Positions 1 through 64,000 of a stretch of 64,000 nt of DNA are shown here, piece after piece. The stretch's first letter is position 1; each line of letters begins with the position of its first letter. The stretch spans positions 1-64,000 of the forward strand of contig CANQBR010000006.1 in the NCBI GenBank assembly GCA_947589605.1. Direction: 5' to 3'. The translations under genes were made by a program, and so were the position numbers. The notes under the pieces were generated by a model, which ran no database searches, was not told where the DNA came from, and worked only from the letters and a program-made list of their open reading frames with translations. This stretch comes from an uncultured Phascolarctobacterium sp. (lineage in GTDB: Bacteria; Bacillota; Negativicutes; Acidaminococcales; Acidaminococcaceae).

Positions 1-47
1 GGGCGCGAGAGCGCTGCCGGTTTTGTGCCCTTACAGGGCTGAGTCAA

Positions 48-70
48 ACCACCGGCTAAGCCGGTGGTTA
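48..70. terminator. Perfect hairpin AACCACCGGC-TAA-GCCGGTGGTT, possible terminator or insertion-sequence end hairpin
   Basis: Inverted repeat read directly; followed by atgcttttatt. The upstream gene lies outside the window. Confidence 0.45.
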
Positions 71-79
71 TGCTTTTAT

Positions 80-117
80 TAGTGTGGAGTGTGGAGTGTG
101 GAGTGTGGAGTGTGGAG
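80..117. repeat. Tandem heptanucleotide repeat (tgtggag)n
   Basis: gtgtggagtgtggagtgtggagtgtggagtgtggag; related copies near 2734-2750 and 45344-45371. Confidence 0.8.
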
Positions 118-412
118 TTGGGTGGCCGGGCGCTGAGCTTGTCGAAGCGTTAGGGCGCCCTGCTGCGTCGGGCATTTCCTTCCTCTTGGACATTCAGCTG
201 ATTTAAATTATTGAGCTGAGGAAGCCCGGGACAAGCTCAATGACCGACGCTATACGAACCCGGCGCCGCTCAATGGGCGGCGTGCTCATCAGCGTGCTCG
301 TGTATATCGCCCCAAGTTTTTCTTCTCATTTTGTCCCCGAGACTGTATAATAAAAGTACGGTCACACTAGGGGCAAGGTGAGCAAAATATAAAAGCAAAA
401 GGAGGAAAGCCT

Positions 413-1315
413 ATGCCCCACATGAAAAGGACCGTAAAAGACAGCGTTTTCACTTATCTTTTTCAAGACCCGCAGTACACCCTACAACTGTATAAATCGC
501 TGCACGGCGAAGACGACGGCGTCGAAGAAAAAGACATCGAAGTGGTCACGCTGACCAATGTCTTGGTCGACGACATCTACAACGACTTAGGCTTTTTGGT
601 GAAAGACAGGCTGATCGTTTTGGTGGAAGCCCAGTCGACTTTTTCCCCGAATCTTCCCATGCGCATGCTGTTTTATTTGGCAGCCACTTACAACGCCTAC
701 AGCAATGAAAAGCTATGGAGCACGCACGACGCCAAAGCGCACCGCTTCCCCGAAGCGGAAATGTATGTTATTTACACGGGGAAGGGGGAAGTGCCGGCAG
801 TCTTGAAGCTTTCTGATCTTTGCGGAGGGGATGAAAATGCGGAACTGAAGGTGAAAGTGCTGAGGGGAGATTCCGCCGACAAAAGCGACATCGTGAACCA
901 ATATGTGCGCTTTTGCAAGATCGCCGACGAAGAGCGGCGCAAAGGCGGGCCAACGGTGGAAACTGTAAAGAGGATCATCGACCGCTGTATCGAAGAAGGA
1001 GTGCTGCCGATTTTTTTGGCGTCACGGCGGAAGGAGGTAGAAAATATCATGGTAGTTTTATACGACGAAGCGAAAGCAAGAGAAATCTATGAGTACAACG
1101 TTAGGAAAGATGCCTTGGAGGAGGGGAGAGCCGAGGGCATGAAGAAAGGCAGAGCCGAGGGCAGAAACGAGGGTACCGAAAAAGGCATCTCTGCTATGGT
1201 CGCCACCTTGAAAAGGCTTGCCTTGGCGAAAAACACAATAGTTCAGGAATTAATCAGAAACTTTCAACTTTCTCCTCAAGCTGCCGAGGCGAAGGTGGAG
1301 CAGTATTGGGACTGA
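413..1315 (+). CDS. Rpn-family recombination-promoting nuclease / PD-(D/E)XK putative transposase
   Basis: N-terminal MKRTVKDSVFTYLFQDPQYTLQLYKSL, NDLGFLVKDRLIVLVEAQS motif, C-terminal EGRAEGMKKGRAEGRNEG repeats typical of this family. Confidence 0.8.
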   Translation: MPHMKRTVKDSVFTYLFQDPQYTLQLYKSLHGEDDGVEEKDIEVVTLTNVLVDDIYNDLGFLVKDRLIVLVEAQSTFSPNLPMRMLFYLAATYNAYSNEKLWSTHDAKAHRFPEAEMYVIYTGKGEVPAVLKLSDLCGGDENAELKVKVLRGDSADKSDIVNQYVRFCKIADEERRKGGPTVETVKRIIDRCIEEGVLPIFLASRRKEVENIMVVLYDEAKAREIYEYNVRKDALEEGRAEGMKKGRAEGRNEGTEKGISAMVATLKRLALAKNTIVQELIRNFQLSPQAAEAKVEQYWD

Positions 1316-1369
1316 AAAGATCGAACAAAAAAGCAAAATGACCGGGGACGCACATTTGCGTCCCTCTCG

Positions 1370-1396
1370 CCCCCCTCGCCGGGGGGATTTTTTTAT
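1370..1396 (+). terminator. Rho-independent terminator after the Rpn gene
   Basis: CCCCCC-tcgcc-GGGGGG-A-TTTTTTT; preceded by GGGACGCA-catt-TGCGTCCC. Confidence 0.75.
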
Positions 1397-1547
1397 TTCA
1401 CGACACGCCCCTGCCTTGGACTGTACCCTTAAAAATGGACATCGAAAAAATACACCCCCTGTTGTAGAATTAAAAGAAACGACAGGGGGTGTAAATAAGG
1501 CTAGAAAGTATACAAAAGTAGAATCGCTAGCTGAAGATATTCTGCGT

Positions 1548-1799
1548 ATGAAGCAGAACAGAATGACTAACCGGGAGATCGGCGAGCACCTCGGCCTAAG
1601 CAAAGAGCAGGTAAAAGGCTTGCTCCATCGACAATGCCGCAAACAACGTTTATTAGAACATGGATATATCCCACGCAAAAAGGGACGCCCAAGGAAAAAC
1701 GAAGTCGATGAGAATACAAGAAAGAACAACGAGCTGGCCAGACTTCGTATGCAGGTGGAGTTGCTTCAAAATTTTCTGTGCGAAGTTGGAAGGAGGTGA
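1548..1799 (+). CDS. IS3-family transposase OrfA (HTH domain); true start uncertain, frame is open from 1338
   Basis: MKQNRMTNREIGEHLGLSKEQVKGLLHRQCRKQ helix-turn-helix, leucine-rich C-terminus. Confidence 0.7.
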   Translation: MKQNRMTNREIGEHLGLSKEQVKGLLHRQCRKQRLLEHGYIPRKKGRPRKNEVDENTRKNNELARLRMQVELLQNFLCEVGRR

Positions 1800-2647
1800 A
1801 GCTGAAATATAGGGTAATAGAGCGATTTCGGAGCAAATACAGTTTAAAGGCGATGTGCGATTTCTTCGAGGTTTCCAGAAGTGGTTACTACGCTTGGTAC
1901 AAACGGCAGCGGCGAGAGAACAGAGACGCATGGCTTCGCGACCTTATATGCGAGTGCCAAAATGAAACTAAACAGACCTACGGTTGCCGCAGAGTGCGCA
2001 GATGGCTCATGAGAAAATACAGAAAGAATGTTAATCTGAAGGCAGTGTTGCGTATAATGCGCAAGTACGATTTATTGGCCAGAGTGCGTCGTGTAAGGCC
2101 ATATACGCACTTCGATAATGCCGTACATAAGTATCCTAACCTTCTGAAGAGGGCCTTTGACCAGTCTGTGCCGAATAAATTCTGGGTGACAGACATCACA
2201 TATGTCCCTACCGCTAAGGGGATGCTATACATGTGTGTCGTGATGGATCTGTGCGGGAAAGAGGTTTTGTCCTATCGTATAGGCAATAATATGACAGCTT
2301 CTTTGGTTACTGATACAGTCAAAGCCGCTATGAAAAGGGAAAAGGTCGCTGATGGACTCGCACTCCACAGCGACCAAGGCGGTCAGTATACATCCCAAGA
2401 ATATCATGACCTAAGCAAAGTATACCATTTTTCCCCGTCAATGTCCAATCCTGGCTGCCCATACGATAATGCTGCGATGGAAAATTTCTTCGGAACATTC
2501 AAGTGCGAGTGTCTGAACCGCGTGAAGATAGCCGATCGGATTATGCTTGAGCAACTGGTTGCGGAGTATATATATTTCTATAACTACGAGCGAATCAATT
2601 TGAAAAACGGCCTTACCCCGTATGAAATCCGGAGCAAGGCCGCATAA
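1778..2647 (+). CDS. IS3-family transposase OrfB (rve integrase core)
   Basis: DDE motifs WVTDITYVP, LHSDQGGQYTS, NAAMENFFGTFKCE. Confidence 0.9.
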   Translation: MRSWKEVKLKYRVIERFRSKYSLKAMCDFFEVSRSGYYAWYKRQRRENRDAWLRDLICECQNETKQTYGCRRVRRWLMRKYRKNVNLKAVLRIMRKYDLLARVRRVRPYTHFDNAVHKYPNLLKRAFDQSVPNKFWVTDITYVPTAKGMLYMCVVMDLCGKEVLSYRIGNNMTASLVTDTVKAAMKREKVADGLALHSDQGGQYTSQEYHDLSKVYHFSPSMSNPGCPYDNAAMENFFGTFKCECLNRVKIADRIMLEQLVAEYIYFYNYERINLKNGLTPYEIRSKAA

Positions 2648-2877
2648 TATCGCAATATTCTACGATTGGTGGTTTATTTTTGTGCCTATTGAATGGGATA
2701 CAGTTCACCTTGCGGCCGGGGCTTATTTTAGTGTGGAGTGAGGAGTGGAGAGGGAGGAGCTTTTTATATATAGGAAGAAAAAAGGAGGACGCTCCTGTTT
2801 GGTGCGGAGCGGGGGAGCACAAGATGAAATGAAAAAGTTCTTGCTTTGACGACATAAGCAGAGGATAAAACAAAAGC

Positions 2878-2901
2878 AAGGCCCGCCTCACGGCGGGCCT
2901 T
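2878..2901 (-). terminator. Terminator of the tctC-like gene
   Basis: AAGGCCCGC-ctcacg-GCGGGCCTT; minus-strand continuation TGCTTTTGTTTT. Confidence 0.8.
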
Positions 2902-2941
2902 CGTGCTGTAAAGTTCAGATCGGAGAGAAAAAGTCACGAGC

Positions 2942-3907
2942 TCATTTCGCCAACTTCAGGAACTTGCCGTACATGGCGTGGTCCTGAGCCATCATCTTGT
3001 CGGCGTCGTCGCCGATGATGGCGGTGGGATCGATGCCCTGCTTCATGAAATAATCTTTGAATTCTTGGCTCTCGCAGGCCTTTTTGGCAGCGGCCCGCAG
3101 CACGTCCAATTTTTCTTTAGGCGTGTCCTTGGGAGCCACCAAGGTGGCCCAAGCCCGAACGGTCATGTCGTGGCCCAACTCTTTGAAGGTGGGCACGTCG
3201 GGATAAATGTTGGAGCGGGTGGCGGCCATCACCGCCAAGATCTTCAAGTTGCCGGCGTCCACCTGGCTCTTGAAAACGGAAGGATCGGAAAGAGTGGCCT
3301 GAATGTGTTTGCCGGCCAGAGCGGCGGCGATATCGGCGGTGCCTTTGGGGTAGGGCACGTGCTTGAACTGCACGCCGAATTCTTCTTCGAAATTCAAAGC
3401 GGCGATGTGCCAAATGGCGCCGGTGCCGGAATTGCCCATCTGCACCTTGCCGGGGTTGGCCTTGGCGTAGGCCACGAACTCAGCCAAACTGTCGTAGGGA
3501 GCATCCTTGGCCACGATGAGGGCCGCGGGAGCGGCGATGGGCGCGCAGATGGATACATAATCGGCATAAGTGTTTTTGCACTTGCCCTGATGGGGGAACA
3601 TGGCCAGCTCCACCGTCACCATGCCCAAGGTGTGGCCGTCGGCCTTGGCCCGGGCGGTCTCTACCATGCCGGTGACGCCGCCGCCGTCGGGCTTATTGAT
3701 GGCCACGAATTTGCTGCCGGGCAATTGCTTCTCCAAAAATTGAAGCAGGCCGCGGGCAGAAACGTCGGTGCCGCCGCCGGGAGCTTTGGGGATGATGACG
3801 TTGATGTCGCCGTCGGCGGGATAAGCGGCCTTCTTGCCGCCGCCGCAGCCGGCTGCCGCGAGAGTCAGCATGAAAAGAGATAGGATGAGGGCTAAGAGCT
3901 TCTTCAT
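2942..3907 (-). CDS. Tripartite tricarboxylate transporter substrate-binding protein (Bug/TctC family lipoprotein)
   Basis: Lipobox LAAAGCGGG; INVIIPKAPGGGTDVSARGL and GVTGMVETARAKADGHTLG motifs of the TctC family. Confidence 0.9.
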   Translation of the reverse strand: MKKLLALILSLFMLTLAAAGCGGGKKAAYPADGDINVIIPKAPGGGTDVSARGLLQFLEKQLPGSKFVAINKPDGGGVTGMVETARAKADGHTLGMVTVELAMFPHQGKCKNTYADYVSICAPIAAPAALIVAKDAPYDSLAEFVAYAKANPGKVQMGNSGTGAIWHIAALNFEEEFGVQFKHVPYPKGTADIAAALAGKHIQATLSDPSVFKSQVDAGNLKILAVMAATRSNIYPDVPTFKELGHDMTVRAWATLVAPKDTPKEKLDVLRAAAKKACESQEFKDYFMKQGIDPTAIIGDDADKMMAQDHAMYGKFLKLAK

Positions 3908-3932
3908 GTGGTACACTCCTTATCATAAAATT

Positions 3933-4955
3933 TTAAAAATTTTTTGAACGCTGATTTAATTTAAGGCAAGGCGGACGAGAGCGATGTTCTGCCGCCGCCA
4001 GGTGTAGGTGCAGGCCCTCACGTTCACTGCAAAGCAGACAGGGGTAAGAATATTCTCCCGGCCCCGTCTCCAAGTCCAGCTCCTTTTTAAAATCGAGGCC
4101 GTTTTCGGAAGAGAGGAGGCTGAGAGGGGAGCGGCTGCCCCAATTTTCGGCGACGGGATTGCAGGCAAGATAGAGTCTTTTGCCTGTATAGACCGCATCT
4201 AAGCCGCTGTTGTTGTTGGGCACGGCAAGAGGATAGGGAGAAGAAAAATTTCGCCCGTCATCGAAACTGTCGGCGCGATAAACTTTGCCTTCGCTCGAGC
4301 GCAGCAGCATGTGCACACCCAGTTCATCCTGCCACAAAGAAGGTTGGATGACGCCCCTGCCGCGAAAACTTTGGGGGCTGACGGCGATGCCGCTCGCAAA
4401 AACTTCGGAAAAATTTTCCTCGTAAGTCAAATTTTCGATGCCGATGGGGGGCGAAAGCCGCCAAGTGCGGCCGCCGTCTTCGCTTCTATCGGCAAAGGAG
4501 AGCCACTCGCCTTTTTCGGTGCTGGCCCCCGCCAAAAGAGCGCCGTCTTTCAGCGTCAGCACTTTATTGCGCACGGGGCCCCGGCCGCCCCTGTCGCCCG
4601 GCACCAATTCCTCTTCTTCCGACCAAGTGCGGCCCTCATCATAAGAGCGGCGCACAAAAGTTTGCCAAGCGGCGATGCGCCGGCCTTTTTTGTAAAAGAG
4701 CACCAGCTCTTTCCCGTTCGGCCACAGCACCGGGTTCCAATGAGGGCAGCCGCCCCCGGCGATGAGCCGAGGCTCTTGCCAATGCCCGCCGCGCAAAGCA
4801 ACGCCGTAGACGGCGCAATCGTCGGCTCCCTCTTTGCTGCCGGCAAAAAAGCAGCAATAAAGGCTGCCTCGAGGGAGGAGAGCCAAAGAGGAAGCGTGGC
4901 AGAAAGCGCCGGGAGGCTCTTTTAAAATAAATTCGCGGCTGCGGATGCTGAGCAT
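3933..4955 (-). CDS. Sialidase-family (BNR/Asp-box) protein, no obvious signal peptide
   Basis: Asp-box-like SYDEGRTW and SEDGGRTW; beta-propeller-like architecture. Confidence 0.75.
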   Translation of the reverse strand: MLSIRSREFILKEPPGAFCHASSLALLPRGSLYCCFFAGSKEGADDCAVYGVALRGGHWQEPRLIAGGGCPHWNPVLWPNGKELVLFYKKGRRIAAWQTFVRRSYDEGRTWSEEEELVPGDRGGRGPVRNKVLTLKDGALLAGASTEKGEWLSFADRSEDGGRTWRLSPPIGIENLTYEENFSEVFASGIAVSPQSFRGRGVIQPSLWQDELGVHMLLRSSEGKVYRADSFDDGRNFSSPYPLAVPNNNSGLDAVYTGKRLYLACNPVAENWGSRSPLSLLSSENGLDFKKELDLETGPGEYSYPCLLCSEREGLHLHLAAAEHRSRPPCLKLNQRSKNF

Positions 4956-5103
4956 GAGAGGCCTCGCGTCTTTTGATCGATACCATTATATCATAGGAAA
5001 GAAAAGGGCGAAACAGCGAGGAAAAAATTTGCGGGCTCAAAGCTCGGCCTTCGCGTCTTGTCATTTGCGGCGGCGGTAGTTTATAATGAAGGCAGGAAAG
5101 ATC

Positions 5104-5124
5104 TGTGTCAGCACTGCTGACACA
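5104..5124. promoter_or_regulatory. Perfect 21-bp palindrome TGTGTCAGCACTGCTGACACA, candidate operator
   Basis: Read directly; followed by ataag and repeated 40 bp downstream as TGACACAAATAAG. Confidence 0.55.
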
Positions 5125-5140
5125 AATAAGTTGGTGATGA

Positions 5141-5167
5141 ATTTGTGACACTATCGGTGACACAAAT
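5141..5167. promoter_or_regulatory. Imperfect 27-bp palindrome ATTTGTGACACTATCGGTGACACAAAT, candidate operator
   Basis: Read directly; shares TGACACAAATAAG with the palindrome at 5104-5124 at an exact 40-bp offset. Confidence 0.5.
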
Positions 5168-5266
5168 AAGCCGGACAAATCATTTGCTCATAATGTCCGG
5201 GTCAAAGTCCGCCGAGGAACGGCATTGTGAGTATGAAGAAACTGTCGAGACCTTCGGTAAAAACAG

Positions 5267-5992
5267 ATGATAAATGAAGACAAGGCGGTGAAAGTTTTGT
5301 TTTCTTTTTTGCGGGACGAAAAAAAGCACGTGCTCTCTTTGGTGGGGGCCGGCGGCAAGACCACGCTCCTTTACGAATGGGCGGGATATTTTGCCCGGCG
5401 GGGCCGCAAAACTGCCGTGAGCACCACAACTCACATTTTACGGCCGCCCAAAAATTTTGCGGCCGATCTTCGCGAAGTCCGCTCGTTGTGGCAGCAGGGC
5501 GATCTCGCCGTGTGCGGCGAAGCGGAAAAAGGCACCGGCAAATCGATCGCTCCCGCTTTTTTGAAGGAACTCATAGCCGAAGCCGAGGTAGTCCTTCTCG
5601 AAGCCGACGGTGCAAAAGGCCGCCCCGCAAAAATACCCGCCCCGTGGGAGCCGGTGCTGCTCAAAGAGAGCGACGCGGTCATCGCCGTCTTCGGCCTGGA
5701 CGCTTTGGACCGGCCCTTGCAAGAAGTGTGCTTTCGCTATGAAGTCGCACAAAAAAATTTCGGACTTGCGCCTGCAGCTATTTTAGACACAGAGACGGCG
5801 GCTCGCTTGCTGCTTTCTCCCTTGGGCGGCCGCAAAAATGTGGGAGACCGAGTTTTTTATATCGTCCTCAATAAATGCGATGATGAAATATTAAAAGCTA
5901 AAGGCGAAAAGTTAAGAGAAGCACTCTGCGCCTTAGGCATGAAAAAAGAAGCCGTGGCCCTGCGGGGCACATTAGGCGATCTTTGCCTTTGA
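5267..5992 (+). CDS. yqeC: Selenium cofactor / selenium-dependent hydroxylase accessory protein YqeC-like
   Basis: LVGAGGKTTLLYEWA P-loop, STTTHI, EADGAKGRPAKIPAPWEPV, IVLNKCD. Confidence 0.85.
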   Translation: MINEDKAVKVLFSFLRDEKKHVLSLVGAGGKTTLLYEWAGYFARRGRKTAVSTTTHILRPPKNFAADLREVRSLWQQGDLAVCGEAEKGTGKSIAPAFLKELIAEAEVVLLEADGAKGRPAKIPAPWEPVLLKESDAVIAVFGLDALDRPLQEVCFRYEVAQKNFGLAPAAILDTETAARLLLSPLGGRKNVGDRVFYIVLNKCDDEILKAKGEKLREALCALGMKKEAVALRGTLGDLCL

Positions 5993-6009
5993 GAAAAAAA
6001 GGAGCGGCT

Positions 6010-6840
6010 GTGGAAGAATTAAAGATAGCAGTGCGAGGAGCGGGAGACTTGGCCACCGGCGTCATCTGCAGATTGACGAGGGCAGGCTATAGGGTGCTGG
6101 CGCTGGAGCATACAGCCCCCAGCGTCATCAGAAGGCAGGCGGCCTTGGCCGAAGCTCTCTACGAGGGCAGTTTTCAAGTGGAAGGGCTCACCGCCCGCGT
6201 GATAAAAAATATAAACGAGGCGGAAAGCGTGTGGGAGAGGGGAGAAGTGCCCGTCTTGGCGGACCCCGAGGGGAGTTGCCTTAAAGACTTTCGCCCCGAC
6301 GTCCTCATCGACGCCATCATAGCCAAAAAAAATTTAGGCACGACAAAAGAGCTGGCCCCTTTCACCGTCGCCTTGGGCCCGGGCTTTGAGGCGGGCGTTG
6401 ACGTAGACATCGTTATCGAGACCCAACGAGGCCACGATTTGGGCCGCATCATCAGGCAGGGCAGCGCCGCCCCCAACAGCGGTGTGCCGGGCCTCATCGC
6501 CGGCTACGGAGCCGAGAGAGTCCTCCACGCACCGGCAGCAGGAAGGCTCAGCGTAGTGCGGGACATCGGCAGCGTCGCGGAAAAAGGCGAAGTCATCGCC
6601 CGCATCAAAACGAAAGCGGGCGAAGAAAACCCAGTGCGGGCGACTCTCACCGGTCTGGTGCGGGGCATGCTGAAAGACGGCTTTGAGGTAAAACAGGGGC
6701 TGAAAATGGCAGACATCGACCCTCGTTTGAGTGAGCTGAAAAATTGTTACACTATCTCCGACAAGGCCCGCTGCATCGCCGGCAGCGTTTTGGAAGTCGT
6801 ATGCGCCTTTGAAAGAGGACTTTTAGATAGGCAAAGTTGA
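6010..6840 (+). CDS. yqeB: EF2563-family selenium-dependent molybdenum hydroxylase system protein (YqeB-like)
   Basis: VRGAGDLATGVICRLTRAGYRVLALEHTAPSVIRR; GTG start at 6010 with an aggag RBS preferred over the TTG at 5983. Confidence 0.85.
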   Translation: MEELKIAVRGAGDLATGVICRLTRAGYRVLALEHTAPSVIRRQAALAEALYEGSFQVEGLTARVIKNINEAESVWERGEVPVLADPEGSCLKDFRPDVLIDAIIAKKNLGTTKELAPFTVALGPGFEAGVDVDIVIETQRGHDLGRIIRQGSAAPNSGVPGLIAGYGAERVLHAPAAGRLSVVRDIGSVAEKGEVIARIKTKAGEENPVRATLTGLVRGMLKDGFEVKQGLKMADIDPRLSELKNCYTISDKARCIAGSVLEVVCAFERGLLDRQS

Positions 6841-6870
6841 GGCTCACGCTTAAAGTTTCCCGCTCCAAGA

Positions 6871-7010
6871 GCAAAACTCAAAGACCCACAGTCAAAGACC
6901 AAAACTCGAAAACTCACAGTCAAAGAGTAAAACTCACAGATTAAAACTCACAGACTCACAGTCACAGACTAAAATTCCAAGACTGAAACTCAAAGACTCA
7001 CGTTTAAAGT
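6871..7010. repeat. Degenerate tandem repeat, 14/28-bp period, consensus AAAACTCACAGACT(CACAGTCAAAGACT)
   Basis: aaaactc-like starts at 6873, 6901, 6929, 6943, 6971, 6986 (steps 28, 28, 14, 28, 15). Confidence 0.8.
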
Positions 7011-7036
7011 CGCGCACATTTTTCCAAGAGGTCGGC

Positions 7037-7984
7037 ATGGACAGAAAATTATTGCAAAAAGCAATAGACTTCATCGAAAAAGAAGAGCCCGCCCTTTTTG
7101 CGGCGGTGGTGAAGCGGGAAGGCTCCGGCCCCCGGGGGCCGGGAGCCGTGCTGCTGCTGACCGCCGCCGGCCCCGCCGGCGGCACCGTGGGAGGCGGCGC
7201 TTTGGAAGCGGCAGCCATAAAAGAAGGGCAGAAAATGTTGAGGGACGGCTCTGCCCCTAGGCTCCGCTCTTATCGCCTGGACCCTGCGGGAGGGGCCTAT
7301 TGCGGCGGCGCAGTAGAGCTCATCTTTTATCCTTTAAAGAAAAAAGACGCAGCCCTTTTGCTCTCGTTGGCGCAGCGTTTAGAAAGGCCCGCATCCCCCT
7401 GCGCTCTGCTGTGGCCCTTAGAAGGCGGCAGTCTTTTAGCGAGCGACGATGCAGCGGACAGCGGCCTCATAAGAAAAGAAGGGAAAAAATATTTCGCGCA
7501 AATTTTGAACGAAGAAGACCGAGTCTACATCTTCGGCAGCGGCCACGTGGCCCGGGCCTTGGTGCCTGTTTTGGCCCGCACCGGTTTTCGCTGCGTAGTG
7601 TGCGACGATAGATATGATCTTTTGACGAAAGAAAATTTCCCAGATGCCGATGAGCTGCGCCTCATCGATTACGAAGAGCTGACGGCCTTTCACGCTCTCG
7701 GCCCCGCTGCTTATGCCGCAGTGATGACGCGAGGCCATCTTTTTGACACGAAGACCGAGGCAGCCCTCTTAAAGTCGGCGGCCAAATACATCGGCGTGAT
7801 GGGCAGCAGCACCAAGGCCCGCTTGGTGAGAGAAGAACTCAGCGCTCTCGGGTTCAGCGAAGAACGCTTGGCGAGGGTGCACAGCCCCATAGGCCTTGAC
7901 ATCGGCAGCGAAACACCGGAAGAGATAGCCGTCAGCATCGCAGCTCAAATGGTGGCGGTGCGTCATGGGCTTTCGGGAGCATAA
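7037..7984 (+). CDS. XdhC/CoxI-family molybdenum hydroxylase maturation protein
   Basis: [59 protein letters not shown]. Confidence 0.88.
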
Positions 7985-8001
7985 GTATTCTTGTATACAA
8001 G

Positions 8002-8030
8002 TTGCATTAAAACGGGTATGTCCTTATAAT
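8002..8030 (+). promoter_or_regulatory. Sigma-70-type promoter of gltBD (TTGCAT-17-TATAAT)
   Basis: -35 at 8002-8007, -10 at 8025-8030, 17-bp spacer; palindrome TTGTATACAA at 7991-8000 just upstream. Confidence 0.7.
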
Positions 8031-8054
8031 AAGGAACATACCCGCGATTTTTTT
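8013..8054 (+). terminator. Rho-independent terminator of the preceding operon, overlapping the gltB promoter
   Basis: CGGGTATGTCCTTAT / ATAAGGaACATACCCG stem followed by cgattttttt. Confidence 0.75.
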
Positions 8055-8081
8055 GTCGTTCAAAAGAGAGGGGAAAGGGCA

Positions 8082-11000
8082 ATGAGCACATTTTTGCCGA
8101 AGAAGCAGGGCCTGTACGATCCCTGGTTCGAACACGATGCCTGCGGTATAGGCGTGGTGGCCAACATCAAAGGGAAAAGATCCAACAAGATCTTGCGACA
8201 GGCTTTGGTGGTCTTGAGAAATATGGACCACAGAGGCGGGCAGGGAGCCGACGTGAATTCCGGCGACGGAGCCGGCGTGCTGCTGCAGCTGCCTCATTTA
8301 TTTTTCGTGAAGGAACTGGCCAAGCAAGAGGTCGATCTTCCCGAGGCCGGCGCTTATGCCGCGGGCTTTATCTTTTTGCCGCCCGACGGCGTGGAGAGAG
8401 AAAACCTCCGGCGGCATTTCGAAGGGATAGTGAAAGAGAACGGCCAGAAATTTTTGTGTTGGCGGACGGTGCCGGTGAACAGCGCCGTGCTGGGAGAAAA
8501 ATCCCGTCAGAGCCAGCCCTTCATGGCCCAAGCTTTCATCCTTCCTTCTCAGGAAGTGGCCGAGCGTTTGGAGGTAGACCCGGACGCTTTCGAGCGGCAG
8601 CTCTACATCATCAGGCGCCAGGCAGAGAACCGCATCCGCTACGGCAGTTTGAGAGGCGGCAAATATTTTTATATAGCCAGCCTCAGCTCCCGCACCATAG
8701 TCTATAAAGGCATGCTCACCACCGAGCAGCTCAGCACTTTTTATCCCGATCTTCAAGACAGTTCCATGGAGACGGCCATGGCCCTGGTGCACAGCCGTTT
8801 CAGCACCAACACCTTCCCCAGTTGGGAAAGAGCTCATCCCTATCGCTATTTGATGCATAACGGCGAGATCAACACTCTGCGGGGCAACATCAACTGGATG
8901 AGGGCCCGGCAGGGGATGTGCGGCAACAGTCTGTGGGGAAAAGATATCGCGAAGGTGCTGCCCATCATCGACGAGACCGGCTCCGATTCGGGCATGTTCG
9001 ACAACTGTCTGGAATTTTTGGTGATGAGCGGCCGCAGTCTCCCTCACGCCGTGATGATGATGATCCCCGAGCCCTGGTGTAAAAATCCGCACATCAGCAA
9101 AGAATTGAAGGCCTTCTTCGAATATCACAACTCGGTGATGGAAGCGTGGGACGGCCCTGCCGCCATGGTCTTCACCGACGGCCGCACCATTTGCGCCGCT
9201 CTCGACCGCAACGGCCTGCGTCCTTCTCGCTATTTACTAACCGAAGACGACACCATCGTGCTGGCTTCCGAGGTGGGCGTGCTGGACATCGACCCGGCCA
9301 CCGTGGTGAAGAAGGATAGGCTGCGCCCGGGGCGGCTCTTGGTGATCGACACCGTCGAAGGCCGCATCATCGGCAACGACGAGATCAAAGAGAAGATCGC
9401 CACCGAACGGCCTTATCAAAAATGGCTGGACGAAAATTCCATCAAATTAAAAAATATAACTTTGAAGAGCCCGGTGCCCGCTCCCGACATGCGCACCCTC
9501 ATGCAAAGGCAGCGCATCTTCGGCTACAGCATGGAGGACCTCACCAAATTTTTGCGGCCCATGGCCTTAAACGGCATCGATCCTCTGGGAGCCATGGGCA
9601 ACGATGCTCCCTTGGCGGTGCTCAGCCCGCGGCCGCAGCTCCTTTATAATTATTTCAAACAGCTTTTCGCTCAGGTCACCAATCCTCCCATCGACGCCAT
9701 CAGAGAAGAAGTCTTCACCGACACCACCAGCGGCATCGGCCCCGAGTGGAACCTCATCGATCCCCAGCCTCAAAGCTGCCATCAAATTTCGGCCGAATCG
9801 CCCATCTTGAGCAACGTAGAATTGGCCAAGCTGAAAGAGATCCCCAACTTCGAAGCGGCCGTCATCCCCATGCTCTTCAACGTGGATGAAGGAGGGCAGG
9901 GGCTGAAGAAAGGTTTGGACAAACTTTTCGAGCGGGCCGATAAATTCGTAGAGAAGGGCAAGTGCATCCTCATCCTCTCCGACCGAGGCGTCAGCAAGAA
10001 GCACGCTCCCATCCCCGCTCTGCTGGCCGGGGCAGGACTGCATCATCATTTGATCAAAAACGGCACCCGTTTTAAAACTTCCATCATCATCGAATCGGCA
10101 GAGCCCAGAGAAGTGCATCACTTCGCCGCCCTTTTGGGCTACGGCGTCAGCGGCATCAATCCCTATTTGGCCTTCGAGAGCCTGCAGAAAATGTGCAAGA
10201 CGGGGATGATCGAGCTTCCCTTCGAAAAAGCCGAGGCCAATTATATCAGCGCCTGCACCCACGGCATCGCCAAGATCTTGTCCAAGATGGGCATCTCCAC
10301 CGTGCAGTCTTATCGGGGAGCGCAGATCTTCGAAGCCATCGGCATCGGCAGCGAGGTCATCGACAAATATTTCACCGGCACTCCCAGCCGTATCGAAGGC
10401 ATCGGCTTAGACGAGATCGCCAAAGAAGTGGAACTTCGTCATAAAGCAGGCTACGAAGCGGCGGACAGGAACGAACTGGGCAGCTACAACAGCGGCACCC
10501 AATATCAGTGGCGCAATGATGGCGAGCAGCATCTCTTCGACCCCGCCACCATCATCAAATTACAAGAGGCCTGTCGAAAAGGCGACTACGAACTGTTCAA
10601 AGAATTCAGCGCCCGACTTCGCTCCGGCGCCTTCGCCAATCAAAACTTGCGCAGCATGCTCACCTTCACGCCCCAGCGTTTGCCGGTGGATATCAGCGAA
10701 GTAGAATCGGTCGAGAGCATCTGCCGCCGTTTCAAGACCGGCGCCATGAGCTACGGCTCTTTAAGTCAGGAAGCTCACGAATGTTTGGCTCTGGCCATGA
10801 ACGCTATCGGCGGCAAGTCCAACACCGGCGAAGGGGGAGAGAGCCCCGAGCGTTTCAAACCCATGAGCGACGGCCGCAGCAAAAGAAGCGCCATCAAACA
10901 GGTGGCCAGCGGCCGCTTCGGCGTCACCGCCGATTACTTGGTGAACGCCGACGAGATCCAGATCAAGATCGCTCAGGGGGCCAAGCCCGGCGAGGGCGGC

Positions 11001-12665
11001 CAATTGCCCGGCGGCAAAGTTTATCCTTGGATCGCCGAGTGCAGAGGAACGACTGCCGGCATCGGCCTCATCTCGCCGCCTCCTCATCACGACATCTATT
11101 CTATCGAAGACTTGGCCGAATTGATCCACGACTTAAAGTGCGCCAACCCTCGGGCCCGCATCAGCGTGAAATTGGTCAGCGAAGTGGGCGTGGGCACCAT
11201 AGCGGCCGGCGTAGTGAAGGCCTGTGCCGATGTGGTGTTGATCAGCGGCTACGACGGCGGCACCGGGGCCAGCCCCCGCACCTCCATCACTCACGCCGGT
11301 CTCCCTTGGGAACTGGGCCTGATGGAGACCCATCAAACGCTTTTGCTGAACAATTTACGCAGCCGCGTCACTTTAGAGACCGACGGCAAATTGATGACCG
11401 GCCGCGATGTCATCATCGCCGCCCTTTTGGGTGCGGAAGAATTCGGTTTCGCTACGGCGCCGCTGGTGGCCTTGGGCTGCATCATGATGAGGGTGTGCAA
11501 TTTGAACACCTGTCCCATGGGCATCGCCACGCAAGACCCGCTGCTGAGGAAAAATTTCAAGGGCAAGCCGGAATACGTCATCAACTTCATGCGCTTCATC
11601 GCTCGGGAAGTGCGGGAATACATGGCGGCTCTGGGCTTTAGGACCATCGACGAGATGGTGGGCCGCACCGAAGTGCTTTTAGTAAAACCCCAGTCCGAAC
11701 GGCATTGGAAAAATAAAAATTTAGACCTTTCGCCTCTCCTCTTCAAACCGGAAGTGGAAAGAGGCAGCAGCCAAGTGTGCCGAGAAAAACAAGATCATCA
11801 CTTGGAAAGATCGTTGGACATGAGGGAACTGTTGGCCATCTGCAAGGCTGCCGTGGAAAAAGGCAAGCCGGTGGCGGTCACTCTGCCGGTGAAGAACACG
11901 GACAGAGTAGTGGGCACCATCTTGGGCAGCGAGATAACCCGCCGCTACGGCACCGCCGGTCTGCCTGAAGACACCATCCGTCTCCATTTCAGGGGCAGCG
12001 CGGGCCAAAGTTTCGGCGCCTTTTTACCTAAAGGCGTAACGCTCAGTCTCGAAGGCGACGCCAACGATCACGTGGGCAAGGGCCTCTCCGGCGGCAAATT
12101 GATCATCGCTCCCGATAGAGCCGCAAAATTCCGGCCCGATGAGAATATTATCATGGGCAACGTGGCCCTCTACGGCGCCACGAGCGGCGAAGCCTACATC
12201 TCCGGCATCGCCGGCGAACGCTTCTGCATCCGCAACAGCGGTGCTTCGGCGGTGGTGGAGGGCGTGGGCGACCACGGCTGCGAATATATGACGGGAGGCA
12301 CCGTGGTGATCCTCGGCAAGACGGGGCGCAATTTCGCCGCGGGCATGAGCGGCGGCATCGCCTATGTTTTAGATCAAGACGGCACTTTGGCCGAAGATTG
12401 CAACAAAGAGATCGTCCTTTTGGAGCCAATGTGCGCCATGGACGACAGCTTGACGGTGAAAAAGCTGATCAATAAACACGCCGAATACACAGGCAGTCCT
12501 CTGGCCAAAGAAATTTTGGCTCATTGGCCCGAATATCAAAGCAAATTCGTGAAAGTCATCCCCAAAGAATACAAAAAAGTGATGAACAGGCTGAACGACT
12601 ACCTGCAGCAGGGGCTGACACTGAGTGAGGCCACCTTGAAAGTTTTCGAGGAGGTGAAGGCATAA
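8082..12665 (+). CDS. gltB: Glutamate synthase large subunit
   Basis: [31 protein letters not shown]; class II amidotransferase plus FMN/Fe-S domains; about 1527 aa. Confidence 0.97.
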
Positions 12666-14137
12666 TGGGCAAGCCTACGGGATTTTTAGACTATCGACGC
12701 CATGAGCTGAGCCTGCGCCCGGCGGCCGAACGTTTGAAAGATTGGCAAGAACTGAAGACGAGCAGCCTCGAGCATAAAAAAGAATTGCAAGAGCAAGCGG
12801 CCCGCTGCATGGACTGCGGCACGCCTTTCTGCCACAGCGGCATGATGCTGGGCGCTGCGGTGAGCGGCTGCCCCCTGCACAATTTGATGCCCGAATTCAA
12901 CGATATGCTCTATCGGGGCTTGGACGGCTTCGCTTACGTGCGTTTGAACAAGACCAACAATTTCCCCGAATTCACTTCTCACGTTTGCCCCGCCCCCTGC
13001 GAAGGAGCCTGCTGCGCCGGCCTGGTCACAGAGCCGGTGAGCATCCGCAACATCGAGCAGTATGTGATCGAGAGCGCTTTCGCCGCAGGACTGGTGCGGC
13101 CCAATAAACCTGCCGAGCGCACAGGTCGAAAGGTGGCAGTGATAGGCAGCGGCCCCGGCGGCCTCGCCTGCGCCGATCAATTGAACAGAGCGGGCCACAG
13201 CGTCACCGTTTTCGAGCGCTCCGACAGGCCCGGCGGTCTTTTGATGTACGGCATCCCCAACATGAAGCTGGACAAAAAGATCGTCGAGCGGCGCATCGAT
13301 ATCTTAAAGGCAGCGGGCATCGAATTCAAGCTGAACAGCGAAGTGGGCAGCAACCTTTCCGGCGACATCCTGCGGCAGGAATTCGACGCCGTCGTCCTCT
13401 GCACCGGCAGCCCCGTGCCTCGGGACCTGCCCATCAAGGGGCGGCACTTGGCGGGCATCTATTTCGCCAAAGATTATTTGACGAGCGTCACCAAAGCTCT
13501 TTTAGACAGCGACTTTTCAACTTCCGGTCCCATCAGCGCCAAAGGCAAGGACGTGGTGGTGATAGGCGGCGGCGACACCGGCACCGACTGCGTGGCCACC
13601 GCTATCCGCCAAGGCTGCCGCAGCGTGCGGCAGATCGAGATCATGCCCTGTCCTCCTCACAGCCGGGGCGACGACAACCCCTGGCCTCAATTCCCCCGCA
13701 TCTTCAAGACCGACTACGGCCAAGAAGAGGCCTGCGTAAAATTCGGCAAGGACCCCAGAGAGTATTGCCTGGCCAGCAAAGAATTTTTGGGGGAAAAGAC
13801 CGTGAGCGGCATCCGCCTCTGTCAGGTGCGCTGGGAGAAGGGCCCCCAAGACATCCCCGGCACGGAGCGGGTGATACCGGCTCAGTTGGTGCTGTTGGCC
13901 ATGGGCTTTGTGGGAGGAGAGCAGCGGCTCTTCGATGAATTCAAGATCGAGAAGACGGCGAGGAACAACATCGCCGCCGATGAGACCGCTTACGCCACTT
14001 CGGTGCCCGGCATCTTCGCCGCCGGCGATGCCCGCCGCGGGCAGAGCCTGGTGGTGTGGGCTATCGCCGAGGGCAGGGGAGCGGCCAAGGCCGTGGATGC
14101 TTTTCTGAAAGAAAAAAGCAAAAAAGGCAAGAAGTAG
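12665..14137 (+). CDS. gltD: Glutamate synthase small subunit
   Basis: CMDCGTPFCHSG, VIGSGPGGLACADQLNRAGHSVTVFE; start overlaps the gltB stop (TAATG). Confidence 0.97.
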   Translation: MGKPTGFLDYRRHELSLRPAAERLKDWQELKTSSLEHKKELQEQAARCMDCGTPFCHSGMMLGAAVSGCPLHNLMPEFNDMLYRGLDGFAYVRLNKTNNFPEFTSHVCPAPCEGACCAGLVTEPVSIRNIEQYVIESAFAAGLVRPNKPAERTGRKVAVIGSGPGGLACADQLNRAGHSVTVFERSDRPGGLLMYGIPNMKLDKKIVERRIDILKAAGIEFKLNSEVGSNLSGDILRQEFDAVVLCTGSPVPRDLPIKGRHLAGIYFAKDYLTSVTKALLDSDFSTSGPISAKGKDVVVIGGGDTGTDCVATAIRQGCRSVRQIEIMPCPPHSRGDDNPWPQFPRIFKTDYGQEEACVKFGKDPREYCLASKEFLGEKTVSGIRLCQVRWEKGPQDIPGTERVIPAQLVLLAMGFVGGEQRLFDEFKIEKTARNNIAADETAYATSVPGIFAAGDARRGQSLVVWAIAEGRGAAKAVDAFLKEKSKKGKK

Positions 14138-14144
14138 AGCCGTT

Positions 14145-14268
14145 GACCAAAAGTAAAAAGCAAAAACTTAAAGTCTTCGACTGAAAGTAAAAGACAAAAA
14201 CTTAAAGCTGTCGACGAAAAGCAAAAGGCCTAAACTTAAAGTCTTCGGCAAAAAGAAAAAGCAAAAGC
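14145..14268. repeat. 34-bp tandem repeat array, about 3.5 copies, containing cttaaagtcttcgac
   Basis: cttaaag starts at 14167, 14201, 14235 (exact 34-bp steps). Confidence 0.8.
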
Positions 14269-14269
14269 A

Positions 14270-14303
14270 GAGAGCTGCCCGATATCGTCATCAGGCAGCT
14301 CTC
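14270..14303 (+). terminator. Hairpin GAGAGCTGCC...GGCAGCTCTC, probable gltD terminator
   Basis: 10-bp perfect stem; only a weak T tract (gttgttg). Confidence 0.55.
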
Positions 14304-14362
14304 GTTGTTGTATAAAGAAGATCCGCAGGCAGAGGGTCAATTATCAATGTAAATGCAAATTC

Positions 14363-14439
14363 GTCAGAGTAAACGCAAATACCCTTTTCGTCAGAGTAAA
14401 TGCAAAAAGACTGAAGTTGATCTTTGCGTTTACTTTGAC
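14363..14439. repeat. Direct (x2) and inverted (x1) copies of GTCAGAGTAAAYGCAAA
   Basis: 14363-14379, 14390-14406, inverted 14423-14439 (tttgcgtttactttgac). Confidence 0.8.
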
Positions 14440-14482
14440 AAATGACACATATGGTTTAATTCGTAAACTTTTCAAAAAATAG

Positions 14483-14511
14483 TTAACCATTTTCCTTGTG
14501 TGTGATATAAT
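14483..14511 (+). promoter_or_regulatory. Putative promoter TTAACC-17-TATAAT for the 115-aa gene
   Basis: Read directly. Confidence 0.5.
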
Positions 14512-14557
14512 AGCAGTGCGGCGGTCTTCCGAATTCCCGCTGCAGCCCATTCATGAC

Positions 14558-14593
14558 AAAGGCGCCCACCTCACCATGGGTGCCTTTGCCTTT
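14558..14593 (+). terminator. Leader hairpin AAAGGCGCCCA...TGGGTGCCTTT, possible attenuator
   Basis: 11-bp stem followed by gccttttaag; nearly identical hairpin at 15004-15040. Confidence 0.6.
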
Positions 14594-14630
14594 TAAGTGT
14601 CAATTATCTATAACTTAGGGAGGAATCCTT

Positions 14631-14978
14631 ATGCAAAAAGAACTGTTAGCTTCTATTCAGGCCAAGACTCAGAACCTGCTGGCCGCTCCCAGCTGCAGCA
14701 AAGAAGCCAGAGCTGCGGCAGAGACCTGGCTGGCCGCCCTCGGCAGCGGGAACGAAGATGCAGCCACAGCTGCCTATGCTGCGGCACTACGGGAGCTGAT
14801 CATGCCTATCGACGGTCTGCTGGCCTTTGCTTCTTCCCCCAAAGCCGCAGAAATTTTCGGCAAAGAAAAGGCCGCCGCTGTTTTAAAGCATGCTCAGGAA
14901 CTGAAAGCTCAGGGTGTTGCCTACTGCGACTGCCCTGCCTGCACCGCTGTCAAAGCCATTTTAGATTTGGTAGGCTAA
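14631..14978 (+). CDS. Small conserved protein with CDCPAC motif, function unknown
   Basis: 115 aa, gggagg RBS, IMPIDGLLAFAS and GVAYCDCPACTAVKAIL. Homologues may carry the doubtful label 'molecular chaperone Hsp90', recalled and not checked. Confidence 0.75.
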   Translation: MQKELLASIQAKTQNLLAAPSCSKEARAAAETWLAALGSGNEDAATAAYAAALRELIMPIDGLLAFASSPKAAEIFGKEKAAAVLKHAQELKAQGVAYCDCPACTAVKAILDLVG

Positions 14979-15003
14979 ATTCTCTCCTCAAGCCTGTTAT
15001 GAC

Positions 15004-15040
15004 AAAGGCGTCCATTTCACCGTGGGCGCCTTTGTTTTTT
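15004..15040 (+). terminator. Rho-independent terminator AAAGGCGTCCA...TGGGCGCCTTT-gtttttt
   Basis: Stem plus T tract, read directly. Confidence 0.85.
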
Positions 15041-15131
15041 CAGGACAAATTGAGCCTTTAAAAAATCCGTAGTCGGGGGACTTGTGCTATAATTAAAATA
15101 TGGGATGAAAAACAAAAGGGGAGGTGCTGTC

Positions 15132-15905
15132 ATGTATTGCAACAAATGCGGCGTAGAAGTGAATGCGAGAGACAAGCTCTGTTGGAATTGCGGTACCGAT
15201 CTGGAAAAGATAACGCCGGTCTTTTACCGCCCGGATATGGAAAAACGGAAGAAATTCTGGCAGAAAACATGGTTCACATGGTTCATGGTGTTCCTTTGCT
15301 GGCCGGTGGGCCTTTGTCTGCTCTGGAAAAACCGCGTCATCAACAGAAAAGTGCTGAACATCCTTTTTTTTGGGTTCGTTGCCTTGGCTGTCTTCGCGTA
15401 TTGGTCCGATCGTTATACGGTGAGCGGCAAACCGGCAAAAGTCGCAGGTGTACAAAGCGAGGTGCCGCCTTATGTCTGCGATGTTAAAGGAGTAGGCAAG
15501 ATAAAAGGAGCCGTAGCCTCCTACATCGGTATCGCCGTAAGCAAGGTCGTTGAGACCGATAATATAGACATTGCCGGATATTCTCGCAAAGCGAAGGGCA
15601 AGTTCGTTATATTGAGCGTTGTCATCGCCAATGAATCGAATGAGACCTTACATTTGAATTATAAAGACTTTAAATTACTGGAACACGGGACCAAAGAATA
15701 CGAATATTCCGAAGATGCCGCCAGTGTGCTGAAGAGGAGAGAAAGTAAGACAAGACTGTTTCCGTATGAGATCGGCCCCGGCAGTGTTTTGATCGTCGAC
15801 ATACCCTTTGAGATCTATAGAGGAGCTCATGACTTGCAATTAAAAGTCGGAGGTTCTATCGGCAGAAATATAACCGTACCGGTAAAAGTCGAACCGGTAA
15901 AATAA
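15132..15905 (+). CDS. Zinc-ribbon, membrane-anchored protein with DUF4352-like C-terminus
   Basis: MYCNKCGVEVNARDKLCWNCG zinc ribbon, TM segments, FVILSVVIANESNETLHLNYKDFKL. Confidence 0.7.
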   Translation: MYCNKCGVEVNARDKLCWNCGTDLEKITPVFYRPDMEKRKKFWQKTWFTWFMVFLCWPVGLCLLWKNRVINRKVLNILFFGFVALAVFAYWSDRYTVSGKPAKVAGVQSEVPPYVCDVKGVGKIKGAVASYIGIAVSKVVETDNIDIAGYSRKAKGKFVILSVVIANESNETLHLNYKDFKLLEHGTKEYEYSEDAASVLKRRESKTRLFPYEIGPGSVLIVDIPFEIYRGAHDLQLKVGGSIGRNITVPVKVEPVK

Positions 15906-15938
15906 TTTCTCTCGCCGAATAAACCTTCAACAAAACAG

Positions 15939-15963
15939 CAGGCCCTGCGGTGCGCAGGGCCTG
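15939..15963. terminator. Hairpin CAGGCCCTGC...GCAGGGCCTG between convergent genes
   Basis: Perfect stem; aaaattttttg on the plus side. Confidence 0.7.
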
Positions 15964-16001
15964 AAAATTTTTTGCGGGCGTTTTTATTTTTGCGGGCTTC
16001 T

Positions 16002-16385
16002 TCAGCCTTTCTCGCCTGCTTTTTCCGTTCCCCGCACGGAGAGGGGGCGGTTCTTGCCGTCCACCAACACCACTTTGGGCACGAAAGCTGCGGCTTCTTC
16101 CTCGTTCATGAGGGCATAGGCGATGATGATGACGGTGTCGCCCACCGTCACCTTGCGGGCGGCGGCCCCGTTCAAACAAATCACGCCGCTGCCGGGAGCG
16201 CCGGGGATGACGTAGGTCTCCAAACGATTGCCGTTGTTGTTGTCGACGATCTGCACCCGCTCGCCGGGCAGGATGCCGCTGAGTTTTAAAAGGTCGCTGT
16301 CGATGGTGATGCTGCCCATGTATTCCAAATTGGCTTCGGTGACGGTGGCGCGATGGATCTTGCCGTGAAACATGTTGTAAAGCAT
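16002..16385 (-). CDS. panD: Aspartate 1-decarboxylase
   Basis: [40 protein letters not shown]. Confidence 0.97.
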
Positions 16386-17242
16386 TATTTTTCCTCCAAG
16401 ACCACGTTGTCGATGAGCCGAGTGGTGCCGAATTTTACGGCCACGGCCAAAAGATGGGCGCCCTTTAACGGCGAAACAGCGGGGGTGAGCTCCGGCAGGC
16501 CGTGGAGCTCCACATAATCGATCTCGGCAGTGGGCTCTTTTTCGATGGCGGCGGTCACCATCGCTGTGAGCTTCGCGGCGTCTCTTTCGCCGGCGGCGAA
16601 GGCAGCCTCGGCCTCCCGCAAACTTTTATTGAGGACGAGGGCGGCCTCATGCTCTTTTTCGCTCAGATAGGTGTTGCGGGAAGAGCGGGCCAAGCCGTCG
16701 GCCTCGCGGATGATGGGCATCACCCTAAGCTCCAGGGGGAAGAAAAGATCTTTCACCATGCGCTTTAAAACTTCTGCCTGCTGAGCGTCTTTTTGGCCGA
16801 AGTAGGCCCGGTCGGGCTGAGCCAAATTGAAAAGTTTGCTGACCACCGTGGTCACGCCGCGAAAATGGATGGGGCGGCTGCGGCCGCACAGCACTTTGGT
16901 GACGTTGCCGGTCACTTCCACCCAGGTCATATCGGCGCTGGGGTACATCTCTTTCGGCGAAGGAGCGAAAACTACGTCGGCCCCTTTTGCTTCGGCGAGG
17001 AGAAGGTCCGCCTCCAACGTGCGGGGGTAGGCGTCCAAGTCTTCGTTGGGCGCAAATTGAGTGGGGTTGACGAAGACGCTGACCACTACGAAGTCGTTTT
17101 CTTTTGCGGCGGCTTCGATCAAAGAAGCGTGGCCCGCGTGAAGGGCGCCCATGGTGGGCACCAGCCCGATGCTCAGGCCCTGTTTTTTGGCCAAGGCGAT
17201 CTCTTTGCGCAAATCGGCGACGGTCTTTACCAGTTTCATCAT
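16385..17242 (-). CDS. panC: Pantothenate synthetase (pantoate-beta-alanine ligase)
   Basis: [35 protein letters not shown]. Confidence 0.97.
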
Positions 17243-17269
17243 CGTTGCACCTCTCTTCCTTTCGCGTTT

Positions 17270-18106
17270 TCAATAGAGCCGCTCCAACACGGCATCGTCC
17301 ATTTTGAAACTGTGTTCCGGCCCGGGGTAGCTGCGGGCCTTCACATCGGCGCAGTAATTTTTCACAGCGTTCACGGTGATGCTGTGAAGATCGGCGTATT
17401 TTTTCACGAACTTGGGGCAGAAACCGGCGGAGACGCCCAAAAGATCGTTGCACACCAGCACCTGACCGTCGCAGCCGCTGCCGGCCCCGATGCCGATGGT
17501 GGCCATAGAAGTCAAAGAGTCGGTGATCTTCTCGGCCAGAGGAGCGGGCACACATTCCAACACACAGGCGAAGGCACCGGCAGCCTCTAATTTTTTGGCG
17601 TCGTCTATGAGTTTTTGCGCCGCTTTGAGGTCTTTGCCCTGCACTTTGAAGCCGCCCAATCGATTGACGCTTTGAGGAGTGAGGCCGATGTGGGCCATCA
17701 CGGGGATGCCGGCAACCGTCAATTTTTCCACCAGCGGGCAGACCTCGGCGCCTCCTTCTAATTTTACGGCGGCGCAGCCTCCTTCTTTCAAAAAGCGGGC
17801 AGCGTTGCGCAGCCCTTCGGCCAAGTCGGCCTGATAGCTCATGAAGGGCATGTCGCCCACCACCAAGGCCCGGGGGTCGGAACGCATCACGCACTTAGTG
17901 TGATGGATCATGTCGTCCATGGTGACGGGCAGAGTGGAACTGTAGCCCATGATCACATTGCCCAAGGAATCGCCCACGAGGATCATGTCCACCCCGGCTT
18001 CGTCCACATTGCGGGCCATAGCCACGTCGTAAGCGGTGATCATGGTGATGGGCTCGCCCTTTTGCTTCATCGTTTTGATGTCGGTCACGGAAACTTTTTT
18101 AAGCAT
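17270..18106 (-). CDS. panB: 3-methyl-2-oxobutanoate hydroxymethyltransferase
   Basis: MITAYDVAMARNVDEAGVDMILVGDSLGNVIMGY. Confidence 0.97.
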   Translation of the reverse strand: MLKKVSVTDIKTMKQKGEPITMITAYDVAMARNVDEAGVDMILVGDSLGNVIMGYSSTLPVTMDDMIHHTKCVMRSDPRALVVGDMPFMSYQADLAEGLRNAARFLKEGGCAAVKLEGGAEVCPLVEKLTVAGIPVMAHIGLTPQSVNRLGGFKVQGKDLKAAQKLIDDAKKLEAAGAFACVLECVPAPLAEKITDSLTSMATIGIGAGSGCDGQVLVCNDLLGVSAGFCPKFVKKYADLHSITVNAVKNYCADVKARSYPGPEHSFKMDDAVLERLY

Positions 18107-18962
18107 CTTCTACCTCCTGTCGAAGCAGCTCTGTGAGCTCTTCAGCTGATCGAGCGTCAATAGTTCCGTTGGCCAAAGCCATAGCCGCGGCAGAAAGGCC
18201 CAGTATGCGATAGGCAGCCCGAAAATTTTTCGGCAGCGCCGCAAGATGAGCGGCCACGGTGGCGGCGTCGCCTCGGGCGATGGGCCCGGTGAGGGCCGCC
18301 TGCGCTCGCGGGGCTTTGCGCAAATTGTCCGCCGTGCCGTTGAAGAGGGGCAGCAGGGCCTGCCACGCCTTTTCTTCGCTGCCGGTCCAACGGCTCATGA
18401 GCTGCTGAGCCAAATAGGCCGTCGTCACGGCATAATTGCTGCAAAAACAGGCGGCGGCATGATAAGCGGCCCGTTCTGCCGCCGGCACGTGAAAGGGACG
18501 GCCGCCCAAAAAAGCAGCCAGCTCACAGGCTGCGCTCTCGGCTTTTTCGTCGCCGTCCACGGCCATATAGACACCGGTAAGGTCCGTTCTCCCGCCGGCA
18601 AAACTTTGCAGGGGATGAAGGCTGCCGACAGAGGCGCCTTTTTCTGCCAAAGGCTGCAGCACATCAAGGCCCAGCGAACCGCTGCAGTGGAGGACGCACT
18701 TCTCTTTTAAAGCATAAGGCTCTGAATTTTGGGCCAGCTCTGCTGCCACAGGGGCGATGAGGCGGTCGGGCACAGTCAAAAGCACGAGGTCTGCTTCTTT
18801 CAGCAAGGCGTCGTTAGTGAAAGAGGCAGTGCCGAAGCGGCGGGCCAGGGCAGCGCTCTCGCAAGGGGAGGCCGCCGTTATGCCCGAGAGCAGGCCGGCC
18901 TTGCCGAATTTTTCGCCCAAGCAGCTGCCCACTTTGCCGCCGCCGATGATACCTATACGCAT
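18099..18962 (-). CDS. Rossmann-like/DUF2520 protein, candidate ketopantoate reductase (PanG-like)
   Basis: MRIGIIGGGKVGSCLGEKFGKAGL, VLLTVPD, GSLHPLQSF; overlaps panB start. Confidence 0.75.
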   Translation of the reverse strand: MRIGIIGGGKVGSCLGEKFGKAGLLSGITAASPCESAALARRFGTASFTNDALLKEADLVLLTVPDRLIAPVAAELAQNSEPYALKEKCVLHCSGSLGLDVLQPLAEKGASVGSLHPLQSFAGGRTDLTGVYMAVDGDEKAESAACELAAFLGGRPFHVPAAERAAYHAAACFCSNYAVTTAYLAQQLMSRWTGSEEKAWQALLPLFNGTADNLRKAPRAQAALTGPIARGDAATVAAHLAALPKNFRAAYRILGLSAAAMALANGTIDARSAEELTELLRQEVEDA

Positions 18963-19021
18963 GAACTCTCCTTTCTGCTCGGGAAAAAGCTTCGGCGAGC
19001 AGGACGCAGAGGCAGCCGAGA

Positions 19022-19195
19022 AACAAAAAAGCGCACTCCGACAGGGAATGCGCATAGTTCTACCTACACTTCGATCTGCGATGCGTCTCGTCCCGGTCTT
19101 AAAGATCCAAGCGAATATTGACTCATAAAATTTTTGCGGTGCCCGGGCCTTGCGGTGCGACTCCTCAAAGGCTATCGCCCGCTGCCGCGCTCACC
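19022..19195 (-). ncRNA. Candidate structured RNA / 5' leader upstream of the pan operon
   Basis: Minus-strand promoter TTGCCC (19225-19230)-17-TATCAT (19202-19207); ends in GCGCATTCC-ctgtc-GGAGTGCGC-TTTTTTG (19031-19053 plus T tract). Confidence 0.45.
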
Positions 19196-19224
19196 GCTCC
19201 TATGATAGCACAGACGGCAGAAGA

Positions 19225-19450
19225 GGGCAAGGCTTTTGCGAAAAGTCACGGCAAAAAAGCTCTCGTCTTTGCAAAAGAAGTCAAGGTGAAAAAGTTCACG
19301 CCTTTCCGAAAAAGTCACGCACAAAAAGCTCTCGTCTTTTCAAAAGAAGTCGCAGCTAAAAAGCTCACGCTTTTTGAAAAGAAGTCATGAATAAAAAGCT
19401 CCGGCCTTTTTAAAAAAGTAACGGCGAAAAACTTCTCCTCTCGCAGCCGA
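19225..19450. repeat. 34-35-bp tandem repeat array, about 6 copies (aaaaagctc.cg.cttt..aaaagaagtc)
   Basis: Unit landmarks at 19259, 19294, 19328, 19363, 19398, 19432. Confidence 0.85.
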
Positions 19451-19544
19451 ACCGAAATGAGCGCACTCGCAGAAAAAAGTCGAACGTGCTTTTTGAGCAA
19501 AAGAGCGCGGGAGGAGAGGAGGGCGAAAGAAAAAAGCCGCACGA

Positions 19545-19580
19545 AAAAAGCAGCCCTTCTGCGCACAGAGAAGGGCCGCT
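19545..19580 (-). terminator. Terminator of the RND efflux operon
   Basis: Minus strand GCGGCCCTTCT...AGAAGGGCTGC-TTTTTT. Confidence 0.8.
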
Positions 19581-19597
19581 GTATATCACTTTGAAGT

Positions 19598-22500
19598 TCA
19601 ACGCAGCTTGATGCCGAAGGCCAGACTGTAGAGGACGGGCAGCACCACCAAAGTGAGCAAGGTGGCGCAGGTGAGGCCGAAGGAGATGGCCACGGCCATA
19701 GCGTTCCAAAATTGACTGGGGAACATGGGGGCCAGGCCCAGCACCGTGGTGAAGGCCGCCAGCATGATGGGACGGAAGCGGACCACCGATGCTTCCATGA
19801 CCGCTACGGCAGGCTCTTGCCCCGCTCGCAAATGTTGATCGATCTGATCCACCAGCACCACGCCGTTGCGGATGACGGTGCCGATCAACGCCAAGATGCC
19901 CAGCTGCGCCATGAAGCCGAGTTTGGAGCCGCACAGCAAAAGCCCCAAGATGACGCCGACGAGGCCCAAGGGGACGGTGGCGATGATGACGGCTATCTTG
20001 CGCAGGTCTTTCAGCTCCAGCATCAAGAGCACGATGATGATGACGGCGATGAAGGGGAGAGGAGCGAGCAATTTGCGCAGACCTTTGCGGCTGTCTTCCA
20101 AAGAGCCGCCTTCTTCGATAGTGAGGCCCGGGGGCAGCTCTTTGCGCAGTTGAGCGGCCATCTCGTAAACTTCTTCCGTCACGTCGTTGCCGGTGACTTC
20201 GGGGCCGATGGCGCCGCAGACGGTGACGGTGGGGCGCAAATCGCGCCGCCAGATGATGGTGTCTTCGCTGCCCCTCTTGATGCGGGCCACCTGAGCGAGA
20301 GGCACGGCCCCTTTGGCGGTGGGGATGCTGAAGGAAGCGAGGCTGTCCAAGTCGGCCGCTTCTTCGGGGGCGAGGCGAAAGACGATGGGGATGGCCTGAT
20401 CCCCTTCCAGATAGGTAGCCATGGTGTAGCCGCTGGCCTGAGCGTAGAGGGCGGAGGCCACGGCCTGACGGGTGAGGCCCATCTGCACCAATTTATCGTT
20501 GTCGATCTCGATGACGGCCGCATTGCTCTCTTCCAGCCAATCCAAGCGAGTTTTGGTGATGTGGGGATGCTGCTCCATCACCTGCCGCAATTTTTGCGCA
20601 TAAGTTTTCACTGCGGCGGCGTCGCTGCCCCTCACTCTCAGCATCACTTCATAAGGCTGAGGCGGGCCCAAGGGGATGGAGCGGGTGAAGGTGAGCACGT
20701 CGGGCAAACGCTCTGCCGCCAAGCGGGAGACTTTTTGCTCCAAACGCTGACGGGCGTCGATGTCTTTGGCCAGCACCACCAATTGAGCGTAATTGTCCCG
20801 AGGCTGCACCTGATCGATCACCAGCACGAAGCGGGGAGCGCTCTTGCCCACATAAGTGGAAATATTTTTCACATCCGGGTCGTCTTGTAAAAGTTTCGTC
20901 AGTTCCGAAGCGGCGGCATCGCTGCTCTTTAAAGAACTGCCTTCGGGAAGATCCAGCTCTACCAAAAGCTCCGGCCGCACGGAAGGCGGGAAGAATTCTT
21001 TTTTGACGAAGGGCAGCAGGGCCAGGCTCCCGGCAAAAAGGGCGAGGGAAAGGCCCAGCACCCCGGCTTTGTGGAGCAGAGACCAGCGTAAGAGGGTGCG
21101 GAATTTTTGATAGAAGGCGCCGTCGAAGCTGTCTTTTTTGATGACGCGGGGAACGATCCAGCTGTGGCCCAGGGCCGGGGCCAAAGTGGCGGAGACGAAC
21201 CAGCTCAAAAGCAGGGTCATGCTCACCACCGGGGCCAGAGCGGAAGCGAATTCGGAAGCGTTGCTTTTGGAAAAGGCGATGGGGGCGAAGCCCAAACAGG
21301 TGATCACAGTGCCGGTGAGCAGGGGCTTGGCGCAGGCAGCGAAGGCATAAGAAGCGGCCTTGGTCCGCTCCCAGCCTTCGGATAATTTCACTTCCATCAA
21401 TTCCACTACCACGATGGCGTCGTCCACCAGCATGCCCAAAGACAGCACCAAAGAGCCGAGAGAAACTTTGTGCAGGTCGATGCCCAAAAAGTACATGCCG
21501 CAAAAAGAGCCTAAGAGGATGAGGGGTATGCAGCAAGAGATGACGTAGCCGCAGCGGCGGCCCAAACTGAAAAGGCTCACCACCAAAACGATGACGATGG
21601 CTTCCCACAGGCTGCGGGAAAATTCGCTGATGGAAGATTCAACGACCTGACTTTGATCGGCCACTTGCTCCAGCTCAAGACCGAGAGGTAAGTCGCGGCG
21701 GGCAGCTTCTGCGGCTGCCCTTAAATTTTTCCCCAAAGCGATGTTGTTCCCGCCGTCTTCCATGGAGACGGCCAGGCCTACGGCCTTCTTGCCGTTGAAA
21801 TAAAATTTGGCGTCGGGGGGATCGGAATAGGCCCGGCGCACCTTCACCAGCGAGCCCAAACGGAAGGTGCGGCCGCCGGCGGTCAAAGGCAGGGAGGCCA
21901 ATTGTTCGGCGGCGCTCATTTCGCCGCTCAATCTCAAATAGATGTTCTTCCCGTCCACTTCCAGCATGCCGGCGGGGGAGAGGGCGGTCTGAGCTTTGAT
22001 GAGAGAGGCGAGAGAGGCGATGTCCAAGCCGAACTGCCCCAGCTTTTCGCTGTCGGCCTCCAAATAGATCTTTTCCTGCTGCACTCCCAAAAGCTCGACT
22101 TTTTTCACATCGGGGACGGCGAAAAGGCGAAGCTTGATGTGTTCGGCATAACGGCGCAGCTCCTCGCAGCTGTAATCGGCCCCGCTGAGAGCGTAGATGG
22201 TGCCGTACACATCGTCGAAGCGATCGTTGAAGAAGGGACCGATCACTCCTTCGGGCAATTTGTCCCGGCAGTCGTTCACGGTGTTGCGCAGCTCCAGCCA
22301 ATGGGCCCGCACTTTATCGTTGGGCACTTCGTCTTTGATCTGGACGGTGATGACGGCGGTGCCGGGGCGGGAGTAGCTGGTGATCTTGTCGATATCGGGA
22401 GTATTTTGGATCTGCTTCTCTAAAGCGAGAGTGACGTGTTCTTCTGTCTCCCGGGCGGTGGCCCCGGGCCAGGCGGCGCTCACCACCATCTGCTTCACCG

Positions 22501-22630
22501 TGAAGCTGGGGTCTTCCATGCGGCCCAAAGAGTTAAAAGAATAAAGGCCCATCACTAGCACGAGAAAAGCGAAAAAATAGACGATGTTCTTGTGCTTGAT
22601 GGACCACAGAGCCCAGTTGCCGCCAAACAT
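19598..22630 (-). CDS. Efflux RND transporter permease subunit
   Basis: WSIKHKNIVYFFAFLVLVMGLYSFNSLGRMEDPSF; about 1010 aa; AcrB-like repeats. Confidence 0.95.
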   Translation of the reverse strand: MFGGNWALWSIKHKNIVYFFAFLVLVMGLYSFNSLGRMEDPSFTVKQMVVSAAWPGATARETEEHVTLALEKQIQNTPDIDKITSYSRPGTAVITVQIKDEVPNDKVRAHWLELRNTVNDCRDKLPEGVIGPFFNDRFDDVYGTIYALSGADYSCEELRRYAEHIKLRLFAVPDVKKVELLGVQQEKIYLEADSEKLGQFGLDIASLASLIKAQTALSPAGMLEVDGKNIYLRLSGEMSAAEQLASLPLTAGGRTFRLGSLVKVRRAYSDPPDAKFYFNGKKAVGLAVSMEDGGNNIALGKNLRAAAEAARRDLPLGLELEQVADQSQVVESSISEFSRSLWEAIVIVLVVSLFSLGRRCGYVISCCIPLILLGSFCGMYFLGIDLHKVSLGSLVLSLGMLVDDAIVVVELMEVKLSEGWERTKAASYAFAACAKPLLTGTVITCLGFAPIAFSKSNASEFASALAPVVSMTLLLSWFVSATLAPALGHSWIVPRVIKKDSFDGAFYQKFRTLLRWSLLHKAGVLGLSLALFAGSLALLPFVKKEFFPPSVRPELLVELDLPEGSSLKSSDAAASELTKLLQDDPDVKNISTYVGKSAPRFVLVIDQVQPRDNYAQLVVLAKDIDARQRLEQKVSRLAAERLPDVLTFTRSIPLGPPQPYEVMLRVRGSDAAAVKTYAQKLRQVMEQHPHITKTRLDWLEESNAAVIEIDNDKLVQMGLTRQAVASALYAQASGYTMATYLEGDQAIPIVFRLAPEEAADLDSLASFSIPTAKGAVPLAQVARIKRGSEDTIIWRRDLRPTVTVCGAIGPEVTGNDVTEEVYEMAAQLRKELPPGLTIEEGGSLEDSRKGLRKLLAPLPFIAVIIIVLLMLELKDLRKIAVIIATVPLGLVGVILGLLLCGSKLGFMAQLGILALIGTVIRNGVVLVDQIDQHLRAGQEPAVAVMEASVVRFRPIMLAAFTTVLGLAPMFPSQFWNAMAVAISFGLTCATLLTLVVLPVLYSLAFGIKLR

Positions 22631-22631
22631 A

Positions 22632-23768
22632 TCATTCACCAGCCTTGGGAGGACGGGCCGGGCGCACGGCCTGCCCCTCGCTGAGTTTTTCCACACCGGC
22701 GGTGATCACCGTGTCTCCGGCTTTGAGGCCGGCAGTGACGGCGATCTTGTCGCCCCGATATCCTTCGCACTCCACTTCCCGCAGACGGGCCTTGCCCTCT
22801 TCTATCAGCCAGACGGCTTTTTTGCCGTTGACCTGATAAAGGGCGCCCAAAGGCAAAAGATAAGTTTGCCTGGAGGGAAGGCCGGGCTCGGGCAGGCTCA
22901 CTTTGCAGGTCATGCCCACTTTCACTTCTTGAGGAACTTCTTTCAGGCTCGCCCGTGCCCGATAAGTGCGGGTGACGCTGTCGGCGGCCGCGGCGATCTC
23001 TTTGACGGTCCCCTGCAAAGGCGAGCCGGGCAGGGCCCAAAGCTCTACGCTGCAGGGAGCGCCGGCGGCGACGCCTTGCAGATCTTTTTCCGGCAGATAA
23101 AATTGAGCTTCCAAAGTTTCGCTGCCTACCACGGTAACTATAGGCGTGCCGGAGGCCACCACTTGGCCTATTTCGGCGCCGATAGAAGCGATCTCGCCGT
23201 CCATGTCGCTTTGCAAGCGAGTGTAAGCCAACTGATTGTGGCTGGCAGCGGCCAAGGCCCGTGCTTCTTCCAAACGAGCATCGGCTGTGTCCAGTTGTAA
23301 ACTATAGCTGTCGTAAACGGCTTGGCTGACGGCTCCAGCCTCCAGCAAAGCGGCGTAGCGGCGAACATTGTCGGCCGCCACCTTTCGAGCGGCGGCGGCA
23401 GAGGCCACGGCAGCGTCGGCGGCGGCTGTCAAAGCAGAGGCATCCTGAGGATCGAGGGTGAAGAGGACTTGGCCCGCATGCACTTTATCTCCTACGTTCA
23501 CCGAGCGAGCGGTGATGCGGCCCTTGGTCTGAAAACTCAAAACGCTCTCTCTGCGGCCTCTGATCTCGCCGGGATAGCTGTTCACTGCGGCGCCTGCCTC
23601 TTCGCCTACGGTGACGGCCCGCACCAAAGGCACTTCTTTTTCGCTCACCGGGACGAAAGTGAAGACGGCAAAGAGCCGCCACAAGAGGAGCAGGACGGCA
23701 ACAGCGGCCAAAGAGCACAAAAATTTTCTGTTGCGAATGAGAGCGGTGATGTTAGCGGGCAGTTTCAT
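22632..23768 (-). CDS. Efflux RND transporter periplasmic adaptor subunit
   Basis: MKLPANITALIRNRKFLCSL TM anchor; VLSFQTKGRITARSVNVGDKVHAGQVLFTLDPQDA lipoyl-like motif. Confidence 0.93.
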   Translation of the reverse strand: MKLPANITALIRNRKFLCSLAAVAVLLLLWRLFAVFTFVPVSEKEVPLVRAVTVGEEAGAAVNSYPGEIRGRRESVLSFQTKGRITARSVNVGDKVHAGQVLFTLDPQDASALTAAADAAVASAAAARKVAADNVRRYAALLEAGAVSQAVYDSYSLQLDTADARLEEARALAAASHNQLAYTRLQSDMDGEIASIGAEIGQVVASGTPIVTVVGSETLEAQFYLPEKDLQGVAAGAPCSVELWALPGSPLQGTVKEIAAAADSVTRTYRARASLKEVPQEVKVGMTCKVSLPEPGLPSRQTYLLPLGALYQVNGKKAVWLIEEGKARLREVECEGYRGDKIAVTAGLKAGDTVITAGVEKLSEGQAVRPARPPKAGE

Positions 23769-24726
23769 GATCTTTTTTCGCAGCGGGCAGCGAATCGAGG
23801 ATGCCGTTGAGGGCGGTGAGCAGATACTGCAGTTCTTCGCCGGGAGCGAAGTTGCCCAGTTCGGCAACATATTTCTTCATCAAAAAATAAAACATGATGA
23901 TGCCTTCCACGGTGAAGGCCACGTGGGTGGGGCGCACCGAGGAGCCCAGCGCTTCTTTCTCCATAGAGCCTTCCACCAGTTCCGACATAAAAGTGTGGAC
24001 CCGGTAAAGCCGGCTGCGGACGAAGGTGGGGAAGGTGGGCTGAGGGCTGACCAATTCTCTGTAGATGAGGTGCAGGCAGTGGGGCTGCTCTTCCTGAAAG
24101 CGGGCCAGGGCCAGCACGTAACGGTGGAGTTTGTCGATGGGGGCCAAGTCCTCTTTGTCCAGTTCTTCCATGATGCGGGCGAGGGCATCGCTCTGTCGGT
24201 TGAGGACCGTTTGATATAGCTCCTTCTTGTCGCCGAAATAATAGTAGATCAGAGCGCTGTTCACGTAGCCGGCGGCGGCGATGTCTTTGATGGAGACAGC
24301 GCTGAAAGATTGCTGGGCGAAGAGGGCGGTGGCGGCGTTCAGGATCCTTTCGTAATTGCCGCGGTCGGCAGAGGGCCCCCTGCCGCGGCGCTTCTTTTTG
24401 GGAACTGCTTTAGTTCTGAGAGCCGTCTTGCTTTTGGCTGTCGTTTTCCCTTTGAGAGCCGTCTTGCTTTTGGCGGCGGTCTTCTTTTTGAGAGAAGTCT
24501 TGCTTCTGGCAGCGGTCTTGGCTTTCGAAGAGGGTTTCTCTTTGACAGCGGTCTTCTTTTTGAGAGAGGCCTTGCTTTTGGCAGGAGCCTTGGCTTTCGG
24601 CTCTGTCTTTGCGGCGGCAGAGGTCTTCTCTTCGAGAGGGGTCGTGTTCGCGGGAGCGCTCTTTTCTTGGTCGAGAGAGCTTTTTTTCATGCTCACCATT
24701 TTAAGTCCGGCCCTCCTTTTCGACAC
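23752..24726 (-). CDS. TetR/AcrR-family regulator with Lys/Ala-rich N-terminal extension
   Basis: YERILNAATALFAQQSFSAVSIKDIAAAGYVNSALIYYYFGDKKELY HTH; N-terminal SKTALKGKTTAKSKTALRTKAVPKKKRRGRG repeats. Confidence 0.9.
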   Translation of the reverse strand: MSKRRAGLKMVSMKKSSLDQEKSAPANTTPLEEKTSAAAKTEPKAKAPAKSKASLKKKTAVKEKPSSKAKTAARSKTSLKKKTAAKSKTALKGKTTAKSKTALRTKAVPKKKRRGRGPSADRGNYERILNAATALFAQQSFSAVSIKDIAAAGYVNSALIYYYFGDKKELYQTVLNRQSDALARIMEELDKEDLAPIDKLHRYVLALARFQEEQPHCLHLIYRELVSPQPTFPTFVRSRLYRVHTFMSELVEGSMEKEALGSSVRPTHVAFTVEGIIMFYFLMKKYVAELGNFAPGEELQYLLTALNGILDSLPAAKKDHETAR

Positions 24727-24908
24727 TTCATCGCTTTTTATTATACATCATCCGCAAAATATTTACTACTGTGAAGAAAGAGGGCGGCGAGACGAGCGGC
24801 AGCTTCGCAAAGCAGACTGCTATATCTCAGACCGAGATGAAAATACGACTACGGTGATCTTTCGAAGTCTTCCGTAGCAGACAAAAACGAAAACTTTTTC
24901 CCAAAGGA

Positions 24909-24939
24909 AAAGGGCACCGGTCTGCGGCCGCTGCCCTTT
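24909..24939 (-). terminator. Terminator hairpin downstream of hydF
   Basis: AAAGGGCA...TGCCCTTT. Confidence 0.6.
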
Positions 24940-24982
24940 GCATCTTCTTGAAATATTTTGTTGAAAAAATTTCTCCCGTTCT

Positions 24983-26215
24983 TTATCTCAGCAGCTCGCG
25001 GATGCCGGGGAGGGGAGCGGTGGCCCGCTGCAAAATGCCGTGCATATAGGCGATGGCGATGCCGTAATTGCACATGGGCACGCCCTGCTCGGCGGCGCGG
25101 CGATAGCGGTGGGCCGCTTCTTTTTCGTTGAGCATGCAGCCCCCGCAGTGGACGATGAGTTTATAGGGAGAAAGATCCCGGGGGAACTCGGTGCCGCTGC
25201 TCCAACTGAAGTCGGGGCTGCAGTTGCTGTGCTCTCTTATCCATTTAGGCAGCTTCACGGTGCCGATGTCTTCGCACTGGCGGTGATGGGTGCAGCCTTC
25301 GGCGATCAGCACCTTGTCGCCGTCTTGCAAGCTGTCCAGCATCCTCACGCCGGCCACCGCCTGTTCCAAGCCGCCTTTATAGCGGGCGAAAAGGATGGAG
25401 AAACTGGTGAGAGGCACCGAGAGAGGCACGGTGGCCGCCACTTTGGCGAAGACCTGACTGTCGGTCACCACCAAGGCAGGAGGCGTCTTAAGTTGGGCGA
25501 GGGCCGCCGCCAATTTATCTTCTTGGACCACCAGAGCCATGGCCCCGTTGTCCAGCACGTCCCGCAGCACCTGCTGCTGCGGCAGGATGAGGCGGCCCTT
25601 GGGGGCGGCGCTGTCGATGGGGGTAACCAGCACTGTCATATCTTCGGCTTCGATCAAGTCGCCGATCAGCTGCCGCTTTTCTTCTTGAGGCCGCAGAGCG
25701 GCGATGGCTTCTTTCAAATCGTGTATGCCTTCGCCTGTGACGGCGCTGACGCAATGAGCAGCCGCTCCCAACTCTTGAGCTTTCTTTTTTAAAGCAGTCA
25801 AATTTTCAGGCGCCGCCGTCTCGCATTTATTGAAGACGAGGAGGGCCGGCAGTTTTTTGGCCTGCAGTTCCCGCCACAAGGCCTCGTCGGCAGGGGAGAA
25901 GCCGGCGGCAGCATCGACCGTCAAAAGAGCGATGTCCGTTTTGTTCAGCACCTGATAAGCTTTTTCTACCCGCAGGCGGCCCAGTTCTCCTTCGTCGTCC
26001 AGCCCCGGCGTGTCGATGATGAGCACCGGCCCCAAGGGCAGCAGTTCCATAGCCTTGGCCACCGGGTCCGTGGTGGTGCCGGGGCGTTGGTTGACGATGG
26101 CCAGCTGCTGGCCGCATAAAGCATTTATCAAACTGGATTTGCCTGCGTTGCGTCGGCCGAAGATGCCGATGTGGGTCCGCTCGGCGTTGGGAGCGGAATG
26201 CAAATTTTCGCCCAT
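24983..26215 (-). CDS. hydF: [FeFe] hydrogenase H-cluster maturation GTPase HydF
   Basis: GIFGRRNAGKSSLINALCGQ GTPase; EGCTHHRQCEDIGTVKLP and HCGGCMLNEKE cluster ligands. Confidence 0.95.
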   Translation of the reverse strand: MGENLHSAPNAERTHIGIFGRRNAGKSSLINALCGQQLAIVNQRPGTTTDPVAKAMELLPLGPVLIIDTPGLDDEGELGRLRVEKAYQVLNKTDIALLTVDAAAGFSPADEALWRELQAKKLPALLVFNKCETAAPENLTALKKKAQELGAAAHCVSAVTGEGIHDLKEAIAALRPQEEKRQLIGDLIEAEDMTVLVTPIDSAAPKGRLILPQQQVLRDVLDNGAMALVVQEDKLAAALAQLKTPPALVVTDSQVFAKVAATVPLSVPLTSFSILFARYKGGLEQAVAGVRMLDSLQDGDKVLIAEGCTHHRQCEDIGTVKLPKWIREHSNCSPDFSWSSGTEFPRDLSPYKLIVHCGGCMLNEKEAAHRYRRAAEQGVPMCNYGIAIAYMHGILQRATAPLPGIRELLR

Positions 26216-26231
26216 GGCTAAGTCTTCCTTT

Positions 26232-27284
26232 TTAATCTACCGCTTGCAAGCGGGGGTTGGGGTTGTAGCGGCGGCCGGCTTTGGCGCAGTCCCTGCCGTC
26301 CACCCGCACGATGTCGGCGGTGAAGTTGATGTTGCCGTCGAAGAAGGAAGAGCCTACGGCGTAGCTGTCCACCGGCACGCCCAGTTCTTCGAAGGCGGCC
26401 ACCCGGGCGGCGTCGAAGCCGCCGGAGACGATGATCTTCACGTAATCGAAGCCTTCCGCATCCAAGGCCCGGCGCACATTGGCCACCAGTTCTTTGCACA
26501 CGCCGGTGGGTTTGAACATGCCGATCTGGGACCACAGGCTCTTATCTACCATAGAGCCCGAAGTGTCCAGACGTACACCGTATAAATTTCTTCCCAACTT
26601 GCGGGCTACAGCCAAAGAGGTGTTGACGCAGTCGTTGTCAAAATCCACCAAGGCGATGCGGGCGACAGAAGGGTCTATGTAGCGGTCGAAAGCGGCGCTG
26701 GCTGCTACCGTGTCGCCGCCGTAAGCGGCGATCAAAGCGTGGGGGATGGTGCCTATGCCTCTGCCCCCGGTTGCCTTGGCGTTGGCATCGGTGGAACAAC
26801 TTTTGACGCCGCCGATGAGGGCGGCATAACCGTCGCTCTCCTGGGTCTGATAAATATCGTAACGGGCGGGGAAGAAGAGCACCGGTTTGCCGTTAGCGGC
26901 CTTCACCACCGCCCGCACATTGGTGGCGATGCGGCTCTGTCTCGCCAAAATGCCCAAATAAAGGGTCTCCAAGTGAGCGAAGAGGCCGTAGTCTCCTTCG
27001 ATGGTCATCACCGTTTCCCAAGGCTCCACTATGTCTCCGTCTCTTAAACTTTTTATCACCAATCTATCGCCCTCGAAAGCGCATTGGCGCAGGAGGGCGA
27101 TGGTCTCGTCGGTGCCGCACAGCACCACTTTCTCGCGGGTGAAGATCTGCATCAACACCTTGGGATGACGAGCGGCTCCCTTTAAGATCTCTTGGGAACG
27201 GATGAAGTAGGCATCGCTGTAATAGCCGGCCTTGATGGCCTCTACGGGGAAATGAAAATATGAAACAGGCAGTCTCTCGCTCAT
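26232..27284 (-). CDS. Nicotinate phosphoribosyltransferase
   Basis: MSERLPVSYFHFPVEAIKAGYYSDAYFIRSQEIL; IIVSGGFDAARVAAFEELGVPVDSYAVGSSF. Confidence 0.9.
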   Translation of the reverse strand: MSERLPVSYFHFPVEAIKAGYYSDAYFIRSQEILKGAARHPKVLMQIFTREKVVLCGTDETIALLRQCAFEGDRLVIKSLRDGDIVEPWETVMTIEGDYGLFAHLETLYLGILARQSRIATNVRAVVKAANGKPVLFFPARYDIYQTQESDGYAALIGGVKSCSTDANAKATGGRGIGTIPHALIAAYGGDTVAASAAFDRYIDPSVARIALVDFDNDCVNTSLAVARKLGRNLYGVRLDTSGSMVDKSLWSQIGMFKPTGVCKELVANVRRALDAEGFDYVKIIVSGGFDAARVAAFEELGVPVDSYAVGSSFFDGNINFTADIVRVDGRDCAKAGRRYNPNPRLQAVD

Positions 27285-27338
27285 GGTGCGACCTCCGAAA
27301 TTTTTTCGCAAACAGTTCCCTTCAAGGGCTTTTTTTGG

Positions 27339-27360
27339 TAGAATAATTATGTTTATTCTA
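27339..27360. promoter_or_regulatory. Inverted repeat TAGAATAA-n6-TTATTCTA in a divergent intergenic region
   Basis: 8-bp arms, between divergent starts at 27284 and 27399. Confidence 0.5.
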
Positions 27361-27398
27361 TCACCGTTGCTATTTTTTGACAAGGAGGCGCGCGGGCC

Positions 27399-28496
27399 AT
27401 GGGGCGGGGAGCCGAAGGGAAAAAGATCAGAGTGCTGCTTTTGAGCGCCCCCATCGGCACTGGTCACCGCATGGCGGCGAAGGCTTTGGCGCAAAATTTG
27501 GCGGCGAGAGAAGACACAGAGGTGATCGAAGGGGACATCTTCAGTTTTTTCCCCGCTTTTTTGGGCCGCCTCTTTTTGCGTTGTTACCTGTTGATGTTGA
27601 AGTATGCCCCCGGCCTTTACGAACTTTGCTACCGCTGGGGCGACGGCCGAGGCAGCAGCCTGCGGCTGCGGCAGCTCATCAACAGGGTGTTGCTTTTTTT
27701 GGGAAGGACTTATTTGGATAAAACGGCCCCGACGGCGGTGCTGGCCACCCACGCCACCCCGGCGGGCATCGTCGGCCTTTATAAAAAACAGCACCCTTCT
27801 CTTTTTTTGGGGGCGGTGGTCACCGACTTCTGCCTTCACCGCTGGTGGATAAACGAGGGCGTAGACGTTTACTTCGTGGCAACGGAAGGCTTGCTGGCCC
27901 GCCTGCCGAAAGAGGCCGAGGGGGCAGCCACCGGCATACCGGTGCGGCAGCGCCCCGCCGGCTTTGACAGAGAGCATCTGCGGGAGCGTTTGGGCTGGCG
28001 AGAAAAAGTGTGCCTCTTTTTAGGCGGCGGCGAAGGGCTGCTGCCCATGGAAGAGATCTTACAGGCGCTGGCGAAAGAGAAAAGTTTTGAGTGGCACTTG
28101 GTCTTCATTACCGGCCACGATCTTAAAAAAGCAGAGCGTTTGCAAAAGCTCGCCGCCCGCGAGGGCCTCGCCTCCCGGGTAGAAGTCTACGGTTTCAGAG
28201 ACGATGCTCCCGATCTGGAAGCGGCGGCCGACTTGGCGGTGAGCAAGGCGGGGGGCCTCACCTGCGCCGAACTTTTGGCGGCCGAAGTGCCCTTCGTCCT
28301 CTATGCGCCGCTGCCGGGACAGGAGCAGAGCAACGCCGCCTTTTTGCAAAAGCAAGGGGCAGCCTTCGTGGCAAAAGACCTGCCGCAGCTTTTGGCGCTG
28401 CTTCACGAGCCGCCGCCCCGCTCGGCTGTGCCTTTGGCCAGGCCCCGAGCAGCCGCAGACATCTGCGAGCACCTTCTGCGGCGGCTGCAGTGTTGA
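27399..28496 (+). CDS. MGDG-synthase/MurG-like glycosyltransferase
   Basis: LLLSAPIGTGHRMAAKALAQ; GAVVTDFCLHRWWINEGVDVYFVATE; VSKAGGLTCAELLAAEVPFV. Confidence 0.88.
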   Translation: MGRGAEGKKIRVLLLSAPIGTGHRMAAKALAQNLAAREDTEVIEGDIFSFFPAFLGRLFLRCYLLMLKYAPGLYELCYRWGDGRGSSLRLRQLINRVLLFLGRTYLDKTAPTAVLATHATPAGIVGLYKKQHPSLFLGAVVTDFCLHRWWINEGVDVYFVATEGLLARLPKEAEGAATGIPVRQRPAGFDREHLRERLGWREKVCLFLGGGEGLLPMEEILQALAKEKSFEWHLVFITGHDLKKAERLQKLAAREGLASRVEVYGFRDDAPDLEAAADLAVSKAGGLTCAELLAAEVPFVLYAPLPGQEQSNAAFLQKQGAAFVAKDLPQLLALLHEPPPRSAVPLARPRAAADICEHLLRRLQC

Positions 28497-28596
28497 CAGT
28501 ATTCCGCAAAAAAATTATAATGAACAAGTCTTACTCAGGAAACTTTTCGTATCGTAAAACGATGAGAGATCACCTGTTATAAAGGAGAGGAACGAA

Positions 28597-30420
28597 ATGA
28601 TCAGGAACGACATACGCAATATAGCCATCATCGCCCACGTGGACCACGGCAAGACCACTTTGGTGGACGCCATGCTGAAACAGAGCGGCGTTTTTCGGGC
28701 CAACGAAAAAGTGGAGGAGAGGGTGATGGACTCCAACGCTTTGGAGCGGGAGCGGGGCATCACCATCCTTTCCAAAAACACCGCCATCATCCACGACGGC
28801 GTGAAGTTCAACATTTTGGACACCCCCGGCCACGCAGACTTCGGCGGCGAAGTGGAACGGGTGCTGACCATGGTGGACGGCGTGCTGCTCTTGGTGGATG
28901 CCTACGAAGGCCCCATGCCTCAGACTAAATACGTGCTCCGCAAAGCTCTGGAGCAAAAATTGAAACCGGTAGTGGTGATCAACAAGATCGATCGGCCCGA
29001 TCAAAGGGTGGACGAGGTCATCGACGAAGTGCTGGACCTTTTCATCGAGCTGGCCGCCGACGAAGAGCAGCTGGACTTCCCCGTGGTGCTGGCCTCTGCC
29101 CGCAACGGCATCGCCAAATTGTCCATGGACGAAGAGAGCAACGACTTGGAGCCTCTCTTCAAAGTTATCTTGGAGCACATCCCCGCCCCCGACGTAGAGC
29201 CGGACAAACCCTTGCAAATGTTGGTGAACACCTTGGACTACGACGATTACGTAGGCCGCATCGTGGTAGGCAGGGTAGTGCGGGGCACCATCCACGACGG
29301 CGAAGTCATCAATCTGTTAGATGAAGACAAGATCGTGCGGGCCAAGATAGGCCGCCTCTACACCTATCAGGGCTTGAAGAGGGTAGAAGCGGAAGAAGTG
29401 GCAGCCGGCGATATCGTGGCCCTCATCGGTCTGGCCGATGCCAATATCGGCGACACCATCGCCGACTTGGAGCAGCCGGAGGCCTTGAAGGGCATCAAGA
29501 TCGACGAGCCCACGCTGTCCATGGTCTTTTCCGTCAACGACAGTCCCTTCGCCGGCAAAGAGGGAGAATTCGTCACCAGCCGCCATCTGCGCAACCGCCT
29601 CTTCAAAGAAGTGAAGACCAACGTCTCCATGCGGGTGGAAGAGACCGACAGCACCGATGCTTTCAAAGTGTCGGGCCGCGGCGAACTGCATCTTTCCATT
29701 TTGATCGAGACCATGCGGCGGGAAGGTTACGAACTGCAGGTAGGCAAGCCCAAGGTAATCATGAAACGAGACGCCAAAGGGGCGCTGCTGGAACCCATGG
29801 AAGCTCTCACCATCGACGTTCCCCAAGTTTATATGGGCGCGGTGATGGAAGCTTTGGGCCTGCGCAAGGCCGAGCTGCAAAACATGACGGAGCTGGCCGG
29901 CTATCTGCGGATGGAATTCAAGATCCCGGCCCGGGGCCTCATCGGTTTCCGCAATCAGTTCCTCACCGACACCAAAGGCAACGGCACCATGAACCACGTT
30001 TTCGCCGGCTATGACAGTTATAAAGGAGAGATACCCGGCCGCACCCGGGGCAGTTTGGTGGCCTTCGAACCGGGCGAGACCACCGGCTACGGCATCGCCA
30101 ACGCTCAGGAGCGAGGCACCATGTTCGTCATCCCCGGCGAACAAGTCTACGAAGGGCAGATCGTGGGCGAAAACAGCAGAGAGAACGACATGGACGTCAA
30201 TCCCTGCAAGAAGAAACACGTGAGCAACATGAGAGCCAGCGGCAGCGACGAGGCCATCCGTTTGGTCCCTCCCAAAACTTTCAGCTTGGAGCAGGCCTTG
30301 GAGCACATCAACGACGACGAATTGGTGGAAGTGACTCCCCACAGCATCAGGATGAGAAAGAAAGTGCTGAGCAGATTGGAAAGGGGCCGCATCAGAGGCC
30401 GTTTGAAAAACAACCAGTAG
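28597..30420 (+). CDS. typA: Ribosome-associated GTPase TypA/BipA
   Basis: [43 protein letters not shown]. Confidence 0.97.
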
Positions 30421-30670
30421 TCTGCTAGACAGTGAAAAACCGAAAAATTTTCAAAAATTTTCAAAATCTAGCAAAATTCTAGCAGGAATTCAGAAATGTG
30501 TTGTGGAATACTAGGGCATGTTACTTTCGCCTGTCTCTATCCCTCTTTTATTTCCCGCTTTATATTCTAGCAAAAACAGGACAGATGCAAGTGTTGCGAG
30601 AACAAGAGACGTTTGCGGGCGATAACTGAGAGCGTATAGCAAAGCAGCAGTTTGGGGAGGTCGATGGATC

Positions 30671-31033
30671 GTGAGTTGGAAAAACACCGCAATGAAATTC
30701 TTTATGGCCGAAGAAGGGCAGGAGGAAGAATTCAGCCGCCCGCAATTGGTCAGCACCAGCGGCCGTCTGGATATCGTGGTGAGGACGCCCAAAACTTTCG
30801 AAGACGTGAAAGAATATGCAGACTATCTGATGAGCGGCAGCGCCATCATGATCAGCTTCGATGCCGTGGACGGCGCCATGAAGAACAGCATCTTCGATTA
30901 TCTGAACGGCGTGGCCTACATCGTCCGCGCTTCCGTCTCCAGAGTCAACGAAGACTTGCTCCTCTATGCGCCGGAGCAGGTGGACGTCAATAAAGAAGTC
31001 GCCAAGAAGGGCATGCGCTCCTGGCTGGGCTGA
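30671..31033 (+). CDS. sepF: Cell division protein SepF
   Basis: IVVRTPKTFEDVKEYADYLMSGSAIMISFDAVDGAMKNSIFDYLNGVAYIV; GTG start. Confidence 0.88.
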   Translation: MSWKNTAMKFFMAEEGQEEEFSRPQLVSTSGRLDIVVRTPKTFEDVKEYADYLMSGSAIMISFDAVDGAMKNSIFDYLNGVAYIVRASVSRVNEDLLLYAPEQVDVNKEVAKKGMRSWLG

Positions 31034-31126
31034 GAGCGCCGCTCTTTCGATCGTGATAGTGATGCGGGCGGGCCCGGCTATAGTCGGCGGGGCTCGTTCG
31101 TCGTTCCCTATTTCCGCGGCCGCCTA

Positions 31127-31155
31127 TTGACAGACGCCGAGGTCCGTGATAGAAT
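31127..31155 (+). promoter_or_regulatory. Promoter TTGACA-17-TAGAAT upstream of the rimP-nusA-infB operon
   Basis: Read directly, 17-bp spacer. Confidence 0.75.
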
Positions 31156-31306
31156 TCCTAACTGTAGGGGGTCGCGGCGCCGTTTGTCGCCGTTTCCTTC
31201 CTTACCTATCTTCCCGACGATGAAGGCCGTTGCTCTTGTAAAGGGCAGGGCAGAGCCGGGACCTCGCGGCTGCGGCCGGAGGAAGTGTCAAAATACTCTT
31301 TTTTGG

Positions 31307-31333
31307 AAAGAGTGGGCACAGCGCCCGCTCTTT
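31307..31333 (+). promoter_or_regulatory. rimP leader hairpin AAAGAGTGGGC...GCCCGCTCTTT
   Basis: Perfect 11-bp stem about 40 nt upstream of rimP; similar leaders are common in Firmicutes. Confidence 0.65.
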
Positions 31334-31373
31334 ATCTGTATTATCGGCAAGTTTTCAGCGCAGGAGAGCGAGC

Positions 31374-31850
31374 ATGACGAGAGAAGAACTGGAGACGAAA
31401 GTGAAGGGATTGGCGGCGCCTCTGCTCAAAAGCCTGGGCCTCAGCTTGGTCGATGCGGAATACGTGAAAGAAGGAGCCAATTATTTGCGCATCTTCATCG
31501 ACAGGCCGGGAGGCGTAGCCCTGGAGCACTGCGAAAAGGCCAGCGAAGAATTGGCGCCCCTTTTGGACGAACAGGCTTTTTTGACGGAGCCTTACTACTT
31601 GGAGGTGTCGTCCCCGGGGTTGGACAGGCCCCTGAAAACAGACGAAGACTTGCAGGCCGCCTGCGGCAGCAAAGTAGATGTCATCTTCAAGCAGCCCTAT
31701 CAGGGCCGCGAGACGCTGGTGGGAGTTTTGACCGGCCATGACGGCGAGAATATCTACGTCAGGCCTCTGCTGAAGGGCAGGACGGCAAAAGGACCTCAGG
31801 CGCTGCCGCGCAGCCTGCTGCGGTGCCTGCGCCTGCACATAGATTTTTAA
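31374..31850 (+). CDS. rimP: Ribosome maturation factor RimP
   Basis: GLSLVDAEYVKEGANYLRIFIDRPGGVALEHCEKASEELAPLLD. Confidence 0.95.
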   Translation: MTREELETKVKGLAAPLLKSLGLSLVDAEYVKEGANYLRIFIDRPGGVALEHCEKASEELAPLLDEQAFLTEPYYLEVSSPGLDRPLKTDEDLQAACGSKVDVIFKQPYQGRETLVGVLTGHDGENIYVRPLLKGRTAKGPQALPRSLLRCLRLHIDF

Positions 31851-31867
31851 TCGAGGAGGATGTGGAA

Positions 31868-33022
31868 GTGAATTCTGATCTGATCAAAGCTATAAGAGAC
31901 CTGGGCAAAGAAAAAGGCATAGCCCCGGAGATCCTCTTTCAAGCGGTAGAGGATGCTTTAGTGGCCGCCTATAAAAAACATTACGGCAACGTTCAGGGCC
32001 TCAGAGTGGATATGGACAAAGACAGCGGCGATATCCGGGTCTACGTCCAGCGCACGGTGGTGGAAGATCCGCCTTTGGATCAAAGCCAGATCGGCATCTC
32101 CGAAGCCCTTACGCTGGACCCCCGCTTCATCGTCGGCGACATCGTGGAAGAAGAGGTGACGCCTCATAACTTCGGCCGCATCGCCGCCCAAAACGCCAAA
32201 CAGGTGGTGGTGCAGAGGATCAGAGAGGCGGAGCGGAGCCTGGTCTTCGACCGTTTTGCCGACAAAGCTCAGGACATCGTTACCGGTTTGGTCCGCCGGC
32301 AGGAAAACCGCAACGTCTTTTTGGACTTGGGCCGCTGCGAAGCCATCATGCCTCTCAGCGAGCAGATACCCACCGAGACCTATGCTTTTCACGATCGTCT
32401 GAAGGTATACATCACCGAGGTGAAGCGCACCACCAAGGGACCGCAGGTGGCGGTATCCCGCACTCATCCCGGTCTGTTGAAACGGCTCTTCGAACTGGAG
32501 GTGCCGGAGATCCAGGACGGTCTGGTGGAACTGAAGTCGGTAGCCAGAGAGCCGGGCCTGCGCTCCAAGATCTCCGTCTATGCGGCCGATTCTACCGTAG
32601 ACCCGGTAGGCGCCTGCGTAGGGCACAAGGGGATGCGGGTGCAGAACGTCGTCAATGAATTGCGGGGCGAGAAGATCGACATAGTAAAATACAGCGACGA
32701 TCCCGCCGCCTATGTGGCCAATGCATTGAGCCCGGCCAAAGTGGTCTCCGCAACGGTGAGCGCGGAAGAGAAGCTGTGCAGAGTGGTGGTGCCCGATCAT
32801 CAGCTTTCTTTGGCCATCGGCAAAGAAGGGCAGAATGCCCGTTTGGCGGCAAAACTCACCGGCTGGAAGATCGATATCAAGAGCGAGACTCAGGCCAAAG
32901 AAGCTAAAGAAGCTGCGGAAGCCAAAGCGAACGAGGAGGCCGCCGCAGCCGAGCAAGAGCGGCCCGCCGAGGAAGGTCCTCAGAAACAGGAAGGGGCCCA
33001 TGAAGAAAGCCAAGACGCCTAA
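31868..33022 (+). CDS. nusA: Transcription termination/antitermination factor NusA
   Basis: VNSDLIKAIRDLGKEKGIAPEILFQAVEDALVAAYKKHYG; KH/S1 region; GTG start at 31868. Confidence 0.96.
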   Translation: MNSDLIKAIRDLGKEKGIAPEILFQAVEDALVAAYKKHYGNVQGLRVDMDKDSGDIRVYVQRTVVEDPPLDQSQIGISEALTLDPRFIVGDIVEEEVTPHNFGRIAAQNAKQVVVQRIREAERSLVFDRFADKAQDIVTGLVRRQENRNVFLDLGRCEAIMPLSEQIPTETYAFHDRLKVYITEVKRTTKGPQVAVSRTHPGLLKRLFELEVPEIQDGLVELKSVAREPGLRSKISVYAADSTVDPVGACVGHKGMRVQNVVNELRGEKIDIVKYSDDPAAYVANALSPAKVVSATVSAEEKLCRVVVPDHQLSLAIGKEGQNARLAAKLTGWKIDIKSETQAKEAKEAAEAKANEEAAAAEQERPAEEGPQKQEGAHEESQDA

Positions 33023-33311
33023 AGTAAAAAAACAGCCTCAGCGCAAATGTTTGGGTTGCGGGCTGATGAAGGATAAAAAGTCGTTGCTGCGGGTGGTGCG
33101 CTCGCCGGAGGGAGAGATAAGTTTGGATCTTACCGGCAAAGCGAACGGGCGAGGCGCTTATGTCTGTCCCGCCGCCGAGTGCATCAAAAAGGCAGTGAAG
33201 AGCAAGGCTTTGGAAAGAGCGTTGGAGCACGGCATCGACGAAGCGGTCTACGCCAGACTGCTGGCAGAACTGCCGGCGGCAGAGGCAGAAAAGCGGGAGG
33301 AGCCGCGATGA
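33000..33311 (+). CDS. ylxR: YlxR-family RNA-binding protein
   Basis: RKCLGCGLMKDKKSLLRVVRSPEG, GRGAYVCPAAECI. Confidence 0.93.
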   Translation: MKKAKTPKVKKQPQRKCLGCGLMKDKKSLLRVVRSPEGEISLDLTGKANGRGAYVCPAAECIKKAVKSKALERALEHGIDEAVYARLLAELPAAEAEKREEPR

Positions 33312-33661
33312 CGGCCCCTGCCGGCCGAGAAGCCCGTCTCATAGCCGCACTGGGCTTGGCCCAGCGGGCCGGCAAAGCAGTCGGCGGCGAGACGGCGGTG
33401 AGAGAAGCCTTAGCCAAAGGCAAGGGCAAGCTCCTTTTGCTGGCGGCCGATGCGGCGACTGCCCGGGTCGAAGGAGCCAAGGCCCTGGCTGCCGAAAAAA
33501 ACGTGCCCTGCCTGATCGGTCTAGCCAAAGAGACTATGGGCCGAGCCGTCGGCAAAGGCGAAAGAGCGGTGCTTTTGATTTGCGACGGTGCCTTCGCCAA
33601 GATGGCAGCGGCGGCGCTGGAAGGCGAAGAGAGCTCCTTCGAAAAACAAAGCGGTAAATGA
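33308..33661 (+). CDS. L7Ae-family ribosomal protein YlxQ
   Basis: [38 protein letters not shown]; between ylxR and infB. Confidence 0.88.
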
Positions 33662-33686
33662 CCCAAGTGTCACAGGGGGTGGATAT

Positions 33687-36600
33687 ATGGCAAAACGTAT
33701 TTACGAAGTGGCTAAGGAACTGGGAAAACCGGTGAACGAGCTGCTGGATATTTTAAAGAAGCACAAGATCGACAAGACCAATTTCAGCTCTGCCAGCGAG
33801 CGGGACATCCAGCTGTTGAGAAACGCTTACACTACGAAAGTGGTGAGGAGAGTCACGGCCGTAAGGATAGGCGGCGTAGACGTAGACAGAAAAGACGGCC
33901 AACTGCGGGGGCCTGCCGCAACGGCTCAGGCTCAGCCTGCAACGAGAGCGGAGAGGAGAGTCACGGCCGTGAGGATAGGCGGCGTGGACGTAGACAGGAA
34001 AGACGGTCAACTGCGGGGGCCTGCCGCAACGGCTCAGGCTCAGCCTAAACCGCAGCCGAAAACTGCCGCACCTTCTCCTCAGGCACAGCCCGGAGGGACG
34101 GCTCAAGCTAAAGAGCAGGCGCCGGCTGCAGCCAAACCTCAAGCGACGGCAGCCCCTCAGCCTAAACCGCAACAGCCGGCTGTGCCCCAGCCAAAACCTC
34201 AGGCAGCTGCTGCGACTCAGGCCAGACCTCAACAGCCGACGGCGCCGCAAGCCAGACCTCAGGCCCAAGCGAGCGCTCAGCCTAAGCCGCAAACTGCGGC
34301 GGCAGCGCAGCCCCAGGCACCGGCAGCTGCAGCACCTCAAGCAAAAACTCAGCAGGCAGATGCACCTCAGCCTAAACCTCAGCAAGCTGCTGCGCCTCAG
34401 CCTAAACCTCAGACAACGGCACCTCAGTCTAAATCTCAGCAACCGACTGCACCGCAGGCTAAGCCTCAACAAGCGGCTGCGCCTCAGGCAAGGGCACAAG
34501 CACAGCCTGCCGCACCTGCTCAGCCCAAAGCTCAGCCTGCTCCCGCTCAGCCCAGAGCGGCAACCGCAGCTCCACAAACCAGAAGTCAATACGGAGGAGC
34601 AGGTCAGCCTCGGCCCCAGGGCCAGCGGCCTCAGGGGAGCAATAACCCTCAGGCACCCCGACCTCAAGGCGCTCAAGGCTACGGGCAGCGACCCGGCGGC
34701 TCTCGCCCCGCTTACGGCCAAGGAGGACGGCCGCAGGGCCAGGGCGGCGCTTACGGCCAAGGCCCCAGGCCCCAAGGTGCAGGTCAAAGACGAGACGGCC
34801 AAGGGCCCAGGCCCGGCGGTTTTGCGCCCCGACCTCAGGGAGCTCCCCCTCAGGGACGGAGCGGCGGCCAAGGAGCCAGACCTGCCGGCGGAGCAAGGCC
34901 CGGAGCAGGCGCTCTGCCTAAGGCCGAGAACAGGCCCAGAAGGCCGGATGCCGCCAGAGGCGGCAGGGACGAAAGGCGGGAAGGCGGCAAGAATGCCGGC
35001 AAGTCCCGCAAAAACATCAGTCCCGTTAAGGGGAGCTACGCTACCAAGGAGAGCAGGCCCAACCGCAGCGCCGGTCATCAAATGCCTGTCAACCGCGCTC
35101 CCAAGAAGGGCCCGGTAAGACCGATAGCGGCAGAGACCGTCGTTCGACCCGCTTCCGTAGAAGTAGGGGAGACCATCAGCGTACAGAATTTCGCCAAACT
35201 GATCAAACGGGAAGTCAACGAAGTCATCAAGACCCTCTTCCTTTTAGGTCAGATGGTCACTATCAATCAGGATATAGATTTTGAGACCGCCCAGCTCATC
35301 GGCACGGAATTCGAAGTGGAAGTGCTGCCTGCTCCCAGAGAGGAAGACCCCACGGAGATACCTCCCGTGGAGGATCCGGAAGAACTGCGCACCCCGCGGC
35401 CCCCGGTCATCACCGTTATGGGCCACGTGGATCACGGCAAAACTTCTATTTTGGATGCCATCCGCAAGACCAACGTGACGGCCAGAGAGGCCGGCGGCAT
35501 CACTCAGCACATCGGCGCTTACAAGGTGAATTACCAGGGCAAGCAGATCGTCTTTCTGGATACCCCCGGTCATGAAGCTTTCACTGCCATGCGGGCCAGA
35601 GGCGCACAGGTCACCGATATCGCCATTTTGGTGGTGGCGGCGGACGACGGCGTTATGCCTCAGACCATTGAAGCCATCAACCATGCCAAAGCCGCCAAGG
35701 TGCCCATCATCGTGGCCATCAATAAGATGGACAGGGCCGGGGCCAATCCGGATCACGTAAAACAGCAGCTGGCCGAACACGAACTGATCCCCGAGGACTG
35801 GGGCGGCGACACCATCATGGTGCCCTGTTCGGCCTATACCAAAGAAGGCATCACCGACTTGCTGGACATGATCCTCTTGGTGGCCGAGGTGCAGGAATTG
35901 AAGGCCAACGCCGATCTGCCGGCCCACGGCACCATCATCGAAGCTCAGTTGGATAAGGGCCGCGGCCCCGTGGCCACCGTGCTCATCCAGCGGGGCACCC
36001 TGCGGGTGGGCGACACCATCATCGCCGGCACCTGCTTCGGTAAGGTGCGGGCCATGATCAACGATCGAGGCGAGAAGGTGAAGAAGGCGACTCCCGCCAC
36101 GCCGGTGGAAGTGCTGGGTCTGAGCGATGTGCCGGAAGCCGGCGACATTTTGGACTGCACCGAAGAGAGGATAGCCCGCTCCGTAGCCGCCAAACGGTCG
36201 GCGCAAAAGAGAGAGAAAGAGATCAAAGCTCCTTCCAAGGTATCTTTGGACGATATCTATCAGCGCATCAAAGACGGCGAGCTGAAAGAGCTCAACATCG
36301 TGGTGAAGGCGGACGTGCAGGGCACCATCGAAGCTTTGAAGGCTTCTTTGCAGAAGATCAAGAACGAAGAAGTGAAGGTAGTGGTGGTCCACGCAGGCGT
36401 AGGCGCCATCACCGAGTCGGACGTGATGCTGGCTTCAGCGGCCAACGCTTTGATCATCGGCTTCAATGTGCGGCCCGATGCCAACGCCCGCAAGGCGGCG
36501 GAAACTTCCAAAGTGGACCTGCGCACTTACAGGGTCATCTACGATGCCCTCAACGACGTGGAAGCGGCCATCAAAGGCATGCTGGCGCCTAAATTCACCG

Positions 36601-36893
36601 AAGTGGTGCAGGGCCGGGTAGAAGTAAGGCAGATCATCACCATCATGAAGCTGCTGGTGGCCGGCTGCTACGTATTGGAAGGCAAGGTCACCAACAATTC
36701 CAAGGTGCGCATCATCCGCGACGGCATCGTGCTGCCGGTGGAAGATCAGGTAGAATCGCTCCGCCGTTTCAAAGACGACGTGAAAGAAGTGCAGCAGGGC
36801 TTTGAATGCGGCATCACTCTCTCCAAGTTCAGAGACTTGAAAGAGGGAGATATCTTCGAAGTTTACGCCATGGAAGAAGTGGCGGCGGAATAA
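33687..36893 (+). CDS. infB: Translation initiation factor IF-2
   Basis: [50 protein letters not shown]. Confidence 0.98.
33846..34046 (+). repeat. 108-bp-period tandem duplication inside infB
   Basis: 33846-33938 and 33954-34046 match over 93 bp with 4 differences seen by eye. Confidence 0.92.
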
Positions 36894-36906
36894 CTCGGAG
36901 GCGAAC

Positions 36907-37302
36907 ATGGTCAGATTACGTGTGGCTAAAGTTCAGGAAGCCATAGCTCAGGAACTGAACAAGATCATCCTGAGGGAGATGAAGGACCCCAGAGTGGAGC
37001 GGGTGAGCGTCACCGCCGTGGAGCTCAGCGCCGATATGAGCTATGCCAAAGTTTACGTGGGCTTATACGGCACGCCCCAGCAGCAGGAAGCAGCTTGGCA
37101 GGCTTTGAACAAGGCTTTGGGTTATCTGCGGACGGAGATCGCCAAAAGGATCAGGCTGCGTTTCGCTCCCGCCCTCACCTTGCTGAAGGACAGATCGCTG
37201 GAATACAGCAGGCACATCGAGGGCCTGCTGCAGGAGATCAAGACCAAGGAAGAAGCACAGACTGCTCCCGAAGAAGAGAAAGGGCCGGCCGATGAAGGCT
37301 GA
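36907..37302 (+). CDS. rbfA: 30S ribosome-binding factor RbfA
   Basis: RLRVAKVQEAIAQELNKIILREMKDPRVERVSVTAVELSADMSYAKVYV. Confidence 0.96.
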   Translation: MVRLRVAKVQEAIAQELNKIILREMKDPRVERVSVTAVELSADMSYAKVYVGLYGTPQQQEAAWQALNKALGYLRTEIAKRIRLRFAPALTLLKDRSLEYSRHIEGLLQEIKTKEEAQTAPEEEKGPADEG

Positions 37303-38263
37303 GTGCAAAAAGATCGGCCTGAAAGAAGCGGGAGCCCTGTTGCTGGCCCCGGAGCATCGGCGCATAGCGTTGGCGGTGCACACCGCCCCCGACGGCGATT
37401 GCTTGGGCAGCGCTTTGGGGCTGGGGGCCTTCCTGCAAAGCAGGGGCAAGACCGTCTTCTTGCTGGCAGACGATCTGATCGGCGCTGCTTATTCCTTCCT
37501 GCCCGGGATCGAAAATTTTCTGCGCTTAGAAGATTACGGGCAGCTGGAAGTTGATCTGCTGTGCGTTTTGGATGCCGGCAGTTTGGAGCGGATAGGCAAA
37601 GCGGCGACTGTGAAGGCCAAGTGTTATTTGAACATCGATCACCACGGGCAGAACAGTTATTTCGCCGATCGGCTCTATCAAGACACAAAGGCAGCGGCGA
37701 CGGGGGAGATCCTGTGGGAGCTGTTCGACGCCTGCGGCTGGGACATTGACCGAGACATCGCCACCTGTCTTTACACCGCCATCGTCACCGACTGCGGTTT
37801 CTTCCGCTACGGCAACACTACGCCCAAGACCATGAGGGCGGCGGCCGCCCTGTTAGGCTGCGGCATCGACCCGGCCTATATCAGCGACAGTTTGGAGATG
37901 AAGACGCCGGACAGCGTCCGGCTCTTGGCCAAGGTGCTGGCCGGGCTCTCTTTCGCCGCCGAAGGACGCATCGCCTATATCAGCGTGCCTCATGAGCTCT
38001 ACGACCCCGAAGCTCAGACCGACAGCTTCATAAATTATCCCCGCTATATTTTCGGGGTGGAGGCGGCGGCCTACTTCAAAGCGGTGGGGCCCCGCACCAC
38101 CCGGGTGAGCCTGCGCAGCAGAGACTTGGACGTGGCGGCGGTGGCTGTCGGCTTCGGAGGCGGCGGTCATTTGAGAGCGGCGGGCTGCACCATCGAAGAG
38201 CCTTTGGAGCAGGCGCAAAAGAAGATGCTGGCGGCGCTGGAGGCTGCGCTCAAGAAAAAATAG
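37292..38263 (+). CDS. DHH-family phosphoesterase / NrnA-like oligoribonuclease-PAP phosphatase
   Basis: HTAPDGDCLGSALGLGAFL, NIDHHGQNSYF, GFGGGGHLRAAGCTIE. Confidence 0.93.
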   Translation: MKAECKKIGLKEAGALLLAPEHRRIALAVHTAPDGDCLGSALGLGAFLQSRGKTVFLLADDLIGAAYSFLPGIENFLRLEDYGQLEVDLLCVLDAGSLERIGKAATVKAKCYLNIDHHGQNSYFADRLYQDTKAAATGEILWELFDACGWDIDRDIATCLYTAIVTDCGFFRYGNTTPKTMRAAAALLGCGIDPAYISDSLEMKTPDSVRLLAKVLAGLSFAAEGRIAYISVPHELYDPEAQTDSFINYPRYIFGVEAAAYFKAVGPRTTRVSLRSRDLDVAAVAVGFGGGGHLRAAGCTIEEPLEQAQKKMLAALEAALKKK

Positions 38264-38306
38264 GGCAGAGAGAAAAAGTCCTGCTTGCAAAATGCACATA
38301 AGAAAA

Positions 38307-38363
38307 AAGCTAAGACTAACGACTGAGGAGCGCCTCGGTCCCGACGTCTTAGCTTATTTTTTT
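38307..38363. terminator. Long bidirectional terminator AAGCTAAGAC...GTCTTAGCTT with an inner GACTGAGG/CCTCGGTC stem
   Basis: Read directly; poly-T on both strands; convergent genes flank it. Confidence 0.85.
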
Positions 38364-38392
38364 ATGCTGATCGAAAGAGCTGCCCGTAGCTT

Positions 38393-39367
38393 TTACGGAT
38401 CTTCGCTCAAAGCGGCGACGATCTCTTCGCGGGCGAGGCCGCGGCCCAAAAGACACATAAGCTTAGCCACCAAGGCTTCGCTCGTCAGTTTGCCGCCGGC
38501 GACGACGCCCAGAGCTTCGGCGGCTCGGCCCACTTCATAACAAGAGAGGTCGCAGCCGTCGAAGAGGCATTGCGTGGCAGCCACCACCAAGATGCCTTCG
38601 TCCCGTAATTTTCGCAAAGCAGGCAAAAGACTGCGGCCGCGGCAGGGCAGGCCGCCCAGACCGTAGACTTCCAGCACCACGGCCCGATAGCCTAAATTCG
38701 ACGCCGCTTCCAAAAGGGCAGGGTCGAAGCCGGGATAGAGCTTCAGCAAAAGCACCCGCTCGTCCAGCGCCGTCTCCAAACGAGGAGGAGCAGAAGAGAG
38801 CGGAGAAAGAGAGGCGAGGCTCACCTGCCCCTTTTCGATGCGGCCGGCCAAAGGCTCATTGACGGCAGCGAAGGCGGCGACGTTTTTACTGTAGATCTTT
38901 TTGGCGCAGTGCCCGGGGATGAGCTTGCCGTCGAAGACCACATAGACGCCGGCCAAGGGAGAAGCGGCGGCCTGCAGGGCGGCCAGCAGATTGGCGGGGC
39001 CGTCGCTGCCGGGGGTGGCGATGGGCAGCTGCGAACCGGTGAGCACCACCGGCTTTTTTATAGCGATGAGCATGAAGGAGAGGGCGGCGGCGGTGTAAGC
39101 CAAGGTATCGGTGCCGTGGGTGAGCACCACGCCGTCATAGTCTTGCAAAGCCTCCCAGACCGCTTGGGCCATGGTCTGCCAAGCCCGAGGCTGCAGGTCG
39201 CTGCTGTCCAGAGAAAAAAGTTCCCGGCAGCTGAGCTCGGCGACAGCGGCGGCTTCGGGCACAAAAGACAAGAGGGCAGCACCGTCCAGAGCGGGGGCCA
39301 GGCCTCGGGGGCCGGGAGCGGAGGCCAGGGTGCCGCCGGTAGTGAGAACGAGGATCTTTTTCAGCAT
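38393..39367 (-). CDS. Type I asparaginase
   Basis: KILVLTTGGTLASAPG, GVVLTHGTDTLAYTAAALSFML. Confidence 0.93.
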   Translation of the reverse strand: MLKKILVLTTGGTLASAPGPRGLAPALDGAALLSFVPEAAAVAELSCRELFSLDSSDLQPRAWQTMAQAVWEALQDYDGVVLTHGTDTLAYTAAALSFMLIAIKKPVVLTGSQLPIATPGSDGPANLLAALQAAASPLAGVYVVFDGKLIPGHCAKKIYSKNVAAFAAVNEPLAGRIEKGQVSLASLSPLSSAPPRLETALDERVLLLKLYPGFDPALLEAASNLGYRAVVLEVYGLGGLPCRGRSLLPALRKLRDEGILVVAATQCLFDGCDLSCYEVGRAAEALGVVAGGKLTSEALVAKLMCLLGRGLAREEIVAALSEDP

Positions 39368-39500
39368 GAAAACACCTTTATGACGAGAACTGCCGGCTCA
39401 AGCAGACAGAAGTCGAAAAGAGAGAGGCGCAGCTGCAGAGACAGCCGCCGAAGACACAGCTCTTTCGAAAAAAATTTAACGATCGAGCTGCGAAAGAAAG

Positions 39501-39550
39501 GACGGAGGGGCCGCCAAGTCTTTTTAGAAGAAGAGCGGCTGCCCTCCGTC
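39501..39550 (-). terminator. Terminator hairpin GACGGAGGG...CCCTCCGTC after the FGGY kinase
   Basis: 9-bp perfect stem; minus-strand CTTTCTTTC follows. Confidence 0.6.
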
Positions 39551-39577
39551 TGCGGCAAAACTGTTTTGCGAAGAGCA

Positions 39578-41089
39578 TCAGATCATGAACTTGCGGTAAA
39601 CGCCTCCGTCGTTCAAAGCGTTGTAGAGGCTGTTGCGCAGGTCGGCGATGGTCTGATAGACCGGGGCCAGTTCGCTGATGGGCTGGAAGATCTTGGGAGC
39701 GGAGGTGACGGCCTCCAAGGCGCCGGTGTGGTCTGGGAAGATGCCCAAGGTGACGGCGGCGTTGATGAAGGCCCCCAGAGCCGTGGCTTCCGCATTGGCG
39801 CTGCGCAGCACTATGGCCTGATAAGCGTCGGCCTGGATGCGGCAGAAGAGGTCGCTCTTCACCATGCCGCCGGCCACGCTGACTCTGTCGATGCCGCCGA
39901 TCATGCCCCGCATCAGGCGCAGGTTCTCGGCGATCTCCATGGCGATGCCCTCCATGATGGAGCGGGTCATGTCTCCTCTGGTGACGCCCAGACCCAAATT
40001 GAAGAAGACGCCCTTGGCCATGGGGTTCCAGTAGGGAGCGGCGCTGCCTTCGAAGTGGGGGAGCATCACCACGCCGTGGCTGCCCACCGGCGCCTTCCCT
40101 GCCTGCTTATCCATGACGGTGAAAGCGTTGGGGTCGTCGGCCAATTCGGGGTAGAACTGCTCCTTGAACCAGCGGAAGATGGCGCCGGTATTGAAGATGG
40201 AGGTCTCCGCCACATATTTGCCGGCGATGGCTGAGGCTTGGCACAGCACCCGGCAGTCTTTTTCGAACACCGGTCTGTCGGAATAGGAGAGGACGAAAGA
40301 GCCGGTGCCGGTATTGGCTTCGGCTACGCCGGGATGGGTGATGCCTAAAGCGATGGCGGCGTTCTGTTGGTCGCCGCCGGAGATGATGACGGGCACGCCT
40401 TCGGGGAGACCGCATTCTGCAGCCAGCTCTGCCGTGAGACCGCCGACGCTGCTGCCGGGGGGCACCAAGTCGCAGAGCTTCTCTTCGCCGATGCCGGCCA
40501 GCTGCAGCAACTCTGGGTCCCAGCGAAAGGTCTTCAGGTCCATCAGCATGGTGCGGCTGGCCTGGGTCCAATCGGTGACATATTTGCCGGTGAGCTGGTA
40601 GGTGACGTAATCCTGCACGCCGATGAATTTAGCGGTGGCTTTGAAAAGATCGGGAGCGTTCTCCCGCAGCCAGATGATCTTGTTCAACACGAAGAAGGGA
40701 TTGACCCGCAGGCCGGTCTTATGATAAAAGGCGGGCAGGCCGTAGGTCTTGATCAAGTCGTCGCAGATGGGGATGGTGCGCTTGTCCTGCCACATGATGG
40801 CGTAGGAGAGAGGGTAGCCGTCCTTGCCCATGGGGATGACCGAGGCCCGCTGAGAAGTGATGGAGATGGCGAGAGCCTCGCCCTTATTGGCTTTAAGGTA
40901 AGCGGCGGCGCCGCTCAAGGTCTCTACGGCAGCTCGCCGCCAAGTCTCGGGGTCTTCTTCCACATAGGAAGGCTTGGGGAAGATGGTGTGGTATTCGGAA
41001 GAAGTTTGATGAAGATTGCGGCCTTCGAGGTCGAAGACCACTGTCCTCATGCTGGATGTGCCTACGTCGAGGGAGATGATGGTTTTCAC
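39578..41089 (-). CDS. FGGY-family carbohydrate kinase
   Basis: MKTIISLDVGTSSMRTVVFDLEG; GGDQQNAAIALGI; FNLGLGVTRGDMTRSIMEGIA. Confidence 0.9.
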   Translation of the reverse strand: MKTIISLDVGTSSMRTVVFDLEGRNLHQTSSEYHTIFPKPSYVEEDPETWRRAAVETLSGAAAYLKANKGEALAISITSQRASVIPMGKDGYPLSYAIMWQDKRTIPICDDLIKTYGLPAFYHKTGLRVNPFFVLNKIIWLRENAPDLFKATAKFIGVQDYVTYQLTGKYVTDWTQASRTMLMDLKTFRWDPELLQLAGIGEEKLCDLVPPGSSVGGLTAELAAECGLPEGVPVIISGGDQQNAAIALGITHPGVAEANTGTGSFVLSYSDRPVFEKDCRVLCQASAIAGKYVAETSIFNTGAIFRWFKEQFYPELADDPNAFTVMDKQAGKAPVGSHGVVMLPHFEGSAAPYWNPMAKGVFFNLGLGVTRGDMTRSIMEGIAMEIAENLRLMRGMIGGIDRVSVAGGMVKSDLFCRIQADAYQAIVLRSANAEATALGAFINAAVTLGIFPDHTGALEAVTSAPKIFQPISELAPVYQTIADLRNSLYNALNDGGVYRKFMI

Positions 41090-41125
41090 GATGCTTACCT
41101 CCTTTACGCGGACGCTTATACAACG

Positions 41126-41152
41126 ATCCCCGCCGCATAGAGCGGCGGGGAT
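41126..41152. other. Intercistronic hairpin ATCCCCGCCGC-ataga-GCGGCGGGGAT
   Basis: 11-bp perfect stem between aldolase and kinase genes, no T tract on the minus strand. Confidence 0.6.
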
Positions 41153-41258
41153 ATTTACTGTGTTTTGCAGTCAGCCGCAAGACCGCCTTCACAGCAGCTC
41201 GGGCAGCTCGGCCGAGGCAGGCCCGAAGTGAGCTGAAAGATGAGGGCGCCGAGACGGG

Positions 41259-42101
41259 TCACTCGTTGCGGAAGAACTTCATGTACTTCAGCACTACTTC
41301 GGTGACCGACTTTTCTTCCAGTTTGGAGAGATCGGCCAGGTGAGGCGCCTTGGCGGCCAGCAGCTGCTTGATCTTGTCTACGGTGTAGACGGAGATCTCC
41401 GTGTTGACGTTGATCTTGCTGATGCCGTTGGCGATGGCGGCTTTGATGGTCTCTTCGGGCGTGCCGGAGCCGCCGTGGAGCACCAAGGGGATGCCGCACT
41501 GAGCATCGATCTCCTTTAAAATGTCGATGCGCACGTTGGGAGTGCCTTTATAGAGGCCGTGGACGGTGCCGATGGACACGGCCAGAGCATCTACGCCGGT
41601 GCGTTCGATGAACTCCCGAGCCTTGGCCGGGTCGGTGTATTTTTCTCTGTCTTCGGCGGTGCCTTCATGAGACCGGTCGCCGGCGGCCAAAGAGCCCAGC
41701 TCTGCTTCCACGGAAACGCCTTGAGCGTGGGCCAGCTCACACACCAAGCGGGTGTTGGCCGCATTCTCTTCAAAGGGCAGGGCAGAGCCGTCGTACATAA
41801 CGGAGCCGAAACCGGCGGCGATGGCCTGACGGATGATATCGATATCGCTGCAGTGATCCAGATGCAGGCACACTTCCATGGGGTCGTCGGCCGCCAAAGC
41901 TTTCACGATGGCGACGGCGTCGGCCAAGTGCATGTTGTCCAGATATTTTTTGCCGAAGGCTACGATCACGGGGCCGCCGCCCATTTGCCGGCCGGCTTCG
42001 ATGATGCCCCTGATGGTCTCGTAATTGTAGGCGTTGAAGGAGCCGATGGCGATGTGCCGGGAGTAGGCGTCCTTCAGCATGGAGGTGAAGTTAACGAGCA
42101 T
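41259..42101 (-). CDS. Class II (ketose-bisphosphate-type) aldolase
   Basis: AIGSFNAYNYETIRGII, CLHLDHCSDIDIIRQAIAAGFGSVMYDGS, LVLHGGSGTPEETIKAAIANGISKINVNTEI. Confidence 0.93.
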   Translation of the reverse strand: MLVNFTSMLKDAYSRHIAIGSFNAYNYETIRGIIEAGRQMGGGPVIVAFGKKYLDNMHLADAVAIVKALAADDPMEVCLHLDHCSDIDIIRQAIAAGFGSVMYDGSALPFEENAANTRLVCELAHAQGVSVEAELGSLAAGDRSHEGTAEDREKYTDPAKAREFIERTGVDALAVSIGTVHGLYKGTPNVRIDILKEIDAQCGIPLVLHGGSGTPEETIKAAIANGISKINVNTEISVYTVDKIKQLLAAKAPHLADLSKLEEKSVTEVVLKYMKFFRNE

Positions 42102-42116
42102 GGCGACCTCCCGGCC

Positions 42117-43211
42117 TTAGGCCCTGATGCCGGCCAGCCAAGTTTTGAAGGCAGGCTGTTCTGTCACTTCGGGGTTGATGATGAAGCGGGCCTTTTCGCC
42201 CTTTAAGAAGGCGGCGATATCCGCAGCCAAAAGATAAGGAGAGTTGGCCAGAGCATCGGAGGTGGTGCCGGCGATGTGGGTGGTGAGAGTCACGTTGTCT
42301 AATTGCAGGAAGGGGCTCTCGGGGTCGATAGGCTCGGTGGTGAACACGTCCAGAGCGGCGCCGGCGATGCGCTTCTCGGCCAGAGCGGCAGCCAAGGCGG
42401 CCTGATCTACCAGACCGGCGCGGCCGGTGTTGATAAAGTAGGCAGTGGGCTTCATCAGGCGGATGAGGCGGTCGTCGATCATGCCTTTGTTCTTATCGGT
42501 GAGGCGGGCATGGATGGAGACGAAGTCGGCGCTCTTGAAGAGGGTGTCCAGATCCGTCAGTTTGCAGCCGGCGGCAGCGATGTCGTCCGGGTTGGCATAG
42601 GGATCGTACACCAGCACTTCCACTTCGAAGCCGGAGAGTTTTTTGGCCACCAGACGGCCGATGTTGCCGAAGCCTACCAAGCCCACGGTCCTGCCGCCCA
42701 GTTCGGGGATGTTGTCGCTGTTGGAGAAGGTCTTGCGCCACTGGCCTGCTTTGATGGAGCAGTGGGCCCGGGCGATGTTGCGGCATTCGGCCAGCATCAT
42801 GCCCACGGCAAAGTCGGACACGGCGTGGGCGTTCCTGCCCATCACGTTGAAGACCAAGATGCCCCGAGCGGTGGCTTCGGCCACGTTCACATTCTCCAGA
42901 CCGGCGCGGGACACGCCTACGATGCGCAACTGCGGCATGGCGGCCATCACCTTGGAGGATACGGGGACGAAGAGGCCCATGAGGATGTTGGCTTCGGCGC
43001 CGTATTCCAGCACCAAGGGATCGCAGGGCTCGATCTCCGGTCCTCTTTTCTCCACTTCCAGACGGCGGTATTGCAGTTTGTCCCAAGAGGGCTCCCAATC
43101 GCCGGCGAATTTGATCTCGCCGAAGCTCTGCAGGTGTTTCTTCCAAGCGCCGCAGAAGCCTTCGCAGCCTATCATAGCATCGCCCAGCAGCAAGCCTTTC
43201 AATCCAGCCAT
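42117..43211 (-). CDS. D-isomer-specific 2-hydroxyacid dehydrogenase family protein
   Basis: GRTVGLVGFGNIGRLVAKKL; FVSIHARLTDKNKGMIDDRLIRLMKPTAYFINTGRAGLVDQAAL. Confidence 0.92.
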   Translation of the reverse strand: MAGLKGLLLGDAMIGCEGFCGAWKKHLQSFGEIKFAGDWEPSWDKLQYRRLEVEKRGPEIEPCDPLVLEYGAEANILMGLFVPVSSKVMAAMPQLRIVGVSRAGLENVNVAEATARGILVFNVMGRNAHAVSDFAVGMMLAECRNIARAHCSIKAGQWRKTFSNSDNIPELGGRTVGLVGFGNIGRLVAKKLSGFEVEVLVYDPYANPDDIAAAGCKLTDLDTLFKSADFVSIHARLTDKNKGMIDDRLIRLMKPTAYFINTGRAGLVDQAALAAALAEKRIAGAALDVFTTEPIDPESPFLQLDNVTLTTHIAGTTSDALANSPYLLAADIAAFLKGEKARFIINPEVTEQPAFKTWLAGIRA

Positions 43212-43349
43212 AATGAATATCTCCTTCCTATTTTGACGCATAAGGTAAACTATCTTGCGGCAGTCTTCCTGCCTTTTCATCCTATATAATATAAAAAAGT
43301 AAAGCCGGTGTCAACAAGAGGGGAGGCTCGCCTTCGCCAAAAAAAGAAG

Positions 43350-43540
43350 CGCCTTGGGGACTTTTTGCAAAGGGGAGAAGAGTGCGACGGTCACGTGTAA
43401 AATCAAAGACATTTTGAAAAAGTCAGAGGTGCTTGATAGTCACGTGTAAAATCTCCGGCTTTTTTGAAAAAGTGAGAGGTGCTCAACGGTCGTGTGTAAG
43501 ATCCGCAGACTTTTTGCAAAAAGCGAGAGGCGTTTCACGA
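43350..43540. repeat. 49-50-bp tandem repeat array, 3 main copies, core (g)tcacgtgtaaaatc...ctttttgaaaaagt.agagg
   Basis: cacgtgtaaaatc-type landmarks at 43392, 43441, 43491. Confidence 0.85.
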
Positions 43541-43629
43541 CGATGGGAAATGCATGCTCCCTTTTTTCGCACAGGTCGCAGCTTTCGAGCGGGAGCTGCG
43601 ATAAAATTTCAAGAAAGAGCGGGAAGATA

Positions 43630-43659
43630 TTGAGAGAGAGAAAAGAAAAGTGATATAAT
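43630..43659 (+). promoter_or_regulatory. Putative promoter TTGAGA-18-TATAAT upstream of porin 1
   Basis: Read directly; about 145-nt leader. Confidence 0.55.
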
Positions 43660-43806
43660 TACCTAAAAACGGGGCAAGGGCGCGGCCTTCGCTCCGGCAG
43701 GGAGAAGAAAAAAGTCCCGAGCTCTTGCCCTGAGCAACGGGGAAATAACAGTGCCGCGCAAAAAGCCGGAGAGATAGTTTTCCGCCGGCAAAAAGGAGCG
43801 AAGAAG

Positions 43807-45273
43807 ATGAAGAAGACTTTGGTGTGTGCCGTCGCCCTGACGCTGGGCCTCACTGCCTCAGCTCACGGGGCCGATCCCTTCGGCGATGTGCCTGCGGGCC
43901 ACTGGGCTTATGACAGCATCGAAAAACTGGCCGCTGCCGGCGTTATCGACGGCTGCGGCGCCGGCACTTTCGGCGGAGCTAAACTGATGACCCGCTACGA
44001 GATGGCTCAGATCGCAGCCCGAGCGATGGCTAAAGGCGCCAACGTAGACAAATTGGCCGCAGAATTTGCCGACGAGTTGGACGCTTTGGGCGTTCGCGTC
44101 GCCAATTTGGAGAAGAAGGCCGATGCGGTGAAGATAGCCGGCGAGATCCGCTTCCACTACGCCGATAGCAAAAACAACAAATTGAAGGAAAAATACGCTT
44201 ATGAGGGCGAACGGATAGAGGCCGTCGATACTTCCGCCTCCGTCTTGCGCAGCCGCCTTTGGTTCCGAGGACAGATCAACGACGATTGGACCTATACCGG
44301 CATGGTGGAGAACAGACAAAATTTCCGCAACGAGACCGGCGATGAAGAGGCAGACTTTCAGCGGGCCTATGTGCAAGGCCGCTTGGGCGGCATGGATATA
44401 ACTGCGGGCCGGCAGAATTTTATCTTGGCAGACGGCGATCTTTACGATGAGCGGGCGGACATGATCAAAGCTTCTTACGGCAAAAAGGTGAAGTTCACAG
44501 TCTTCGGGGGCAGACCAACGGGGCAAGATGCCCTCTTTTACGATATCACAGGGATAGTGAACACCACAAGACCGGTGATACCGCCGGAAGGAGGAAGGCT
44601 CGACTATGAGAATATCTCTTTGGCCTTCACCGAAAGAGCGACTTTGAACTACAAAGGATTCTACGGGGCCGCTGTGGCGGGCAAATGGGGACCGTTAAGG
44701 GCCAATGTGGGCTACACCGTGTTCAAAGACGGCGACTTGCGGGAAGACAGCATCAATGACAACGTTCCTGAGACCGCATCCTTTCCGTTGGACGACAACA
44801 AAGTATGGAACATGGGGCTGAGTTGCGACATAACGGAAGAGCTCACCTTTAGCGCTGTTTATATGAAGTCCTCTTTGGATAAGGTCGCTATCGAAGGCGA
44901 AACGGTCGCAGACTTTGATGACGACGGCATGATCATCGGTCTTGATTACAAGGGAGCGAAGGCCAATGAGCCGGGCAGTTGGGGCGTGTACGGCAAATAT
45001 TACGATCAGGGGAGAGGCACGGCGATGGCCCACACCATGAACGGCGATCATAAATGGCAAGGGCTCAGTATTGACGATCAAGGCAGTACCGCTGTCTCCA
45101 CCTTCAACAGCGGCTTCAAAGGCTGGATGCTGGGCGCCGACTATGCCTTCGCCAAAAACATCGTAGGTGCTGCGGAGTATTACGATCTGAAGACTAAAGG
45201 CGGAGGCGGGACCACAGACGTTCCGGAGCAAAAAGTGAGAACTTTATGGACCCAATTGGTGTTCACATTCTGA
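43807..45273 (+). CDS. SLH-domain outer-membrane porin (copy 1)
   Basis: Signal peptide; DPFGDVPAGHWAYDSIEKLAAAGVIDG SLH domain; coiled coil; C-terminal LWTQLVFTF beta-strand. Confidence 0.92.
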   Translation: MKKTLVCAVALTLGLTASAHGADPFGDVPAGHWAYDSIEKLAAAGVIDGCGAGTFGGAKLMTRYEMAQIAARAMAKGANVDKLAAEFADELDALGVRVANLEKKADAVKIAGEIRFHYADSKNNKLKEKYAYEGERIEAVDTSASVLRSRLWFRGQINDDWTYTGMVENRQNFRNETGDEEADFQRAYVQGRLGGMDITAGRQNFILADGDLYDERADMIKASYGKKVKFTVFGGRPTGQDALFYDITGIVNTTRPVIPPEGGRLDYENISLAFTERATLNYKGFYGAAVAGKWGPLRANVGYTVFKDGDLREDSINDNVPETASFPLDDNKVWNMGLSCDITEELTFSAVYMKSSLDKVAIEGETVADFDDDGMIIGLDYKGAKANEPGSWGVYGKYYDQGRGTAMAHTMNGDHKWQGLSIDDQGSTAVSTFNSGFKGWMLGADYAFAKNIVGAAEYYDLKTKGGGGTTDVPEQKVRTLWTQLVFTF

Positions 45274-45311
45274 AAAAGGCAGAACAAAAGGAAGAGACCG
45301 AAAAATTTTCG

Positions 45312-45338
45312 AGGGACGATCAAGCTGCGTCCCTTCTT
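45312..45338 (+). terminator. Porin 1 terminator AGGGACG...CGTCCCT-tctttt
   Basis: Read directly. Confidence 0.75.
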
Positions 45339-45343
45339 TTAGT

Positions 45344-45454
45344 TTGGAGTGTGAAGTGTGGAGTGTGGAGTTAAGGAATGCACAGCACACTTCCTTCCCC
45401 TTGCACATCGTACCGATCGTGTCAGTTGTGCCGGGGAAGCCCGGGACAAGCTCA
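45344..45454. repeat. Second copy of the heptamer / GAAGCCCGGGACAAGCTCA mosaic repeat
   Basis: 19-bp exact match 221-239 = 45436-45454; ttccttcc landmark 45 bp upstream of it in both copies (176 and 45391). Confidence 0.8.
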
Positions 45455-45746
45455 GTGTGCTGTATTTTTTGCCCAGCGACTTCGTTCAACGGGCTGGCGT
45501 GCTACGAGTTTCAGGTGCTTCCCCGGCTCGATCATATAAGTCAGATGAGCGGTACAAGAGAGAAGTTATATGAGGGCGGTGTCGTGAAAAAACTTTCGGA
45601 CAAAAAGAGACGGTTCTAAAAGACGAGAAGTTTTCGAAAGGGGAAAGGATTTAAGCAACAAAGCAAAATTCAAAAGCGAGATGCTCGAAAAGCTCTCGCA
45701 AAATGCTTTACATCATATTGTAAATTGCAGGAAAAAGCAAAAAGAC

Positions 45747-45883
45747 AAAGGCTACAGTTTGATGGGTTGCTATACCGTGGCCCAAAATATGGTGGCGGGC
45801 ATCGAATGGTACGACCTGAAGACCATGGACGTTTACGACATCAGGATGAAGACCCTGTGGCCCAATCGGTGCTGACCTTCTGA
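45747..45883 (+). pseudogene. C-terminal remnant of a third SLH porin
   Basis: KGYSLMGCYTVAQNMVAGIEWYDLKTMDVYDIRMKTLW vs porin 2 KGYSLMGYYTVAKNMVAGVEWYDLKPLEYPDMNMRTLW; a 1-nt loss after TLW disrupts the final strand. Confidence 0.88.
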
Positions 45884-45910
45884 GATCGCACAGATCGCAA
45901 AAATTTTCGA

Positions 45911-45936
45911 GGGACGCGTGAGCGTCCCCTTTTCTG
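45911..45936 (+). terminator. Terminator of the decayed porin GGGACGC-gtga-GCGTCCC-ctttt
   Basis: Read directly. Confidence 0.75.
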
Positions 45937-46175
45937 TTGCCCGAAAGAGCAGATGTTCTCGGAAAAAGAAGAGCATAACGGTCAAATGCAAAAGCAGCTG
46001 ACTTTTCAAAATAGCGGGGCTGTCTCATAAGTAAGACCAAAGTCCACATCCATCGTGAAAAAGATGGTGGTCCCTCAGGCTCAAATGCAAAAACAACTCG
46101 CATTTAAAAAAGGGCAAAGATGCTCCGCATTCAAATGCAAACTACTCCGACTTTTTGAGAAAGACAGCGCGGCCC

Positions 46176-46208
46176 GCGGCCTAAAACAAAGGCCGCTTAT
46201 TTTTTTGC
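46176..46208 (+). terminator. Terminator GCGGCC-taaaacaaa-GGCCGC-ttattttttt
   Basis: Read directly; no intact upstream gene explains it. Confidence 0.7.
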
Positions 46209-46267
46209 GCATTTTTCGGCTCGCATCAAGCTCTTTGATAAAATTTTTAAGAAAATTCACAAAAGTC

Positions 46268-46297
46268 TTGTGGGGGGGTACAAGTATGCTATACTTG
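46268..46297 (+). promoter_or_regulatory. Promoter TTGTGG-16-TATACT with overlapping palindrome CAAGTAT-gct-ATACTTG
   Basis: -10 at 46290-46295 lies inside the palindrome 46281-46297. Confidence 0.6.
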
Positions 46298-46435
46298 CGG
46301 TAAACGAGGGCGAAGTTTTCTCCTCGTTCGGTAAACTGCAAAACTCTCCGCGGCCGAGCGATACGCAAAGGGAACGAGGACACTTTGGTGGGGATCGATC
46401 GCCTAGAATTTTGCAAAAGCAAAAAAGGAGAAAAG

Positions 46436-47674
46436 ATGATGAAGAAAAGTCTTATCTTTGCCATGGCTATGGCTCTGGGCGTAACTGCCTCTGCCTATGC
46501 CGCCAACCCCTTCTCCGATGTACCTGCAGGTCATTGGGCTTATGACAGCATCGAGAAACTGGCTGCTGCCGGCGTTATCGACGGCTACGGCGACGGCACT
46601 TTCGGCGGCGATAAACTGATGACCCGTTATGAAATGGCTCAGATCGTTGCCCGGGCTATGGCCAACGGTGCCAACGTGGATAAATTGGCCGCAGAATTTG
46701 CCGACGAACTGGATGCTCTGGGCGTTCGTGTTGCCAACTTGGAGAAAAAAGCCGACGCTGTGAAGATCGCGGGTGAGATCCGCGCTCATTATGCCAACAT
46801 CAGCGGTACCCGCCCTTTCTTCAAAGATGATTCTTGGTCAAAACTGCGTACTCGTATCTGGTTCAAAGGCCAAGTGAACGACGATTGGACCTATGTGGGC
46901 ATGATCCAGAATGAGCAGGACTTCCGCAATAATACCGGCGACGAGAGAACGGACTTCCAACGTGCTTACCTTGAGGGCCGCTTGGGAGGCGTTGACGTGC
47001 AGGCCGGCCGTATCGACACCACCGACATCACCGGCGGCAACATTTACGATATTCGCTTCGACGGCGTGAAGCTGACCTACGGCAAAGAGATCAAATTGAT
47101 TGGCCGCGCCGGCAAAGCCACCGATGCTTTCGAACACTATATGGATCAAAGCGGCGATACCTACTCCATCGAGGCAGTGGCTGACCTGGGCAAGGTAGGC
47201 GACATCCACGGCGGTTGGTGGAAATTCAAAGACCTAAATTTCCTTGATGTGGTAGATCTCGATAACAATATTTGGACCGCAGGTTTGAATTTGAACGTGG
47301 TAAAAGATCTGCAACTGACTGCCGACTATATCAAATCCAACGCACACTTTCAAAATTTCTATGGGGATGAGACGGACAATGACGGTTATGTTATCGGCTT
47401 GAACTATAAAGGCGCAGCCGCCAACAAACCAGGAAGTTGGGGCCTCCATGCCAAATACTATCATCAGGGAGCTTCTTCCTACATCGCTCATACCATGAAC
47501 GGTTTGCATGGGGACGGTGTTGAGTATACAGGCTTCAAAGGTTACAGCCTCATGGGTTACTACACCGTGGCCAAGAACATGGTGGCCGGCGTTGAGTGGT
47601 ACGATCTCAAGCCTTTGGAATACCCCGATATGAATATGAGGACTTTGTGGACTCAGTTGGTGCTCAGCTTCTAA
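46436..47674 (+). CDS. SLH-domain outer-membrane porin (copy 2)
   Basis: MMKKSLIFAMAMALGVTASAYAANPFSDVPAGHWAYDSIEKLAAAGVIDGYGDGTF; C-terminal LWTQLVLSF. Confidence 0.93.
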   Translation: MMKKSLIFAMAMALGVTASAYAANPFSDVPAGHWAYDSIEKLAAAGVIDGYGDGTFGGDKLMTRYEMAQIVARAMANGANVDKLAAEFADELDALGVRVANLEKKADAVKIAGEIRAHYANISGTRPFFKDDSWSKLRTRIWFKGQVNDDWTYVGMIQNEQDFRNNTGDERTDFQRAYLEGRLGGVDVQAGRIDTTDITGGNIYDIRFDGVKLTYGKEIKLIGRAGKATDAFEHYMDQSGDTYSIEAVADLGKVGDIHGGWWKFKDLNFLDVVDLDNNIWTAGLNLNVVKDLQLTADYIKSNAHFQNFYGDETDNDGYVIGLNYKGAAANKPGSWGLHAKYYHQGASSYIAHTMNGLHGDGVEYTGFKGYSLMGYYTVAKNMVAGVEWYDLKPLEYPDMNMRTLWTQLVLSF

Positions 47675-47699
47675 AATTTCACAAGCCGCAAAACTTTCC

Positions 47700-47731
47700 G
47701 AGGGACGCTCAAAAGGCGTCTCTCTTTTTTG
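47700..47731 (+). terminator. Porin 2 terminator GAGGGACGC...GCGTCTCTC-TTTTTT
   Basis: Read directly. Confidence 0.8.
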
Positions 47732-47879
47732 TTGAGCGTTCGACGGAAAAAGCAACGATGCAGAAGATTTGCATTGCTCAAAATAGGCACGACATTTAAA
47801 AAGAGAAGAGCAGCATAACGCGAGAGGGGCCGCTTTTTTGAAAGGAAGATTTTTTCGCGGTCAAAAGCAAAGCGTGCTC

Positions 47880-48020
47880 GCATTTTCGGGAAAAGGAGAG
47901 GCGCCGCAGGCTCGAACGTCTAGGCCGCACATTTTTCGAAAAAGGCAGAGGAGCTACGGGGGCATAGGCGAGCTTCGCCGACTTTTCGAAAAAGGCAGAG
48001 AAGTTTAAATTCGAGGGCTT
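47880..48020. repeat. 50-bp tandem repeat array, core ACTTTTCGAAAAAGGCAGAG
   Basis: aaa(a)gg(c)agag landmarks at 47891, 47941, 47991 (exact 50-bp steps). Confidence 0.85.
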
Positions 48021-48142
48021 GAACTTGAGTTTCTTCTTTTCGCAAAGAGAAAAACTTTCTCGCCGCGGGCAAAAGGAATTTTTCCCGATGCGTCGAATAT
48101 GCAACAGGTAAACTGTGAAAAGAAGATAGGAGGCATAAAGTT

Positions 48143-50221
48143 ATGCAAAGTTACACCATGGACCTGGGCGGCAGGCCCCTCACCATCGAGATCGGCAAGA
48201 TAGCCAAACAGGCTAACGGTTCCTGCATGGTGCGCTACGGGGACACCGTCATCGTAGTGGCCGCCACCGGCACCAAGACCCCCCGCGAAGGCGTGGACTT
48301 TTTCCCGCTGACCGTAGATTTTGAAGAAAAGATGTACGCCGTAGGCAAGATCCCCGGCGGTTTTATCAGAAGAGAGGGCAGGCCCAGCGAGCAGGCCATC
48401 CTCACCAGCCGCCTCATCGACCGGCCCATCCGCCCCATGTTCCCCGAAGGCTATCACAATGACGTGCAGATAGTGGCCACCGCCGTATCAGTAGACCCGG
48501 ACAACGCCCCCGATATGCCGGCCATGGTGGGCGCTTCCTGCGCTCTCTCCATTTCCGACATCCCCTTCGAAGGGCCCATCGCCGGCGTGAGGGTAGGCCT
48601 CATCGACGGCAAATTCATCATCAACCCCACGGTGGAGCAGGCAGAGCTCTCCCTCTTGAATTTGGCAGTGGCCGGCACCAAAGATGCCATCCTCATGGTG
48701 GAAGCCGGAGCCAAAGAAGTTTCCGAGCAAGTGATGCTGGACGCCATCTTCTTCGGTCATGAAGCGATCAAAGAGTTGGTGGCCTTCCAAGAAAAGATCG
48801 TGGCCGAAGTGGGCAAGCCCAAGATGGAGGTAGAAAAATATGCGCCTCCCGCAGAATTGGCCGAAGAGATCGAAGCTTACGGGGCCGAGCAATTGAAGGC
48901 CGCTTTGATGGACGCCAACAAACTGCAGCGGGAAGAGAACGTGGCCCGCATCAAAGGAGAGATCGCCGAAGCTTTCATGGCCAAATATCCCGACAATGCC
49001 GCCGACGTTGCCTACATCACCCAAAAATTGGTGAAGAAGATCGTGCGCCGCACCATCTCCGTAGATAAGATCCGTCCCGACGGCCGTCAACTGAACGAAG
49101 TGCGCCCTGTGAGCTGCGAAGTGGGCCTTTTGCCCAGAGCTCACGGCAGCTCCCTCTTCACCAGAGGCCAAACTCAGATCCTCAACGGCTTGGCCCTCGC
49201 TCCCTTGCGTGAGGCTCAAACTTTGGACGGCCTCGGCACCGAAGACAGCAAGCGCTATATCCATCACTACAACTTCCCGCCTTACAGCGTAGGCGAGACC
49301 AAACCTCTGCGCAGCCCCGGCCGCCGGGAGATCGGCCACGGTGCTTTGGCAGAGCGGGCTTTGAGACCGGTGATCCCTTCCGAAGAAGAATTCCCCTACG
49401 CCATCCGCCTCGTCTCGGAAGTGCTGGAGTCTAACGGCTCTTCCTCCATGGGCAGCGTGTGCGCTTCCACCCTTTCCTTGATGGATGCCGGTGTGCCCAT
49501 CAAGGCGCCGGTAGCAGGTGTGGCCATGGGCTTGGTGAAAGACGGAGACTACTTCACCATCCTCACCGATATCCAAGGCCTGGAAGACGCTCTCGGCGAT
49601 ATGGACTTCAAAGTGGCCGGCACCGCCAAAGGCATCACCGCCATCCAGATGGACATCAAGATCGACGGCATCAACAAAGACATCTTCACTCAGGCTCTGG
49701 CTCAGGCCAAAGAGGGCAGAGAGTTCATCATGGGCAAGATGCTGGAGTGCATCGATCACTATCGGCCGCAGCTGTCTAAATATGCGCCCAAGATCACCAG
49801 CATCACCATCGACGTAGACAAGATCGCCAAGGTGATCGGCCCCGGCGGCAAGACCGTTAAGCACATCGTAGAAGAGAGCGGCGCCAAGATCGACATCGAA
49901 GAGAGCGGCCGCATCTACATCGCCGCCGTGAACAGCGAGGCTGCCGAGAAAGCCATCAAGATGATCAACGCCATCATCGAAGAGGCAGTGCCCGGAAAGA
50001 TTTATACCGGCAAAGTCACCCGCCTGATGAATTTCGGCGCCTTCGTGGAGATCCTGCCCGGCAAAGAGGGCTTGGTCCACATCTCTCAACTTTCCACGGA
50101 GCGGGTGGAGAAAGTGGAAGACGTGGTATCCGTCGGCGACGAGATCGTGGTGAAAGTGACCGATATCGACCAAAAAGGCCGCATCAATCTTTCCCGCAAG
50201 GCCGTGCTGCTGAGGAGATAA
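48143..50221 (+). CDS. pnp: Polyribonucleotide nucleotidyltransferase
   Basis: [41 protein letters not shown] and S1 domains. Confidence 0.98.
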
Positions 50222-50227
50222 AAAGCC

Positions 50228-50674
50228 ATGAGGCAAAGAGGTTTCGTCAAGGTCAGCGCCTATAAGGACGCCGATTTTCCCCTGCCGGAGCGCAAGACCA
50301 AATTTTCCGCGGGCTACGATTTTTGCCTGCCCGAGGCCGTGACCTTGGAGCCGGGGAAGATAACTTTGGTGCCCACCGGCATCAAGGCTTACATGCAGCC
50401 GGGAGAATTTTTGGGCCTGCACATCCGCAGCAGCATGGCGGTGAAGAAGGGGCTGCTCTTGGTGAACAGCGTGGGCATCATCGACGCCGATTATTACGAT
50501 AATCCCGAGAACGAAGGCCACATCCTTTTGGCTCTGCTGAACACGAAAGAGGAAGCCCTCACTTTGCCCAAAGGGGAGAGGGTGGCTCAGGGCATCTTCT
50601 ACAACTTTTTGCTGGCGGACGGCGACGAGGCGCAGGCTCTGCGCAGCGGCGGCATCGGCTCCACGAAAAGCTGA
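50228..50674 (+). CDS. dut: dUTP diphosphatase family protein
   Basis: AGYDFCLPEAVTLEPGKITLVPTGI, RSSMAVKKGLLLVNSVGIIDADY, GIGSTKS. Confidence 0.88.
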   Translation: MRQRGFVKVSAYKDADFPLPERKTKFSAGYDFCLPEAVTLEPGKITLVPTGIKAYMQPGEFLGLHIRSSMAVKKGLLLVNSVGIIDADYYDNPENEGHILLALLNTKEEALTLPKGERVAQGIFYNFLLADGDEAQALRSGGIGSTKS

Positions 50675-50684
50675 AGTATTTTCC

Positions 50685-50713
50685 TTGACAAAGATTTTTT
50701 CTAAATGTATAAT
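50685..50713 (+). promoter_or_regulatory. Consensus promoter TTGACA-17-TATAAT
   Basis: Read directly. Confidence 0.9.
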
Positions 50714-50730
50714 TTTTTTGACGAACAAAA

Positions 50731-50895
50731 AGATAGAGGCGCGGGAAGCATGAGTAACCTGATGAGCGGCAGCGATGAAACGGGAGAAAGGGCCACCGCC
50801 GAAGTGGAGCGCCGGGCGCGGCGGTCTGCTGGGACGGCAGCGAAGAGCTGACGTACTGTCGCCGAGCATGAGGCTTGAGCGGAGGGCTATCTCGC
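50731..50895 (+). ncRNA. Lysine riboswitch (L-box) aptamer
   Basis: AGAGGCGCGGgaagcatgAGTAA, GATGAAACGGGAGAAAGGGCCACCGCCGAAGTGG, GCTGGGACGG, GTACTGTCGCCGAG, GGAGGGCTATCTC. Confidence 0.95.
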
Positions 50896-50909
50896 ATTAC
50901 AGGCATTGT

Positions 50910-50948
50910 AACCGTTGAGAGCCGCCGAAGCCCTCAACGGTTTTCTTT
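50910..50948 (+). terminator. L-box intrinsic terminator AACCGTTGAG...CTCAACGGTT-ttctttt
   Basis: Read directly. Confidence 0.9.
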
Positions 50949-50969
50949 TAAAGAAAAGGAGTGGGAAAA

Positions 50970-51746
50970 ATGATCAAAGTTTTGGTGAACGGTGCCTTGG
51001 GCCGCATGGGCGGCGAAGTGGTGAAACAGGTGTGCGCCGAAAAGGAAATGGAATTGGTGGGCGTGAGCGATATCTTCAGCAAACCTCTCACCTTGCCGGA
51101 CGGCAGCACCATGACCACTTACAGCGATACCGTGGCCGCCGTCAAAGCCACCAAGCCCGACGTGATGGTGGACTTCACCCGGCCCGATGTGGTGATGGTC
51201 ACTTTGCGCAAAGTGCTGCCTTTGGGCGTGCGCTGCGTGGTGGGCACCACCGGCTTCACTCCCCACAGTTTGGAGGAAGTGGATCAATTGGCTCATAAAC
51301 ACGACACCGCCGTGCTGGTAGCTCCCAACTTTTCTTTGGGCGCCGTGGTGATGATCAAATTGGCCGCAGAAGCCGCCAAATATTTCCCCAACGTGGAGAT
51401 CATCGAAAAACATCACGATAAAAAACTGGACGCTCCCAGCGGCACCGCCATCTTGACGGCTCAGAAGATAGCCGAGGTGCGGGGCTATCTGCGCCAGGGG
51501 CATGTGAACGAGATCGAGACCCTGCGCAACGTACGGGGCGGCGATATGCAGGGCATGCGCATCCACAGCGTGCGGCTGCCGGGTTATGTGGCTTCTCAGG
51601 AAGTCATCTTCGGCGGTCAGGGCGAGACTCTGCGCATCTGCAACGACCCGGTGAGCAGAGAATGCTACATGCCCGGCGTGGTCTTGGGCTGCAAACGCAT
51701 CCTCGACAAAAAAGGCCTCATCTACGGCCTCGACAAATTGCTGTGA
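50970..51746 (+). CDS. dapB: 4-hydroxy-tetrahydrodipicolinate reductase
   Basis: MIKVLVNGALGRMGGEVVKQV; VVGTTGFTPHSLEEVD; EIIEKHHDKKLDAPSGTA. Confidence 0.96.
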   Translation: MIKVLVNGALGRMGGEVVKQVCAEKEMELVGVSDIFSKPLTLPDGSTMTTYSDTVAAVKATKPDVMVDFTRPDVVMVTLRKVLPLGVRCVVGTTGFTPHSLEEVDQLAHKHDTAVLVAPNFSLGAVVMIKLAAEAAKYFPNVEIIEKHHDKKLDAPSGTAILTAQKIAEVRGYLRQGHVNEIETLRNVRGGDMQGMRIHSVRLPGYVASQEVIFGGQGETLRICNDPVSRECYMPGVVLGCKRILDKKGLIYGLDKLL

Positions 51747-51819
51747 TCTTTATCAAAAACGGCAGTCGAAAAATTTTTGCGGAAATTTTCAAATAAACAA
51801 GTAAGACGGGAGAATGACA

Positions 51820-52884
51820 ATGAAGAAGTACAATGTAGCCATTTTGGGAGCTACCGGCGCAGTAGGCGGCGAATTTTTACGGCTCATCGCCGAGAGAAAT
51901 TTTCCTTTTGCAGAATTGAGGCTGTTGGCCTCTAAACGCAGCGCCGGCAAGAAGATGGACTTTTTGGGCAAGACCTACACCGTAGAGGAAGCCACTGCCG
52001 CTTCTTTTAAAGACATCGACATCGCTCTCTTCGCCGGGGGCAGCATCTCCAAAGAGTTCGCTCCTCACGCAGTGAAGGCCGGGGCCGTGGTCATCGACAA
52101 TTCCAGCGCCTTCAGGATGGACCCCGAGGTGCCCCTGATCGTGCCGGAGGTCAACCCGGGCGCCATCGCCGCTCATAAGGGCATCATCGCCAACCCCAAC
52201 TGTTCCACCATCATCATGGTGATGGCCTTAAAGCCTCTTTACGATCTGGCCAAGATCAAAAGGATCGTGGTCTCCACCTATCAGGCAGTGTCGGGAGCAG
52301 GCAAAGAAGGCATCGACGAATTGACCGACGAAGTGAATGCTTACGTGAGGGGAGAAGAGATGGAGGCGAAGATCCTCCCCACTACCTCCATGCCCAAGCA
52401 TTATCCCATCGCCTTCAATCTCATCCCGCAGATAGACGTCTTCCTCGACAATCTCTACAGCAAAGAAGAGATGAAGATGGTGAACGAGACGAGAAAAATT
52501 TTGAACGACTATGATATCGGCATCACCGCCACCACCGTGAGAGTGCCTGTCTATCGCAGCCACAGCGAGGCCGTGAACGTTGAATTCGAACACGATCTGG
52601 AACTTAAAGACATGGCCGCTGCCATGGACGCCTTCCCGGGCCTCAAGATGCTGGACGATCCGCAAAATCAGCTCTATCCCATGCCTCTCTACACTTCCGA
52701 CAAGAACGATTGCTACGTGGGCCGTCTGCGTCGGGACGAATCGCAGCCCAACACTTTCAACTTCTGGGTGGTGGGCGATCAGATCAGAAAGGGCGCCGCT
52801 TTGAACGCTCTGCAGATCGCCGAAGTGATGATAGAGCAGGGCCTCATCGAAGAATGGCAGGCCAAAAGGGGAGGCGTTGAGTGA
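51820..52884 (+). CDS. asd: Aspartate-semialdehyde dehydrogenase
   Basis: KKYNVAILGATGAVGGEFLRLI; IIANPNCSTIIMVMALKPL; VSTYQAVSGAG. Confidence 0.97.
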   Translation: MKKYNVAILGATGAVGGEFLRLIAERNFPFAELRLLASKRSAGKKMDFLGKTYTVEEATAASFKDIDIALFAGGSISKEFAPHAVKAGAVVIDNSSAFRMDPEVPLIVPEVNPGAIAAHKGIIANPNCSTIIMVMALKPLYDLAKIKRIVVSTYQAVSGAGKEGIDELTDEVNAYVRGEEMEAKILPTTSMPKHYPIAFNLIPQIDVFLDNLYSKEEMKMVNETRKILNDYDIGITATTVRVPVYRSHSEAVNVEFEHDLELKDMAAAMDAFPGLKMLDDPQNQLYPMPLYTSDKNDCYVGRLRRDESQPNTFNFWVVGDQIRKGAALNALQIAEVMIEQGLIEEWQAKRGGVE

Positions 52885-54101
52885 TGCGCATCATCGTGCA
52901 AAAATTCGGCGGCACTTCTGTGGCGACAGAAGAAGCACGCGTCGCCGCCAAAGATAAGATCTTGCAAGCTATCGAAAAAGGCTACTCCCCCGTGGTAGTG
53001 GTCAGCGCCATGGGCAGAAGGGGAGCACCCTATGCCACCGACACTCTCATCGACGTGCTGAAAGAAGCCAACATCTCCGTGAACGTGAGAGAGATGGACG
53101 TGATGATGTGCTGCGGCGAGATCATCTCCAGTTGCGTGATGGCCGCCACTTTGCAGCGCTTCGGCCTCAACGCCCAAGCTCTCACCGGCGGCCAGGCCGG
53201 CATCATCACCGACAGTCAGTTCGGCGCCGCCCGCATCAAAAACATCAACACCGACAATCTCATCCACCTTTTAGAGTCGGGCATCACCCCCGTGGTGTGC
53301 GGCTTTCAGGGGATGACGGAGATGAACCGCAAGTTCACCACCTTGGGCCGGGGCGGCAGCGACACCACCGGCGCCGCTTTGGGCGCTGCTTTGAAGGCCG
53401 AGTTCGTCGAGATCTACACCGACGTGGACGGTATCATGACCGCAGACCCCCGCATCGTGAAAGAAGCCAACATTTTAGACGTGGTCTCTTACAGCGAAGT
53501 GTGCCAGATGGCCAACAACGGAGCAAAAGTGATCCATCCCCGGGCAGTGGAGATCGCCATGCGCAACAACCTGCCCATGTATGTGAAGTCTACCTTCAGC
53601 GATGCCCCCGGCACTCTCATCACCGCCTCCGGTCACAATTTGACCGTGGGGGACGTGCCCATCAACGAAAAAGTGGCCAGCAGCATCGCCCACGAATTGG
53701 ATCTCACTCAATTCAGAGTGGCCCTCGACCCGCTCGATGTGGCGGCCGGTCGGCAGCTTTTCGGCGACTTGGCCAAGGCCGGCATCAGCGTGGGCTGTTT
53801 GAACCTGTCGGAGAAAGAGGCTATGTTTGCCGTCTTCGATAAAGATGCCCAGCGCACCGAAGAAACTCTTAAAGCTGCCAAGTTCTCCTATCAGAAGAAC
53901 GAAGATTGTGCGAAAGTCACCGTGGTAGGCAGCGCCATGGGCGGTCTGCCCGGCGTGATGGCCACCTTCGTGGCTGCCTTGGCCGAGAAAAATATCGCCA
54001 TCCTGCAGACCATGGATTCGGATATCACCATCGCCGCCATCATCAAGCGGGAAAATGTGGTAGAAGCAGTCACCGCCCTGCACAGGGCTTTCAATCTGTA
54101 A
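52884..54101 (+). CDS. Aspartate kinase
   Basis: MRIIVQKFGGTSVATEEAR; TTLGRGGSDTTGAALGAAL; two ACT domains. Confidence 0.96.
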   Translation: MRIIVQKFGGTSVATEEARVAAKDKILQAIEKGYSPVVVVSAMGRRGAPYATDTLIDVLKEANISVNVREMDVMMCCGEIISSCVMAATLQRFGLNAQALTGGQAGIITDSQFGAARIKNINTDNLIHLLESGITPVVCGFQGMTEMNRKFTTLGRGGSDTTGAALGAALKAEFVEIYTDVDGIMTADPRIVKEANILDVVSYSEVCQMANNGAKVIHPRAVEIAMRNNLPMYVKSTFSDAPGTLITASGHNLTVGDVPINEKVASSIAHELDLTQFRVALDPLDVAAGRQLFGDLAKAGISVGCLNLSEKEAMFAVFDKDAQRTEETLKAAKFSYQKNEDCAKVTVVGSAMGGLPGVMATFVAALAEKNIAILQTMDSDITIAAIIKRENVVEAVTALHRAFNL

Positions 54102-54119
54102 AAAAGAGGAGGGGCTCTT

Positions 54120-55010
54120 ATGAGAAAACCTTATTTCGGCCGTGTCGTCACCGCCATGGTGACGCCCTTCACCGAAAACGGCGTGGCCTACGACGTTGCC
54201 GCCGATTTTGCCGAGTGGCTGTTGGCCAACGGCAGCGATGCCCTTTTGGTAGAGGGCTCCACCGGCGAGCCTGCCACCATGTCTTTAGATGAAAAGCTCA
54301 AATTGCTCGAGAGCATCTGCCATCGCGTGGCCGGCAAAGCGCCCATCATCGTGGGCGCCGGCTCCAACTGCACCGCCGGCACCATCGACTTCATCAAGCA
54401 GATAAGCAAGTTCCCCATCGACGGCCTCCTCATCGTCGGGCCTTATTACAATAAGCCCACCCAAGAAGGCTATTATCGGCACTTTGCCGCCGTGGCCGCC
54501 TCCACCGAATTGCCCATCATCGTCTACAACGTGCCCGGCCGCACCGGCTCCAACATCGCTCCCGCCACAGTGGCTCGTTTGGCAAAAGATTTTCCCAACA
54601 TCGTGGCCGTGAAAGAAGCTGCGGGCAGCGTGGCTCAAACTGCCGAGCTCTTCCGCCTCTGCCCCGAAGACTTCACCATTTATTCGGGAGACGACGGCCT
54701 GCTGCTGCCCTTCCTCGCGGTGGGCGCCGAAGGCATCGTTTCCGTGCTCAGCAACATCGGCGGCGGCATCTTGCAGCAGCTCATCGCCGCCTATAAAGAG
54801 GGCAGAGTAGCCGAGGCCGCCGAGATCAACAAGAAGATGGTGCCCTTGGCCAACTCTCTCTTTATCGAATCCAACCCCATCCCGGTGAAGGCCGCCGTCA
54901 CCAAGGTGACCCCTTTCAACGCCGGCGAGCCCCGGCTCCCTCTCACGCCCATCTCTCCCGCCGCCGAAGCAAAGCTGGACGAAGCTCTGCGGGCCGCGGG
55001 GCTGCTTTAG
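54120..55010 (+). CDS. dapA: 4-hydroxy-tetrahydrodipicolinate synthase
   Basis: GRVVTAMVTPFTENGVAYD, GSTGEPATMSLDEKL, YNVPGRTGSNIAPATV. Confidence 0.97.
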   Translation: MRKPYFGRVVTAMVTPFTENGVAYDVAADFAEWLLANGSDALLVEGSTGEPATMSLDEKLKLLESICHRVAGKAPIIVGAGSNCTAGTIDFIKQISKFPIDGLLIVGPYYNKPTQEGYYRHFAAVAASTELPIIVYNVPGRTGSNIAPATVARLAKDFPNIVAVKEAAGSVAQTAELFRLCPEDFTIYSGDDGLLLPFLAVGAEGIVSVLSNIGGGILQQLIAAYKEGRVAEAAEINKKMVPLANSLFIESNPIPVKAAVTKVTPFNAGEPRLPLTPISPAAEAKLDEALRAAGLL

Positions 55011-55013
55011 ATC

Positions 55014-55421
55014 ATGAGCAAGTTAGTGGTGGCGGTGCAGTGCGACAAAGTTGTTCATCGCTGCAGCGGCTTCGCCTGCGCCCGGGCTTTTTATCAGCGC
55101 ACGGGGAAATTCGCGGGCTATGATGAAGACGCCCGCTACATGTCGATGAGCTGCGGCGGCTGCTGCGGGGCCGACTTGGCAACTAAATTGGGCCACTTGA
55201 AACGGAAGCTGGCCGCTAATCCCGACTTCGGCAGCGCCGACGACGTGGTGGTGCATCTTTCCAGCTGCATCGTCAGCGAAAATTTTCATCACGGGCCCTG
55301 TCCCTTCAAAAATTATTTATTGAAGCTGATCGAGGGCAAGGGACTCAGTGCCGTCGAAGGCACTTATGTGTCGAAGAAGGCTCAGGCCAAAAGGGAGCAA
55401 GGTATTTACAAAGAGTTTTAA
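55014..55421 (+). CDS. CGGC domain-containing protein
   Basis: MSMSCGGCCGADLATKL, VVVHLSSCIVSENFHHGPCPF. Confidence 0.8.
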   Translation: MSKLVVAVQCDKVVHRCSGFACARAFYQRTGKFAGYDEDARYMSMSCGGCCGADLATKLGHLKRKLAANPDFGSADDVVVHLSSCIVSENFHHGPCPFKNYLLKLIEGKGLSAVEGTYVSKKAQAKREQGIYKEF

Positions 55422-55433
55422 AACGCCTATAAT

Positions 55434-55462
55434 TAAGGTGTCCGACGGGGTTCGGGCACCTT
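55434..55462 (+). terminator. Terminator AAGGTGtCC...GGGCACCTT-ttcctttttg
   Basis: Read directly. Confidence 0.65.
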
Positions 55463-55508
55463 TTCCTTTTTGAAAAAAGCAGAGCCGGCGAGGCAAGGGA
55501 GGATGAAG

Positions 55509-56813
55509 ATGACTGCGGCGAAAAAATTACTGAGAGTTTTGCTGGCCGCTGTTTTTTGTTTGGGGTGGGCTCTCACCTGTTTAGGCAAAGAGGCGGATCT
55601 TTTCGACAAATTTCCCCGGCCGGAGAAATGGACGGAGAACAATGCAAAAGGCGAGCAAGTGATCCTCGATGCCGGCGCCGTCGCCGCTTTCGCGCGGCAA
55701 GTGACGGAAGTTTCTCCTTCGGTGGCAGATCTTAAAGCTTATCCCGCCGCCGTAGACGGAGAAGCAGTGCGGGCCCTCGTGAGCGACTACAGCGTCCTCG
55801 CCGACGATCTCTATCGGGCCGGGCTCTTGGTCAGCGAAAATTACAAAAATATTTTGCGCAAGCTCACCAACGCCGGCAATGTGCCGGCCACGGTGAAAGT
55901 GCGCTATGCCCTGTGCGTGCGCAAGGCCAACCTGCGGGCCCTGCCCACCGGCGAAGGCCTTTTCTACGCACCGGGCGACGTAGACTTCGACGTGCTGCAG
56001 CAAACGGTGCTGGATCCCATGGAGCCGGTCATCGTCCTTCACGACAGCAGTACGTTGAATTTTTATTTCGTGCGGGCCGCCAACTATTGCGGCTGGCTCT
56101 CCCGTTTGGACCTGGCCTTCACAGACAGGAACACGTGGCTGCAATATGTCGAGCCGGAAAAATTTTTGGTGGTGACCGACCGAGAGCTTTTTTTGAAGAC
56201 GGGGGCAGAGCAAGTGCGCTATCAGCAGGGAGCCAAGCTCCCCGTCAAAGAAGAAACGAACGGCGTTTATAAGCTGAACGCTCCCGTCAGAGGGAAGAAC
56301 GGCCAGATCGCCTGGGAGCCGGTGCAGATCTTGAAGAGCAATCCCAAAGTCCATTTGGGTTATCTGCCCTACACGACCAACAACATCATCCGCGCCGCCT
56401 ATAAGTGGTACGGCGCTCCTTACGGTTGGGGAGGGATGAAGAACAGCGTCGACTGCTCCAGTCTCATCTACAATGTTTACAGAACGGTGGGGATAAGATT
56501 GCCCCGAGATGCGGACCAGCAGGAGACCACCGCCGGCAGACACTACGAACTGGCGGCAGCGGCCGGCGAAGCGGCCCGTTTGGCCATCATCAATCGGCTG
56601 CAGCCGGGGAGTCCTCTCTTCATGAACGGCCACGCCGTCCTCTATTTGGGCTCTGTGGACGGCATCCCCTATTGCATCCACTCTTTGGGCTCTTGCTACG
56701 AAGGAGGCAAGCGGCTGCGGGTGATGCAGGTGGTAGTGAGCGATCTTTCTCTGGAGCGGGCCAACGGGTCCAGCTTCCTCAATGCATTGACCGGTGCGGT
56801 AGAATATAAGTGA
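55509..56813 (+). CDS. SH3-domain / NlpC-P60 (C40) cell-wall peptidase
   Basis: AYKWYGAPYGWGGMKNSVDCSSLIYNVYRTVGIRLPRDADQQ; signal peptide. Confidence 0.9.
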   Translation: MTAAKKLLRVLLAAVFCLGWALTCLGKEADLFDKFPRPEKWTENNAKGEQVILDAGAVAAFARQVTEVSPSVADLKAYPAAVDGEAVRALVSDYSVLADDLYRAGLLVSENYKNILRKLTNAGNVPATVKVRYALCVRKANLRALPTGEGLFYAPGDVDFDVLQQTVLDPMEPVIVLHDSSTLNFYFVRAANYCGWLSRLDLAFTDRNTWLQYVEPEKFLVVTDRELFLKTGAEQVRYQQGAKLPVKEETNGVYKLNAPVRGKNGQIAWEPVQILKSNPKVHLGYLPYTTNNIIRAAYKWYGAPYGWGGMKNSVDCSSLIYNVYRTVGIRLPRDADQQETTAGRHYELAAAAGEAARLAIINRLQPGSPLFMNGHAVLYLGSVDGIPYCIHSLGSCYEGGKRLRVMQVVVSDLSLERANGSSFLNALTGAVEYK

Positions 56814-56823
56814 GGTCAGGGAT

Positions 56824-58332
56824 ATGCTGAATAATTTGAATTTGAGCAACACGGAAAAAGAACGGGCCGCCTACGGCGAGGCCCGGGCTCTCGTTCTGCT
56901 TTTGTGCAAAGAATGCGAAGCGGCTCTCTCTAAGTTGGAACTGTCGGATGAAGTGCTGCAGGCAGTATCCGCATTATTGGCCGAAAGCGATGAGCCTTTC
57001 GAGATTGGCAAAGTGAGCGCCTGCAGCCTCCTTTGCGGATCGAAACTGCGGCACATCATCATCGCAGGCTGCGGCTCGGGAAGAGAATGCAAGCCCACAG
57101 CTTTTAAGCAGGCGGCAGGAGAGGCGGCTCGGGCTCTGGCAGCCAAAAAGTGCGAGAGAGCGGTGCTGGCTGCGCCCATCCTGCTCAATCCCAAACGCAC
57201 GCCCTATCTGGAAGCCATAGCCGAGGGGCTGTACCTGGGAGCTTACAGCTTCACTCTTTATAAGAGCAAGGCAGAAGCTCCCGTCACCTGTGATGTAAAG
57301 ATAGTATCTGCCTGCACGGCGGCGGACCTTGCTTTAAAGCGGGCCCTTGTCAAAGGGCAGGCCGTGAGCATGGTGCGCGACTTGGTGAACGAGCCGGGCA
57401 ACAAGCTGGGGCCGGAAGAATTGGCGGACTTCGCCAAACAAGTGGCCGCAGAAAACGGCTTGAGCTGTGAGGTCTTAGATCGCGAAGCTTTGAAAGATCT
57501 GGGCTGCGGCGCCCTCTTGGCCGTGGGTCAGGGCAGCGTTCGGGAGCCTCGCCTCATCGCTTTGCGCTATAGGGGAGCGGGAGACGCTCCCTATACTGCC
57601 TTCGTTGGCAAAGGCATCACCTTCGACAGCGGCGGTCTTTCTTTGAAACCTGCCGCCAACATGGGCGAGATGAAGGACGATATGTCCGGCGCGGCGGCAG
57701 TGCTGGGAGCCGTGAAGGCAGCGGCCGAACTGCAGGTGCCTATCAACCTGCTGGCCGTCCTCTCCTGTGCCGAGAACATGCCGGGAGGAGGGGCCCAGCG
57801 GCCGGGAGACATCGTCACCGCCGCCGACGGTCAAACGATAGAAGTGGTGAACACCGACGCCGAAGGCAGACTGGTGCTGGCCGATGCTGTTTGGTATGCA
57901 GCCAAACAGGGGGCGGCCCGCATCGTGGACATCGCCACCCTGACGGGAGCGGTCATCACCGCTTTAGGCAAAGAGACCGGCGGCATCATCGCTTGCGACG
58001 ACGGCTTGGCGGCCGCGATCAAAGAAGCGGGCCGTTTGGCCGGGGAGTTGTGGTGGCAGCTGCCTACGCCCCCCGATCTTCGCAAGGCCATCAAAGGGGA
58101 AGAGGCCGATCTTCTCAATTCCACCGGCAGCACCGTGGGAGGAGGCTGCATCACCGGCGGTCTCTTCATCGGCAGTTTCGTGCCCAAAGAGCTGCCGTGG
58201 GCCCATTTGGATATCGGAGGCACCGCCAGCCGGGCGAAAGCGGCCGGTTTCGTGAGCAAGGGAGGAACAGGCTTCGGCACCCTCACCCTCATCAAATTGA
58301 CGGAAACTTTGGCGGCCGAGGGACAGCGGTAA
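56824..58332 (+). CDS. pepA: Leucyl aminopeptidase (M17)
   Basis: VGKGITFDSGGLSLKPAANMGEMKDDMSGAAAVLGAV; NTDAEGRLVLADAVWY. Confidence 0.96.
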   Translation: MLNNLNLSNTEKERAAYGEARALVLLLCKECEAALSKLELSDEVLQAVSALLAESDEPFEIGKVSACSLLCGSKLRHIIIAGCGSGRECKPTAFKQAAGEAARALAAKKCERAVLAAPILLNPKRTPYLEAIAEGLYLGAYSFTLYKSKAEAPVTCDVKIVSACTAADLALKRALVKGQAVSMVRDLVNEPGNKLGPEELADFAKQVAAENGLSCEVLDREALKDLGCGALLAVGQGSVREPRLIALRYRGAGDAPYTAFVGKGITFDSGGLSLKPAANMGEMKDDMSGAAAVLGAVKAAAELQVPINLLAVLSCAENMPGGGAQRPGDIVTAADGQTIEVVNTDAEGRLVLADAVWYAAKQGAARIVDIATLTGAVITALGKETGGIIACDDGLAAAIKEAGRLAGELWWQLPTPPDLRKAIKGEEADLLNSTGSTVGGGCITGGLFIGSFVPKELPWAHLDIGGTASRAKAAGFVSKGGTGFGTLTLIKLTETLAAEGQR

Positions 58333-58350
58333 AGACAGGATGCTGAGAGC

Positions 58351-59187
58351 ATGGAAGTAGTGGCCTTCATAGGACCCAGCGGGACGGGGAAGTCGCACAG
58401 AGCGGTGAATGTGGCCTATGCCCACGGCTGCGATGCCATCATCGACGACGGTCTGTTGATCAGGGGCACCCACATTTTGGCCGGGGTCTCCGCCAAAAAC
58501 GAAAACAATAAGATACAGGCGGTGAAGCGGGCCATCTTCACCGATCCGGAGCACACCCGCAACGTGCAGCTGGCCCTAGCCAAAAGCGACATCAAAAGAT
58601 TGCTGGTCATCGCCACCTCCGACAACATGCTGGGGCGCATCTTGGAGCGGCTGGGCCTGCCCGAGCCCTGCGAGCGGGTCTATATCAACCAAGTGGTGAG
58701 CAAGGCCGAGATCAAAAAGGCCCGCTACGAGCGGCTCCATTACGGCAAGCACGTGGTGCCGGTGCCCAACGTGGAGTTGAAGCCCCACCTCACCGGTTAT
58801 TTTGCCGATCTTCCCTACAATCTTTTCGCCGGCGACGGCGGACCGAAAGAAGGGGACAGGAGCATCGTCCGCCCGCCTTTCAGTTTTTTCGGTAAATTGT
58901 TGGTGGCCGACAGGGCGGTGGAAGACATCATCCGCATCATCGCCGACAAAGACGCCAATGTGCTGCGCCTGAAGAGCATCAGCGTGCGCCGGCGCAGCGG
59001 GTACGGCAGAGGCATCGTCATCGGCATCGATCTGGCGCTGGTTTACGGGGCGAAGATCTTCGCCGTCACCCGCGCTCTGCAGGAAAAGATCAAGCAGAGA
59101 GTGGAATATATGACCGCCATGAACGTGAACAATGTGAACATAACCGTCCGTGGCTTGGGCAAGCGGCCTCAGGCGGCGGGCAAATAA
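58351..59187 (+). CDS. P-loop nucleotide-binding protein with Asp23/Gls24-like C-terminal domain
   Basis: FIGPSGTGKSHRAVNVA Walker A; C-terminus GIVIGIDLALVYGAKIFAVTRALQEKIKQRVEYMTAMNVNNVNITVRGL. Confidence 0.75.
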   Translation: MEVVAFIGPSGTGKSHRAVNVAYAHGCDAIIDDGLLIRGTHILAGVSAKNENNKIQAVKRAIFTDPEHTRNVQLALAKSDIKRLLVIATSDNMLGRILERLGLPEPCERVYINQVVSKAEIKKARYERLHYGKHVVPVPNVELKPHLTGYFADLPYNLFAGDGGPKEGDRSIVRPPFSFFGKLLVADRAVEDIIRIIADKDANVLRLKSISVRRRSGYGRGIVIGIDLALVYGAKIFAVTRALQEKIKQRVEYMTAMNVNNVNITVRGLGKRPQAAGK

Positions 59188-59210
59188 GAAAAAAGCAAAG
59201 GAGAGAGAAC

Positions 59211-59576
59211 ATGGTCTCGGATGCCTATCAAGTTCAGATCGCCCGCACTCTTTACAACAATGTCTATCGCTGCCGTCTGCTGGACAGCGTCGGCAACGTG
59301 AAAGGTTTTTTGCGGGTGCTGCCTTCCCTGCCTTTAGACAGGTCGCAGGTGCCCCAGGACGCCCCCAAGGCCGTGCCCTTCCTCTACGTGATCGTGGAGG
59401 ACGCGGACATCAACAAAGATAATCTCATCGACTTCGAAGAGCGGACCGCCTATGCTTTGATGCTGCGCTTCGCCACGGAGACCGTGAACTTCGATCACTG
59501 CGAATTCTATTATCCGTCGCCGGCCTTCGTCTTCGACGACAAGAGGGCCGACGAGAACAATCCCTATTTGATGTAG
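59211..59576 (+). CDS. Conserved hypothetical protein (121 aa)
   Basis: Good RBS (gagagag), same strand as the P-loop/Asp23 gene and 23 nt downstream. Confidence 0.6.
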   Translation: MVSDAYQVQIARTLYNNVYRCRLLDSVGNVKGFLRVLPSLPLDRSQVPQDAPKAVPFLYVIVEDADINKDNLIDFEERTAYALMLRFATETVNFDHCEFYYPSPAFVFDDKRADENNPYLM

Positions 59577-59877
59577 AGAACGAAGGTCTCGGCCCTTAAC
59601 TCTTTGGATTTTTTCTTCGCCTTTTTATGAAGGCTGCAAAAGCCGCGGCTATTTGCGAAAAAGCAAAGACAGCCGCAGAAAAAGCCGCCGGCGAAGAGGG
59701 GAGAGAGAGAAGAGGACGAGGGCAAAAAATTATCCTTATTTCGCAAGAAATACACAAAAATTTGCAGGATTTTTACAATTTATCTAGAAGAAAAAACGAT
59801 ATAGTAAGTCACAGGGCGCGGCGTTGTCCGAATGCCGGCCGTGAACTTAGCTAAAGAAATTGAGGAGGGGAAAGTTT

Positions 59878-60852
59878 ATGAACAAACTCTTAGTTTCCGC
59901 ATTGGGCTTGGCTGTGGCAGCCTCTGTAGTCGCAGGCTGCGGTGGCGGCGACAAAAAAGCTGAAGAGAAGAAACCTGCTGCTCAAAAATTCTTGAACATC
60001 GCTACCGGCGGCACTGCCGGCGCTTATTATCCCATCGGCGGCGCCGTTGCCGATATCTTGAACAAAAATATCCCCGGCGCCAACGCCTCTGCTCAGTCCA
60101 CCGGCGCTGCCGTGGCCAACGTCAACTTGCTGAAAGAGGGCAAGGTAGAGATCGCTTTCCTGCAAAACGATATCGCCTACTATGCAGTTAACGGCACCGA
60201 GATGTTCAAAGACAAGAAAGTTCCCAACATCTACGGCTTGGCTACTCTCTATCCCGAGACCGTGCAGATCGTTACTTTGAAGAAGACCGGCATCAAATCC
60301 ATCGCCGACTTCAAAGGCAAGAAGATCGCAGTAGGCGCTGCCGGCTCCGGCACCGAGTGCAATGCTCGTCAGATCATGGCTGCTTACGGCCTGAAATATG
60401 ACGACATGAAAGTTCAGTATCTGTCCTTCGCAGAGGCAGCCAGCGCATTGAGAGACGGCAACGTCGACGCCGCTTTCGTTACCGCCGGCTTCCCGACCGC
60501 TGCCATTCAGGATATCGCCACTCAGAACGAAGTTTATCTGATCCCGGTGGATGCCGACAAGGCCGACGCCGTTATGAAACAATATCCGTTCTACACCAAA
60601 GTTGTCATCAAGAAAGGCACCTATGCCAAACAGGAAGCCGACTGCGACGCTTTGGCTATCCGCTGCATGCTGGGCGTTACCGACAAGATGGACGAGCAGA
60701 CCGCCTATGACGTTACCAAGGCCCTCTTCACTCATCTGGATCGGCTGAAACAGTCCCATTCCGCCGCTGCCGTTGTCAGCAAAGAGAGCGCTATGGACGG
60801 CATGTCCGTTAAAGTTCATGCCGGCGCCGACAAGTTCTTCAAGGAAAAATAA
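59878..60852 (+). CDS. TAXI-family TRAP transporter solute-binding subunit
   Basis: Lipobox VAGCGGG; NIATGGTAGAYYPIGGAVADIL; IAVGAAGSGTECNARQI. Confidence 0.95.
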   Translation: MNKLLVSALGLAVAASVVAGCGGGDKKAEEKKPAAQKFLNIATGGTAGAYYPIGGAVADILNKNIPGANASAQSTGAAVANVNLLKEGKVEIAFLQNDIAYYAVNGTEMFKDKKVPNIYGLATLYPETVQIVTLKKTGIKSIADFKGKKIAVGAAGSGTECNARQIMAAYGLKYDDMKVQYLSFAEAASALRDGNVDAAFVTAGFPTAAIQDIATQNEVYLIPVDADKADAVMKQYPFYTKVVIKKGTYAKQEADCDALAIRCMLGVTDKMDEQTAYDVTKALFTHLDRLKQSHSAAAVVSKESAMDGMSVKVHAGADKFFKEK

Positions 60853-60901
60853 GCCCATCGCTCCTACAGTAAAAATATACGACAGTTAGGAAGCTCAGGT
60901 T

Positions 60902-61447
60902 ATGCCGTATGTTGAAGACCGGGATTCGGCTGATGCCGCTTCCCGGTCTTTTTTCACAAGATCGATCTTAATATGCTTGGCGGCTGCGGCCGCTGTCCTC
61001 ATCATTCTTTCGTTCTACGCCCAAGGGCTGGTGGTCTCTCTCACGGGGGAGGACGGCAAGGCTCTGGCTTTTGCCACCGAGCCGGGGGACAGGTGGCACA
61101 TCGGCTTCACTCATTCGGTAGAGAAGACGCCGTGGCTCGAATTCTACCGAGTGGACGGAGCGGGCAAGATGACCCTTACCCACACCATCTTCGAATCTTT
61201 AGGCTGGGGTTATCCTTATTCCGCCGCCGACGGGCCGGTGCGGCAGACGGGCGACGGCCGCTTTCTGCAGGTGCAGAACCGTCACTATAAAGCGGTGCGC
61301 CTTAGAGTGGCCAAGCAGGCCATGCAGCACATCTATCACGGCAAAGATGCTTACGACTTGGTGGGCATCTTCGGTCACGGCTCCGCCATCGATATCAAGG
61401 TGGAGCACCGCTGGCAATATTGGCAGCGGCAATATTTTGCATTGTGA
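60902..61447 (+). CDS. DUF1850 domain-containing protein
   Basis: WHIGFTHSVEKTPWLEFYRVD; located between TAXI and TRAP permease as typical. Confidence 0.88.
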   Translation: MPYVEDRDSADAASRSFFTRSILICLAAAAAVLIILSFYAQGLVVSLTGEDGKALAFATEPGDRWHIGFTHSVEKTPWLEFYRVDGAGKMTLTHTIFESLGWGYPYSAADGPVRQTGDGRFLQVQNRHYKAVRLRVAKQAMQHIYHGKDAYDLVGIFGHGSAIDIKVEHRWQYWQRQYFAL

Positions 61448-61478
61448 TTTGCAATTGAAAAGGGGAGGTTGATACCGG

Positions 61479-63425
61479 ATGTCTGCTCAGGAAATTCCCA
61501 AGACTGAGATGACGGCAGAAGAGGTGTTGCAAAAATTCGATAAAGAGTCGAACAAAAGAGAGATGACAGGCCTATGGGATAAGATCATCGCCGCCATCTG
61601 CATCCTCTTTGCCTTATTCCAACTTTATACCGCAACTTTCGGCATTTTGGACGCCATGTTGCAGAGGGCTATCCATCTGGCCTTCGGCTTCTTGCTGATC
61701 TTTTTGCTCTATCCGGCCCGCAAGAGCTGGTCCCGCACAGCCATGCATCCTCTGGACGTGCTCTTTGCGATAGTCAGTGCCTGCTGCGCCATGTACATCG
61801 TGGTGTTCTACGACGAACTGGTGCTGAGGGCAGGGCTCAACACTCAGACCGACTTCATCATCGGCCTCATCGGTACGGTGATGATCTTCGAGGCTGCCCG
61901 CCGGGTAGTGGGCTGGCCCATGATCACCGTGGCCTTCGTCTTTTTGATCTACGCTTTCTTCGGCCCCTACGTGCCGGGCATCTTGGCCCATAGAGGCGTG
62001 GGCTTCCAAGAGATGTTCGATCATCTCTTCTATACTACCGAAGGCATCTTCGGCATGCCCATGGGCGTGTCGTCCACCTTCATCTATCTCTTCATCCTCT
62101 TCGGCGCCTACTTGGAGACCACCGGCCTGGGCCGTTTCTTCATCGATATCGCCAACGCCATCGCCGGTTGGGCCGCAGGCGGCCCCGCTAAGGTGGCCGT
62201 GCTCTCCTCCGGTCTCATGGGCACTGTCTCCGGTTCTTCCGTGGGCAACGTGGCAGGCACCGGTTCTTTCACCATCCCCATGATGAAAAAGCTGGGTTAT
62301 CGGCCCGAATTCGCCGGCGCAGTAGAAGCAGCTGCTTCCACCGGCGGCCAATTGATGCCTCCCATCATGGGCGCCGCCGCCTTTTTGATGGCGGAATTCG
62401 TAGGCGTTCCTTACTTCGAAGTCGTTAAAGCGGCAGTCATCCCCGCTTTGCTCTATTACATCGGCGTATGGCTGGGCGTGCACTACGAAGCGAAAAAATA
62501 CGGCTTGAAGGGCACACCGAGAGATCAACTGCCGAATTTTAAAGATCTCGTGATAGAGAAGGGCCACTTGGCCGTGCCCCTCATCGCCATCGTTTACCTG
62601 CTGGTGACCGGCTACACTCCCATGAGAGCAGCCCTCGCCGCCATTTTGCTCACGATAATTTGCTCTTGCTTAAGAGCTAACACCCGTATCTCTCCCAAGC
62701 AGATCGTGCAGGGCCTCATCGACGGTTCCAAAGGCGTGCTGGGCGTGCTGATCGCCTGCGCCACCGCCGGCATCATCATCGGTGTAGTGACCAAGACCGG
62801 TGTAGGCCTGAAAGTGGCCACCGCTCTCTTGGATCTTTCCGGCGGCCTGTTGTTGCCGGCCATGTTCTTCACCATGGTCACCTCTTTGATCTTGGGCATG
62901 GGCGTTCCCACCACCGCCAACTATGTCATCACTTCCACCATCGCAGCTCCCGCTTTGATCCAGCTGAAGGTGCCGGTGCTGGCAGCCCACATGTTCGCCT
63001 TCTACTTCGGCATCGTGGCCGACGTGACGCCGCCTGTGGCTTTGGCTGCTTTCGCCGGAGCGGGCATCGCCGGCGCTAACCCCATGAAGTGCGGTGTCAT
63101 CGCCGCTAAACTGGCCATCGCCGCCTTCATTGTGCCCTACATCTTCGTGCTGGCGCCCGAGCTCTTGATGATCAACGCCACCACTTTGTCGATCTTATAC
63201 GCAGGCGCGACCGCCATCGTGGGCATGTGGGGCGTGTCCATCGCCATGATCGGCTTCTGTCAAAATGTGCTGAACATTTTCCAGAGAGCCATTTTCATGG
63301 TAGGCGGCATCTGCATGATCATCCCCGGCTCCGTCACCGACTTGGTGGGCGTGGCCCTCTTGGTGCTGGGCTTCTTGTGGCAGCGCATGAATAAACGCAA
63401 AGGCGCCATCAGCCAAGACGAGTGA
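61479..63425 (+). CDS. Fused TRAP transporter permease (DctQM-type)
   Basis: 648 aa multi-TM; GTVSGSSVGNVAGTGSFTIPMMKKLGYRPEFAGAVEAAASTGGQLMPPIMGAAAFLMAEF. Confidence 0.95.
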   Translation: MSAQEIPKTEMTAEEVLQKFDKESNKREMTGLWDKIIAAICILFALFQLYTATFGILDAMLQRAIHLAFGFLLIFLLYPARKSWSRTAMHPLDVLFAIVSACCAMYIVVFYDELVLRAGLNTQTDFIIGLIGTVMIFEAARRVVGWPMITVAFVFLIYAFFGPYVPGILAHRGVGFQEMFDHLFYTTEGIFGMPMGVSSTFIYLFILFGAYLETTGLGRFFIDIANAIAGWAAGGPAKVAVLSSGLMGTVSGSSVGNVAGTGSFTIPMMKKLGYRPEFAGAVEAAASTGGQLMPPIMGAAAFLMAEFVGVPYFEVVKAAVIPALLYYIGVWLGVHYEAKKYGLKGTPRDQLPNFKDLVIEKGHLAVPLIAIVYLLVTGYTPMRAALAAILLTIICSCLRANTRISPKQIVQGLIDGSKGVLGVLIACATAGIIIGVVTKTGVGLKVATALLDLSGGLLLPAMFFTMVTSLILGMGVPTTANYVITSTIAAPALIQLKVPVLAAHMFAFYFGIVADVTPPVALAAFAGAGIAGANPMKCGVIAAKLAIAAFIVPYIFVLAPELLMINATTLSILYAGATAIVGMWGVSIAMIGFCQNVLNIFQRAIFMVGGICMIIPGSVTDLVGVALLVLGFLWQRMNKRKGAISQDE

Positions 63426-63466
63426 GCTAAAACAGACATCGCAAAATATCGACCGGACCTTTTCGG

Positions 63467-63496
63467 GCCTGCTGTCTCTTTAAGAGGCGGCAGGCC
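63467..63496 (+). terminator. Probable TRAP operon terminator GGCCTGC...GCAGGCC
   Basis: Hairpin gggcctgctgtctctttaagaggcggcaggcc, weak T tract. Confidence 0.55.
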
Positions 63497-63733
63497 TTCG
63501 TTGATATCGAAATCGGGCATGATATCGATATCAAAGTTATTGCGCACTCAAAAATGCTCTCCGCTGCAGTTGAAAGCAGAAAAAGGTAGGCATCTTGAAT
63601 ACATACAATTTGCTCTTATTGATATAGTTTAAGCCGCGAAACTTTTCATCTTTACTCGGGGCTGTTTTGAAGATATAATAAGAGTGAGCTCAAGTTTTCT
63701 TTAGATCTCAACAGCGAAAGGAGCATAATTTTT

Positions 63734-63988
63734 ATGAACTTGGCAAAAATTTCCGCCAACGGGCAGATTACGGTGCCGATAGAGATACGACGGTTGCTGG
63801 GCGTGAGAGCCGGCGATAAGATACTTTTCTTACAAAATCGGGATGGGGAAGTGGTGGTGAGCAATGCATCGGCTCAGGCCATCCGCCGGGCTCAGGCTGC
63901 TTTTTCCGGCGCTGCCGAGACCATCGGTGTTGGCGACGAGGCCGATGTACAAGTTCTGGTAGACGAAGTGCGCTACGGCAAGGGCTGA
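63734..63988 (+). CDS. AbrB/MazE/SpoVT-type DNA-binding protein (possible antitoxin)
   Basis: MNLAKISANGQITVPIEIRRLLGVRAGDKILFLQNRDGEVVVSNAS. Confidence 0.9.
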   Translation: MNLAKISANGQITVPIEIRRLLGVRAGDKILFLQNRDGEVVVSNASAQAIRRAQAAFSGAAETIGVGDEADVQVLVDEVRYGKG

Positions 63989-64000
63989 GCCATGAGGATA

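Follow-up and report, generated by a model that had tools for sequence, protein, structure and literature searches.

A TetR regulator heading an RND efflux operon in Phascolarctobacterium carries a long histone H1-like lysine-rich N-terminal tail

The tetR gene of the window, which is the whole 64,000-nucleotide stretch of DNA analysed from a gut Phascolarctobacterium, encodes a TetR regulator whose helix-turn-helix (HTH) is preceded by a linker-histone-H1-like tail of 107 residues. The tail is encoded in frame, and no usual start codon allows it to be bypassed while the HTH is still made. The tailed protein is confirmed and, although unusual for its family, it extends a known theme, that of the basic arms of TetR proteins and the H1-like tails of bacterial proteins. 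A role of the tail as an electrostatic arm for DNA binding and search, carried by an autoregulatory efflux repressor, is favoured with modest confidence and by analogy with known systems. A partial literature search found no description of a TetR protein with a long H1-like tail.

The TetR protein and its operon

The open frame around tetR comprises 324 codons on the minus strand (23752–24726), and the likely start of the gene is the ATG at 24699, which features an AAGGAGG and a TATAAT on its 5' side, both identical in the sister species. The sister species is an uncultured Phascolarctobacterium-like MAG (L031/G001, 92% identity) that shares the tail, with no difference in length. TetR_N and CecR_C are the only domains found in the protein with Pfam. 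The TetR_N match (PF00440, 1.2e-12) is over the curated cut-off and places the protein in the TetR family, and the CecR_C match in the C-terminal part is weak but over its cut-off (2e-6, 28.3 bits vs 24). The Foldseek list for the predicted model is headed by TetR structures, with moderate confidence in the C-terminal part of the model, and together with the CecR_C score this points to the all-helical ligand-binding C-terminal domain of the TetR family. An identity as RefZ (NF037937) was rejected, as the protein scores 75 bits vs a curated cut-off of 180. Frames of 154 and 173 residues on the plus strand of the same DNA were also considered as an antisense gene, however, these are a Leu-rich mirror of the Lys repeat and nothing supports them.

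The tetR gene heads a tetR–adaptor–RND permease operon, and its stop overlaps the likely start of the adaptor gene. Since tetR is first in the operon and overlaps the adaptor in this way, the protein is expected, as is usual for the TetR family, to repress the pump operon and with it its own gene. An earlier note, made from the letters alone, had described the protein as a TetR repressor of RND efflux, with a Lys/Ala/Ser tail before its HTH that resembles those of H1 and AlgP. The domain matches and the gene order agree with the first part of this description, and the tail proved to be real, in frame and on the minus strand. The 24396–24650 given for it fell short, however, as the tail proper is longer (residues 1–107; Table 1).

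Table 1. Coordinates of tetR, its tail and the adjoining operon features in the window
Feature	Position	Strand	Basis
H1-like Lys/Ala/Ser/Thr tail, residues 1–107, net charge +29	24379–24699	−	composition; pLDDT
Twelve hexad units KxKTAx, residues 29–100	24400–24615	−	K/R at two fixed positions per hexad
TetR_N helix-turn-helix domain, residues 119–163	24211–24345	−	Pfam; pLDDT about 86–96
tetR gene, 315 aa	23752–24699	−	ORF, ATG start 24699; Pfam; full-length match in sister species
Shine-Dalgarno AAGGAGG	24712–24718	−	12-nt spacing to ATG; sequence, same in sister species
−10-like TATAAT	24740–24745	−	within a stretch without differences between the species
RND periplasmic adaptor (membrane fusion protein)	22632–23768	−	TIGR01730 1.2e-75; synteny; start overlaps tetR end
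RND efflux permease (ACR_tran)	19598–22696	−	PF00873 4.7e-150; synteny

Composition, periodicity and predicted disorder of the tail

The tail contains 30 Lys, 19 Ala, 13 Ser and 13 Thr (residues 1–107), which gives the net charge of +29, and the positive residues of its hexads sit at hexad positions 1 and 3. The autocorrelation of the tail protein reaches 0.40 at a lag of 6 residues and 0.53 at a lag of 12, and the maximum obtained with shuffled tails averages 0.28 and is 0.40 in the highest of 2000 shuffles; the periodicity thus exceeds what composition would give. The underlying DNA is repetitive as well, as had been pointed out before, with a Tandem Repeats Finder array at 24417–24638 (periods 18/36/72). 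The tail is predicted to be disordered, with AlphaFold2 giving pLDDT < 50 and no secondary structure for residues 10–108 and block means of about 86–96 for the DNA-binding domain. By composition, periodicity and pLDDT it is a Lys/Ala-rich disordered repeat of the kind known from AlgP/PhaF or from linker histone H1. The sequence of the tailed TetR features no KPAA units, and neither the N-terminal domain of AlgP nor a globular H1 domain is found in it.

A search of the source genome (G000) with a K-x-K-x-A-x-K pattern for a second Lys/Ala tail located tight clusters (within 200 bp) only at tetR, among the matches listed, and ten further regions with pattern matches contain no Lys/Ala tail by the filter used. 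An AT-hook in the tail was rejected: KKKRRGRGP in the window corresponds to KKKLRRRGP in the sister species, and the GRP core with basic flanks is not conserved.

Translation of the tail

There is no in-frame ATG, GTG or TTG between codon 4 and codon 146 of tetR in either tailed species. The first usual start codon past codon 4 is codon 146, which already lies within the HTH, and near the HTH only ATC119 and CTG120 could act as alternative starts, either of which would cut into the first helix. The tail must therefore be translated to make the HTH when one of the usual start codons is used, and the start just before the HTH that the earlier note had considered is excluded for these codons in both species. 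That the true translation nevertheless begins beside the HTH, so that the tail is never made, is scarcely credible: orthologues do begin close to the conserved domain, but the usual start codons are missing there and the Shine-Dalgarno sequence and promoter lie upstream of codon 1, where they are conserved in the sister species.

Distribution of the tail

The genome collection contains a single further member of the genus, the sister MAG, so that two tailed sequences were compared. The two species show no indel in the 945 nt of tetR, and the suggested variation in tail length is thus not seen between them. In the sister species and in six other genomes of five genera, tetR is likewise followed by the adaptor and the RND permease; the tail-less proteins of these other genera are therefore syntenic orthologues. 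The TetR body is matched at E ≤ 1e-25 in 24 of the 59 family genomes (the two tailed ones included), mostly by frames of about 196–263 residues. As anticipated from the way in which TetR proteins usually begin near the HTH, the inspected orthologues start about 5–17 codons before the aligned body; those at L107 and L113 have extra ATGs further upstream, where the sequence is hydrophobic and non-homologous. Searches with a tail-plus-HTH query, which are weak for low-complexity sequence, covered 381 genomes of the class (E ≤ 1e-13) and 399 of the phylum (E ≤ 1e-11) and yielded no TetR with such a tail beyond the genus. Since the tail is present in both available members of the genus, is absent from the syntenic orthologues and was not found in the wider genomes at this sensitivity, it is, judged by sequence comparison, a genus-level addition to TetR.

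Comparison with known systems

E. coli RutR is among the sequence and fold relatives of the tailed TetR. Like it, RutR is a TetR protein with lysines in an unstructured segment that precedes the HTH, and this segment adds to operator binding (PMC10891134). Deletion of this 12-residue tail, which its authors call 'histone-like', cuts operator affinity 11–17-fold, and acetylation of its two lysines, K7 and K11, leads to weaker DNA binding (PMC10891134). The RutR tail has ~12 residues and two key lysines, however, whereas the tail described here has 107 residues, a hexad repeat and 30 lysines. The AlgP/PhaF proteins of Pseudomonas share with the tail a long, disordered, H1-tail-like Lys/Ala repeat of low complexity; these repeats bind DNA, as has been reported for AlgP KPAA-repeat peptides (PMC9239181). 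In AlgP/PhaF, however, the repeats are KPAA units located at the C-terminus of non-TetR proteins and vary in number between isolates (PMC9239181), whereas the units here are KxKTAx and stand at the N-terminus of an HTH regulator.

CecR-like TetR proteins from Hyphomicrobium and Betaproteobacteria (L038, L056, L058, L062) also feature about 35–60 basic residues before the HTH, but these extensions are shorter, Arg/Pro-rich and without a hexad repeat, and they belong to a different lineage. Across the CecR-like TetR proteins L035–L067 (Hyphomicrobium, Betaproteobacteria and relatives), N-terminal extensions of 35–60 residues are rich in Arg, Lys and Pro and often end in a GRP-type motif. The tail joins the protein beside its HTH, the site at which other TetR proteins contact DNA through short basic arms. 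The efflux-pump TetR repressor SimR reportedly uses a flexible N-terminal extension to bind the minor groove (Le et al. 2011, cited in PMC5812520). Unlike the tail here, the SimR extension is short and lacks an H1-like repeat. A long H1-like tail phased in hexads, carried here by a local efflux regulator, unites the short basic arms of TetR proteins with the H1-like tails of bacterial nucleoid proteins. Additionally, the tail-less orthologues in the same operon form a natural before/after pair for relating a disordered cationic arm to affinity, search and specificity.

Proposed function of the tail and tests for selection

By analogy with RutR and AlgP, a long Lys tail beside the HTH would be expected to provide electrostatic affinity and salt sensitivity. 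In the favoured mechanism, one genus has gained a 107-residue disordered cationic N-terminal arm adjoining the HTH of a TetR/CecR-type regulator. The regulator dimer would bind its own promoter and control the tetR–adaptor–RND operon, and its two arms, with about +58 per dimer, would contact neighbouring DNA through backbone electrostatics. These contacts may raise affinity and residence and speed the search for the operator. A strong salt dependence of binding is predicted, and lysine modification might serve to tune it. Against this mechanism stand the orthologues that head the operon with no tail, and the operator search, which identified none in the tailed genus. The earlier note had proposed compaction or salt-sensitive binding; the salt-sensitive, electrostatic part seems the most likely by analogy, whereas compaction is unsupported, the regulator being operon-linked.

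The main rival, possible but distinctly less probable, is that the tail arose recently by expansion of a tandem repeat and is tolerated as a soluble, disordered and terminal segment with little or no function. The restriction to one genus and the minisatellite-like DNA (periods 18/36/72) fit such an expansion, as does the abundance of repeats in this lineage, seen elsewhere in the window in arrays between genes and in the N-terminus of IF-2. So does the dN of the tail, about three times that of the body (tail: dN 0.072, dS 0.166; body: dN 0.022, dS 0.090). The dN/dS of the tail, 0.43 with 0.30 in the repeat region, vs 0.25 for the body, is counted in favour of the functional arm. However, the tail shows no indel between the species, unlike the intergenic tandem array downstream of the pump (19241), which has indels between the same two genomes. 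The repeat region also has fewer amino-acid changes than neutral simulations with random substitutions (11 observed vs 15.5, P 0.025), and the whole tail does not differ significantly from them (P 0.10). Additionally, every in-phase Lys/Arg is retained in the sister species (0 of 23 lost vs 3.6 expected under neutral simulation, P 0.011). Two in-phase positions of the hexads are swapped from Arg to Lys, and the two lysines that are lost, 48 and 72, are both at a variable hexad position. The P value of 0.011 reads as suggestive because the Lys-phase test was devised post hoc, with the pattern already seen, and the selection tests are weak because only two tailed sequences are available.

Operator and recognition helix

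In many class relatives of the tailed TetR, the gene of the regulator is preceded by a palindrome, TTAATC-N4-GATTAA, and about 16 distinct loci among them score at least 10/12. Where a −10 is visible in the motif-bearing relatives, it usually lies between the palindrome and the Shine-Dalgarno sequence. The palindrome stands as a candidate operator before tetR at L003, L004, L024, L026, L028, L029, L081 and L082. Before tetR in the tailed genus (24700–24982 in the window, and the sister species) the best match is 8/12, which is shuffle level. The word TTAATN6ATTAA has no copy in the source genome, one site in the sister genome and 4–16 sites in six other family genomes, a rarity to which base composition may add, as the reversed control word is also rare in both tailed genomes. 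The recognition helix reads SALISYYFG or near in aligned family orthologues, and SALIYYYFG in the tailed genus only.

The helix change and the loss of the operator of the relatives would allow a non-specific arm to supply much of the binding energy. It is doubtful, however, that the tail came with such rewired DNA recognition, the cationic arm replacing the binding energy of a strong operator: several tail-less genera also have no clear TTAATC-N4-GATTAA motif, which makes any link between operator loss and tail gain hypothetical. If true, it would be a natural case of sequence specificity traded for electrostatics. At 138 nt upstream lies another palindrome, TCTCGGTCCGAGA, which has no mismatch in the sister species but is mismatched in the window, and no operator is claimed there.

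Possible roles in nucleoid association or acetylation sensing

The composition of the tail, like that of H1 and AlgP tails, would also suit a nucleoid-associated or compacting regulator with broad DNA binding. This is improbable, as the tail is fused to the HTH regulator of a pump operon, an HU is already encoded in the genome and there is no sign of high abundance. About as improbable is an acetylation sensor, in which acetyl-phosphate or an acetyltransferase would neutralise lysines and release the repressor, as proposed for RutR; the 30 lysines and the lowered DNA affinity of RutR acetylated at K7/K11 (PMC10891134) are in its favour. However, the search for a sirtuin (PF02146) found none in the two tailed genomes (G000 and G001), although it was positive for 10 of 14 controls. 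Removal of acetyl groups by a CobB-type enzyme, as for RutR, is thus unavailable, and a reversible switch of the RutR type is not directly transferable.

Other repeats in the window

A-rich intergenic tandem arrays occur at 6873–7001, 14138–14266, 19241–19431 and 43390–43530; their repeat periods are close to 14/42, 34/68, 35/69 and 50 bp. Those at 19241 and 43390 resemble each other more than shuffles do (z 6.6), and the former diverges with indels in the sister species. A derivation of the tail from these arrays was rejected, as local-alignment scores do not exceed those of dinucleotide shuffles (lowest P 0.025 in eight comparisons). IF-2 (33588–36893) features a Gln/Pro/Ala-rich repetitive N-terminal region of roughly 300 residues with a near-perfect 108-bp duplication at 33834–34046. 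A 7-bp tandem unit, AGTGTGG, is present at two distant places, 81–118 and 45341–45371.
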